Shown piece after piece: positions 1-54,455 of a stretch of DNA of 54,455 nt (positions within the stretch are counted from its first letter, which is position 1; every line of letters begins with the position of its first letter). The notes beneath the pieces were generated by a model that did not search any database, was not told the origin of the DNA, and saw only the letters and a list, made by a program, of their open reading frames with translations. Origin of the DNA: Vulcanimicrobiota bacterium (GTDB taxonomy: Bacteria > Vulcanimicrobiota > Vulcanimicrobiia > Vulcanimicrobiales > Vulcanimicrobiaceae); NCBI GenBank assembly GCA_027315245.1, contig DAHUYK010000056.1, positions 1 to 54,455 of the forward strand, in the 5' to 3' direction. A program made the position numbers and the translations under genes.

Positions 1-226
1 GCGTCGACGGCATCTCGGCGCGAACACGTTGCGTGAGCGCAATACCGTCCAGCCCCGGAAGCCCGATGTCGATGACGGCCACGTCGGGGCGCTCGCGCTT
101 GATGAGCTCTAGACCGGCGAGTCCGTCCGCGGCCTCTCCAACGACGTGCGATTGCGGAGAAAGCGCAGTCTTCAATCCGGCGCGCGTCAGCGCGTGATCC
201 TCGACGATGACGACACGCAGCGTCAC
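1..226 (-). CDS. Response regulator receiver domain (truncated by left window edge)
   Basis: Reverse-strand translation from GTG at 226: MTLRVVIVEDHALTRAGLKTALSPQSHVVGEAADGLAGLELIKRERPDVAVIDIGLPGLDGIALTQRV; receiver-domain acidic residues and DIGLPG motif. GTG overlaps the stop of the upstream kinase. Confidence 0.85.
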   Translation of the reverse strand, partial: MTLRVVIVEDHALTRAGLKTALSPQSHVVGEAADGLAGLELIKRERPDVAVIDIGLPGLDGIALTQRVRAEMPST

Positions 227-1782
227 GCGCTGCGCTCGCGATCGAGTGTGATCGTGAATGCGCTGCCGTGCGGCTCGCGGGGCGCGTACGCAACCTTGCC
301 GCCGTGCTTTTCGGCGATCCTGCGCACGATGTAGAGTCCCAAGCCGGTTCCACCGCCGGGACCCCGCGCTGCGAAGCGTTCGAAAAGGTTCGCGCGCCCC
401 GGCTCCGGGACGCCATACCCGTCATCGTAAACGCGCACTCGCACGATCCCTTGCTGCGCCGCGCTTTCCACGAACACGTGGCCGCCGGGGGGCGTCGCAG
501 CGACCGCATTGGCGGCGAGGTTCGCGATTGCCCGGCGCAGCTCGCCGGGATCTCCGATCACCCTCGCTGCTTGCGCGCCGGTCTGCACTTCCAGCGAGAT
601 ACCACGCGTCTTGGCAATCGGCGCCATCTCCGCGACGACACGCCGCGCCAACTCGTTGCAATCGACCGGCTCGCGCACGAGCGACGTCTCTCCAGACTCG
701 TAGCGCGCTACGAGCAGGAGCGTCTCGAGGAGTCGCCGTTCTTCTTCGTTCGAGGCCAGCGTCGTGAGAAGTACATCGCGATACCCGTCCGGAAGCTCAC
801 CATACGCGCCCGCGAGCGCCTGCTTCATCGTAACGTCCGCCGCAGCGAGCGGCGTACGCAGATCGTGCGCTAGCGCGTAGACGATGTCGCGAATGATCGT
901 GCCGCGTCGCGCGATTTCGTCGCGCTGGCGAGCGATCTCATCGTTCTTCTCACCCAAACGTGTGAAGAGCCGCGCTTGTTCGAGAGCGACGGCGGCCTGA
1001 TCGCAAAAGCGGCGGAGCGTCTCGAGCGTGTCGTCTGAAGGCGTTGTCGGCGTCAAGAGAACCAGTACGGGACGCTCTCGTTCCCCGGCGGGCACACAGA
1101 GCGCGGCGGCGGCGACCGCGCCGAGCGCCGCAAGCGTCATGCGTCCCAACGCGTCGTTTTCGTCGACGACGACGCTGTCGTCGTGGCGCGCGCGCTCGAC
1201 GAGGGTCGCAAGCTCCGTGGAGAGTGTCCGGCGTTCGTAAGCGACGTCGGTCGCATCGGCGGTATAAGAAAGTACCTGAGCCATTTCGAGCCCGGAGCGC
1301 GAGATGAGCAACGCATCCGAAGCGCCGGCGAGTGCGACGGATTCACGAACCAGGGCGCGCAGCACGAGCTCTACGTTGAGGCTGGCGCGGACGCGCACGA
1401 GGGCCTCGCCCAGGCGACGCTGTCGCTGCACCTGCTGCGAGCGCAGCAAGGCGGCACCAGCCCTACGCGCGTACTGCTGCGTCTGTACCGCGAGGGAGCC
1501 GACGAGCAGGAATGAGAGCGCCGCCAATGCGCGGTCCCCGATCGCGATGCTCTGCCTGACGTGATGGGGCAGCCCGTTGGTATACCCTGCAACGACATTG
1601 AGCAACTCGGAGACCACGACGAGCGATGCCGTCAGGCGACGGTCGAGCGCGAGACTGCTCAGCGCAATCGGCCCGTTGTACAGAATGGCAGCGATGAAGA
1701 GCTGCGGCGTGAAGAGATCGACGATCCATGCGCAGAGGAGCAATGCGTAGCACAGGAAGGCCACAGCGCTCCGGGTCTTCAA
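223..1782 (-). CDS. Sensor histidine kinase (membrane-anchored, GAF-like, HisKA, HATPase)
   Basis: H-box AHDLRTPL, G-box GGGTGLGLYIVRRIAEKHGG, hydrophobic N-terminus; start codon in the track is TTG so the exact start is uncertain. Confidence 0.88.
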   Translation of the reverse strand: MKTRSAVAFLCYALLLCAWIVDLFTPQLFIAAILYNGPIALSSLALDRRLTASLVVVSELLNVVAGYTNGLPHHVRQSIAIGDRALAALSFLLVGSLAVQTQQYARRAGAALLRSQQVQRQRRLGEALVRVRASLNVELVLRALVRESVALAGASDALLISRSGLEMAQVLSYTADATDVAYERRTLSTELATLVERARHDDSVVVDENDALGRMTLAALGAVAAAALCVPAGERERPVLVLLTPTTPSDDTLETLRRFCDQAAVALEQARLFTRLGEKNDEIARQRDEIARRGTIIRDIVYALAHDLRTPLAAADVTMKQALAGAYGELPDGYRDVLLTTLASNEEERRLLETLLLVARYESGETSLVREPVDCNELARRVVAEMAPIAKTRGISLEVQTGAQAARVIGDPGELRRAIANLAANAVAATPPGGHVFVESAAQQGIVRVRVYDDGYGVPEPGRANLFERFAARGPGGGTGLGLYIVRRIAEKHGGKVAYAPREPHGSAFTITLDRERSA

Positions 1783-3918
1783 ATGACACTTGAGATGGAC
1801 CTGCGACGCTCGCCGGAGGAGCTGCTTGCCGAACTCGGCGAGCGCGCTCGCCTCACGACGTACGTTGCGAGTGCGCCGGGCGCCGGCAAGACGCGGCGCC
1901 TCCTCGATGACGGTCGACGCATGCGCGATGCGGGCCGCCGCGTCGTCATTGGCTGGATCGAAACCAAGGGACGCCCCGACCTTGAGCGCATGGCCGCGGA
2001 GCTTGCGCGTATCCCGTCACGCAGGGTGAGGATCGGCGAACGCTACTTCGATGAATTCGACTACGATGCCGCACTGCGCGAAAAGCCTGACGTCGTGATC
2101 CTTGACGAGCTCGCGCACGAAAATCTCGGCGACGGCGCTCATGCAAAGCGGTGGCAAGATGCGCTCGCATTGCGTGAGGCGGGCATCAGCGTCATCGGCG
2201 CGTTCAACATCCAACATCTCGAGAGTGCCGCGCCCGCGGCGGAGCGGATCATCGGGCATCCCGTTCGCGAGATCATACCGTTTTCTTTTATGCAGGCGGC
2301 CGACGCCGTTGTCGCCCTCGACATTTCGCCGCGACTGCTGCGCAGCCGCGTGCGCAGCGGAAAAATCGTCAACGCCGAGGACGTGGATCGCGCACTGAAC
2401 GGGGTCTTCAAGGAGCAGACGCTCGAGATGTTGCGCGAGCTGCTCCTGCAGACGGTCGACCGGCTCACGTTGCCTGCCGTCAAAGCGCGCTGCACCTCCA
2501 ACGCCGTGGCATTCATCCTCTCGGCAACCGATGCTGCGCCATTTCTACGCAGGTCGGCCGCCGTGGCGCACGCGCTCGATCTCGCTTTCGAGGTCGTCGC
2601 CGCGCCAGGCGTCGATTCCATCTCCGTCGAGCGCTCCGTGTACGAGGCCGGCGGCGAGTTGCTGCGAGAACGTTGCACGCCGGGGCCGGCTCCCGCACAA
2701 TCGCTCGGCGCCGCGCTCGTCGCCGTTTCCAACTCCAAGCTGGCCGCGCAACTCGTAAACGAACCCTTCCCGTGCGATCTCTTCATCGTCGGGGCCGGGC
2801 AAACGTACATCGGCGAGAACGCCGCACGTTCACCGTACTCGGGTACCGTAGGCGATCGCATGCGTATAGGTTACGGGCGGCTTACCGTCTATATCGGTCC
2901 CGCGGCTGGGGCTGGGAAGACGTACGCGATGCTCGACCGCGCGCATCAGCTCATCGCCGAAAACGTCGACCTCGTCGCCGCCTTCATTGAAACACACGGC
3001 AGGCCGGAGACGGCGTCGCTGCTCGACGGTCTCGAGGCCGTGCCCCCCAAGGTCGTCGTAGCCGATGGCATTACCTACACGGAGTTGGACCGCGACGCGC
3101 TCATCGCACGCCGGCCCGCCGTCGCGCTCATCGACGAGTTGGCGCACACGAACGCACCCGGTTCGAACGCGCCGAAGCGCTTTCAGGACGTGCTCGCCGT
3201 GCTGCGCGAGGGAATTGACGTCGTTACGACACTCAACGTTCAGCACCTGGAGGGCCTCGCCGATACCGTGCATCGCCTGACTGGCACCGTCGTGCGCGAG
3301 ACGCTCCCCGACGGCATCCTCGCGCTTGCAGATGAGATCGTACTCGTCGACATCACGCCCGACGCGTTGCGTGAACGCCTGCGGGAGGGCAAGATCTATC
3401 CGATGGAGCGCGTCGACAGAGCATTGGCGAGTTTCTTTCGCCGGGAAAATCTCTTCGCACTGCGCGAGCTCGCGCTACGTGAGGCGTTACGTTCACGCTA
3501 TCGCGAACGCGTCACCTCGCCATTCGATCGGCTCATGATAAGCGTCGGAACTCGCGCCATCGACGCGCCGATGATCCGCCGAGCCAGTCGTATCGCAGCG
3601 CGACTTGCTATCGAGTTTGCCGTTGCGCACGTCGTGCCACTCGGCGAACGCCCCGATCCAGCCGTCGTCGCGGCGCTGCGCGACGAAGCGCGTAGAACGA
3701 ACGCGGAGTGGATCGAGGACAGCGCGGCTGACGTTCCCGCGCGGCTGCTCCAGATCGCTCGCATGAAGCCGCAAACGACGCTGGCAGTCGCAGGAGCGAG
3801 GCGCCGGCCTCGTTGGCCACAGCCCGCTGCCTTCCCTCGTCGCCTGCTTGACGCCGGCGCGCAGGAACTACTCGTGCTGGTCTCGCCGAGCGACTCCGGG
3901 CCCGACGCGCCCGACTAA
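1783..3918 (+). CDS. Stand-alone KdpD sensor protein with two tandem KdpD-Usp modules and no kinase domain
   Basis: Module 1: APGAGKT ... IETKGRPD ... LDELAHEN ... FNIQHLES; module 2: GPAAGAGKTYAMLDRA ... IETHGRPET ... IDELAHTNAPGS ... LNVQHLEGL ... RELALREAL. Track ORF starts at 1561 but ATG 1783 is the likely start because upstream codons overlap the divergent kinase. Confidence 0.85.
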   Translation: MTLEMDLRRSPEELLAELGERARLTTYVASAPGAGKTRRLLDDGRRMRDAGRRVVIGWIETKGRPDLERMAAELARIPSRRVRIGERYFDEFDYDAALREKPDVVILDELAHENLGDGAHAKRWQDALALREAGISVIGAFNIQHLESAAPAAERIIGHPVREIIPFSFMQAADAVVALDISPRLLRSRVRSGKIVNAEDVDRALNGVFKEQTLEMLRELLLQTVDRLTLPAVKARCTSNAVAFILSATDAAPFLRRSAAVAHALDLAFEVVAAPGVDSISVERSVYEAGGELLRERCTPGPAPAQSLGAALVAVSNSKLAAQLVNEPFPCDLFIVGAGQTYIGENAARSPYSGTVGDRMRIGYGRLTVYIGPAAGAGKTYAMLDRAHQLIAENVDLVAAFIETHGRPETASLLDGLEAVPPKVVVADGITYTELDRDALIARRPAVALIDELAHTNAPGSNAPKRFQDVLAVLREGIDVVTTLNVQHLEGLADTVHRLTGTVVRETLPDGILALADEIVLVDITPDALRERLREGKIYPMERVDRALASFFRRENLFALRELALREALRSRYRERVTSPFDRLMISVGTRAIDAPMIRRASRIAARLAIEFAVAHVVPLGERPDPAVVAALRDEARRTNAEWIEDSAADVPARLLQIARMKPQTTLAVAGARRRPRWPQPAAFPRRLLDAGAQELLVLVSPSDSGPDAPD

Positions 3919-4501
3919 CGAAGTGCCTCGAGGGCAAGGTTGAGCTCAAGCACGTTGACCCGCGGTTCGCCCAGGAGTCCGAACGTGCGGCCCTGTTCGT
4001 GCGCTGCGATGACCGCATAGATGCGCGCGAGCTCAAGATGCCGAGCCCGCGCAATGCGCGCGGCCTGATAGTATGCTCCGTCCGGGCTGATATCCGGATC
4101 GATACCGCTGGCGCTCGACGTGACGAGATCCATCGGCGGCGCGCAGTGCGCCTCGCAGGCCGGATACGTTCCATCGGGATTCTCGCGCTCGAGACGCGCG
4201 ATCGTCGCCCGCGTGGTGTCAATGAGCTTCTTCGACGAAGGTGCGAGGTTCGTGCCGCCGGTCTGCGTCGGATCGTAGCCGCTCCCCGCGGCCGACGGAC
4301 GCCCATGGAAGTACTGCGGCTGCGTCCAGAGCTGCCCGATGATCGCCGAGCCGACGACGCGGCCGCTAGCGGTGACGAGCGATCCGTTCGCCTGCCATGG
4401 AAAGACGAGCTGGGCGACGCCGGTCATGAAAAGCGGATAGATGAAACCGAAGATTGCGACGCTGACGAGCGTCACGCGAACGGCGACAAGCAGGTGCTTG
4501 A

Positions 4502-4505
<4 letters not shown>
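3915..4505 (-). CDS. kdpC: Potassium-transporting ATPase subunit C
   Basis: [43 protein letters not shown]...GSAIIGQLW...[10 protein letters not shown]; operon with kdpB. Confidence 0.95.
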
Positions 4506-6556
<2,051 letters not shown>

Positions 6557-8257
6557 TTAGAACGTTCTCCCGTTCATGAGCGCGAGATGTTCGGCGACCG
6601 GGCCTAGCACATCGGCGGGCAAGAACGTTAGGGCACCGACGATGAGAATGACGCCGATGAGGAGCCCGACGAAGACACCGGAGTTGGTCGTGAACGTTCC
6701 TGCACCGGCCGGCGCCGCTTTCTTTCCCGCAAGGGCGCCTGCGAGCGCGAGCACGGCGATGATAACGGCGAAGCGCCCGAAGAACATGTTCGTGGCCGTC
6801 ATGAGATAGTAGAAGCCGTTGGGGCCGAGGCCGGCAAAGGCCGAGCCATTGTTCGCGTTCGTCGACGAAAAAGCGTAAAGGATCTCGGAGAATCCGTGGG
6901 GGCCGGCGTTTCCGAGGGTCGCAACGCCGGCGGGAACGAGGACCGCGATCGCCGTGGGCACGAGCACGAGAATCGGGGTTACCAAGATCGCGAGGAGTGC
7001 GAACTGCACCTCGCGGCGCTCTATCTTCTTACCCAACAGCTCAGGCGTCCGTCCAACCATGAGGCCGGCGATGAAGACGGTCAGTACGACGAAGGCGATC
7101 ATGCCGTACAGTCCGCTGCCGGCGCCACCGAAGATGACTTCGCCGAGCTGCATGTTGACGAGCGGGACCAAGCCGCCGAGCGGCATGAACGAGTCGTGCA
7201 TCGCGTTCACGGCACCGCACGAGGTGTCCGTCGTAACGGTCGCAAACAGCGCCGATGCCGACACGCCGAAGCGACACTCCTTGCCCTCCATGTTGCCGCC
7301 GGCGACGCCGATGTGATGCACGAGCGGATTTCCTGCAGCTTCTGCGGCGTATGTCGCAGCGAATCCGGCGAAGAACAGGATTGCCATCGCGCCAAAGAGC
7401 GCCCAGCCTTGGCGCGTGTCCTTCGCCATGCGCCCATACGTGTACGTCAGCCCTGAGCCGATCGAAAAGATGAGCAACATCTCGACGAGGTCGCTCAGCG
7501 GCGTCGGGTTTTCGTTGGGCGACGCGGAGTTCGCGTTGACGAAGCCGCCGCCGTTTGTGCCGAGCTCCTTGATGACCTCCTGTGAGGCCATCGGACCGCC
7601 GGTGATGTGCTGCACAAAGCCGCTGACCGAGCGAACGGTTCGATAGTCATTGAAGTTCTGTGGGACTCCCTGCCATACGAGGAAGAGCCCGAACACGATG
7701 GCAATCGGTAGGAGCACGTAGAGGCAACTGCGTGTGAGATCGACCCAGAAGTTGCCCAGCGTCTTGCACGAGCTGCGTACGACGCCTCGCACCACCGCAA
7801 TGGCGACTGCGATGCCTGCTGCGGCGGAAACGAAGTTATGCCACGCGAGTCCCGCCATCTGCGCGAAGTAGCTCATCGCAGTCTCGCCTGAATAGAACTG
7901 CCAGTTCGTGTTCGTGAGAAAGCTGATCGCAGTATTGAACGCGAGCTCCGGCGACATGTTGCCTACGTGCTGTGGGTTGAACGGCAGCCACTGCTGGGTA
8001 CGCAGGACGAGATACAAGTAGAGGAACCCGACGACCGAGAACGCGAGCAGGGCGAGCGCGTACGAGGCCCACGTCATCTCCTCGTCTTGACGGACGCCGC
8101 CAAGGCGGTACACGAGCAGTTCGACCGGCTCCAGAACCGGCGAGAGGAAGGTGCGTTCTCCTTCGAAGATGCCAGCCATATAAAGGCCTAGCGGCTTCGT
8201 CATCGCGAGAACGATGAGAAAGAAGACGAGCGTCTGTGCCCAGCCGGTGAGCGTCAT
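6557..8257 (-). CDS. kdpA: Potassium-transporting ATPase subunit A
   Basis: 566 aa, FNTAISFLTNTNWQFYSGE, ELGTNGGGFVNANSASPNENPTPLS filter regions. Confidence 0.98.
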   Translation of the reverse strand: MTLTGWAQTLVFFLIVLAMTKPLGLYMAGIFEGERTFLSPVLEPVELLVYRLGGVRQDEEMTWASYALALLAFSVVGFLYLYLVLRTQQWLPFNPQHVGNMSPELAFNTAISFLTNTNWQFYSGETAMSYFAQMAGLAWHNFVSAAAGIAVAIAVVRGVVRSSCKTLGNFWVDLTRSCLYVLLPIAIVFGLFLVWQGVPQNFNDYRTVRSVSGFVQHITGGPMASQEVIKELGTNGGGFVNANSASPNENPTPLSDLVEMLLIFSIGSGLTYTYGRMAKDTRQGWALFGAMAILFFAGFAATYAAEAAGNPLVHHIGVAGGNMEGKECRFGVSASALFATVTTDTSCGAVNAMHDSFMPLGGLVPLVNMQLGEVIFGGAGSGLYGMIAFVVLTVFIAGLMVGRTPELLGKKIERREVQFALLAILVTPILVLVPTAIAVLVPAGVATLGNAGPHGFSEILYAFSSTNANNGSAFAGLGPNGFYYLMTATNMFFGRFAVIIAVLALAGALAGKKAAPAGAGTFTTNSGVFVGLLIGVILIVGALTFLPADVLGPVAEHLALMNGRTF

Positions 8258-8347
8258 TCAAAACTTTTCCGGCCGTAGCATCGCGTACACCAGATAGATC
8301 AGCCCGAGCACCGTAAGCGCGAGCCCGAGGACGTCGTCGAAGGTCAT
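8258..8347 (-). CDS. kdpF: KdpF small membrane subunit (29 aa), absent from the ORF track
   Basis: Reverse-strand translation MTFDDVLGLALTVLGLIYLVYAMLRPEKF*, immediately upstream of kdpA; LGLIYLVYAMLRPEKF is typical of KdpF. Confidence 0.92.
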   Translation of the reverse strand: MTFDDVLGLALTVLGLIYLVYAMLRPEKF

Positions 8348-8427
8348 ATGCGTTCGCAACCCCGCACGTACAGTTCGGCGACGACGAAGAACGCTAGACA
8401 CAGCGCGACCAGTGCCAGGTCGAGCAC
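8344..8427 (-). CDS. 27-aa membrane peptide upstream of kdpF (VLDLALVALCLAFFVVAELYVRGCERI)
   Basis: GTG start shares a base with the porin stop (TAGTG); stop overlaps the kdpF ATG. One TM segment followed by YVRGCER. Confidence 0.7.
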   Translation of the reverse strand: MLDLALVALCLAFFVVAELYVRGCERI

Positions 8428-9473
8428 TAGAACTGCACCCCGCTCTCGACGAGGACGCGCCTCTGCGCGCCTGCTACGCCGAGTACGTCGACGGACGAAA
8501 ACTCGGCGCGCACGAAGACGGTCCCCGCATGGTACGCCGGCGTGATCGTGAAGGTCGTCGCGCGGCTCCCGGGGCCCCCGCCGACGAAATCGGCGTTCGG
8601 CGAGGTGTCGCTCGTGCCGGAGTGGTTCGCGAACCACTCGCAGCGCGCACCAACTGAGAAGTGCGCGTCTGCGGCGTAATCCGCAAGAAGGACCAGCCCC
8701 GTCGCGCTTTCGTTGCGCGTGTATCCGAGAGCGCCGCTCGCCGGTGAGTCGATGAAGAGCGCGTACGGCATGAGCTGCAGCTTCCCGGCTTGCTGCGTGA
8801 CCATCAGATCGTACTCGGTCTTGTTGGCGATTGACGCCGTCGCGTTAGGGGGCGTGCCGGCCTGCGGTGCAATGAACGCAACCTGAAGGTTCGTGCTCGC
8901 GCTCGGCGCCCACCCGAGCAATCCTTCAAACGCGCGGTGATTGCCGGAGTAGTACCCGTCATCGTACTCGAGGTCGCCGCTGAACTTGCCTCGCGCGTAC
9001 GTAAACCGAACGCCGCGGCTAAAGGTCGGCTCCGCGGTCCATACGAGACCGCGCTGCACGTTGGTATCTTGATAGGTGAACCCGCTTTCTTGACCGAGCA
9101 GCGTTGCCAGTTGCCCCACGCTCACCGTGACGCGATCGTTTGGAACGAATGCCACGTAATACGACGGTACGTAGCCGAAGAGCGACGTATTCACTCCGGC
9201 TTGTGTCGTCGGGTAGACGGCTTGTCCGACGGTGGGAAAAGCGTAGACCCCGGCGGTGACCCCGAACCGGAAAAATCCGGTGTTCTTGGTAACGGTCAAA
9301 AGACCGTTGCTCAGGTCGGTGAGCGACGTCTCGCCTGGGCCCGATGTGTGCGCGGAGTACATCGAGAAAACTCCGTCGACCGAGTACGGTGCCGGCGTCG
9401 CCTGCGCTCGAGCAACTGACGGCGTCGCGAAGAAGGATAGACAGAGCAATGGCCCGAGATGACGAGCGGACAT
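8427..9473 (-). CDS. Outer-membrane beta-barrel porin (BBP2/OmpL-like)
   Basis: Signal peptide MSARHLGPLLCLSFFATPSVARAQA, alternating strand pattern, terminal phenylalanine (ESGVQF). Confidence 0.75.
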   Translation of the reverse strand: MSARHLGPLLCLSFFATPSVARAQATPAPYSVDGVFSMYSAHTSGPGETSLTDLSNGLLTVTKNTGFFRFGVTAGVYAFPTVGQAVYPTTQAGVNTSLFGYVPSYYVAFVPNDRVTVSVGQLATLLGQESGFTYQDTNVQRGLVWTAEPTFSRGVRFTYARGKFSGDLEYDDGYYSGNHRAFEGLLGWAPSASTNLQVAFIAPQAGTPPNATASIANKTEYDLMVTQQAGKLQLMPYALFIDSPASGALGYTRNESATGLVLLADYAADAHFSVGARCEWFANHSGTSDTSPNADFVGGGPGSRATTFTITPAYHAGTVFVRAEFSSVDVLGVAGAQRRVLVESGVQF

Positions 9474-9540
9474 ACAGGCGCAGAGTACTATGCCCGAGCG
9501 CACAGCGCCAGCCGCCGGATGGATGAACCGTTCGGATGCG

Positions 9541-10767
9541 TCAGTGTGTGTGGGTAAAGTTTCCCACCGCAGGCCCCGCCGCACGCATCGCCGCAAGCGC
9601 AGCCCGCATCCCCAACGGCCGCGAGGGCCGGCCGACAGCGCCAAAGTACCAGTGCGGGTCGACGTTGAGCGTGCGCGTTTGAATCATGTCGATGCGGGCG
9701 GACGCGAGAAAAGCCCTCATCGCGTCGACTTCGCCGGCGTCGTCGGTGATTCCGGGATGCGTGAGGAGGTTCAACGAAACGCGCAATCCGCTCGACGCGG
9801 CGAGACGCACGCAAGTGAAGACGTCGCTTAAGGCATAGCCCATGGGGCGATAGTACGCGGCATAGACGCTCTCTCGAAACGAGTTGAGGCTTACGCGCAC
9901 TGCGTCGAGCCCTGCATCGATGCAGCGCCGGAGCGCCTTTGGCATACTGCCGTTCGTGTTGAGATTGATCGTGCCGTTACGACGCTGGGCGCGAATCATT
10001 TCGATGGCGCGTGCGATGACGATGGAGCGCAGCAGCGGCTCGCCCTCGCATCCCTGTCCGAAGGACACGATGCCGTCTTCGACGCGTTCCAGGTGGTGGA
10101 CGGCGACGCGCGCGAGCTCCCGTGCCGAGACTTCGTACGAGATGCGTTCCTGCGACGACGGCACCGGCGCCTGCGGATCTTGCTCGGAGATGCATCCGAT
10201 GCAGCGCGCGTTGCAGCTGGGCGAGACCGGAAGCGCCGCTTCGCCTCGCTCCAAAAAGACGTTCTGCGCCGTGAAGCACCCGTATTCAAGCGAGCAGCGC
10301 GCGACCTGGGCGAGCACGCGATTCGAGGGATCCTGCGCTCTCCGGCGCTCAAGGGTCGACTCGAGCTCGCCGGAAGCGAAGCTGCGCGGTTGCCAATCCT
10401 CACTCTCGTCGGTGCGCATCGCCGCGACGTGAAGCTCGTCGCCGACGGCGCATGCGAACGTATAGCCGAACAATGGCAGCGTCGGAGCCTTCGGATCCGA
10501 CTCGTACGCCGGGAGCAACAACCGTGTGTATCCTGCCGGCAGCGCTGCTGCGAGCGCGTACTTCGCGCCTTCGGCCGCGGGTGCTGCGACCGGGCGACAC
10601 ATCGGAAGGACGAGCGGCAGCGTGCCCGCAGGCGCTGGAATGAGTTCACCGCGCTGCGCTTCGCGCACGATGCCCGCGTCGGCGAGCGGCGTCGCGTTCT
10701 CGTCAAAGTAGATGCGACCGTCGCGATCGCAGTACGCGAGCCCGGCCCGGCCTACGGCAGTGCCCAC
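9541..10767 (-). CDS. Radical SAM domain protein
   Basis: CNARCIGC (CX3CX2C), NLNTNGSMP, downstream radical-SAM barrel motifs; likely GTG start at 10767 overlapping the dapF end. Confidence 0.85.
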   Translation of the reverse strand: MGTAVGRAGLAYCDRDGRIYFDENATPLADAGIVREAQRGELIPAPAGTLPLVLPMCRPVAAPAAEGAKYALAAALPAGYTRLLLPAYESDPKAPTLPLFGYTFACAVGDELHVAAMRTDESEDWQPRSFASGELESTLERRRAQDPSNRVLAQVARCSLEYGCFTAQNVFLERGEAALPVSPSCNARCIGCISEQDPQAPVPSSQERISYEVSARELARVAVHHLERVEDGIVSFGQGCEGEPLLRSIVIARAIEMIRAQRRNGTINLNTNGSMPKALRRCIDAGLDAVRVSLNSFRESVYAAYYRPMGYALSDVFTCVRLAASSGLRVSLNLLTHPGITDDAGEVDAMRAFLASARIDMIQTRTLNVDPHWYFGAVGRPSRPLGMRAALAAMRAAGPAVGNFTHTH

Positions 10768-11534
10768 GGGTCCATCGCCGTCTCGAAGACGCGTGTTGCG
10801 GGTCCGGTGAGATGGGCCGGCCCGCGACCGTCCCACTCAACCCGCAGCTCGCCGCCGGGAACGCGCACCGTGACGGGCGACGCTAGCAGCTTGCGCTCGA
10901 TCGCGACGACCGCACACGCGACCGCACCGGTGCCGCACGCTTGCGTCAAGCCGGCCCCGCGTTCCCAGTGGCGCACGCGCAGACCGTCACGTTCGACCGC
11001 CATCTCGTGCACGTTCCCGCCGTTGGGCAATGTGGGCGTGCCCTGAAGCGCAAGCGCCGTCGCTTCGAGATCGAGTTCGCCGACGACGCCGGCGAGAATG
11101 ACGACGTGCGGGTGGCCGAGATCGACGAAGTGCGCGCCGCGAGTGATGGTCAGGGCTTCGTAGCGCGGAATGCCAAGGGTAACGCGAACGAGGTACGTCG
11201 GCTCGCGTTCGACGACGCGGGTCTCGATGACGCCGGCTTGCGTTTCGATGGCCTGCAGGGCGCCGGCGCCCGATTCGTCGAGATAGCGCGCAACGCACCG
11301 AATGCCGTTCCCGCACATCTCCGCTTGCGTGCCGTCGGCGTTGAAAATTCGCATCCGTGAACCCGCGATGCGCGACGGCTCAACAAGCAGCAGACCGTCG
11401 GCGCCGATGCCGCCCCGCCGGTCGCAGAGGCGTCGCGCGAGCTGCGCCTCGCGCTCCACGGGAGCGCGGCGCGCATCAACGAGCACGAAGTCGTTGCGCG
11501 CGCCGTGCATCTTCACGACCGTTATCCGCTCCAT
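10752..11534 (-). CDS. dapF: Diaminopimelate epimerase
   Basis: MHGARNDFVLVD, CGNGIRCVARYL, QACGTGAVACAVVA catalytic cysteine motifs. Confidence 0.96.
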   Translation of the reverse strand: MERITVVKMHGARNDFVLVDARRAPVEREAQLARRLCDRRGGIGADGLLLVEPSRIAGSRMRIFNADGTQAEMCGNGIRCVARYLDESGAGALQAIETQAGVIETRVVEREPTYLVRVTLGIPRYEALTITRGAHFVDLGHPHVVILAGVVGELDLEATALALQGTPTLPNGGNVHEMAVERDGLRVRHWERGAGLTQACGTGAVACAVVAIERKLLASPVTVRVPGGELRVEWDGRGPAHLTGPATRVFETAMDPWALP

Positions 11535-11545
11535 GCGATGAACCG

Positions 11546-12433
11546 TTACCGCCACCCAAGGGTTTCCCTTGCGAAAGCCTCCAGCTCGCGCGGAGCGACG
11601 GCGCGCGCGCTCCGTTCGCTGCGAAACCAGGCGCGCTGCCGGCGTGCGTAGCGCCGCGTCTCCCGCACGAGGCTCGCCCGGAGTTCATCTCGCGTCGACC
11701 ATCCCTGTGCCCACGCGAGGGCGAGCGGATATCCCACCGCGCTCGACGCGGCCGCACGAGGGCCGACACGCTCCGCTTCCTCCACGAAGCCGGCACCGAG
11801 CATCGCATCCACCCGCGCCTCGATGCGGCAGTCCAGATCCGCAAGCGGAACGTCGAGCACGCCGTACGCGCACGCGAGACGGCGTGACCGCAGCGTCGGG
11901 GGCGATGCCGTAGGACCTTGCGTCTGCGTCATGCGCACCTCGAGCGCGCGCAGCACGCGATAGCGGTCCTGCGGATGAATTACAGCGGCACGCGGCGCGT
12001 CGAGAGCGCCGAGCCAGTCGTGCAGCACGGTAGCGGGATGCAGCGCAGCTTCACGAGCGAGACGCTCGCGCACCGCGCTGTCGCGCTCGCCGCCCAGGGC
12101 CACCCCTCCGAAGAGCGCGCGCAAGTAGAAGCCGGTTCCGCCGGCGACGATCGCGCGGCGTCCGCGGTCGTGAATCTCGTCAATCGCGGCGAGCGCGTCT
12201 TCGACGAACCGCGCAGCGGAGTACCGTTCGCACGGGTCGAGAAATGCGACGAGGTGGTGCGGCACCGCTTCCTGCTGGGCGGCGCTCGGCGCGGCCGTGC
12301 CGATCGGCATGCCGCGATAGACTTGACGCGAATCCGCCCCGACGATCTCGGCATCGAAGTGACGCGCCAACGCGATCGCCGCTTCCGTCTTCCCCGATGC
12401 CGTCGGGCCACCGAGGAGCAACACGCCATCCAT
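11546..12433 (-). CDS. miaA: tRNA dimethylallyltransferase
   Basis: LLLGGPTASGKTEAAIALA, GADSRQVYRGMPIGTA, GGTGFYLRALF. Confidence 0.97.
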   Translation of the reverse strand: MDGVLLLGGPTASGKTEAAIALARHFDAEIVGADSRQVYRGMPIGTAAPSAAQQEAVPHHLVAFLDPCERYSAARFVEDALAAIDEIHDRGRRAIVAGGTGFYLRALFGGVALGGERDSAVRERLAREAALHPATVLHDWLGALDAPRAAVIHPQDRYRVLRALEVRMTQTQGPTASPPTLRSRRLACAYGVLDVPLADLDCRIEARVDAMLGAGFVEEAERVGPRAAASSAVGYPLALAWAQGWSTRDELRASLVRETRRYARRQRAWFRSERSARAVAPRELEAFARETLGWR

Positions 12434-12443
12434 CGTTTGTCGC

Positions 12444-14105
12444 TCAGCGTTTGAAGAGCCGTGCGATCTCGGACGATGACAGACGCACCATCGTCGGACG
12501 CCCGTGCGGGCAGTGCATCGGGTTTGCGCACTCCTGCAGGCGTGCGACGAGCATCGTCATCTCCTGCGGATCGAGCCGCTCGCCCGCGACGGTTACCGAG
12601 TGACAGGCGAGGGATGCCCATATGCGTTCCTGCGCATTCCTCTGTTTTAGGTCCTCGCTCACGTCGTCGAGAAATCCCGCTATGTCGAAACCACGAGCGC
12701 CGTAGCCCGCGGGAGTTGCGATGATGCGGTATGCGCGCTCGCCGAAGGGCTCGATCTCCAGGCCTCCGTCGCGCACTGACGAGATGACCTGCTCCAGCGC
12801 GTCGCTCTGCGCCGCGTCGAGCTCGAGGACGTGCGGCACGAGCAGCGGCTCTCGCGGCGCGTCCTCTCCAGCGCGCGCGACGATCGATTCGTAGGCGATG
12901 CGTTCGTGCGCGGCATGCTGGTCGACGAGCAGCAGCGCCTCTCCGTCGGACGCGACGATATACGTGCGGTCGAGTTGACCGAGAATCCGCATCGCCGAAC
13001 TCCCGTTCTCCGGGGGCACGCCATGCGCGGCGAAGAGTGAGATCGCTTCCGACGCGCCCGCAGCAGGCTCTGGGAGCCCGGTGCCCGCGTGTTCGCTCGC
13101 CCGCATCGTCGCATGCTCGTGCAGCGTCGACGCAATACTGCGCCGGACAGCGTCGACGACTTGCGCGCCGTAACGCAGACGGACCTCGCTCTTCGTCGGA
13201 TGCACGTTCGCATCGACGCTCTCCGGAGGAAGATCGAGGAAGAGCACACCGTACGGCTGGCGCCCGAGCATCGTGAACGTTGCGTAACCGGCGGTCCAGG
13301 CGGAGGCGATCTGCGCGTTGCGTACGGCGCGCCCGTTCACGAAAAGCACCTGCAGACGCCGGTCGTTCCGGTCGTATCCGGGCGCGCTGACGAACCCGCG
13401 CAGACCGCCGCCCAGCGTGCGATCCGTTTGCATGAGCGGAATCAGGGATGCGGCCGCGTTACGGCCGAAGACCATCGCGAGACGTTCGCGCGGATCGCCG
13501 GTCGAGGGCATCACCCACACGTCTCTGCCGTCGTGCCGGAGGGCGAACGATACGCTGGGATAGGCAAGGGCAAACGTGGAGAGGAGGGTTGAAACCCGAT
13601 TGAACTCCGCATTCGGCGAACGAAGAAACTCGCGTCGCACAGGCAGTTCCGCAAAAAGGTTCGCGGCGCGCACACGAGTGCCGGCCGGGCCGGCCGCCGG
13701 TTCGACCGGCCCGATACGGTCGCCGTGAGCGCTGACGCTGGCACCCATCGCCGCGCCGGCGACGCGTGAGAGCACCTCGAGATCGCTGACCGCCGCGATA
13801 GACGCGAGACCCTCACCCCGAAAGCCGAGCGTCGCTACGGCGCCGAGCTCTCGCGCGTCGCGAAGTTTGCTCGTCGCATGCCGTTGCACCGCCAGCGCAA
13901 GCTCGCCTGACGGAATGCCGCATGCGTCGTCGATCACTTCGACGAGATCGACCCCCCCGTTCGCGAGGCTCACCGTGACGCGCTGCGCTCCCGCGTCGAC
14001 GGCATTCTCGACGAGCTCCTTCACCACCGAGGCCGGACGCTCGATCACCTCACCGGCAGCGATCTGCCCAATCGTCAGCGCGTCGAGCAGCCGAATATCA
14101 GCCAT
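12444..14105 (-). CDS. mutL: DNA mismatch repair protein MutL
   Basis: MADIRLLDALTIGQIAAGEVIERPASVVKELVENAVDAGA; C-terminal ACHSVTVAGERLDPQEM and CPHGRPT. Confidence 0.97.
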   Translation of the reverse strand: MADIRLLDALTIGQIAAGEVIERPASVVKELVENAVDAGAQRVTVSLANGGVDLVEVIDDACGIPSGELALAVQRHATSKLRDARELGAVATLGFRGEGLASIAAVSDLEVLSRVAGAAMGASVSAHGDRIGPVEPAAGPAGTRVRAANLFAELPVRREFLRSPNAEFNRVSTLLSTFALAYPSVSFALRHDGRDVWVMPSTGDPRERLAMVFGRNAAASLIPLMQTDRTLGGGLRGFVSAPGYDRNDRRLQVLFVNGRAVRNAQIASAWTAGYATFTMLGRQPYGVLFLDLPPESVDANVHPTKSEVRLRYGAQVVDAVRRSIASTLHEHATMRASEHAGTGLPEPAAGASEAISLFAAHGVPPENGSSAMRILGQLDRTYIVASDGEALLLVDQHAAHERIAYESIVARAGEDAPREPLLVPHVLELDAAQSDALEQVISSVRDGGLEIEPFGERAYRIIATPAGYGARGFDIAGFLDDVSEDLKQRNAQERIWASLACHSVTVAGERLDPQEMTMLVARLQECANPMHCPHGRPTMVRLSSSEIARLFKR

Positions 14106-16581
14106 CGGGCCGTAAGAACGACAACTGCCGCTCGGAGGCGTCGGCCTTGCGCAACGTACGGCGCAGCGGAACGTTCGCTTCGACGTCTGCGTTGCCGGCG
14201 AGCACCTGCGCGACTTCACGCGCGCGTTCGACGACCGCCTGAGGAAGGCCGGCCATGCGCGCCACCTCGATGCCGAACGACCGCGAGGAGCTTCCCGGCT
14301 GCACCTGATGCGAGAAGACCGGTGCGCCATCTCGTGCCGTGTTCTCGACTGCGGTGATGTGGTAGTTCGCAACGAGGCCCCAATGCTCGGCGAGCGCGCA
14401 CAGTTCGTGAAAGTGCGTCGCAAAGAGCACCATCGGCGCCTGCGCTTCGAGGCCAAGCAGATACTCGCAGATCGCCTGCGCGATGGAGAGCCCGTCGATC
14501 GTCCCGGTGCCGCGACCCACTTCGTCGACGAGCAAAAGAGAGCGCCGCGTGCTGCGGCGAAGAATGTGCGCGGCCTCGGTCATCTCCATATAGAACGTAG
14601 AGTGGCCGGCGGCCAAGTCATCTCCCGCGCCGATGCGAGTGAAGATCCGGTCGACGATCCCGAGCTCCATGGCTTTAGCGGGCACGAACGACCCGATCTG
14701 CGCCATGATAACGAGCAGCCCCGTCTGACGGAGATACGTCGACTTGCCGCCCATGTTCGGGCCGGTGAGCAAGATGAATCGTTGATCTGCGGCGCGCATC
14801 TGCAGGTCGTTCGGTACGAAGTTCGCGTGCAGGATGCTCTCCATGACGGGATGGCGCCCGCTCTCGATCGCGATCGTGCTCGCGTCGACGAACGCCGGCG
14901 CCACGTACCCCCGCTCCGCGGCGCACTGCGCGAGCGAACCCAGCACGTCGATCTCGGCGAGCGCGTGTCCGGCGTCGAGCAGCGCTTGCGCTTGACGGGC
15001 GACCCGATCGCACAGCGCCTCGTACAACCGCTGTTCGATGCGCTCTTGGCGCGACTGAGCGGTCGAGATCGCCAGCTCGAGCTCTTTGAGCTCGGGCGTG
15101 ATGTAGCGTTCGCCGTTTGTAAGCGTCTGTTTCCGGACGTATTCGGGCGGAAGCGCTCCCCCGTACGAGCGGCTGATCTCGATCGCGTACCCAAAGGGGC
15201 TTGCGTACTTCACTTTGAGCGTCTTGATGCCGGTGCGCTCTCGTTCGCGTTCCTCCAGCTCCGCGAGCTTCGTTCTCGCTCCCAGACGCAGGTCGATGCA
15301 CTCGGCCAACTCGGCATCGGCTTGCGGACGTATGACGCCTCCCGCCGCGGCGTTCAACGACGGTTCGTCGACGAGCGACGTCTGCAGGTCGGCCAAGAGC
15401 GCGTCAAAACCGGCGAACGCTGCCGCCCGCACCGCAAACGCCTCGGGAAGCGCTCCGCGCAGGGCAGGTAACAGTTCGAGGGTCCGCCGTAACGAGACGA
15501 GATCGCGCGGCGTTGCGCGTCCGAAGGCTGCGCGCTGTGCGATCCGTTCGAGATCGAAACAGCCTCGCAGCAGCTCGCGCAGTGTTTCGCGCCGGGAGTG
15601 CTCGCGCAAGAGCAGAGCCACGGCTTCTTGCCGCAGCGCGATCGCATCCGCGTCGACGAGCGGCGCCAGAATCCAGCGAGCGAGCATGCGCGATCCCATC
15701 GCGGTCGCGCAGCAGTCCAAGGTTGCGAGCAGCGTCGCGCGTGGGTTCTCACCTTGCGCCTTGGTCAGCTCCAAGTTCTTGCGCGTCGCCGGGTCGAGCG
15801 AAAGGAAGCTGCGCGAGCGGTAGAGCTGCGGCCGCAACGCAAGCGCCGTGGCGAGCGCAGTTCGACGCACGAAGGCACCGAGCGCGTCGATTGCACGATG
15901 CACGGCGGTCGACTCGTCGTACGAGAAGCCGTCGAAGGCGCCGCGCTCGCGCTGCTCGACGAGCCCCAGCACGGGCGACGCGAGGCGCGCGCCGAGATCT
16001 TCGGCCGTCGACGAGAGCGTCGCTCTCAGGTCAGCGGGGAGGTCTGCGACGATCTCCGTCGGCACGATCCGCGTCAGCTCCGCAACCGCTTCGTCATAAG
16101 CGTGTTCGTCGCCGAACGCCGTTGCCGCGCAGTAGCCGGTCGAAACGTCGGCATACGCGATCGCAAATGCACCCCCGACCGATGCGACGGCGGCCAAATA
16201 GTTGTTGCTCTTCCCGTCGAGAAACTGCTCTTCGACCAAGGTGCCGGGCGTGACGATTCGCGTCACGTCACGCGCGACCAGTCTGTTCGGTTGCGGCGCT
16301 TCGAGCTGATCTGCGAGCGCCACGACGAAGCGCTGTGCGACGAGCTTGCCGAGATACTGCGCGAGGGCATGATGCGGGACGCCGGCCATCGCGACGCGCC
16401 GCCCGCCGCCGGCCTCTTTGCTCGTCAACGCTATCTGCAACGCGCGTGAAACGGTCTCGGCGTCTTCTCCGTACGCCTCGTAGAAGTCGCCGACTCGCGA
16501 GAGGAGCAGCGCCTCCGGGTTGCGCGCCTTCATGCCGAAGTACTGCTCGAGCATCGGCGGATACTTGCGTGCCTGGCTCAT
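14098..16581 (-). CDS. mutS: DNA mismatch repair protein MutS
   Basis: PPMLEQYFGMKARNPEALLLSRVGDFYEAYGEDA, TGPNMGGKSTYLRQ, LLVDEVGRGTGTIDGLSIA. Confidence 0.98.
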   Translation of the reverse strand: MSQARKYPPMLEQYFGMKARNPEALLLSRVGDFYEAYGEDAETVSRALQIALTSKEAGGGRRVAMAGVPHHALAQYLGKLVAQRFVVALADQLEAPQPNRLVARDVTRIVTPGTLVEEQFLDGKSNNYLAAVASVGGAFAIAYADVSTGYCAATAFGDEHAYDEAVAELTRIVPTEIVADLPADLRATLSSTAEDLGARLASPVLGLVEQRERGAFDGFSYDESTAVHRAIDALGAFVRRTALATALALRPQLYRSRSFLSLDPATRKNLELTKAQGENPRATLLATLDCCATAMGSRMLARWILAPLVDADAIALRQEAVALLLREHSRRETLRELLRGCFDLERIAQRAAFGRATPRDLVSLRRTLELLPALRGALPEAFAVRAAAFAGFDALLADLQTSLVDEPSLNAAAGGVIRPQADAELAECIDLRLGARTKLAELEERERERTGIKTLKVKYASPFGYAIEISRSYGGALPPEYVRKQTLTNGERYITPELKELELAISTAQSRQERIEQRLYEALCDRVARQAQALLDAGHALAEIDVLGSLAQCAAERGYVAPAFVDASTIAIESGRHPVMESILHANFVPNDLQMRAADQRFILLTGPNMGGKSTYLRQTGLLVIMAQIGSFVPAKAMELGIVDRIFTRIGAGDDLAAGHSTFYMEMTEAAHILRRSTRRSLLLVDEVGRGTGTIDGLSIAQAICEYLLGLEAQAPMVLFATHFHELCALAEHWGLVANYHITAVENTARDGAPVFSHQVQPGSSSRSFGIEVARMAGLPQAVVERAREVAQVLAGNADVEANVPLRRTLRKADASERQLSFLRPDG

Positions 16582-16594
16582 ACCGCCGGGTGCC

Positions 16595-18007
16595 TCATCC
16601 GGCGATCAAGTCGATTGCCGGCGCCTCAACCGCGATGCCCTCGTCTGCAATGCCTGCCGCGCGCCGTACGATTCGACCACGGCAGCCCCAGAGGCGGCCC
16701 TCCTCGACGAGCACGTCGAGCCAGGGCGTTCCGGCGTAGCGCGCTTCATCAAAGCCCGGCGGCTTCGGAGCGATGAGCGTGACGTTCTCGCCCGACTTCG
16801 CGGTGAGCATCGTCGGGTCACGCTTCGACGTTCCGACGACGAGCCCGCGAACGACGGTGTCGACCTTGCTCGTATGATAGGCGGAGGTTGCGGCATTCTG
16901 CGCATCGACGAGGCGCCGGAACCGCTCGGCAACGATGTTCCGATCGACGGACTTCCACTGTGCGGCGGGCGTACCGCGCCGCGGCGAGTACATGAACGTG
17001 AACGCATTGGCGAAGACGTTGCTGCGCACCATCGTAAGGGTGTGCTCGAAGTCCTCGTCGGTCTCACCGGGAAAGCCAACGATGACGTCGGTCGTGATCG
17101 CCCAGTTCGGTAAGTAGCGATGAATCCACCCGACGCGCTCCTCGAACTGCGCGCGCGTGTACTTGCGATTCATGCGGCGCAGCATCGCGTCGCTGCCGGA
17201 CTGCAGAGGCAGATGGATGCGCGGGCTCATGGCTGGAACCGCTGCCAGCCGCCGGATCGAGGCCTCGCTGAAGTCTTTCGGGTGAGGCGAGATAAAGCTC
17301 AGCCGTTCGGGGCCGCAAAGCGAAGCGCAGAGCTCTGCGAAATCCGCGCCAGTCCCCGCGTCGCGCCATGCGTTCACCGTCTGTCCGACGAGCACGATCT
17401 CACGCGCGCCGGCCTGCACGTGTGCGCGCACCTCGTCGGCGATCTCCTTCGCGGGACGATGGTCGAACCGGCCGCGTACGTGAGGAACGATGCAGAAGGT
17501 GCAGTAGTACGAGCAGCCGCGCTGAACGGTGACGAACGCGCGAAGATGCGAAAAGGCGCCCGCGATGCCATCCGGAGTGCCCCCGAACGGCTCTGTGAGG
17601 ACGTCGTCGCCGGCGAGGCGCTCGTCGCCGATCGCTGCAACGTCGTCGTACTCCGTGCGCCAGGCGTCGAGCCGGTCTCCCAGCGCGACGAGCTCCTTCG
17701 TACCGAACACTGCGTCGACGTGCGGCGCGACGCCTCGCATCCGATCGCGATCCTGTTCCGCCAGGCAGCCGGTGACGACGAGGCGCACCGCCGGATCGCG
17801 CGCCTTGAGCAGCTTGAAATGGTGCATGCGTCCGTACGCGCGCCGCTCGGCGTTATCCCGAACCGTGCAGGTGTTGATGATGACGACGTTCGCCTCTTCG
17901 GGACGGTGCGCCATCGCATAGCCGGCAGCAACGGCTCGATCCGCAATATACTGCGAATCGGCTTCATTCATCTGGCAGCCGAACGTCTCGATGTAAATGC
18001 GCGCCAT
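16595..18007 (-). CDS. miaB: tRNA-2-methylthio-N6-dimethylallyladenosine synthase
   Basis: IETFGCQMNEADSQYI, CSYYCTFCIVPHVRG radical-SAM cluster, C-terminal TRAM-like region. Confidence 0.95.
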   Translation of the reverse strand: MARIYIETFGCQMNEADSQYIADRAVAAGYAMAHRPEEANVVIINTCTVRDNAERRAYGRMHHFKLLKARDPAVRLVVTGCLAEQDRDRMRGVAPHVDAVFGTKELVALGDRLDAWRTEYDDVAAIGDERLAGDDVLTEPFGGTPDGIAGAFSHLRAFVTVQRGCSYYCTFCIVPHVRGRFDHRPAKEIADEVRAHVQAGAREIVLVGQTVNAWRDAGTGADFAELCASLCGPERLSFISPHPKDFSEASIRRLAAVPAMSPRIHLPLQSGSDAMLRRMNRKYTRAQFEERVGWIHRYLPNWAITTDVIVGFPGETDEDFEHTLTMVRSNVFANAFTFMYSPRRGTPAAQWKSVDRNIVAERFRRLVDAQNAATSAYHTSKVDTVVRGLVVGTSKRDPTMLTAKSGENVTLIAPKPPGFDEARYAGTPWLDVLVEEGRLWGCRGRIVRRAAGIADEGIAVEAPAIDLIAG

Positions 18008-18054
18008 AACGTTGCTTGCGGGAGTGCATTTGCCGCTGTAGAAGGCTTCTCCCC

Positions 18055-19413
18055 GTGTTCCAGCCGGCAACCGTCGCGATCGTCGGCCGCCCGAACGTCG
18101 GGAAGAGCGCGCTCTTCAATCGCCTGGTCGGCCGCCGGCTCGCTATCGTCGAAGCGACGGCGGGCGTCACGCGCGATCGCCTGTACGCACTCGCCGAGTG
18201 GCGCGGCAGGCAGTTTACGCTCGTCGACACGGCAGGCATCGATCCCGACGCAGACCGCGACCGCCCGGAGGGTGAGATCGCCTTCGCAACGAGCCGTCAA
18301 GCCGAAGCGGCGGCGCAGCAGGCCGACCTCGTCCTCTTCGTCGTCGATGCGAGCGACGGGCGGCACGCGCTCGACGAAGAGGTCGCGAGGATCTTGCGCG
18401 CAACGCGCCGGCCGGTCGTTCTCGTCGCCAACAAGAGCGAATCGCCCGCGGCCGCGGCCTCGGTATACGCCGAGTTCGCCGCCCTCGGCTTCGCCGGGCC
18501 GATCGCCGTCTCTGCGATCCACGGTGAAGGAACGGGCGATCTGCTCGACCGCGTCGTCGAGGCGCTTCCCGACTCGGAAGAGGCCGCGGGTGACGCCGAA
18601 CAACTCGCGATTGCGCTCGTCGGGCGGCCGAACGTCGGCAAGAGTTCGCTGCTCAATGCCCTGCTCGGCGAGGAGCGCGCGCTCGTGTCCGACGTGCCGG
18701 GAACGACGCGCGACGCCGTCGACACGATTCTGCGGCGGCGCGACGCGACGCTTCGGCTGATCGATACCGCGGGCGTCCGCAAGAAGCCCGAGGCGCACGG
18801 CGCGATCGAGTATTACGCCGCCTTGCGGTCGATCTCAGCCATTGCGCGCTGCGACATCGCATTGCTCCTCTTCGATGCAACGGCGGGCGTTACCGCGCAA
18901 GACCGGCGCCTCGCAGGGATCGTCATCGAAGAACGCAAGGGGCTTATTCTCGTGGGAAACAAGTGGGATCTCGCACGAGAGCAAGGCGGCGACTTCAGCC
19001 AAGGTGAGCTGGCGAACGCGATTCACGATCTGCTCCCGTTCGCACGCTTCGCTCCGATCACGTTCCTATCGGCGAAGACGCACCGCCGCCTCGGAAGCCT
19101 CATGCCGCTCGTCGAGCAGGTTGCCGCCAATCTCGATCGCCGCGTCCCGACGCCCGCCCTCAACACCGTCGTGCGCGACGCCGTGCTCGCCCATCCCGCG
19201 CCGGCGATAGGAGGGCGCATGCTCCGTGTCTACTATGCGTCGCAACCGCAGACGCATCCGCCCCTCTTCGTCTTTCACTGTAACGATCCGGCGCTCGTGC
19301 AGCCTGCGTACGAGCGCTATTTGGAGAACGTCCTGCGCAGGAACTTCGAGTTCGCGGGGGTTCCGCTGTCGTTTCAGTTTCGGCCCCGCCGCAGCGAGGA
19401 GGCAGTCGCATGA
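18055..19413 (+). CDS. der: Ribosome biogenesis GTPase Der (EngA)
   Basis: Two G domains: VAIVGRPNVGKSALFNRLVG and ALVGRPNVGKSSLLNALLGE, plus KH-like C-terminus; GTG start. Confidence 0.97.
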   Translation: MFQPATVAIVGRPNVGKSALFNRLVGRRLAIVEATAGVTRDRLYALAEWRGRQFTLVDTAGIDPDADRDRPEGEIAFATSRQAEAAAQQADLVLFVVDASDGRHALDEEVARILRATRRPVVLVANKSESPAAAASVYAEFAALGFAGPIAVSAIHGEGTGDLLDRVVEALPDSEEAAGDAEQLAIALVGRPNVGKSSLLNALLGEERALVSDVPGTTRDAVDTILRRRDATLRLIDTAGVRKKPEAHGAIEYYAALRSISAIARCDIALLLFDATAGVTAQDRRLAGIVIEERKGLILVGNKWDLAREQGGDFSQGELANAIHDLLPFARFAPITFLSAKTHRRLGSLMPLVEQVAANLDRRVPTPALNTVVRDAVLAHPAPAIGGRMLRVYYASQPQTHPPLFVFHCNDPALVQPAYERYLENVLRRNFEFAGVPLSFQFRPRRSEEAVA

Positions 19414-20024
19414 CCATCTTCCTTATCGCGATCGGCTCGTTTGCGATCGGTTCGATCCCGTTCGGATACCTCGTCGGACGTTTTGCGTACCGTAAGGACA
19501 TCCGCGAACATGGGTCGGGCAACATCGGCGCGATGAACGCGCTGCGCTCGCTCGGCAAGAAGGGCGCGGCTGCGGTGCTCGTGCTCGATGCGGCGAAGGG
19601 TTTTGCACCGACGCTCTACGTCGCGGCGCACGGCTACGGGGATGCTGCTGCACCGGCCGCCGCGGCCGCCGCCGTCCTGGGCCACTGTTTCTCGCCTTGG
19701 CTCGCCGGCCGCGGCGGCAAAGGCGTTGCAACGTCGTTCGGCGCGCTCTTCGCCTTGAATGCGTACGCCGGCACGATCGCGGTGCTCGGGTGGATCGCCG
19801 GCGCTCTCGCAACACAGTACTCTTCCGTCGGCTCACTCTTCGGAAGCCTTCTTGCCCCCGTCGCGCTCTACGTCTTCTCGTACGGCTCTCTCGGCCAGAC
19901 GCTGTACGGCGTTTTCGCGCTGCTCGTCGTCGCGTACACGCATCGCGAGAACATCTTGCGCCTGCGGGAAGGAACGGAGAACCCTATCCGCCTATCAGGC
20001 GGCAAGCATGATTTCGTCGAATGA
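19410..20024 (+). CDS. plsY: Glycerol-3-phosphate acyltransferase PlsY
   Basis: [49 protein letters not shown]. Confidence 0.96.
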
Positions 20025-20565
20025 TCTGCGCAACGGCGTCACCATCGTCGTCGACGGCCACCTTGGGACCGTCATCGAGTTCCTTCACGTCAAGCCCGGC
20101 AAGGGCTCGGCATTCGTCCGCACGCGGCTGAAAAACGTCAAAACCGGAACGACGCTCGAGCGCACCTTTCGGGCAGGTGAAAAGCTTGAACGCGCGACGG
20201 TCGACAACCGCGAGATGCAGATGCTCTACAACGACGGCGACGGATTCCATTTCATGGACCAGGAGTCATTCGAGAACATCACGTTGCAGCGCGATCTCAT
20301 CGGGGGCCCGGCTGACTTCCTCAAGGACGGCATGGTCGTCGAGGTACAGTTTCACGACGGCGTGCCGATCGGGGTCGACTTGCCGGCCCACGTCGAGCTG
20401 AAGGTCGTTGAAACCGACCCCGGATTTCGTGGCGACACTGCGACGAACGTCACGAAGCCCGCAAAACTCGAAACCGGAACGACCGTGCAAGTGCCGCTCT
20501 TCATCGAGACGGGGAACGTCATCCGCATCGACACGCGCGACCGTCGCTACATCGGCCGCGTCTAG
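20008..20565 (+). CDS. efp: Translation elongation factor P
   Basis: [20 protein letters not shown]-terminal [29 protein letters not shown]; overlaps the plsY 3' end. Confidence 0.97.
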
Positions 20566-20587
20566 CGTCCCGAGTTAGGACGCTGCG

Positions 20588-21361
20588 GTGACGACCGCTG
20601 TCGAGCTCTTCGTGACCGCCTTCTTGGCGAGCATCTTCGGTTCGATGGTCGGGCTGGGCGGCGGATTCATCCTCGTACCCGCTCTACGGCTCTTCTTCGG
20701 GCTCGCACCGGCGCAAGCAGCTGGGACGGCGCTCGTGCTCGTCGTCGCCAACAGCGGGAGCGGCGCGACGACCTATCTCTTGCAGCGGCGCGTCCATGTG
20801 CGCGTCGGACTCACGCTCGCGGCGGCGGGATGGCCCGGCAGCATCGCGGGCGCGCTGCTCGCGAGGCGCATCTCGGCTCCCCTCTTCGATGGACTCCTCG
20901 CCGTCTTGCTCGTCGCCGTCGCGGTCGACATGCTCCTGCGGCGCGCCAAGCACGTTGCTGGGCGCGAGGATCCGCAAGGCGAAGTGCACGCACTGCGCGG
21001 CATGCCGTGGGGCATCGCGATGCTCCTTGGCTTCACCGTCGGCCTCGTATCGAGTCTCTTCGGCATCGGCGGCGGCGTCGTTCTCGTTCCGACTCTGCTC
21101 TACTTTTCCGATCTTCCCGCGCATGCGATTCGTGCGACGTCGCACTTCGGCATCGTGCTCACCTCACCGGTCGGCCTCGTCGCGCATGCGTTTCAACACG
21201 ACATCATCGTGCGGGACATCATTCCGCTCGTCATCGGAGGGCTCTGCGGCGGTCCGATCGGAGCACGGCTCTCGCTGCGGCTAAAGTCGCGCCAGCTGCT
21301 CGTCTTCGTCGCTTTGGCGCTCGCCATCGGCGCCGTCTCCCTCGTGTTGCGTCACGTCTAA
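20588..21361 (+). CDS. Sulfite exporter TauE/SafE family permease
   Basis: GSMVGLGGGFILVPAL and GIGGGVVLVPTLLYF repeats, multiple TM segments. Confidence 0.9.
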   Translation: MTTAVELFVTAFLASIFGSMVGLGGGFILVPALRLFFGLAPAQAAGTALVLVVANSGSGATTYLLQRRVHVRVGLTLAAAGWPGSIAGALLARRISAPLFDGLLAVLLVAVAVDMLLRRAKHVAGREDPQGEVHALRGMPWGIAMLLGFTVGLVSSLFGIGGGVVLVPTLLYFSDLPAHAIRATSHFGIVLTSPVGLVAHAFQHDIIVRDIIPLVIGGLCGGPIGARLSLRLKSRQLLVFVALALAIGAVSLVLRHV

Positions 21362-21365
21362 CCGG

Positions 21366-22577
21366 CTGCTGCCGAGCGTCTTCGCGTCACGCAGCTTTTG
21401 CCAGTACTTTGCGGGACAGTCGCTGAGCCTGCTCGGCGACGGCTTGCGCACGCTCGCCATCCCACTTTTTGCGTATCATCTGACGCATTCGGCGCTCTCC
21501 ACGGGTGCGTCGCTCGTCTGCGAGATCGGACCGTTCTCGCTCTTCGGCATGGTCGGCGGCTCGCTGGCCGACCGGCTCGACCGAAGACGCCTCATGATCG
21601 TCTGCGATGCAATCCGCTGCGCGGTCATGGCAGCGTTCGCCGTCACATACGCGCTGGGAATGCTGACGATGCCGATGATCTACGGCGGCCTCGTCATCAT
21701 CTCGATCAGCGCGGCGGCATTCCTGAGCGCGCAGTCTTCTTCCATCCCGTATCTCGTCGGAAAGGACCGCGCGACCGAAGCCGTCTCTGTACTCGTCGGC
21801 GCTGAGAACTTCTCCAACTTAGTCATGCCGACGCTCGGCGGCGCGCTCTTCGCGATCGTCGGCCCGTTTCCGGCGCTCGTGTTCAACGCAGCGACGTATC
21901 TCGCGTCTCAGTTCTCGCTCATGCGCATACCGAGCCTCGGCCCGGAACACGTGCACGGACTTCCTTCGCCGCGCCAAATACGTAACGACATCGTGCTTGG
22001 TTTTCGCACGCTATTCGGCGACCGCGGCATGCGTGCTCAAGCCGGGCTCGCATTCTTCTTTAACATCTTCGGCTTCGGTGCGTACTCAATTCTCATTCCG
22101 TTTCTCAAACGCAGCTTCGGCGCGTCGGACCGTGACATCGGCTTCTTCTTGGGGATCACCGCCGTCGGCGCGCTGGTCGGAACCGCATTCTCGACGATCA
22201 ACGCCCGCAGATGGCCGTTCGGGCGCGCACTCGTGATCGCGTACGCGGTCGACGCCATATGTTTTTTGCCGGTCGTCTTTACGCGCAACCTGTGGATTGC
22301 CGCGTTCGCTTGGTCCATATCGAGCGCGGCTGCGAGCTTTGAGGTTTCGCAGATCATCGGATTCCGGCTGCGTGTCGCGCCCGAAGAACTCGTCGGACGC
22401 GTCATGGGAGCGGTGCGCCTCGTCGTGCTCGGCGGCATGCTTCCCGGCGTCCTCTTCTTCGGCTGGATCGCCGATCACCGCAGCGCGCACCTCGCGATGA
22501 CGATGACCGCCTGGGGCTACGTCGCGCTCGCGTCCGTCGCACTCTGCATACCGGCCGTCCGCAACGAAGCTCGCTGA
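21366..22577 (+). CDS. MFS transporter (start codon uncertain; homologous N-terminus lies before first canonical start)
   Basis: FCQYFAGQSLSLLGDGLRTLAIPLFAYHLT, GGSLADRLDRRRLM. Track ORF begins at TTG 21444; CTG at 21366/21369 is in frame. Confidence 0.8.
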   Translation: MLPSVFASRSFCQYFAGQSLSLLGDGLRTLAIPLFAYHLTHSALSTGASLVCEIGPFSLFGMVGGSLADRLDRRRLMIVCDAIRCAVMAAFAVTYALGMLTMPMIYGGLVIISISAAAFLSAQSSSIPYLVGKDRATEAVSVLVGAENFSNLVMPTLGGALFAIVGPFPALVFNAATYLASQFSLMRIPSLGPEHVHGLPSPRQIRNDIVLGFRTLFGDRGMRAQAGLAFFFNIFGFGAYSILIPFLKRSFGASDRDIGFFLGITAVGALVGTAFSTINARRWPFGRALVIAYAVDAICFLPVVFTRNLWIAAFAWSISSAAASFEVSQIIGFRLRVAPEELVGRVMGAVRLVVLGGMLPGVLFFGWIADHRSAHLAMTMTAWGYVALASVALCIPAVRNEAR

Positions 22578-22599
22578 TCGCCCGCCCACAGCGTAGCAC

Positions 22600-22628
22600 T
22601 TGCCGGCTGCAGGAGCCGCTGTTATACT
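22600..22628 (+). promoter_or_regulatory. Sigma70-type promoter for the toxin-antitoxin pair
   Basis: TTGCCG - 17 nt - TATACT; -10 ends 11 nt before ATG 22640. Confidence 0.65.
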
Positions 22629-22639
22629 GTACATCTTAT

Positions 22640-22942
22640 ATGACCACTTCCAAACACAGGCCGCAGAAGAAGCACTCAGGGGTGTCCCTGCTCATGCTGC
22701 AGCCGCGTGAAGTCGGCGCAGCCGAGTTCAAGGCGACGTGCCTCGAGCTCATGGACCAAGTCCAGCGCCTCGGCATCGAGATCATCGTCACGAAACATCG
22801 CCGGCCCGTTGCTCGCCTCGCCCCCATCGCCGAACGGTCGAGCGGCTTTTGTGGAGCGCTCTCAGGCATGCTTTTGCAACAGCACGACTTGGTGCAGCCC
22901 GCGGGCGACACATGGGAGGCTGATGAGCCCAATCTTACTTGA
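22640..22942 (+). CDS. Phd/YefM-type antitoxin
   Basis: VGAAEFKATCLELMDQVQRLGIEIIVTKHRRPVARLAPI; alternate start ATG 22694 possible. Confidence 0.85.
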   Translation: MTTSKHRPQKKHSGVSLLMLQPREVGAAEFKATCLELMDQVQRLGIEIIVTKHRRPVARLAPIAERSSGFCGALSGMLLQQHDLVQPAGDTWEADEPNLT

Positions 22943-23333
22943 TACGCACGCAGCAATCTGGTCCGCTGACGGAACGCTGCCCCGCAAGCTGTGCGCGCTC
23001 ATCGACGATGCAGCCGACCGAAACGAGTTGCTGCTGTCGCCGATATCCGCCTGGGAGATCGGGATGCTTGTTGCAAGGCGGCGTCTCACGCTCTCGACGT
23101 CGCTCCATGACTACGTCCGTGCACTTTTCGAACGTTCGGGCGCCGTCGTCGCCGCGCTCACGCCTTCTATTGCGGCCTCAGCCGCAGCACTCCCGGGAGA
23201 GGCGCCCGCCGATCCGGCAGATCGAGTGCTCATCGCAACGGCGGCGGCTTACGGCGCGCGCCTCATCACGAGAGACAAGAGTATTCTCGCCTACGCTCGG
23301 TCGGCGCGCAATCCTCGCTGCATCGCTTGTTAG
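22923..23333 (+). CDS. PIN-domain toxin (VapC-like)
   Basis: ILLDTHAAIWSADG, SPISAWEIGML, DPADRVLIATAAAYGARLITRDKSIL; overlaps the antitoxin end. Confidence 0.88.
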   Translation: MSPILLDTHAAIWSADGTLPRKLCALIDDAADRNELLLSPISAWEIGMLVARRRLTLSTSLHDYVRALFERSGAVVAALTPSIAASAAALPGEAPADPADRVLIATAAAYGARLITRDKSILAYARSARNPRCIAC

Positions 23334-23360
23334 CAGTCCTGCGACGCGTGCTCCGCAAAG

Positions 23361-24824
23361 ATGAGCTCGCTCCTCGGTAACAACCCCTCACTAGCCGTTG
23401 AACTCGGCGCTGCGTACGTGCTGCTTGCAGCGCTCGTATCGCGCATGCTGCTCAACCGGGCAGGGGTTCCCTCGATAGTGACGCTGCTCGCCTTTGGGCT
23501 TGCGGCCGGCCCCAGCGGCCTCGGCTTCGTGCACGTCGACATCGCCGCCAATCCCGGAACGCGCGCACTGCTGCAGCTCGCCGTCGTGATCGTCCTTTTT
23601 GAGGCGACGCTTCGCCTCGATCTTCGCGGCCTTCCAAAGACGAGTATGGCGGTGCTCGCAGTACTCGGACCAGCCTTGACGCTCCTTTTCGTGCCCTATG
23701 TTGCGCGTGCGTACCACTTTAGTCATCTCGTCGCATCGATGATCGCTGCGGTCTGTATCGTCACCGGGCCGACGGTCGTCGGCCCGCTCATGGCCCGCAT
23801 CCGGCCTCGAACCGCGGTTTCACATCTGCTGGAATCGGAAGGCTTAGCTCTCGACGCCTTGGGCGTCATTATCGCCGCCGTCGCTTTTGCCACCTACACG
23901 TCTCGGCCCGGGACGCCGCTCGTTGATGCGTGGGAGGTGAGCCGGCGCATCGGTGCAGGCGTCGTCCTCGGCATCGTCTGGGGACTGCTCGGACGCCAAC
24001 TCTTCATACGCACCGCTCGATGGCCGAGCGACGTCAGCAAAATCGGCGTCCTGCTTCTCGGAGTCACAGCGTACGCGACCTCGGAGCTGGTCTCGCACGA
24101 GAGCGGCCTCGTCGCCGTCGTGCTCTGCGGTTTCATGCTCGATTTTCGTGTCTTTCCGCACGAGCAGTTAGTACGAAGCTTCAAGGCCGACCTTTCCATG
24201 CTCGCGCTTTCCATCGTGTTCGTCTTGCTCGCCTCCCGCATTCGTGTCGAGAGCCTCGGGCCGCTCGTCGCTCCCGCCGCGGCCATCGTCGCCGTTCTCG
24301 TCGGCGTGCGAATCGTCTCGGTCGCGGCGGCGACGTTTCGCAGCTCGTTCTCGCTTGCCGAGCGTCTTCTCATGGCGACCGTCTTTCCACGTGGCATCGT
24401 GGCGGTTTCGCTCGCAACGTATTACGCGGAGCAGATTCCCGCATGGGGTCTTCACGGAGCGAATCGCTTCGCGGGGATTCTCTTCCTCGTCGTCGCTTTC
24501 ACGATCGCCGTGTCGACGCCGCTCGCGGTCGCCGTGGCTTTGCGATGGAAGCTGCAGCTGCCGACCGTCGTACTTGCAGGAATCACGCCGACGACGCTCG
24601 AGCGGGCACGCGACTACAAGAGCTCGGGTCACATTCCCATTCTCGTCGACCTCGACGAACGAGCCGTCGCGTTCGCCTGTTCGCAGGACTTCGAAGCCCT
24701 TGTGATTCCGGAACCCGCGCAGGTGGTCCGGGTCGTACGCGAACGAGGGGCGAAGATCGTCGTGATTGACGATGCTTCCCACTGGGACGCGGCGCGGGCC
24801 GCAGTTCACGCTACGGAGTCTTGA
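23361..24824 (+). CDS. Cation:proton antiporter (CPA family) with soluble C-terminal region
   Basis: About a dozen hydrophobic segments, CIVTGPTVVGPLMARIRP, LLESEGLALDALGVI, TVFPRGIVAVSLA. Confidence 0.85.
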   Translation: MSSLLGNNPSLAVELGAAYVLLAALVSRMLLNRAGVPSIVTLLAFGLAAGPSGLGFVHVDIAANPGTRALLQLAVVIVLFEATLRLDLRGLPKTSMAVLAVLGPALTLLFVPYVARAYHFSHLVASMIAAVCIVTGPTVVGPLMARIRPRTAVSHLLESEGLALDALGVIIAAVAFATYTSRPGTPLVDAWEVSRRIGAGVVLGIVWGLLGRQLFIRTARWPSDVSKIGVLLLGVTAYATSELVSHESGLVAVVLCGFMLDFRVFPHEQLVRSFKADLSMLALSIVFVLLASRIRVESLGPLVAPAAAIVAVLVGVRIVSVAAATFRSSFSLAERLLMATVFPRGIVAVSLATYYAEQIPAWGLHGANRFAGILFLVVAFTIAVSTPLAVAVALRWKLQLPTVVLAGITPTTLERARDYKSSGHIPILVDLDERAVAFACSQDFEALVIPEPAQVVRVVRERGAKIVVIDDASHWDAARAAVHATES

Positions 24825-24833
24825 CCGCCTTCG

Positions 24834-26261
24834 TTACTTTGGTTTTGTCATCTCTGCCGGCACGACGACGCTGTCGTACTGCGCCTCGTCGACATAGCCC
24901 AGTGCGAGCGCCGCGGCCTTGAGCGTCGTGTTCTCCTTGTGCGCCTTCTTCGCAATTTCCGCCGATTTGTCGTAACCGATGACCGGCGAGAGCGCGGTGA
25001 CGACCATGAGAGACTCGTCCAGGTGGCGCTTGATGACCGCTTCGTTCGGCTCCAACCCTTCGATCATATGGACGCGGAACATCGTGCACGCGTCGCGCAA
25101 CAGCGACGTGGAGTGCAGAAAGTTGGCGATCATCACCGGGTTGAAAACGTTGAGCTCGAAGTTGCCCTGCGAAGCGCCGAAGCTGATTGCAAGGTCGTTG
25201 CCGTACACCTGCACGCACACCATCGTCATCGCCTCGCTCTGCGTCGGGTTCACTTTGCCGGGCATGATCGAACTGCCCGGCTCATTTTCGGGAAGAATGA
25301 GTTCGCCAATGCCGGCGCGCGGACCGGAGCCGAGCCAACGAATGTCGTTCGCGATCTTCATGAGGGCCGCCGCCAGCATCTTGATCGCACCCGAAGCGAA
25401 GACGAAATCATCGTGCGACGCGAGCGCTGCAAACTTGTTGGGATGCGACCGGAACGGCAAGCCGGTGAGCTCGGCGATTTTCTTTGCCGCGCGTGACCCG
25501 AACTCGGGATGCGCGTTGAGGCCGGTGCCGACCGCGGTGCCGCCGATCGCGAGGTCGTAGAGCGGATCCAACGCCTCGCGGCACGCGCCGATCGCGCGAT
25601 CGAGCTGCGTGGCATACCCGGAGAACTCTTGGCCCAGGGTAAGCGGCGTGGCATCTTGCAGGTGCGTGCGCCCGACCTTCACGATTGCGGACCACGCCTT
25701 CGCCTTCTCGGCGAGCGCGTCGCGCAGCGCTTCGACGGGAGGCAGCATCTCGACCATTGCTTGCGCCGCGGCCATGTGCATCGCAGTTGGAAAAGTGTCG
25801 TTCGACGACTGCGACATGTTGACGTGGTCGTTGGGGTGAACGGGCTTCTTCGAGCCCATTTCACCCCCCGCAAGCTCGATCGCGCGGTTCGAGATGACCT
25901 CGTTCACGTTCATATTCGTCTGCGTCCCGGAGCCGGTCTGCCAGATGCGCAGCGGAAAGTGCGCATCGAGCTTTCCCGCGATCACCTCGTCGGCGGCCGC
26001 TACCACGAGCTTCGTCTTCTCGTCGTCGAGCTTGCCCAGGTCGTGATTCACGAGCGCCGCGGCCTTCTTCAACGTGGCCATCGCCCGAACGACCGCGCGC
26101 GGCATGACGTCCCGCGGCCAGGCGCCCTCTCCGATATCGAAGTGGACGAGCGAGCGCGCCGACTGCGCGCCGTAGTACGTGTCTGCGGGAACCTCGATCG
26201 CGCCCATCGAGTCGGACTCGACGCGCGTCTTGGCCCCGTCGCCGGAGAGACTACTCTTCAT
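24834..26261 (-). CDS. fumC: Class II fumarate hydratase
   Basis: [56 protein letters not shown]. Confidence 0.96.
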
Positions 26262-26859
26262 TTCCTTCCCATTTTCGCGCTTGAGCCGGGATTGCGCCTG
26301 GGCTTATGTCTGAGCGCTGCCGGGCGGCAGAGGCCGCCTCGCCGATCGCCAAACCCAGCGGCTTCGTCTCGACGATTTCGTGAATCGAAAGCGGGAAGCG
26401 CGGATCGTAGCGCCGGTGGTTGCAGCGTGGGCAGCTCGACGGTCTGGCGGGGATGCGACGGCGCAGCGCCTCGAAACTGCACGACTCGCACCGCACGATG
26501 TACCGCTTGGCCGAGCCCTTGCGGGGTGCGACGTGCCCCAGATCGTGATAGATGGACGTCAGACCGCATTCGCGCATCTTACGGCGAAAGCACGATCCGT
26601 GCCCCGTGTCGCGAAAGCGTTCGAAACACCACGCATGCACCATCTCGTGCAGCAGCGTCTCCTCGAGCGCCTGCGGATACTTGCGGAAGTGCTTGGGGGA
26701 GAGCTCGACGAGCAAGGGCTTGCGGCCGTAGGTGATGCGTCCCGCCGAGTTCGAAAATCGCTCGTTGTACGAGATGCGGCAATCCGGAACGGCGCCGTTG
26801 AAAAACTCGTTGTTCAGGCGCGCAAAGAGCAACTGCAGCTCAGCTTCCGAGGGCAGCAC
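26251..26859 (-). CDS. SprT-like zinc metalloprotease-domain protein
   Basis: [11 protein letters not shown] (HExxH), C-terminal zinc-ribbon CESCSF...CPRCNHR; likely GTG start 26859. Confidence 0.85.
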
Positions 26860-26896
26860 GGATGAATCTCTTCGCCGCACGTCCAAACGGCTCTTC

Positions 26897-27304
26897 GTGT
26901 CGAAGTCTGACCCCGGTCTCCCGGCGCGGGTCGCCATTCCGCTCGTCGCCGTTTTTGCCATCGTCTTTCTGGGCGTCATGGGATACCTCGTCTACCTCGG
27001 CTACGGTTCGGGGGGCTCGGTTTTCGGCGCAGCCGGCCCCGGGGCGCAAACCGCCCAGCAGCGGGTCGAGGGCGGCCCGCCGCCTGCCGTCATGCTGCAG
27101 TACGAAGCGCTGCTGCGACGCGTTGCGCGCCATCCGCACGACGATGTCGCCTGGACGCAGCTCGGAGACTTAGAGCTCGCCGCGAACCGCTTCCGCGCCG
27201 CCATTCCTTACTACGAGCGCGCGCTCGCAGCGAATCCCCGGAACGTCGCTGCGCGGACCGGTCTCATGCAAGCGCGCGAAGGTCTGCGCGAAAGCGCCGA
27301 GTGA
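26897..27304 (+). CDS. Membrane-anchored TPR-type protein (start uncertain)
   Basis: TM segment VAIPLVAVFAIVFLGVMGYLVYLGY then DDVAWTQLGDLELAANRFRAAIPYYERALAANPRNVAARTGL. Confidence 0.7.
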   Translation: MSKSDPGLPARVAIPLVAVFAIVFLGVMGYLVYLGYGSGGSVFGAAGPGAQTAQQRVEGGPPPAVMLQYEALLRRVARHPHDDVAWTQLGDLELAANRFRAAIPYYERALAANPRNVAARTGLMQAREGLRESAE

Positions 27305-28134
27305 GAGTCTACGTCTCCTGCGACATGGAGGGCACGGCTGGCGTCTGTTCGTGGCGCCAGTGCGATCCCGAGAATCGCGACGAATACCCGATCTATCGCC
27401 GGTACATGTCCCGCGAGGTGTCGGCCGCGATCGAAGGCGCCCGTTCAGCCGGTGCGCGCGAGTTCGTCGTCAACGACGCGCATTGGTCGATGCGCAACCT
27501 GCTCTGGGACGAGATGCCGGCGGACGTGCGCATCGTCTCCGGCGCGCCGAAGCCGCGCTCGATGGCACAAGGGCTCGTAGGTGGCTTCGATGCCGTCTTC
27601 CTCACCGGCTACCACGCCAAGAGCGGCGATCGCGACGGCGTTCTCGCGCACACGTTCAGCGATGAGACGGTCTACCGCGTGAGCGTCAACGGCATCGAGT
27701 GCAGCGAGGCACTGCTCGTCGCGGCGCTCGCCGGCTCGCAGGGCGTTCCGGTGATGCTCGTCACGGGTGATAGCACGATCGTTCGCGAGACGCTGCACGC
27801 CTTGCCGTGGGCGACAGGAGTTGCGGTGAAGGAATCCATCGGGTTCTACGCAGCAAACACGCTCACACCAACGGCAGCGCAGGATGCGATTCGCGATGGC
27901 GCACGTCGCGCGACGGAGCGGATCGCGGATGCGAAACCGTTCGTCTTTTCGCCGCCGATTGAGTTGCTGCTCGAAACCGTGCACGTGGCGAGCGCGGACT
28001 TTATCGAGCTGATGCCCGGCTTCGAGCGCATCGACGGCCGCACGCTTCGCTTTGCTGCCTCCTCGTACGAGCAATCATACGACGCATATGTGGCGGCCGT
28101 CCGGCTCGGCGGAGCCGGGAACGCCCTCGCGTGA
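27301..28134 (+). CDS. M55 family peptidase (DppA-type D-aminopeptidase), copy 1
   Basis: MRVYVSCDMEGTAGV (D8, E10), VNDAHWSMRNL, LTGYHAKSGDRDGVLAHTF, NGIECSEALL. Confidence 0.93.
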   Translation: MRVYVSCDMEGTAGVCSWRQCDPENRDEYPIYRRYMSREVSAAIEGARSAGAREFVVNDAHWSMRNLLWDEMPADVRIVSGAPKPRSMAQGLVGGFDAVFLTGYHAKSGDRDGVLAHTFSDETVYRVSVNGIECSEALLVAALAGSQGVPVMLVTGDSTIVRETLHALPWATGVAVKESIGFYAANTLTPTAAQDAIRDGARRATERIADAKPFVFSPPIELLLETVHVASADFIELMPGFERIDGRTLRFAASSYEQSYDAYVAAVRLGGAGNALA

Positions 28135-28955
28135 AGCTCTACGTCTCCGCCGACATGGAGGGCGTCGCGGGAGTCACCGCGTGGCAGCAGGTCGACGCAC
28201 GCACGCCGCACGCCGAGTACGCGACATACCGGCGTTACTATACGCAAGAGGTGCGTGCGGCTATCGACGGTGCGCGAGACGCGACGCCCTGCGAAGTGCT
28301 CGTCAATGACTCGCATGGTCCGATGCACAACCTGCTCTTCGATGAGCTGCCCGATGATGTGCGGGTCATCTTTGGCAACCGCAAGCCGCTCTCGATGGTG
28401 CAAAACGCGGAAGCCGGCTACGACGGCGCGTTCTTCATCGGCTATCACGGCGCGGTCGGCGATCGCGATGCGGTACTCTGCCACACATACACGCCGTCGG
28501 TCGTCTACGACGTCTCGGTCAACGGCATTGCGTGCAGCGAAGCGACGATCAACGCCGGCCTCCTCGGCTTCTACGGTGTACCGCTGCTGCTCGTCACCGG
28601 CGACCGGACGACCGTCGAAGCCGTGCAGGCGCAGATGCCGTGGGTTCGCGGCGTCATCGTCAAGGAATCGATCGGCGCTTTCGCAGCGAACTCGCTCTCG
28701 CCGCAGGCAGCGCAGCGCCTCATTCGCGCCGCGGCGCACGACGCCGTCGCCGCCACCGGCGCCAAACCCTACGTGTTCTCGCCGCCGCTCGTGCTCGAGC
28801 TGACGCTCGTCACCGCGGCGCAGGCCGACCTCGTCGCGACGATTCCCGGCTTCGACCGCACGGGAGGGCGGAGCGTGCGTTTTCAGCACGACGCCTTCCC
28901 CGTGCTCTTTCGCGCCTTCGTCGCGGCCTGGCGCATGGGCGCACTCGCAAACTAG
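28131..28955 (+). CDS. M55 family peptidase (DppA-type D-aminopeptidase), copy 2
   Basis: MKLYVSADMEGVAGV, VNDSHGPMHNL, IGYHGAVGDRDAVLCHTY, NGIACSEATI; GTGA overlap with copy 1. Confidence 0.93.
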   Translation: MKLYVSADMEGVAGVTAWQQVDARTPHAEYATYRRYYTQEVRAAIDGARDATPCEVLVNDSHGPMHNLLFDELPDDVRVIFGNRKPLSMVQNAEAGYDGAFFIGYHGAVGDRDAVLCHTYTPSVVYDVSVNGIACSEATINAGLLGFYGVPLLLVTGDRTTVEAVQAQMPWVRGVIVKESIGAFAANSLSPQAAQRLIRAAAHDAVAATGAKPYVFSPPLVLELTLVTAAQADLVATIPGFDRTGGRSVRFQHDAFPVLFRAFVAAWRMGALAN

Positions 28956-28966
28956 CAGGGCATGGA

Positions 28967-29614
28967 ATGGAGCCTTCTCCGCCGCAGGAACCGCCCAAGC
29001 CGCCCGCACGAAAACCGAAGGCCGCGGGACGAATCGGTGCACTACTGGCAACGCTCGCGGCTTTTGCGCTGAAGTTCAAGTTCGTTTTCTTTCTCGTCAA
29101 GATTTTCGCGTCCAGTTGGACGCTCATACTGACGCTCTGGCTCTATGCGTTCGCTTTCGGATGGCGCTTTGGTGCCGTCTTGGTTTTACTCATCCTGCTG
29201 CACGAACTCGGGCACTACGCCGCGTTTCGCGCTTACGGCCTTGCCGTTCGGCTGCCGGTCTTCGTGCCGTTTTTGGGCGCCTTTACCGCCGGCGCCGTGC
29301 CCGCCGATCCCGAGCACGCCGCGTACATCGCGCTCGCCGGTCCGGTCGCCGGGCTCGTTCCGTCTGCCCTCTTGTACGGCCTGGGACTCTTCACGCACGA
29401 TGCCTTCTGGCTCGCCTGCGCGTGCTTCGGCGCGGGTCTCAATCTCTTCAATATGATTCCCGTCCTGCCGTTCGACGGCGGCCGCGTCGTCGCTTCAGCA
29501 CGCGCCGTGCGGGGATCGGCGCGCATCACCGTCTTCGCACTCTATGGGGCGGTCGCAGCCTCCCTCGCCTTCGTCGTCTGGCAGACCTATCCGGGCATCG
29601 CTCCCGTACCCTGA
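28967..29614 (+). CDS. Site-2 protease family (M50) membrane metalloprotease
   Basis: LLHELGHYAAF (HExxH), ALAGPVAGL, NMIPVLPFDGGRV. Confidence 0.9.
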   Translation: MEPSPPQEPPKPPARKPKAAGRIGALLATLAAFALKFKFVFFLVKIFASSWTLILTLWLYAFAFGWRFGAVLVLLILLHELGHYAAFRAYGLAVRLPVFVPFLGAFTAGAVPADPEHAAYIALAGPVAGLVPSALLYGLGLFTHDAFWLACACFGAGLNLFNMIPVLPFDGGRVVASARAVRGSARITVFALYGAVAASLAFVVWQTYPGIAPVP

Positions 29615-29624
29615 CGTACGCGCG

Positions 29625-30827
29625 TCAGCATGCTTCGAGCGTCATCGCGATGCCCTGGCCAACGCCGATGCACATCGTGCACAGCGCACGTGACGCACGT
29701 CCGGCAGCGAGATCGACCGATGCCGTGAGCACGAGGCGCGCGCCGCTCATCCCGAGCGGATGACCGAGCGCTATCGCGCCGCCATAGGGGTTGACGTGTT
29801 CTGCGTCGTCGGGAACCCCGAGCTCGCGCAGTGATGCGAGCGCTTGCGATGCGAAGGCCTCGTTGAGCTCGATGCGATCGAAATCGCCGATGGCTCGATG
29901 CGTTCTGGCGAGCAGCCTGCGCGTCGCGGCGACGGGACCTACGCCCATGATGCGCGGCTCGACACCGGCCGCCGCGCTGGCAATGATACGCGCGCGCGGC
30001 GTCAACCCATATCGCTCGACCGCCTTCTCCGATGCGATGATGATCGCTGCGGCACCGTCATTCACGCCTGACGCATTGCCGGCAGTCACGGAACCTCCCG
30101 AGCGAAACGGTGCCGGAAGGCGCGCGAGCGCCTCGAGCGTCGTATCGGCGCGCGGATGCTCGTCGCGCTCGACGAGAGCGCGTTCGTTCTTGTGCGCCAC
30201 TGGGACCGCGACGATCTCTTCTGCCAGGCGCCCCGACGCGCTTGCAGCGATCGCGCGCTCGTGCGAGCGCAGCGCGAACGCATCTTGATCTTTCCTGCTC
30301 ACCTGGAACTCCGCTGCAACGTTCTCGGCCGTTTCGGGCATGCTGTCGATGCCGTACTGCGCTTTGAGAACGGGATTGACGAACCGCCAGCCAATCGTCG
30401 TGTCGTAGACCGCACTGTCGCGCGAGAACGCATGCGTCGACTTCGGCATCACGAACGGCGCCCGGCTCATCGATTCGACGCCGCCTGCGAGCGCGATCTC
30501 GATCTCTCCCGCGGCGATCGCACGCGCGACGATGGCGATTGCGTCCATTCCCGAACCGCAGAGCCTATTGACCGTCGAACCGGGCACGGCAGCGGAAAGC
30601 CCCGCCAGCAAGAGCGCCATGCGCGCGACGTTGCGGTTATCTTCACCGGCTTGGTTCGCGCAGCCCAGGTACACGTCGTCGAGCGCATCCCAGTCCATGC
30701 GCCGATTGCGCTCGACGAGCGCGCGAATGGGGATCGCGGCGAGGTCATCCGCGCGAACGTTTGCCAGTGCGCCGCCGTAGCGTCCGATCGGCGTACGAAC
30801 GCCGTCGCAGATGAATGCGGCCTTCAC
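29625..30827 (-). CDS. paaJ: Acetyl-CoA acyltransferase / 3-oxoadipyl-CoA thiolase-like
   Basis: NRLCGSGMDAIAIVARAI, GGVESMSRAPFVMPK, NPYGGAIALGHPLGMSGARL; paa operon context. Confidence 0.88.
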   Translation of the reverse strand: MKAAFICDGVRTPIGRYGGALANVRADDLAAIPIRALVERNRRMDWDALDDVYLGCANQAGEDNRNVARMALLLAGLSAAVPGSTVNRLCGSGMDAIAIVARAIAAGEIEIALAGGVESMSRAPFVMPKSTHAFSRDSAVYDTTIGWRFVNPVLKAQYGIDSMPETAENVAAEFQVSRKDQDAFALRSHERAIAASASGRLAEEIVAVPVAHKNERALVERDEHPRADTTLEALARLPAPFRSGGSVTAGNASGVNDGAAAIIIASEKAVERYGLTPRARIIASAAAGVEPRIMGVGPVAATRRLLARTHRAIGDFDRIELNEAFASQALASLRELGVPDDAEHVNPYGGAIALGHPLGMSGARLVLTASVDLAAGRASRALCTMCIGVGQGIAMTLEAC

Positions 30828-31258
30828 TCCGGGATCACCGTCCCACGTACCGCTGCGGAGTGACCCCGAAAGAGCGCCACGAGCCGCCCGTCATTGCCGG
30901 TTACGGCAACGTCGTAGACGCCGAACCTGCCCGCGAGATGCGTTTCACGCGCCTCCGCGACGAGGGTCTCGCCTTCGCGCGCCGGGGTCACGTACGTGAT
31001 CGAACAGTGCTGCGCGACGCTGACGATGTTGCGCGAGTTGCAGGCAAAGGCAAAGGCGGAGTCCGCAAGCGAGAACGCTGCTCCGCCGTGCGCCGTTGCA
31101 TGCCCGTTGATCATCTCTCCTGCGACGCGCATCGAGACGCGGGCGTAGCCCGGGCGCGTCTCTTCGATCCGCATGCCGGCGCACTGCGACGCGCGATCGC
31201 GATCGAACATCGCCTTGGCACAGCGCTCCGCGAGCCCCTGGGCGTCGTCCATCTGCAC
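30824..31258 (-). CDS. paaI: Hydroxyphenylacetyl-CoA thioesterase
   Basis: NGHATAHGGAAFSLADSAFAFACNSR hotdog motif; paa operon context. Confidence 0.92.
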   Translation of the reverse strand: MQMDDAQGLAERCAKAMFDRDRASQCAGMRIEETRPGYARVSMRVAGEMINGHATAHGGAAFSLADSAFAFACNSRNIVSVAQHCSITYVTPAREGETLVAEARETHLAGRFGVYDVAVTGNDGRLVALFRGHSAAVRGTVIPE

Positions 31259-31273
31259 GCTTTGCGAGCTTCC

Positions 31274-32047
31274 CTAGTCGCCTCGAAACGCGGGCGGCCG
31301 CTTTGCCGTAAACGCCTCCACACCTTCGACGAAGTCATGCGTCGTGCCAAGCGCGCGCTGCGCGTCGCGTTCGACGTCGAGCTGCGCTGCAAGATCGTTG
31401 TTCCATCCTTGCGCCATCGCACGCTTCGTCGCGCCGAGCGCCTTTGTCGGAGCAGCGGCGAGCGCCGCGACGAGCTCGTCGCAGCGCGTCTCGAGCGCAT
31501 CGTCGTCGGCGACGCTCCAGATCGCTCCCCACGCATACGCCTGCTCTGCGGTCATCGGCGTTGCGAGAAGTGCGAGGCCCATGGCACGGGCGTGGCCGAC
31601 GAGCCGCGGCAGCATCCACGTACCAGCGGTGTCCGGAAGCAAACCGATGCGCGAAAACGCCTCGACGAACGACGCGGACCGACCGGCGACGACGATATCG
31701 CATGCAAGGGCAAGGTTGGCACCGGCGCCCGCGGCGACGCCGTGGACACGCGCGACGACCGGTTTCGGCAGGTCGCGCATTGCAAGAACGAGCGGCGTGT
31801 AGTGACGCTCGACGTGTGCGCCCAGGTCATACGCTGCTTGCGCTTCACCGAGGTCCTGACCGGCGCAGAACGCTCGTCCGCGAGCGCAGAGGAGAACGGC
31901 GCGAACCTCGGCCTCGCTCGCCGCACGCGCGAACGCGACCCGCAGCGCGTCGAGCATCTCGGCGGTCAGCGCATTTAAGCGCTCGGGCCGGTTGAGCGTC
32001 ACGCGCATCGCGCCGTTCTCGACCGCGACGATCACCGTCTCGCTCAT
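31274..32047 (-). CDS. Enoyl-CoA hydratase/isomerase (PaaG/PaaF-like)
   Basis: RPERLNALT, GRAFCAGQDLGEA, HGVAAGAGANLALACDIVVAG. Confidence 0.9.
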   Translation of the reverse strand: MSETVIVAVENGAMRVTLNRPERLNALTAEMLDALRVAFARAASEAEVRAVLLCARGRAFCAGQDLGEAQAAYDLGAHVERHYTPLVLAMRDLPKPVVARVHGVAAGAGANLALACDIVVAGRSASFVEAFSRIGLLPDTAGTWMLPRLVGHARAMGLALLATPMTAEQAYAWGAIWSVADDDALETRCDELVAALAAAPTKALGATKRAMAQGWNNDLAAQLDVERDAQRALGTTHDFVEGVEAFTAKRPPAFRGD

Positions 32048-33129
32048 ATCAGTTGCGCCGCGATCGCGTCGACGTCGAGCTCGACGCGATCGGTCACCGG
32101 ATGGCTCTGGCACATGAGCACGACACCGCTGCGCACTTCGTAGTCCTCGAGCGCAAAATGTACGTCCATATCGACTTCTCCCGTCACGAGTTGAGCGCGG
32201 CACGACGAGCAGATGCCCGACTTACACGAGTAGGGAAGATCGATGCCGTTGCGTAGCCCTGCATCGAGAATCGATTCTCGGCCTTTGTTGACGTCGAACT
32301 CGCGCACCGTCCCGTCCACGAGCACACTCGCGCGACAGCGTTCCTCGTGCGGCGCGGCCGCAGGCCTGCCGGCATCCCGCCGTGTCGCGCGATCGGTCGT
32401 GAAGCGCTCGACGACGATGCGCGAACGATCGAATCCGCGTTCGTCGAGTGCCGCCGTGACGCCCTCCATCATCGATTCAGGGCCGCAGAGGAAGACGGCG
32501 TCGACGTCGTCGAGATCGATCCAGCGCTCTGTGATCCCGCAGATACGATCGCGATCGATGCGTCCGTTGAACAACTCGATCTCTTGCCGTTCGCGACTCG
32601 TCACGAAGATGACAGCGAGACGCTCGATATACCGGTCTTTCAATGCAAGCAGTTCGTCTCGGAACATCGTCGACGACGACGAACGGTTGCCGTAGACGAG
32701 CGTGAAGCGGCTGGAGCGCTCGATCGCGAGCGTCGTTTCGATGAGCGAGAGCACGGGTGTGATGCCGCTGCCCGCGGCAAAGGCGAGGTAATGCCGTCGC
32801 TGTGCCGGATCGAGCGGCAGAAAGAATCGTCCCTCCGGCGGCGCGACGTCGAGCCGCATTCCCGATGCCAGCGCCGCATGCGCCCATGCGGAGAAACGCC
32901 CGTCGTCGACGCGCTTGATGGCAACGCGAAGTCGCCCTTGGAGAGGGCTGGAACAGATCGAATACGATCGTCGCTCGTCCGCTCCGTCGATCCTCGTGCG
33001 CAGGGTGAGATACTGGCCTTGAGTGAAGGCGAACTCGTCGCGCAGCCGCTCGGGAACGTCGAACTCGACCACGATGGCGTCGCGCGTCTCCTTACGCACC
33101 GCGCGAACGGTCAAGGGATGAAACCTCAT
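32044..33129 (-). CDS. paaE: Phenylacetyl-CoA epoxidase reductase subunit
   Basis: FNR-like RRSYSICSSP and AGSGITPVLSLI plus C-terminal ferredoxin YSCKSGICSSCRAQLVTGEVDM. Confidence 0.94.
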   Translation of the reverse strand: MRFHPLTVRAVRKETRDAIVVEFDVPERLRDEFAFTQGQYLTLRTRIDGADERRSYSICSSPLQGRLRVAIKRVDDGRFSAWAHAALASGMRLDVAPPEGRFFLPLDPAQRRHYLAFAAGSGITPVLSLIETTLAIERSSRFTLVYGNRSSSSTMFRDELLALKDRYIERLAVIFVTSRERQEIELFNGRIDRDRICGITERWIDLDDVDAVFLCGPESMMEGVTAALDERGFDRSRIVVERFTTDRATRRDAGRPAAAPHEERCRASVLVDGTVREFDVNKGRESILDAGLRNGIDLPYSCKSGICSSCRAQLVTGEVDMDVHFALEDYEVRSGVVLMCQSHPVTDRVELDVDAIAAQLI

Positions 33130-33139
33130 GAAACGGCGT

Positions 33140-33703
33140 TCAAAACGGCTTGACGTACTCGAACGGCTCGTCGCATGCGTTGCATCGGTAGAGCGCCTTG
33201 CACGGCGTCGCCCCGAAACGCGAGAGTTCTCGCACCGAGCCGGAGCCGCACCGCGGACAGCGCGCATGCGGCGCTGGCGGAGCGATGCCCGCGGCGCGTA
33301 GGCGCTCGTGCCCGCGCTCCGTTATCCAGTCCGTGGACCACGGCGGGGCGATTCGCACGCCGACGCGCACGTCCTTGGCGCCATGCTCGCGCAGCGTGCG
33401 CACGACGTCGCCCTGGATGACCTGCGTCGCCGGACACCCTGAGTACGTCGGCGTGAGCGCGACGACGACCGTGTCCCCGTCGAGGCGGACGTCACGAACG
33501 ATGCCGAGGTCGGTGATCGACACAAAAGGCATCTCAGGGTCCGGCACGTCGTCGAGGATGCGATACATCGCTTCGATGCGGTCTCTCGTCCTTCGACTCC
33601 GCTCACTGCGTTCGCTACGCTCAGGATGACAAATCCGCTCACTGCGTTCGCTACGCGCAGGATGACAAACGGTGCTGGGCTCAGGATGACCGGCCTTCAC
33701 CAT
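33140..33703 (-). CDS. paaD: Phenylacetyl-CoA epoxidase subunit PaaD; conserved start ATG 33568, alternative ATG 33703 includes a repeat-encoded extension
   Basis: MYRILDDVPDPEMPFVSITDLGIVRDV, TPTYSGCPATQVI, CPRCGS...CNACDEPFEYVKPF. Confidence 0.9.
   Translation of the reverse strand: MVKAGHPEPSTVCHPARSERSERICHPERSERSERSRRTRDRIEAMYRILDDVPDPEMPFVSITDLGIVRDVRLDGDTVVVALTPTYSGCPATQVIQGDVVRTLREHGAKDVRVGVRIAPPWSTDWITERGHERLRAAGIAPPAPHARCPRCGSGSVRELSRFGATPCKALYRCNACDEPFEYVKPF
33588..33690. repeat. Dispersed CHPERSERS-type repeat, about 2.5 units
   Basis: gtccttcgactccgctcactgcgttcgctacgctcaggatgacaaa then tccgctcactgcgttcgctacgcgcaggatgacaaac then tgctgggctcaggatgac; same core at 39480-39507 and 39617-39711. 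Confidence 0.9.
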
Positions 33704-34458
33704 CGCGCCTCCGGCATCGCGCGCGGCAGTACCTGCATCTCTGCGAGCATGTATCCGAGCGCCTCGGTGTGGACGCCCTGCTTTCCGCCGCGCTGCGTCC
33801 ACGTGCCGGCCGGCACCGTCAGCGTTGCCGCCGAAAACGCCTCGTGGACGCGCTCGAGCCACGGATCGCGCAGGCGCTCGGGCGCAAAACCCGTGCCGTT
33901 CGCGGCCATCTCGTCGTCGAGCCGATCCCCGATGAACAGCTCGCCGGTGAATCGCCAAAGGCCATCGGCAGCGCGTTGCATCCGCGCATGGCTCTCCGGC
34001 GTTCCGTCACCCAGGCGGATGAGCCAATCCTGGCTGCGACGTAGATGATAGCGCACTTCCTTGAGCGCTTTCTGCGCGATCGCAGCGATGCGCTCGTCGC
34101 CCGAACGGGTGAGCTCCCCAAGCGCGAGCGAAGCCCAGAGATCGTAGAAGTAGCTTCGCGCAGTGGTATCGGCGAAGTCGCCGTTCTCGTGCTCCACGAG
34201 CAGAACGTTGCAGAATTCACGCGCGTCCCGGTGAAAGGTCAAAGCATCTTCGTCGCGCCCGCGCGCCTCCAACTCGCCGGCATACGATAGCCAAAGACGA
34301 GCCTGCCCGAACAAGTCGAGCGCGACGTTCGCCAGGGCAACGTCCTCTTCCATGACCGGCGCGTGACCCACCCACGCGCAGAGCCGTTGCGCGAGGACGA
34401 GCGCGTTGTCTCCGAAGCGCAGCGGGTACTCCGCCGGCACGCGCGTCGCCGTCCTCAC
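33697..34458 (-). CDS. paaC: Phenylacetyl-CoA epoxidase structural subunit PaaC
   Basis: LRFGDNALVLAQRLCAWVGHAPVMEEDVALANVALDLFGQARL; GTG start overlaps paaB stop. Confidence 0.95.
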   Translation of the reverse strand: MRTATRVPAEYPLRFGDNALVLAQRLCAWVGHAPVMEEDVALANVALDLFGQARLWLSYAGELEARGRDEDALTFHRDAREFCNVLLVEHENGDFADTTARSYFYDLWASLALGELTRSGDERIAAIAQKALKEVRYHLRRSQDWLIRLGDGTPESHARMQRAADGLWRFTGELFIGDRLDDEMAANGTGFAPERLRDPWLERVHEAFSAATLTVPAGTWTQRGGKQGVHTEALGYMLAEMQVLPRAMPEARW

Positions 34459-34739
34459 AGGTGCTTCACACCCTCGGGAACGTGATAGAACGTTGGGTGG
34501 CGGTACGCCTTGTCTTCCGACGGCTCGAAAAACTCCTCGCTCTGCGCCGGATCCGTCGCGTGCACGTGCTCGGATCGCACGACCCAAATTGACACGCCTT
34601 CGTTGCGGCGCGTGTAGAGGTCGCGTGCGCTCTCCAGTGCCATGCGTTCGTCCGCAGCATGAAGGCTGCCGACGTGCTTGTGCGCGAGCCCCGCTTCGCT
34701 GCGCACGAATATCTCCCACTGCGGCCAATCGTTCTTCAC
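34455..34739 (-). CDS. paaB: Phenylacetyl-CoA epoxidase subunit PaaB
   Basis: [50 protein letters not shown]. Confidence 0.97.
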
Positions 34740-35713
34740 GCAGCCTCACTTCCGGCGCGTTTACGCGCATGCTCGGCGGCGGCGTCGCGTACCCACGCGC
34801 CGTCGTTCCACGCGTCGACGCGCGCGCTCAGCCGTTCTCTATTACACGGCCCGTCGCCGCCAACGACACGGTAGAACTCGTCCCAATCGACCGGGCCGAT
34901 CTCGTAGTGCTGCGTCTCCTCGTTCCAGCGTAGCTGCGGATCGGGAATCGTCAAGCGTAGGCGTTCCGCCTGCGGCACGGTCTGATCGATGAACTTCTGC
35001 CGCAGCTCATCGTTCGTGAAGAGCTTGATCTTCCAGCGAAGCGACTGTTCATTGTGCACCGACGCCGCATCGGGCGGCCCGAACATCATTACCGACGGCC
35101 ACCACCATCGGTCGAGTGCATCTTGCGCCATGGCGCGTTGCGGCGGCGTACCGTGCGCGAGCGTCCACATGATATCGAAACCTTGACGCTGGTGAAAACT
35201 CTCCTCCTTGCAGATGCGGACCATCGCGCGCGCATACGGACCGTACGAGCAGCGTGTAATTGGAATTTGATTGATGATCGCCGCGCCGTCGACGAGCCAG
35301 CCGATCGCACCGACGTCGGCCCAGGTCAGCGTCGGATAGTTGAAGATACTGGAATACTTTGCCTTGCCTGCATGCAGCGCCGCCACGAGTTCGTCGCGCG
35401 GCGTTCCCAGGGACTCAGCGGCGCTATAAAGGTACAGCCCGTGTCCCGCTTCGTCTTGGACCTTCGCAAGCAGAATTAGCTTGCGATGGAGCGACGGCGC
35501 ACGGGTGATCCAATTCCCCTCCGGCAGCATGCCGACGATCTCGGAGTGAGCGTGCTGCGATATCTGGCGCGTGAGTGTCTTACGATACGCATCCGGCATC
35601 CAGTCCGGTGGCTCAATCTTCAGTGCGCGGTCGAGGCGGCTCTCGAAGCACTGCTGCCGGGCGTCGTCCGGCTCGGGGCGACCTTCGATGCCGTCGCTCA
35701 TCGACGTGTACAC
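34736..35713 (-). CDS. paaA: Phenylacetyl-CoA epoxidase catalytic subunit PaaA
   Basis: [55 protein letters not shown]. Confidence 0.97.
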
Positions 35714-35714
35714 G

Positions 35715-37775
35715 TCAAACCCCCGCGGGCGCTCGCAGCACCGGCACGTGCGCTTGCGTCGCGTTCATCGTGAGCAGATCGTATTGCGCGACGACGACGT
35801 CGTTTTGGTTGAAGATCGTCACCGACCAGCGCACCTCGCCGTACTCGGGCTTGCGCGGCGCCTTCTCCTTCACGGCCAGGCGTACGTGCATCGTGTCGCC
35901 GGGATAGACCGGCTGGAGAAATCGCAACCCTTCCAAGCCGTAGTTCGCGAGCACGGGCCCGAGCTCGGGCCGTACGAAGAGGCCAGCAGCGAACGAGAGC
36001 ACGAGGTAGCCGTGTGCGACGCGACCGTCGAAAAACGGGCTCGCTTTTGCTGCCGCATCGTCCATGTGCGCGTAAAACGCATCGCCCGTAAAACGCGCAA
36101 AGTGCTCGACGTCTTCCAGCGTCACTTCTCGAGCGGGCGTGTAGAACGTATCGCCGGGCTGAAGATCTTCAAATGCGATTTCGAACGGATGGCGCGCCAG
36201 CACGCGCTCTTTTGCACCAGGATTCCACTGACCGCTGATCGTCGCGATCCGTCCGGGCGAACCTTGCACCGCCGTGCGCTGCATGTAATGAAAGATGCCG
36301 CGGACGCCGCCCATCTCTTCGCCGCCGCCGGCGCGTCCCGGGCCACCGTGCACGAGCGGCGCGAGCGGCGACCCATGTCCCGTCTGTTCCTTCGCGCAAT
36401 CACGATCGACGACGAGGACGCGTCCGTGGAACGGAGCGATGCCGAGCACGATCTCGTCGACGCTGCGGGCATCGTAGCCGAAGACCGAGGCGACGAGGCT
36501 TCCCTCGCCACGGTTCGCGATTGCGACCGCGTCGTCAATGCTTTGGTACGGCATGATCGTCGTCACGGGCCCAAAGGCCTCGACGCTATGCACGCGGTCG
36601 GCCTCCAAAGGCCGATCGCAGCGTAACACGACCGGCGACATGAACGCCCCCGCGGTATCGTCGGCGCCCACGGCTTCGACGTGAGCGGGATCACCGTAGA
36701 CGACGGCCGCTTCGCGCTGCAGCTCGGCGATGCGTGCGCGCACGTCGTCGCGCTGCGCGGTACTGACGAGCGCGCCCATCGTCACGCCCTCCGAACGCGG
36801 ATTTCCGACGACGACCCTCTCGAGACGCGAGACGAGCGCGCGCTCTACATCGTCGATCCACGCAACGGGAACGACGGCACGGCGAATGCACGTGCAGCGT
36901 TGCCCGGCTTTCGTCGTGACCTCGCGTACGATCTCTTTGACGAAGAGATCGAACTCAGGCGTTCCGGGACCCGAGTCGGGGCCAAGAATCGCAGCGTTGA
37001 GCGAGTCCCGCTCGGCGACGAAACGCACGGCGTTGAGAACGATCGCCGGCTTTTCTTGCAGTGCAACGGAAGTCGAGCGCGATCCCGTAAACGAGACGGC
37101 GTCTTGACCGTTGAGGTGATCGAGCATGTCGCCGAGAGAGCCGGCGACGAACTGGATGCTGCCCTTGGGGAATATCTCGGAGGCCACGATCTCTTCGAAG
37201 AGCGCCTGCGCGACGTACGCTGAGGGTGTCGCGGGTTTCTCGATCACCGGCACTCCGGCGATGATCGCGGGCGCAAGCTTCTCAAGCATGCCCCAGCACG
37301 GAAAGTTGTACGCGTTGATGTGCACCGCGACGCCCTGCAGCGGCGTGAGGATGTGGCGCCCCGCGAACGTTCCGGCCTTCGAGAGCGGCTCGATGGCGCC
37401 GTCGAGGGCAACACGCGCGTTCGGAAGTTCCCGGCGTGCCTTCGACGCAAACGAAAAGAGCGTCATGATGCCGCCGTCGACGTCGACGAATGCGTCCTTT
37501 GCGGTTGCGCCCGTGTCGTACGACAGCTCGTAGAGCCGCTGCTTGCGGTCGTTCAAGTAGAGCGCGAGACGCTTGATCATGTCCGCGCGTTCGTGGAAGG
37601 TGAGTCGCCGGAGCGCTGGTCCGCCGCCCGTGCGCGCATGATCGAGCACGGCGGTGAAATCGATCCCGTTGCTCGAGACGCGTGCCACGACCCGTCCGTC
37701 GACGGCTGAGCAGACGTCGACGAAGCCCTCTCGAGCCTCGAACCACGTATCCTTCACGTAACTGCGAACGTTCAC
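35715..37775 (-). CDS. paaZ: Bifunctional oxepin-CoA hydrolase / 3-oxo-5,6-dehydrosuberyl-CoA semialdehyde dehydrogenase
   Basis: ALDH domain ([21 protein letters not shown]) fused to MaoC-like C-terminus ([32 protein letters not shown]). Confidence 0.95.
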
Positions 37776-37805
37776 GGTCGGCGCATCCTCGGCGAAGAGT
37801 CGTTG

Positions 37806-37821
37806 CCTACCATTTGGTAGG
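37806..37821. promoter_or_regulatory. Predicted TetR-family operator CCTACCA-TT-TGGTAGG
   Basis: Perfect 7-bp inverted repeat with 2-nt spacer in the 53-bp gap between tetR and paaZ. Confidence 0.75.
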
Positions 37822-37828
37822 CTGAGCT

Positions 37829-38422
37829 CTATTGTACCTCCGTGCGCCCGCCGGCGTCAAACGAGCCGCTTCCCTCGAAGACGATGCGACCGATCGCCGA
37901 TGCAATCTCCTGCGCGCCCATGCGGCCGTTCGGCCGGTACCACTCGGCGACGGAGTTCGACATACCGAAGATCAACCGCGTTGCAAGCGCCGGATCGATG
38001 TCTGCTCGCACACTCCGTTCGCGCTGCGCTGCCTGTACGAGGCCGGTAACGGCCGCGTCGAACGTACGGCGTCGTTCCATGGCGGCGCGCTCCGTGCGTG
38101 AGTTTCCGCGAACGCGAAAGAGGACGCTCACCTCGGGCAGCATCGCCATCGTCACGAGCGCGACACGCGTCACGATCGCCTCGAGACGCGCTCGGGGTGC
38201 TCCCTCGCAGGACGCGGGCTCGTCGAGAACGGCAAACAGTGCGGTGAGCGCGCGATCGAGACCGTGCTGCAGAAGCGCTTCCTTCCCGGACACGTGATGG
38301 TAGATGCTCGCTTTCGTGATGCCGGCAGCCCTTGCGATCTCGTCCATTGACGTTGCATCGAAGCCGCGCTGCGCGAAGAGCGCAAAGGCGACGTCCGTGA
38401 GCGAGTCGATGTCGTAGGCCAT
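37829..38422 (-). CDS. TetR family regulator, probable paa repressor (PaaR-like)
   Basis: MAYDIDSLTDVAFALFAQRGFDATSMDEIARAAGITKASIYHHVSGKEALLQHGLDRAL HTH. Confidence 0.9.
   Translation of the reverse strand: MAYDIDSLTDVAFALFAQRGFDATSMDEIARAAGITKASIYHHVSGKEALLQHGLDRALTALFAVLDEPASCEGAPRARLEAIVTRVALVTMAMLPEVSVLFRVRGNSRTERAAMERRRTFDAAVTGLVQAAQRERSVRADIDPALATRLIFGMSNSVAEWYRPNGRMGAQEIASAIGRIVFEGSGSFDAGGRTEVQ
37831..37860 (-). promoter_or_regulatory. Predicted sigma70-like promoter of the paa operon
   Basis: Reverse strand TTGACG (37860-37855) - 18 nt - TACAAT (37836-37831); mostly inside the tetR 3' end; operator immediately downstream. Confidence 0.7.
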
Positions 38423-38480
38423 CGCAGGGAGTATCCTGATTCGCGAGCGGGAGGACCTTTCGGCCACGTCGCACGTTTGC

Positions 38481-39473
38481 ATGGCGATGGAGCTCACACG
38501 CGACGAACTCGTCACGCTCATGCGAAACATGCTCTTGCAGCGCGCCGTCGACACGAGGGGCTTCCAGCTCAACCGCCAGGGCAAGATCGGCATCGCGATG
38601 GGCTCCGAAGGGCACGAGGCGGTTCAGGCAGGTGCTGGACTCGCCTTCGTACGCGGCAAGGACCTTCTCTATCCGTACTATCGAAACACCGGCATCGTCC
38701 TCGCCTGCGGCTTCGACCTCGCCGACGTCTTCCGCTCTCAGTTCGCCCGGGCCACGGATACGACCGGCGGACGCTCGATCATCAATCACGTCACCGCAAA
38801 GAGCAAAGGCATCGCGTCGATCTCGTCGATCATCGCATCGCAGTGCACGCATGCCGTCGGTGCCGCGTTCGCGCTGCAACACCGCCGCGAAACCGATCGC
38901 GTGGTCCTGTGCACGTTCGGAGAAGGCGCCACGAGCGAAGGCGAGTGGCACGAAGCCGTCAACTTCGCGGCGATTCACCGCTTGCCGGTGATCTTTCTGT
39001 GCGAAAACAATCAGTGGGCGATCTCCACGCACATCAGCAAGCAGATGCACAATCCTAGCGTCGCGGAGCGCGCAGAGGGATATGGATTCGAGGGTATCGC
39101 TGTTGACGGATTCGATCCAGTCGCTGTTTATGCGGCGGTGCGCACCGCGCGTGAAAAGGCCGTCGCGGGCTCTGGCCCGACGCTCGTCGAGGCCACGTGC
39201 TACCGCTTCCTGTCGCACACGACCGACGACGACGAGCGCACGTATCGCACGCGTGAAGAGGTTGCGGCGCAACGAGCGAACGATCCCGTCCCGCGCTTCG
39301 AGAAGCGTCTCATCGAACAGGGGGTGCTCACGGCAGACGAGATCGAAACGATGCGTCAAGACATCACGCGCATCGTCAACGAGACGACCGACGCCGTCGA
39401 GAGCGAGCCCCTTCCCTTGCCCGAGTCACTCTATACGAACGTCTATGCGGGACCAGCGGGCCCTTGGTGCTAA
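38481..39473 (+). CDS. Thiamine-diphosphate-dependent 2-oxoacid dehydrogenase E1 component, alpha subunit
   Basis: MGSEGHEAVQAGAGLAF, YPYYRNTGIVLACG, CTFGEGATSEGEWHEAVNFAAIHRLPVIFLCENNQWAIST. Confidence 0.92.
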   Translation: MAMELTRDELVTLMRNMLLQRAVDTRGFQLNRQGKIGIAMGSEGHEAVQAGAGLAFVRGKDLLYPYYRNTGIVLACGFDLADVFRSQFARATDTTGGRSIINHVTAKSKGIASISSIIASQCTHAVGAAFALQHRRETDRVVLCTFGEGATSEGEWHEAVNFAAIHRLPVIFLCENNQWAISTHISKQMHNPSVAERAEGYGFEGIAVDGFDPVAVYAAVRTAREKAVAGSGPTLVEATCYRFLSHTTDDDERTYRTREEVAAQRANDPVPRFEKRLIEQGVLTADEIETMRQDITRIVNETTDAVESEPLPLPESLYTNVYAGPAGPWC

Positions 39474-39479
39474 CGCCCT

Positions 39480-39507
39480 TCGTCCTTCGACTTCGCTCAG
39501 GATGACA
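39480..39507. repeat. Short copy of the dispersed CHPERSERS-type repeat
   Basis: tcgtccttcgacttcgctcaggatgaca. Confidence 0.8.
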
Positions 39508-39562
39508 ACGCTTGCAGTCGAACCACCGACGCGAGCCTTTACCATCCGAATCCTGGGAAGAA

Positions 39563-39580
39563 GCCGCGCGGTAGCGCGGC
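39563..39580 (+). terminator. Probable intrinsic terminator after E1-alpha gene
   Basis: GCCGCGC-GGTA-GCGCGGC perfect 7-bp stem followed by atccTTTT. Confidence 0.5.
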
Positions 39581-39616
39581 ATCCTTTTGCGCGAGCGCAG
39601 AGCCTGCGCCGTTCAC

Positions 39617-39711
39617 TCGTCCTTCGTCCTTCGACTTCGCTCACTGCGTTCGCTACGCTCAGGATGACAAACGCACTTCGCTCACTGCGTTCGCTACGCT
39701 CAGGATGACAA
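39617..39711. repeat. Dispersed CHPERSERS-type repeat, two near-identical units
   Basis: ccttcgacttcgctcactgcgttcgctacgctcaggatgacaaacgcacttcgctcactgcgttcgctacgctcaggatgacaaac. Confidence 0.9.
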
Positions 39712-39755
39712 ACTTCGGAGTCGCTACGTTCTGGATGGCGGGCGCGCGGTGCGCT

Positions 39756-41393
39756 TCAGATGTCGACGTTCATGAAGTCGTCGAACGGCGTGACCTGGTT
39801 CGGGTGAAAGTTCTTCAGGTCGCTGTTGTAGATGTAGACGTCTTGGCGCAATGACGTGACGATGGTCGGCGTATCCTTTGCAAGCTGCGCGAAGACGACC
39901 GCGTCGTCGGCGTTACGCTGCGCCTGGTCGTAGTGACCGTAGAGAGCGTGCATCGCGGCGTTCGCGGTGCGGTTGCACCAATGGAGATCGTTCTGGCCGT
40001 ACGGGGGGATCTCGTCGCACGCGTATTGGAACGAAAAGTCGCCGATCGGATCGTCGCTCCACGAGAAGAACGAGAGGTCCCACTTTCCACCGTAGACGAT
40101 GCCGCCGTCCTGGTACGGCCCGAAGAGCTGGGCTGCGGGGTATCGGCGAATGTTCATCGTGACGCCGATCTGCTTCCACCACTGCTGGATCATCGCGAGC
40201 ATGTTGTCGGTGTCCGGCGTTCCAGCCGCCGTGACGACCTGCAGGGCGAGCTTTACGCCGTTCTTCTGCCGGACGCCGCCGGGCCCGCGCGTCCATCCGT
40301 CGGCGTCGAGCATCCGGTTCGCCTTCGCAAGGTCGAACGGCACGAGCCTGATGGCGGGATCGTAGTACGGCGCGGCTTTTGGCGCGGGCTCCTCTTCGAG
40401 CACGCCGACGCCATGCCCGATCTTCTGCAGAATCGTGGCGCGATCGGTCGCCATCTCGAGCGCTTTGCGTACGACGGGATCGCTCACCGCCGGCCGCGTG
40501 ACGTTGAAGTCGATGTGGTTGTAGAGATACGCGGGCTGGCGCACGTACGCAAACCCGGCTCCGAGCTGGTTGAAGCGCGAGAAGTACGTGCCGGGAACGG
40601 GATACCAGAGATCGATGTCGTGCGCCTGGAGCTGCGTCATGACCGTGTTCCGGTCGGGAATGATCTCGAAGATGACTTCCTTGAGCTTGGGCTGGCCGCG
40701 CCAGTAGTATGGATTGCGAACCATGATGACGTTTTCGTTGCGGTTCCAGGCCTTGTACATGAACGGCCCTGCTCCGACCGGCAGCGAGTTGAACGCGACG
40801 TTGTTGATGTTCGGGTACCGTGCGAGCAGATGCTTGGGCAAAATGCACGGATTTGCGCCGGCACTCGAAAAGAAGACCACGACAAACGGCGAGTACGGCT
40901 TCGACAAGTGAAGGACGACAGTGTACTTGTTCGGCTCGCCGATGCTCTTGATGAGGTCCCATCCGGTCCGGCTCACGACGTTGTTCGCCGGGTTCATGAT
41001 GGCGTGGATCGTCCACACGACGTCGTCGGCGTTGAGCGGCGCGCCGTCGGACCAGCGCACGCCTTTGCGGATGTGATACGTGATCGTCAAACCGTCGGGG
41101 CTCACGCCGCCGTTCGCCTTCGTCGGCACCTCGGTCGCGATCTCGGGAACGGGGAGGTTGTGCGCGTTCCACTTGATGAGCCATGCCGCCGTCAGCGACG
41201 ACATGAGCCCCAAGGTCAACTGCTGGCTCAGCACCGGGTTGAGCGAGCTGATGTCCTCGGCGGTAGCGTACCGCAGCACGTGCGGAATCGTCCATGGGTT
41301 GCCACGGCCGCCGGTCGCGGTCGTGGCGCTTTCGCGCGTGCAGCCTGCGAAGGCAACGGTGAGGACGAGCGCGCCGAGAACAAGTCGCTTCAT
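39756..41393 (-). CDS. Peptide-type (SBP_bac_5) ABC substrate-binding lipoprotein
   Basis: Lipobox LVLTVAFAGC, GVSPDGLTITYHIRKGVRWSDGAPLNADDVVWT. Confidence 0.92.
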   Translation of the reverse strand: MKRLVLGALVLTVAFAGCTRESATTATGGRGNPWTIPHVLRYATAEDISSLNPVLSQQLTLGLMSSLTAAWLIKWNAHNLPVPEIATEVPTKANGGVSPDGLTITYHIRKGVRWSDGAPLNADDVVWTIHAIMNPANNVVSRTGWDLIKSIGEPNKYTVVLHLSKPYSPFVVVFFSSAGANPCILPKHLLARYPNINNVAFNSLPVGAGPFMYKAWNRNENVIMVRNPYYWRGQPKLKEVIFEIIPDRNTVMTQLQAHDIDLWYPVPGTYFSRFNQLGAGFAYVRQPAYLYNHIDFNVTRPAVSDPVVRKALEMATDRATILQKIGHGVGVLEEEPAPKAAPYYDPAIRLVPFDLAKANRMLDADGWTRGPGGVRQKNGVKLALQVVTAAGTPDTDNMLAMIQQWWKQIGVTMNIRRYPAAQLFGPYQDGGIVYGGKWDLSFFSWSDDPIGDFSFQYACDEIPPYGQNDLHWCNRTANAAMHALYGHYDQAQRNADDAVVFAQLAKDTPTIVTSLRQDVYIYNSDLKNFHPNQVTPFDDFMNVDI

Positions 41394-41422
41394 TCGCGGC
41401 GACTTCGACGCCTGCAGCCTGC

Positions 41423-42550
41423 CTACTCCCGCATCGTCTCCGGATCGATGCCGTTGGCGCGGCAGAAGGCGACGTAGGCCTCCGGCGCGATCTCCGACGG
41501 CTTGATCTCGCTGCGCCCGCCCCAAAAGACGTTCGTGTACCAGAACGCGATGCCGGCCTCTCGCAGGTGCGCGTCGATCGCGGCCTTGTGCGCGAGCACC
41601 ACTGCCTTCTCCGTTCCGTGTGCGACCGCCATGACGTTGACGCCGTGGAACTCGGGGCCCCCTTCGCGCCAGTACGCATGCGTGATGACGTGATGTCGTC
41701 CGACCTCGCGACCTGCATCGATCTCGCGGCCGGCAGGCACCGCCCAGTGGAAGAGCGCGTTGTAGCGCGTGACTCGCTCGCCTCCGGCGGTAACCTTCAC
41801 GTGCTCGAGAAATGTGGAGAAGCGCCCGATGACCTTCTTTGCGTTCAGCGCGCGGGCGACGTGACAGAATGTCTGGAGATCGACGCCTGCTTCGGCCGCG
41901 CGGCCACGCCAAAGATCGCGCACGATCTCCTCGGGTGCAAACTCGCGTTTCAGTGCGGTGAGCACTCGCCATTCCTCGTCTGAGAGCTGCACGACGGCGG
42001 TATCGAGCGGATCTGCCAAAACCTCCGAGCGCGATCCGGGCTCCAATCCGCGGCGGCGCACGTGACCGACGCCGAGCGTGAAGAGCATACGCGCCGGCAT
42101 CGCCCGAAAGCGTACGGCGCCGACCTTGGCGCGCAAAAACTCCGCGTGCTTGAGCAGCGAGAATCCTTGCGGCACCTTCAACGTCGTCCAGAGCCGATAC
42201 GAGCTTCCCACGGAGTTAGAGTCCGTCGTACGGATCACGACGTGGCCGGAGAACGGATCCTCACGCACCATGTACTCGAATGCGGCGTCGAGGCTGCCGG
42301 AGGGAAGTTCCCACGCACAGAGCGCTCCTCGCGCGAGGTTCGTGGCCATGAGCGTCTGGCGCACGCGGCGGATCGTTCCTGCGCGCAGCATGCCGGCGAT
42401 CCGCTCGAGGACCGTCTCCAGAGCCACGCCGCTGCGCGCGGCGATCTCACCGAACGGGTCCTCCTGAAAACCGGTGAGACGGTCTTCGGAGACGGCGAGG
42501 ATCGCCGCGTTGACGGGATCGGAGACGTTCGCCGGAACCGTATCGTTCAG
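41423..42550 (-). CDS. Lrp/AsnC-like two-domain protein resembling fused siroheme decarboxylase AhbA-AhbB
   Basis: HTH-like ...FGEIAARSGVALETVLERIAGMLRAGTIRRVRQ; SSYRLWTTLKVP and a second half with ITHAYWREGGPEFHGVNVMAVAHG. No ATG/GTG/TTG before the HTH; CTG at 42550 overlaps the tolC-like stop. Confidence 0.65.
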   Translation of the reverse strand: MNDTVPANVSDPVNAAILAVSEDRLTGFQEDPFGEIAARSGVALETVLERIAGMLRAGTIRRVRQTLMATNLARGALCAWELPSGSLDAAFEYMVREDPFSGHVVIRTTDSNSVGSSYRLWTTLKVPQGFSLLKHAEFLRAKVGAVRFRAMPARMLFTLGVGHVRRRGLEPGSRSEVLADPLDTAVVQLSDEEWRVLTALKREFAPEEIVRDLWRGRAAEAGVDLQTFCHVARALNAKKVIGRFSTFLEHVKVTAGGERVTRYNALFHWAVPAGREIDAGREVGRHHVITHAYWREGGPEFHGVNVMAVAHGTEKAVVLAHKAAIDAHLREAGIAFWYTNVFWGGRSEIKPSEIAPEAYVAFCRANGIDPETMRE

Positions 42551-44004
42551 AGCCGTAGGTCGCTCAGCCCCGTGGCGTAGAGATAGTTCTGCTCGGCGAC
42601 GCGCACGCCGTAGAGTGCGGCGATGTAGTCGCTCTGCGCCGTGGCAAGGTTCGCCTCGGCGGTGACGAGGTCGAGAATCGTTTGGACTCCGACCCGGTAA
42701 CTGGCCTGAGCGGCCTGCATGCTCACCTGAGCGCTCGAGATTTCCAACTGCGCTTGCGTGAAGTTGGCGCGTGCCGAGAAGAGTTGCGCGAGTGCCGAAC
42801 GTACGTCGGATTCGACCGTGAGCTTCGTCTGCGCTGCCGTTGCCTTCGCCTCGTCGAGGACGTACTTCGCCGACTCGATATTGTACCAGGTCAACCCTTG
42901 GTCGTAGATCGGAATCGAAATGCTCGCACTGAGCGACCGTGCCGGCGCCCATTTACCGTTCGTGCCGTATGGCGGCGGCAGCGCTGGAAACTGCCGCGCC
43001 GTCGAATCGTTGAAGCTTCCCGTGATCGTCGGCATGCGCGCCAGCTCTGCGTAGCGCAGGTTCTCCTGATCGGCTGAAATCGTGTACTGCGCCGACTGGT
43101 AATCGGGGCGCATGAGCAGCGCCTGTGCGAGCGACTTTGCGTACGTGGGCGTCGTGGTATAGGTATCGGGCCCGAGCGACTGCGGCACGATCTCGGTGTT
43201 GGCGTCGAGTCCCAGGAGCGTTGCGAACTGCGATTGCGCGGTGATCGCCGCGCCTTGCGCCTGCACGAGCGATCCTCGCGCCTTTGCCGCCTGGTACTCC
43301 GCCTGCGCGAGCGAGGAGAGCGCGGCGACGCCGTTGCGGATCTGAGCCCGAACCGCGTTCTCTGACGTTTGGAACTCACGCACCAGCTGCCGGTCGGCAG
43401 TAACCGATGCCTGATCTTCGAGCACCGTGTAGTACGACTGCGCGACGTCGTATGCCAGCGTGTCGAGCTCACGCAACAACGTTCCACGCCCGGCAAGCTC
43501 GGATTGTCTCGCCGACTTGATCGCCGCGATGACGCGGCCGCCGTCGAAGATGAGCTGCGAAATCGTGTACCCGGCGCTCTCGATCGTCGTGATTTGCGCA
43601 CCCGTCGTGCACGTGAACGGAACTACTCGGAGGCACGACGTTGCGTTCGAATAGCTCTTCTGCCACAAGCCGTTGGCGCTGATCGCTGGAAAGAGCGCCT
43701 GCTCTTCAGCAGAGTACCGCGCGCGCAGCGCGCTGTAGACGGCGCGCTGCCCAACGAACGTCGGGGAAACCGCGACCGCGATGTCGATCGCGTGCTCAAG
43801 CGACACGTGCGTCGGTACGCCGGGATGCGGCACGAGGAGTTGCACGTCGGGCGCGGGCGTTCCGTAGGCGGGGTAGGGGAGCGGAGACGACGAGATGCTC
43901 GGGGTGGGAGCCGGAGTCGGCACCGGGATGGGATGGAGCTGGGCGCGCGCGACAATCGGGAAGCCGGCGACGACGAAGGCCGCCAGTAACGCGATCCGCT
44001 TCAC
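42547..44004 (-). CDS. TolC family outer-membrane protein
   Basis: Signal peptide, long helical repeats (ARANFTQAQLEISSAQVSMQAAQASYRVGVQTILDLVTAEANLATAQSDYIAALYG). Confidence 0.9.
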   Translation of the reverse strand: MKRIALLAAFVVAGFPIVARAQLHPIPVPTPAPTPSISSSPLPYPAYGTPAPDVQLLVPHPGVPTHVSLEHAIDIAVAVSPTFVGQRAVYSALRARYSAEEQALFPAISANGLWQKSYSNATSCLRVVPFTCTTGAQITTIESAGYTISQLIFDGGRVIAAIKSARQSELAGRGTLLRELDTLAYDVAQSYYTVLEDQASVTADRQLVREFQTSENAVRAQIRNGVAALSSLAQAEYQAAKARGSLVQAQGAAITAQSQFATLLGLDANTEIVPQSLGPDTYTTTPTYAKSLAQALLMRPDYQSAQYTISADQENLRYAELARMPTITGSFNDSTARQFPALPPPYGTNGKWAPARSLSASISIPIYDQGLTWYNIESAKYVLDEAKATAAQTKLTVESDVRSALAQLFSARANFTQAQLEISSAQVSMQAAQASYRVGVQTILDLVTAEANLATAQSDYIAALYGVRVAEQNYLYATGLSDLRL

Positions 44005-45224
44005 TGCGCCGTTCCCGAGACGGCGACGCGGCTGCCGTTGTGCAGCGCGTCAGGTACCGTCGTGATCACGACCGTACCGGGTACGACACGCGGGCTGCTG
44101 ACTTCGGAGAGCGTGCCCGTCTGAAGTCCCAACCGGATCGGTACTTGCGAAGCGACCCCTCCACGCACGACGTACACAAAGGTACCACTATCAGTCTGGG
44201 CGACGGCTGAGCGCGGCACGACGACGGCGTCGCGGTGCGTGGCGCTGGTGATGAGGACGTTCACGAGCATTCCTCCGCGGAGAATATGCGCGGGATTCGG
44301 TAAGTCGAGCCGGGCGAGGTACGAGAGCGTGCCGGCGGTGGGCACGGCATTCACCGTGTCGACCCGCCCGCGAAAGGTGCGTCCGGGCAGCGACTCGCTT
44401 TGGAACGTCAGGATTTTCCCCGGCGTCACATACGTCAGATCTTGGTCGGGGACGTTCACATTCACCCACACGCTGTTGACCCGCGAGATCGCAAGGACCG
44501 GCGTGGAGGGGCCCGCCTGAGAACCAGGATCCAACAAGCGTTCGGTGATCACGCCGTTGTAGGGCGCATAGAGATACGTCTGCGATAGCTCGGTTTCGAG
44601 CAGATGCATCTGAGCGAGCGCGCTCTGCGCGTTTGCAAGCGACGCCTTGACGGTTTCGCCCGCGACGAGGTTGTTGCGAATGCCGATGTTCGCCGTTTGG
44701 TAGGCGCTCTGCGCCTGCACGTACGCAGAACGCGCCGCTTCGAGCGCCTGCTGCGAAACGTAGCCTTGATGAAAGAGCGTACTATCCTGCTGGTAGACGA
44801 GCCGAGCATTCTCGTATGCGGCGCGCGCGGTCGACAGCGCCGCCGTGTTCTGCGTCTGCGCCACGGGAAGTCCGACGACCGCACCGTGGGCCGTCGCCGC
44901 AGCCTGCTGATACGAGGCTTGCGACTGCGCCAGCTGCGCACGCAAAAGCGAATCGTCGATACGCGCGAGCAGTTCGCCTCGCCGGACGGGGTCGCCGACG
45001 TTCGCGTAGATCGCCGTAATCGCGCCGCTCTGCTGGAAGGCCAGCGACGACTGCTCGAGCGGTGCAATCTCACCGTCGAGCGAGAGATACGTCGCGATCG
45101 TCTGCCGCTTCGCAACGGCGACGTCGACGTTGAGCGGCGCGGCTGCCTGCCGCTGCTGGCCGCGGCCGCACGCCGCCAAGGCGAACGCCGTTAGCGCCGC
45201 CGCGACCAAACGGTGATGGTACAT
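44001..45224 (-). CDS. HlyD/RND-type periplasmic adaptor (membrane fusion lipoprotein)
   Basis: Lipobox ALAAC, GEIAPLEQSSLAFQQSGAITAIYANVGDPVRRGELLARID, LYAPYNGVITERLLDPGSQ. Confidence 0.92.
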   Translation of the reverse strand: MYHHRLVAAALTAFALAACGRGQQRQAAAPLNVDVAVAKRQTIATYLSLDGEIAPLEQSSLAFQQSGAITAIYANVGDPVRRGELLARIDDSLLRAQLAQSQASYQQAAATAHGAVVGLPVAQTQNTAALSTARAAYENARLVYQQDSTLFHQGYVSQQALEAARSAYVQAQSAYQTANIGIRNNLVAGETVKASLANAQSALAQMHLLETELSQTYLYAPYNGVITERLLDPGSQAGPSTPVLAISRVNSVWVNVNVPDQDLTYVTPGKILTFQSESLPGRTFRGRVDTVNAVPTAGTLSYLARLDLPNPAHILRGGMLVNVLITSATHRDAVVVPRSAVAQTDSGTFVYVVRGGVASQVPIRLGLQTGTLSEVSSPRVVPGTVVITTVPDALHNGSRVAVSGTAQ

Positions 45225-45258
45225 CTCTCCTAAATTCCTGTTCCTAGTTCCAAGAGCG

Positions 45259-45295
45259 GGCGCCCATCCGGGCGCCGGAAGCGCAAGGGCGCTTC
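45259..45295. other. Two adjacent short hairpins in the divergent spacer
   Basis: GGCGCCC-ATCC-GGGCGCC (45259-45276) and GAAGCGC-AAGG-GCGCTTC (45278-45295). Confidence 0.6.
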
Positions 45296-45408
45296 GGCTG
45301 TAACTACCTCGGGAGGGCCTTGCATGATTCAACCCATCCGGTAAAAACCCGCCGTCTGTTCTGGTCTCCTAGGAGCCCCATCCGGCCGCGACGTATGGCT
45401 TCCTTCGC

Positions 45409-45804
45409 ATGAGCACCAAGCTCGACATTGGCCTTTCGCATAGTCTGCAGAGCCGCGTCGAGGAGTGGATGACGGCGCAGCACGCCGGCAACAAGGGCGT
45501 CGACGTTCTCTCGACGTCGGTCCTCGTTCAACTCATCGAGCAGGCGGCTGCCGATTGCATAGCACCCCACTTAGAAGAAGGCCGCGTCAGCCTGGGCACG
45601 CACATCGAGCTCGAACACCGCGAGCCGGTCCCCGTCGGGTTCATCGTGCGGGTCGAGGTCGAGATCGTCAGCACCGACGGGCCCCGCGTGACCTTCGCCG
45701 TCAGGGTATTTGACGAGCAGGAAGCCGTGGCGGAGGGGAGCCACGAGCGCTACCTCATCGAGCGCTCTAAGTTCGTGGCCAAAATACAAGAGAAGCTCTC
45801 CTAA
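45409..45804 (+). CDS. Thioesterase family protein (FlK-like hotdog)
   Basis: VDVLSTSVLVQLIEQAAADCIAPHLEEGRVSLGTHIELEHREPVPVGFIVRVEVEI. Confidence 0.85.
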   Translation: MSTKLDIGLSHSLQSRVEEWMTAQHAGNKGVDVLSTSVLVQLIEQAAADCIAPHLEEGRVSLGTHIELEHREPVPVGFIVRVEVEIVSTDGPRVTFAVRVFDEQEAVAEGSHERYLIERSKFVAKIQEKLS

Positions 45805-45883
45805 AGGCCCAACCTCTTCTGAAGCTCCCCCAGCAGGGGGGCTAATCAGCCTCCCGAAGTCATGCCGCAAGGATTGCCCGCGG

Positions 45884-45995
45884 GGAGACTTTAGTGGCCG
45901 GCGCAGCCGAGGACCGGCGCGGCGGCGTGAGTCTCCACTTCACATTGAAGAACCGGGGCAAGCCGAGGTCCTCATCTTCTACCTAGGAGGAAGCT
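45884..45995 (+). ncRNA. Candidate structured 5' leader / cis-regulatory RNA
   Basis: Outer stem GGAGACT (45884-45890)/AGTCTCC (45930-45936), inner stem GCCGG (45897-45901)/CCGGC (45914-45918) with loop GAGGA (45909-45913); TCCTC (45969-45973) complementary both to that loop and to the SD GAGGA (45987-45991). Confidence 0.4.
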
Positions 45996-47282
45996 TTGAA
46001 GCGACTGAGCATCGGGGTCCTGACCGCTCTGCTAGCAGCAGGTTTTGGACTCAACGCGGTCGCCGCTCCGGCCTCTGCAACGCATGGAAACATTGGAACC
46101 AATGCGCTCGCGCAGGCATCGGACCAGGCACCGCCGCCCGACTTCGGCTCTCCGCCGTCGGGGCAAATACCGATCCTCTATAACGATCATCACGTCTACG
46201 CGAAGCCCGACGTTCTGAAGCAGGATCGGGTGCTCGCGGCGCTCGTGCGCCACGGGACGATTCTGATTCCACTGCGTTCGATGTTCGAGCAGATGGGCGC
46301 AACCGTCAGCTACGATCCGGCCACGAGAACGGTCGACGTAAGCAAGGCGGGAGCCGACGTCAAAGTAACCGTCGGAAAGCCCGAAGTGGTGATCAACGGC
46401 GAGACTCGTCCACTGGACGTTCCGCCCATCCTCTATCACGGGATCGTTCTCGTTCCCGTGCGCGTCATCTCCGAGGGCATGGGAGCCTACGTCCTGTGGG
46501 TTCCGGATCGCCACATCGTGGTCGTCCGGTACATTCCGCCGACACCGCCCCCGCCGCCCCCGCCGCCGGCAACGGTACAACCGTCAGCACCGCCGCCGCC
46601 CCCCCCGCCACCCCCGGCGCCATACCACGACGTGTACGTGGCTGGTGACTACATCATCTCACCGAAGGTGTACAACCAGTTCAGCCCCGGGAACACGGCA
46701 AACGACAACAATGGCGGATTCTCGTATCGCCTTCACGGCGCAGCCGAGTTCGATCTTTTGGGCATCCCGTGGATGCTCCAGGGTGACTACCGGCAGATCA
46801 ACTACCCGCACAACTGCGCGGGCATCGCCGATCCCGGATGCTACGTGACGAACATCGGTAGCACCGGCTCGTCGTTCGTTCCGGCGTTCACCGTGCGTGA
46901 CTACGATTTCGATGCGCGGCTCGGCATTCGCGTGCTGACCCCTCGCATCTACATCGGCGTCGGGTACATGTGGCGCTCGAACAACTACGGCTACCCGCGG
47001 GTGAACAACTGGGGCTTCGGCCTATCGAAGCTGCCGGATCTCGATCATCCGTGGAGCTGGTACGGCAGCGCGTGGTACTACCCGAATGTCAAGGGCACGA
47101 CCGGCGCGTACACCCTTGCGTACAACATCCTGAAGTACGACCTCGGTGTATCCTACTCGATTGTCAACACCCCGATCATGATCGAGGCTGGATGGCAAGG
47201 CGAGAGAGGCTATCAGCTCGATGACGCACCCATCGGCACGGTCCAGAACGGTCCGTACTTCGGTGTCGGCATCAAGTTCTAA
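45996..47282 (+). CDS. Copper-amine-oxidase-N1-like domain, poly-Pro linker, C-terminal outer-membrane-type beta-barrel
   Basis: Signal peptide; ALVRHGTILIPLRSMFEQMGATVSYDPATRTVDVSKAG; two Pro tracts; C-terminus ...NGPYFGVGIKF. TTG start with AGGAGGA SD. Confidence 0.8.
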   Translation: MKRLSIGVLTALLAAGFGLNAVAAPASATHGNIGTNALAQASDQAPPPDFGSPPSGQIPILYNDHHVYAKPDVLKQDRVLAALVRHGTILIPLRSMFEQMGATVSYDPATRTVDVSKAGADVKVTVGKPEVVINGETRPLDVPPILYHGIVLVPVRVISEGMGAYVLWVPDRHIVVVRYIPPTPPPPPPPPATVQPSAPPPPPPPPPAPYHDVYVAGDYIISPKVYNQFSPGNTANDNNGGFSYRLHGAAEFDLLGIPWMLQGDYRQINYPHNCAGIADPGCYVTNIGSTGSSFVPAFTVRDYDFDARLGIRVLTPRIYIGVGYMWRSNNYGYPRVNNWGFGLSKLPDLDHPWSWYGSAWYYPNVKGTTGAYTLAYNILKYDLGVSYSIVNTPIMIEAGWQGERGYQLDDAPIGTVQNGPYFGVGIKF

Positions 47283-47310
47283 GAACGCGTAAGCGAGTCA
47301 AAGAACGAGC

Positions 47311-47336
47311 GAGCCCCCGGAGTGATCCGGGGGCTC
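47311..47336. terminator. Bidirectional terminator-like hairpin
   Basis: GAGCCCCCGG-AGTGAT-CCGGGGGCTC, perfect 10-bp stem between convergent genes; weak T tract. Confidence 0.6.
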
Positions 47337-47342
47337 GTCGAT

Positions 47343-48137
47343 TTACGTGGGCGTCGGTTCCGGCAACGGCGATTCGCTCGGCAACGGCGATTCGCTCGGC
47401 AGCGGCGATTCGCTCGGCAACGGCGTCGCGGTCGGCTGAGGCTGGACGCATGCCGGGGTCATGACGTCGACCTTCGGCTGGCCGGGCGGGGTGGGCGTAG
47501 GCGTCTGAACCGGCGTCGGCAGCGGCGTCGGTGACGGCGCCGGCGTCGGGGTTGGACGGGCCTGATTCGGATTTTGCGTCGGTAACGGCGTCGGGCAGAA
47601 CAGTGGATTCGCAAACCAATGCTCGGTGAAGCCGCGAGCAACGTCGGCACGCAGCACCTTCGCGAAGTACGAGGACGGATAACCGTGAATGACGCGCTGC
47701 ATGTACGCCCATGCAAGCTGCTGGTCTTGCCGCGTGTAGACCTTACGCAGCGCCCGGATCATGAGAAAGTAGCTGCGCGCAAGCTGCGGATCGCCGGGAT
47801 AGCGCTGCTGCCACTGCTGCAGCGCCTCGGCGGCAAACTGCAGGCGGGTCACGAAACCGGCGCTCGTCGTGTACGCGCCCGCTTCGATCGCAATGTCGTG
47901 CGCGGTATTATCGATGCCGAGGTAGCTCAGCTTCATGCGCCCAAAATACTCGTCACCGGGAGCGGAGTGATGGTATTCGTCGCATTGCCCGCGCTGCCAC
48001 TTGCTCGGCAGGGCCGCGCACGGATCTCGTGGTGCGGTGTGCGGCCGGGGAGGGTGTGCCGGTCGGCTCGGTGCGGCGGCAAGCATGCCGGCACAGAAAA
48101 CGGCGAGCGCGCCGACGCTGAAAATCGTGCGATGCAT
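47343..48137 (-). CDS. Secreted protein with helical domain and low-complexity Pro/Thr/Ser C-terminus
   Basis: Signal peptide MHRTIFSVGALAVFCAGMLAAAPS; C-terminus (LPSESP)3 and PTPTP repeats. Confidence 0.7.
   Translation of the reverse strand: MHRTIFSVGALAVFCAGMLAAAPSRPAHPPRPHTAPRDPCAALPSKWQRGQCDEYHHSAPGDEYFGRMKLSYLGIDNTAHDIAIEAGAYTTSAGFVTRLQFAAEALQQWQQRYPGDPQLARSYFLMIRALRKVYTRQDQQLAWAYMQRVIHGYPSSYFAKVLRADVARGFTEHWFANPLFCPTPLPTQNPNQARPTPTPAPSPTPLPTPVQTPTPTPPGQPKVDVMTPACVQPQPTATPLPSESPLPSESPLPSESPLPEPTPT
47361..47414. repeat. 18-bp tandem repeat, three units plus partial
   Basis: CGGCAACGGCGATTCGCT x2, CGGCAGCGGCGATTCGCT, then partial CGGCAACGGCG; encodes the SESPLP repeats. Confidence 0.9.
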
Positions 48138-48202
48138 GGCCGCCCCTTCTTCGCGCTCGTCGGCGGGGACCTGCGCGCAGCCGAGCCGAAGTCGCAGCAT
48201 CG

Positions 48203-49483
48203 ATGAAGCGATCTCTTCGCGTCGGCGCGCTGCAGTTGCGCGCACACGATCGCGCGGCATTCCCCTCCGAGTACGGCCGGATCGAGAAGCGCATCGTACG
48301 CCTTGCAGCGCAGACCGATCTCGTCGTCCTCCCGGAGGGCACGATTCCCGGATATGTCCTCGGGGACGATTATGCCGACGACGGCGCCGTCGCACGTGCG
48401 ATCGACTCCCTTGCAGCTATCGCGGCGCGCACGAAAACCGTCATCGTCGCCGGTGCCGCGATCTCGGACCGAGGCGTGCTCTACAATGCAGGTCTCGTGA
48501 TCGATCGCGACGGCAGCGTCGCCGGCCGCGCCGACAAGGTCTTCCTGTGGCACTTCGATCGCCGCTGGTTCGCGCCGGGCGAGCGCATCGCTCCGATTGT
48601 GACGAGCGTCGGTACGATCGGCGTTCTCGTCTGTGCCGACGGCCGAATGCCGGGCATCGCGGCCGCACTCGTCGATGCAGGAGCGGAGATGCTCGCGATG
48701 CCGACGGCATGGGTTTCGAGCGGCCGTACTCCAGGCGTGCTCGAAAACCCGATCGCCGACCTCCTCGGTCCGTTGCGAGCGTACGAAAACGGCGTTCCGT
48801 TCGTGGCGGCAAACAAATGCGGCGTCGAGCGCGAGATGGTGCTGTACTGCGGCAAGAGCCAGATCGTCTCGCCGGACGGCGCTTTCGCTGCCATCGCCGG
48901 TGAACGCGACGAAGAGGAACTCCTGGCAACGGTCACGCTGGGCGAAGCGAATCCTCGGCGCGGGCCTTCCCTAACGATGCAGGAGCGAGTACCGCCTTCG
49001 AGCGGCCATATTCGCGTTGCCGTAAGCGCCGCGCGGCTCCCCTGCGATATCGACGAACGTCTGCGTTACCTCGACGCTCCCGATGTGGTCGCGCCCGGTG
49101 AGCCGCAGCGCCTCGCCGCACTCGACGCGAAAGTGCCCGTCGCCGTCGTCGACGATGCGACGGTCAACGACCCTCACGGCTTGCCGGCGTTACGCCGCAT
49201 TGGGTACCGCGTCTTCGTTTGGAACACGCGCGCGAACGCATGGACCGAGCGTCTCGCGCGCGCGCGTGCCGGCGAAACGCGCACATACGTTATTACCGTC
49301 GACGAAGCCGCTGGCCGCGCCTTCGTCGCCGATCCGGATTACACCGTCGTGTGCGGAACCTTCGGAGACTACCGCATCGCGTCGTGCGCGCTCGATCTCG
49401 CGAAGACGTCGCAGACACTCGTCGTGCCCGGCACCGATGTCGCCGAAGGATTCGAGCGCGTCCATACCTTGACCAGGGCATGA
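48203..49483 (+). CDS. Carbon-nitrogen hydrolase (nitrilase superfamily) with a C-terminal extension
   Basis: LVVLPEGTIPG (Glu), ADKVFLWHFDRRWF (Lys), IGVLVCADGRMPG (Cys); about 150-aa second domain. Confidence 0.85.
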   Translation: MKRSLRVGALQLRAHDRAAFPSEYGRIEKRIVRLAAQTDLVVLPEGTIPGYVLGDDYADDGAVARAIDSLAAIAARTKTVIVAGAAISDRGVLYNAGLVIDRDGSVAGRADKVFLWHFDRRWFAPGERIAPIVTSVGTIGVLVCADGRMPGIAAALVDAGAEMLAMPTAWVSSGRTPGVLENPIADLLGPLRAYENGVPFVAANKCGVEREMVLYCGKSQIVSPDGAFAAIAGERDEEELLATVTLGEANPRRGPSLTMQERVPPSSGHIRVAVSAARLPCDIDERLRYLDAPDVVAPGEPQRLAALDAKVPVAVVDDATVNDPHGLPALRRIGYRVFVWNTRANAWTERLARARAGETRTYVITVDEAAGRAFVADPDYTVVCGTFGDYRIASCALDLAKTSQTLVVPGTDVAEGFERVHTLTRA

Positions 49484-50685
49484 TGCGACTGCTCTTCGCG
49501 TTTGCCTCCGTGCTCGTACTCTGCGCGTCGCGCCAGCACATGGCGGTCGCGCAGTTCGAGAGCCAAGCGCACGTTCTGCTGCCGGGCAGCAGGTTCTCGC
49601 TGCGCCTCGCACAGAGCGGCGGTGCGCCGACCCGCGCGTTCGCCGTTGGACCTGGGACGATCGTCGGCGGATCCCTCGTGTTTCCAGCCGACGCGCCGCC
49701 GGCACGGACGACGCTCGTCGCGACGAGTGGTAACGCCATCGCCGTGCGCGCGCTTCGCATCGTCGCTCCGCCACGGGGATCGGTCATAGCGGTCGCGTCG
49801 TACGACGACGGCATCGTCTTTCACGATCTCCATACGTTCGCGATGCTCGGAACGCTCGCAACGGGTGGGGCGCCGAGCGACGTCGCGGCGCTGGGCAGAC
49901 ATATCCTCACGACGGACACCGACGGGGCGGCGCTCACCTCCATCGCACTGCAGCCGTGGAACGTTCGCGCCATAAACGGCGTACCGCTCGGCGACGAAAT
50001 CGCGGCCGACCCGCCGCTCCATGCATTTTTCGTCACGGAACGCGATCTCGACGGTAAAGGCGGGGTCGCGCGCGTGTCCGCGGATGGCGCCGTGCGCGAC
50101 GCGGTCACGGGAACGACGGCGGAAGGAATCGTCGTCGACGATCGGCGGCAACGCGTCTATGTTGCCGATGTCAACGACGATTCCGTGGCAGTCGTCGATG
50201 CAGATACGCTGCGCGTCATCGCCCGTATCGGCCATCTTCCGCGCGCGTTCTCACTCGCGCTCTCGAGCGACGGAACGCGGCTGTACGTCGTGTCGAATGA
50301 AGGAACAATGACGCTCTTTGCTCGAGCCGGACGCGTCACCGAAGTCAACGTCGCGAGCAGACCTCACGTCATTGCGAGGAGCGCCGATTTGCCGTTTCCG
50401 GACGGCGTTGCCCTCGACGAACGCGACGGGCGGCTCTTCGTCACCGACGAAGAAGCGAACGCGGTCTATGTTTTGGATCCGCGAACGCTCGCGCAACGAC
50501 GCATCTTGACGACCTGCAAGACACCGTGGAAGCCGGCGTTGGACGCCGAGAGCGATCGCCTCTTCGTCCCGTGCGCTTCGAGCAACGAGGTCGACGCGTT
50601 TGACGCACGAACCTTGACCCGCGTGCACGGAGCACCTTTCCCGACCGGAGGATATCCGCTCGCCGTCTCCGTCGTGAGGCCGTAG
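49480..50685 (+). CDS. Secreted YncE-like beta-propeller protein
   Basis: Signal peptide MMRLLFAFASVLVLCASRQHMAVA; repeats YVADVNDDSVAVVDADTLRVIARIGHLP, LFVTDEEANAVYVLDPRTLAQ. Confidence 0.8.
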   Translation: MMRLLFAFASVLVLCASRQHMAVAQFESQAHVLLPGSRFSLRLAQSGGAPTRAFAVGPGTIVGGSLVFPADAPPARTTLVATSGNAIAVRALRIVAPPRGSVIAVASYDDGIVFHDLHTFAMLGTLATGGAPSDVAALGRHILTTDTDGAALTSIALQPWNVRAINGVPLGDEIAADPPLHAFFVTERDLDGKGGVARVSADGAVRDAVTGTTAEGIVVDDRRQRVYVADVNDDSVAVVDADTLRVIARIGHLPRAFSLALSSDGTRLYVVSNEGTMTLFARAGRVTEVNVASRPHVIARSADLPFPDGVALDERDGRLFVTDEEANAVYVLDPRTLAQRRILTTCKTPWKPALDAESDRLFVPCASSNEVDAFDARTLTRVHGAPFPTGGYPLAVSVVRP

Positions 50686-52799
50686 TGCGCGCGCTCTGCA
50701 CAGCTGCAGCGCTCGCGATACTGCCGGCGCGCGCCTTCGCTGCAACCTTGCCGGCACGCCTCGACCTACAGCCTCCGTTTCCGGCGGTGACGGCGCAGGC
50801 GCCGCAGATCGAACAGGTTGCGCCCGGGATTCAGTACGCGGACTACGAGCTCTGGAGCGATGCCGGACCGATCTCCGTCCACGTCGTCGCCGCGGATCTT
50901 TCCAATCCGGCCGTACGCGTTCGCACGGTCCTCGCGCACGGTGTCCTCACCTCTGCCGGCGAGACGGTGACTGCCATGGCGCAGAGAACCGGTGCCGTTG
51001 CGGGCATCAACGGCGACTACTTCGATATCGGCCAGACGAATCGCCCCACGAACGTCGTCGTCCGTGACGGCACGCTGCTCCTCACGCCGAGCGACCGCTA
51101 CGCGCTCGTCGTGCTCGACTCTGCCAGCGCGCACTTTGCCCAGCTCGTCTTCAAGGGATCGGTCCTCATCGGTTCGCAACAGTTCGCACTCGACGCTATC
51201 AACCGGCGCCCGGCTCGCGCGGGTGCGATGACGCTGCTCACGCCCGCCTTCGGTCCGGTTCCGACGAACCGCGCGATGACGCTCGTTCGGCTCACGCCGA
51301 CCGCCGGCACTCCCCCGCTCGCAACGTATCGAGTCGACGGCCCAGCGCTCGGCGAAGCGAGCGCACCCGCGGGATACTATCTCGCGGCAGCATCGGACGC
51401 CGGCGGCAACATCAGTTTGCCCGCTGCGGGTGAGGCGGTGTCGTTTACAGGCGATTTGACGCCGATTCCACTGACGACGATCGCGGATGCAGTCGGCGGC
51501 GGCCCGCTCATTCTCTACAATGGAGCGTGGTACGACGATGCGAGCGGCCCCGGAGATGCGTTCGATCCTCGGGCTCCTTGCTCCGGAGCGGCACTCGAAA
51601 ACGACGGAACACTGCTGCTCGTCGAAGTCGACGGCCGGCAGACGCAGCGCAGTATTGGCCTCTCTCGTCCCGAGCTTTCGGCGCTCATGCGCGCGCTCGG
51701 CGCGGACGACGGCATCGCGCTCGACGGAGGCGGCTCTTCGACCCTCGCAGTGCAGCTCTTAGGCGAGTCGGAGCCCGTGCTCGTCAGTTCGCCGTCGGAC
51801 GGCGCGGAGCGATCCATCGCCGACGGAATCTTTCTCTACAACGTCGCGCCGGCGGGCCCCGCGATACGATTGGTCGCGTCGCCCGAGACGATTCGGGCCA
51901 TGCCGGGTGCGCAGGTCGCCATGCACGTCACCGCGGTCGACGCGAACGATCGCGCGTCGCGCATCACGGCACCGCTCGAGGCCGTCGTCGAACCGTCGTC
52001 GCTCGGGAGCGTCGTCGGCGATCGCTTCGTCGCACGTGCGAGCGGCAACGGTTCAATTCAACTCCGTTCCGCTTCATTGACGGGCAGCGTCCCGCTCGAA
52101 GTAACATCGGAACCTGCGAGGCTCGTCCTTTCGCCGCCGGATCCCGACGTCGATCCGCACGCAACGCTCGAGCTCCACGCCCGCGCATTCGATGCAACCG
52201 GCTTCCGGCTTACGCTTCCGGCCCGCCTGCCGTGGAGAGCGTCAGGCGGCATGATCGACACCTTCGGACGATTCGTGGCCGGTGAGGACGCGGCCGACGT
52301 CCGTCTCGAACTCGGCAGACGCGCAGCCCTCGTTCATGTCACAGTCGGGAGCCATGAGGTTCCGCTCGAAGGCTTTCTATCGGCTCTGCATTTCCTATCC
52401 TCTCCGGCAGGCGGGCCCGGAAGCGCAACTGCAGACCCGTCGTGCTCGGAGTGTCTGCGTCTGACGTACTCGCTGGCAAGCAATGAGCGCGCGGCATACG
52501 CGATCGTCGAAAATCCGTTGCCGCTGGGGGCGGTAGGCCTGAGCTTCGACGTCAACGGCAACGCTAGCAGCGCAGAGCTGCGCGTCGCGCTGCGCAGTGG
52601 CGCCGGCGAGGAGGTTCTCTTCTCGGCCGTGGCGCTCGACCGAAGCGGCCTGCGTCACGTGACCGTTCGCTTTCCGCAAGGTTTGGCCCAACCGTTGCGC
52701 TTGATCGGGTTCTACGCGATTGCAAAGCATGCGTCGCAGACCGAAGCGGGAGCGGTGAGGATCGCGAACGTACGCGTCCTCGTTGCGGGCTCGCGATGA
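50685..52799 (+). CDS. Phosphodiester glycosidase (NAGPA) family exported protein
   Basis: AVAGINGDYFDIGQTNRP, LLVEVDGRQTQRSIGLSRPELSALMRALGADDGIALDGGGSSTLAVQ; GTG start. Confidence 0.85.
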   Translation: MRALCTAAALAILPARAFAATLPARLDLQPPFPAVTAQAPQIEQVAPGIQYADYELWSDAGPISVHVVAADLSNPAVRVRTVLAHGVLTSAGETVTAMAQRTGAVAGINGDYFDIGQTNRPTNVVVRDGTLLLTPSDRYALVVLDSASAHFAQLVFKGSVLIGSQQFALDAINRRPARAGAMTLLTPAFGPVPTNRAMTLVRLTPTAGTPPLATYRVDGPALGEASAPAGYYLAAASDAGGNISLPAAGEAVSFTGDLTPIPLTTIADAVGGGPLILYNGAWYDDASGPGDAFDPRAPCSGAALENDGTLLLVEVDGRQTQRSIGLSRPELSALMRALGADDGIALDGGGSSTLAVQLLGESEPVLVSSPSDGAERSIADGIFLYNVAPAGPAIRLVASPETIRAMPGAQVAMHVTAVDANDRASRITAPLEAVVEPSSLGSVVGDRFVARASGNGSIQLRSASLTGSVPLEVTSEPARLVLSPPDPDVDPHATLELHARAFDATGFRLTLPARLPWRASGGMIDTFGRFVAGEDAADVRLELGRRAALVHVTVGSHEVPLEGFLSALHFLSSPAGGPGSATADPSCSECLRLTYSLASNERAAYAIVENPLPLGAVGLSFDVNGNASSAELRVALRSGAGEEVLFSAVALDRSGLRHVTVRFPQGLAQPLRLIGFYAIAKHASQTEAGAVRIANVRVLVAGSR

Positions 52800-54241
52800 G
52801 CGACGCTGCGGCCGCGCGCATTCTCGACACCGCCGCATCGTGCGGCGCGCAGTTCGCGGACGTGCGTTTTGAAACGGCGCGCAGCGAACGGGTCGAGGTG
52901 AGAAACGGCATCGTCGCGGCGCTTGCCGACTCCACGTCGAGCGGCTACGGCGTGCGTGCACTCGTCGACGGCTCCTGGGGCTTTGCGGCGAGCGACGATG
53001 CAAGCGACGCGGCGCTCGATGCCACCGCGGCACGTGCCTGCGCGATCGCGCGGGCCGGCGCGGCCATTGCACGCCGGCGCGTCGGCTTTCCGCCGCCGCG
53101 AGCGTACGTCGATTCGTATGTGACGCCCGTTACACGCGATCCGGCCTCCGTGCCGCTCGGCGAGCGTGTGGCGATGTTGCTCGAAGCGGAGCGCCTGCTG
53201 CACGTGCAGCAGAGCATCGCCGTGGGACGCTCATGGATCGATCTCTGGAGCACCGTTAAAACGCTGTACAGTTCGGCGGGAACGCGTATCGACCAGCGCA
53301 TCGTACAGACGGGCTGCGGAATCCAGGCACTCGCCGTGGGAGACGGCGACGCGCAGACGCGAACGTTCCCGGGTGACATCGGTCTCTATCAGTCGGGAGG
53401 ATGGGAGATCGTGGACCGCGCGAACCTCGTCGCCAACGCGCAACGCATCGGCGAGGAAGCCGCCGCACTTCTAGGTGCACCGCAATGCCCTAGCGGAACG
53501 TTCGATCTCGTGCTCGGCGGGTCGCAAGTTTCATTGCAGATTCACGAGTCGTGCGGACACCCCGCAGAACTCGACCGCGTCATGGGATGGGAGGCGAACT
53601 TTTCAGGTACGAGCTTTCTCGAACTCGATCAACTGGGCTGCCTCCGCTACGGATCACCCGCCGTGACGATCGTCATCGACAACACCATGCCGCTCGGCAT
53701 GGCAACCTGCGGCTACGACGACGAAGGGACGAAGTCCGGCGTCTTCGATATCGTGCGCGGTGGCATCCTCGCGGGTTATGAGATGAGCAACGACACCGCG
53801 CGCGCAATCGGCCGCGAATCGAATGCGTGCGTGCGCGCACAGGGCTGGTCGTTTGCGCCGATGATCCGCATGTGCAATCTCAGCCTGCTGCCCGGAGACA
53901 CTCCCTTCGATCGTCTCTTCGACGACGTCCGAGACGGCATCTACATGGAGAGTAACCGCTCGTGGTCGATCGACGACCGCCGCCTGAACTTTCAGTTCGG
54001 CTGCGAAATCGGCTGGGAAATCAAGAACGGCAAACGCGGCCGCATGCTCAAGAATCCAACCTATGCCGGCATGACGCCCGCCTTCTGGAACTCATGCGAC
54101 GCCGTCGGCGACGCGGCGTCGTGGTTCGCATGGGGCACGCCGAACTGCGGCAAGGGCGAGCCCATGCAAGTGGGCCGCACGACGCAGGCCGCCGCGCCTG
54201 CTCGCTTCCGGAATATCGCAGTCGGAGTCGGCTACTCATGA
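52796..54241 (+). CDS. TldD/PmbA-family metallopeptidase (TldD type)
   Basis: LQIHESCGHPAELDRVMGWEANFSGTSF (HExxxH), TPNCGKGEPMQVG. Confidence 0.93.
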   Translation: MSDAAAARILDTAASCGAQFADVRFETARSERVEVRNGIVAALADSTSSGYGVRALVDGSWGFAASDDASDAALDATAARACAIARAGAAIARRRVGFPPPRAYVDSYVTPVTRDPASVPLGERVAMLLEAERLLHVQQSIAVGRSWIDLWSTVKTLYSSAGTRIDQRIVQTGCGIQALAVGDGDAQTRTFPGDIGLYQSGGWEIVDRANLVANAQRIGEEAAALLGAPQCPSGTFDLVLGGSQVSLQIHESCGHPAELDRVMGWEANFSGTSFLELDQLGCLRYGSPAVTIVIDNTMPLGMATCGYDDEGTKSGVFDIVRGGILAGYEMSNDTARAIGRESNACVRAQGWSFAPMIRMCNLSLLPGDTPFDRLFDDVRDGIYMESNRSWSIDDRRLNFQFGCEIGWEIKNGKRGRMLKNPTYAGMTPAFWNSCDAVGDAASWFAWGTPNCGKGEPMQVGRTTQAAAPARFRNIAVGVGYS

Positions 54242-54455
54242 ATAGTCTCGAGCGGGAGAGACTGGCGCGCGAGGTCCTCGAACGGTCGCATGCCGATCAA
54301 ACGGAGGTGCTCGTCTCGTCGAGCGACAGCGCGCTCACGCGGTTCACGCACGAGGTTTCGAATCAGAACGTCGCCGCCTGCGCAGTCGAGCTCTCGGTTC
54401 GAGCCATCATCGACGGCCGCACGGGCGTCGCGAGCACGAACGCCTTCGATACACT
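54238..54455 (+). CDS. Second TldD/PmbA-family protein, N-terminus (truncated by window edge)
   Basis: MNSLERERLAREVLERSHADQTEVLVSSSDSALTRFTHEVSNQNVAACAVELSVRAIIDGRTGVAST; ATGA overlap with the upstream TldD. Confidence 0.8.
   Translation, partial: MNSLERERLAREVLERSHADQTEVLVSSSDSALTRFTHEVSNQNVAACAVELSVRAIIDGRTGVASTNAFDT

Follow-up and report, generated by a model that had tools for sequence, protein, structure and literature searches.

The 163-nt stretch at 45833-45995, running from a G-rich hairpin to the start codon of a gene for an outer-membrane barrel protein, is very probably a genuine cis-acting leader. It lies in a window (the whole stretch of DNA analysed) of 54,455 nucleotides, taken from a genome of 2.1 Mb. 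The best explanation of the stretch would be that its folded RNA, as part of the mRNA, controls in cis how strongly the barrel gene is expressed; translation initiation is the most likely point of action, with a possible further effect on mRNA stability. In the proposed layout, a hairpin with a G-run (H1) comes first and a long interrupted stem (P1-P2-P3) second, and the stem bears a freely varying arm (P4). In the genus of the window, the last strand of that stem may have two uses, since it could pair either within P1 or in a hairpin that masks the Shine-Dalgarno (SD) sequence. This explanation as a whole, leader and dual-use strand together, is preferred tentatively and is given a little under an even chance.

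Gene context and distribution of the leader

All features described here are on the plus strand. Upstream of the leader is a gene for an FlK-type hotdog thioesterase (45409..45804; Pfam FlK, E 5e-30), which is separated by a spacer of 191 nt (45805-45995) from a TTG-started gene (45996..47282) recognised by a PF07833 match (E 1e-24) and an AlphaFold barrel. The sequence AGGAGG at 45985..45990 serves as the SD, 5 nt 5' of the TTG at 45996. The extent of the leader was set from orthologous leaders and from matches to R1, a 60-nt model of its 5' core built from 18 sequences, including that of the window. R1 matches the window at 45833-45892 with an E of 1.7e-12, and the next best place in the same genome reaches only 1.1. 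At E<=0.05, R1 matches 47 of the 99 genomes of one family of Candidatus Eremiobacterota, and each of them at exactly one place; these genomes represent 19 of the 38 genera of the family, a lower bound because R1 missed diverged versions at three loci (L005, L020, L040). Outside that family, no R1 match was found in a class sample of 117 genomes or a phylum sample of 149.

The gene context is conserved as well. A member of the same TTG-started gene family follows 86-169 nt downstream in 47/47 R1-matching loci, including L057, whose gene was missed in the protein search window and identified solely by its conserved start motif. The orthologous leaders in these 47 genomes are 86-169 nt long. A thioesterase homologue lies 2-101 nt 5' of the leader in 46 of the 47 loci, the contig of the remaining one being too short to show it. 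Within the leader, a conserved 5' block (GCAGGGGGGgCAATCg..CCCGAAg....AAGGATTG..TTGGGTA) precedes the variable arm and a conserved 3' block (GGCAA..GAGGTCTCATT..TAGGAGG) follows it. TAGGAGG is invariant in an alignment of 23 leaders; L020, which is outside that alignment, reads ATGGAGG. In several genera the core of the leader is replaced or shortened. In one congener (L072; G007:C112:4697-4782) the leader is 86 nt long: H1 remains, whereas P4 and the greater part of P1-P3 are gone, and this natural deletion is useful as a test.

Folding of the spacer compared with dinucleotide shuffles gave z-scores of -2.6 (whole spacer) and -2.2 (45884-45998, the range of the initial annotation), which alone are weak for a GC-rich spacer, and the element is rated above chance because it is conserved in relatives. 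The initial annotation, which described a riboswitch-like leader in that range, was correct in its observation and partly correct in its interpretation: the conserved leader is real and is larger than first described. The part then recognised is only the 3' portion of an element that begins 51 nt further upstream, and the most conserved part (45833-45883) is outside the range given.

Pairing within the leader

The long stem is formed by the segment that follows H1 and the segment that precedes the SD, which energy-based duplexes computed for each leader separately place opposite each other in most genera; P1-P3 was not energetically favoured in three (g7, g30 and g53). The 5' strand of P1 (45856..45866, GAAG....GCC) pairs in the window as 45856-45859 with 45976-45979 and 45864-45866 with 45967-45969. 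The 3' strand of P1 (GGTCCTCATCTTCT, 45967..45980), which is also the anti-SD stretch, is conserved across genera with the family consensus GGTCTCATT and stops six nt 5' of the SD. The P2/P3 5' strand (45871..45883, GG.TTGCCC.CGG) lies opposite 45953..45964 (CCG GGGCAA.CC), with P2 formed by 45871-45872 and 45963-45964 together with 45874-45879 and 45956-45961, and P3 by 45881-45883 and 45953-45955.

MAFFT aligns the strands of P1-P3 poorly, so that column pair counts were uninformative and RNAalifold on these alignments recovered H1 and no other helix. An alignment-free strand-swap test was therefore used, in which the pairing of own strands was compared with that of swapped strands across 19 genera, averaged within genus. 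For the whole of P1-P3, own strands gave -21.0 kcal/mol against -17.7 (sd 0.7) for swapped strands, and 0 of 20,000 permutations were as good, in what is a permutation test rather than R-scape and with segment boundaries picked after the sequences had been viewed. P2/P3 alone gave the same count (0/20,000), whereas P1 on its own is suggestive and not significant (P=0.066). A composition-preserving control, in which the 3' strand was reversed, gave much weaker P values of 0.04 and 0.011, so composition accounts for a small part of the swap effect and not for most of it. Compensating changes are visible: two genera have CUG/CAG in place of UUG/CAA, and P3 takes the forms UUGGG/CCCAA, CUCGG/CCGAG and CCUGGG/CCCAGG. 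The earlier view that the leader is structured is supported, and P2/P3 shows partner-specific pairing across genera. The GGAGACT/AGTCTCC stem that had been proposed belongs to the variable arm.

H1 (45836..45855; GGGGGGCT/AGCCTCCC, loop AATC, then a conserved GAA) pairs in the window as 45836-45843 with 45848-45855. It is present in nearly all leaders and is the most conserved part of them, with a strand-swap P of 0.03, an almost invariant G-run and little covariation. A pseudoknot between its loop (AAUC) and GGAUUG, or AGUC/GACU in L055, was considered and rejected by inspection, as the two pieces are not complementary in a number of genera and P2 makes better use of GGAUUG.

The E. coli ompA 5' UTR carries a 5' stem-loop that stabilises its mRNA. 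Both are long, structured leaders of genes for outer-membrane barrels and have a stable hairpin close to their 5' ends; in the present leader, however, the P1-P3 stem reaches the SD, no sequence relation between the two is shown, and in the genus of the window the hairpin is probably intercistronic. An equivalent function here, with H1 blocking 5'-end-dependent decay and the rest protecting the ribosome-binding region without any switching, is unlikely overall, but it is the alternative that survives best. The conservation of H1 and the nature of the gene product agree with it, and it is established, according to titles cited in PMC3997798, that the ompA 5' UTR and stem-loops at the 5' terminus have a stabilising effect. 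In addition, TATACT or a variant, resembling a -10 box, directly precedes the G-run in many genera (L061-L064, L068, L069, L074 and L088); no obvious -35 element lies before it. This suggests that in genera with the box a transcript can start at H1, at the base of the hairpin. Nevertheless, the box has been lost in the genus of the window and the thioesterase stop codon of one congener is only 2 nt upstream, so the leader may be intercistronic in this genus, where H1 is kept though perhaps not 5'-terminal. Moreover, a pure stabiliser would need neither the conserved GGTCTCATT nor P2/P3.

Somewhat less probable still is autogenous control or control in trans, whereby the barrel protein itself, another RNA-binding protein or an sRNA would bind conserved single-stranded pieces of the leader. 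Candidate binding pieces are the AAUC loop, GAA, AAGGAUUG and GGUCUCAUU, and several conserved stretches are indeed predicted to be unpaired or weakly paired. Leaders under autoregulation typically occur once in a genome and serve a single gene, as this one does. However, an exported barrel protein would presumably be an awkward direct binder of RNA, and any partner, RNA or protein, is still only a candidate.

Predicted masking of the Shine-Dalgarno sequence

The preferred explanation, a cis-acting leader that most probably affects translation initiation, includes for this genus a predicted competition of P1 with a hairpin that masks the SD. When 40 nt of coding sequence were included, the unconstrained minimum-energy fold of the window sequence (-92.3 kcal/mol) pairs 45975-45980 with the SD at 45986-45991. 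Enforcing P1 costs 2.7 kcal/mol relative to this fold and enforcing the TCCTC:GAGGA anti-SD pairing of the initial annotation costs 0.3, so that in the window the mutually exclusive P1 and anti-SD folds are within 3 kcal/mol of each other. While its 3' strand is held in P1, the anti-SD hairpin could not form; once released, that strand would mask the SD, through either 45975-45980 with 45986-45991 or TCCTC with GAGGA. The SD would not be free in the P1-enforced fold, where GGAGG (45986-45990) pairs with CCTCC (45850-45854) of the H1 3' strand, and P1 alone is consequently no guarantee of an accessible SD. Pairing of the SD with this CCTCC is predicted in some g46 leaders too.

Masking is clearly predicted only in this genus and in g25, with SD pairing in the 3' fragment of 0.5-0.9 and 0.5-0.75, respectively. 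For g2, g3 and most g46 leaders, almost no anti-SD pairing is predicted, and masking is therefore not family-wide. The earlier proposal that TCCTC masks the SD thus holds in so far as an upstream pyrimidine stretch can do so in this genus, and does not extend to several others. Competition between P1 and the anti-SD hairpin is, on the predicted folds, a reasonable model for this genus rather than for the whole family. That the leader works as an SD-masking switch is accordingly possible and somewhat doubtful; we infer that there is a switch, in which direction it works and what sets it off. Its trigger could be temperature, an ion, an sRNA, the barrel protein or some other protein that binds RNA, and the data choose none of these. 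A TTG start is present in 47/47 leader-bearing orthologues, and GTG and TTG are about equally frequent in leader-less homologues; the invariant weak start could be part of the control.

The arrangement resembles translational riboswitches with SD-masking platforms, in that the last strand of a structured domain can alternatively mask the SD. It differs from them in having one target gene in one bacterial family, masking in some genera, and a ligand that is only hypothetical. The leader matches no catalogued RNA family, and membership of a riboswitch class cannot be claimed. None of the 4227 models of Rfam 15 reached its gathering threshold in the window, and permissive thresholds gave nothing relevant in 45600-46200 or at the loci of seven relatives, in agreement with the initial annotation, which had matched it to none of seven named riboswitch classes. 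The weak permissive matches in L014 miss the leader, falling within the coding sequence or past it. An attenuator based on an intrinsic terminator was also discarded, as no terminator-like site (hairpin plus T-run) occurs in 45700-46100. In the open-access papers searched, neither riboswitches nor leader RNAs were reported for Candidatus Eremiobacterota, and there was no mention of Eremiobacterota together with riboswitches.

It is improbable, although conceivable, that the leader represents signal-sensing RNA of a new class. P1-P3 would then read a signal related to the envelope, such as an ion, a metabolite or a protein, and would toggle between P1 and the anti-SD pairing, thereby setting synthesis of the barrel. 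A riboswitch of a new class that binds a metabolite or ion is slightly more improbable again. The order of a structured domain followed by a platform that overlaps the SD would suit it, as would the lack of an Rfam match, but the element serves a single gene in a single family, its core is not strongly invariant across genera, and no metabolic theme is apparent beyond the neighbouring thioesterase.

The remaining proposal concerns P4 (45884..45936; GGAGACTT/GAGTCTCC, inner stems and the loop AGGAC), which folds as first described, from GGAGACT (45884-45890) and AGTCTCC (45930-45936). It is adjoined by a small hairpin, CTTCA/TGAAG (45938..45950), that is seen in the minimum-energy fold and is not conserved outside the genus; P4 itself is completely different or missing in other genera. 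The initial annotation also placed correctly the loop GAGGA (45909-45913), TCCTC (45969-45973), the SD as GAGGA (45987-45991), the TTG, the 191-nt spacer and the imperfect repeat AGCCGAGG(A/T)CC at 45905 and 45961. On these elements it built a decoy, in which the loop GAGGA captures TCCTC and frees the SD. The loop match is in fact 7 nt long, GAGGACC (45909-45915) being the exact complement of GGTCCTC (45967-45973), and both are kept in six of the seven R1-matching congeners, the exception being L072, which has lost P4. The decoy is nevertheless very unlikely, being absent as a conserved pair from the other 18 genera with the leader and, when enforced, folding at -79.4 rather than -92.3 kcal/mol (a cost of 12.9) with the SD still paired, now with ATCTTC, in a nested fold that cannot score the pseudoknotted version. 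The competition between P1 and the anti-SD hairpin is better supported than the decoy, which is a genus-level elaboration of a conserved leader. What is conserved about the TCCTC region is its place within the 3' strand of P1, whose partner is outside the range first annotated.

The downstream protein and the possible significance of its leader

The protein encoded downstream has a signal peptide, a stalk-like Cu_amine_oxidN1 domain (PF07833), a Pro-rich linker and a C-terminal outer-membrane beta-barrel, which AlphaFold predicts confidently. The matches of the barrel in the PDB are outer-membrane porins and adhesins, the best with an E of ~1e-5 and all with low TM-scores. Among deep-branching diderms, proteins like SlpA are both widespread and abundant (PMC9388160). 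The regulated protein, as distinct from its RNA, resembles the SlpA/OmpM connectors in combining an N-terminal periplasmic domain with a C-terminal outer-membrane barrel. It differs from them in that PF07833 replaces the SLH domain and the linker is Pro-rich instead of a coiled coil, and binding to the cell wall is hypothetical.

Barrel genes of this kind form a multi-copy family, most relatives having between 2 and 13 homologues per genome, yet the leader is found on only one copy in each genome. Across these homologues the leaders are of different types, and the one described here is the type with the conserved block that begins 5' of the range first annotated. R1 finds no match in one congener (G002); a gene there with a near-identical N-terminus (G002:C151; L035, L184) has a different leader and an unrelated gene upstream, and this leader-less copy is probably a paralogue.

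The leader probably tunes the amount of barrel protein that is made. With natural variants in 19 genera, one of them with most of the element lost, it is a sharp test case. If it works as proposed, it would provide a first handle on the post-transcriptional control of a major outer-membrane protein in uncultured diderms.
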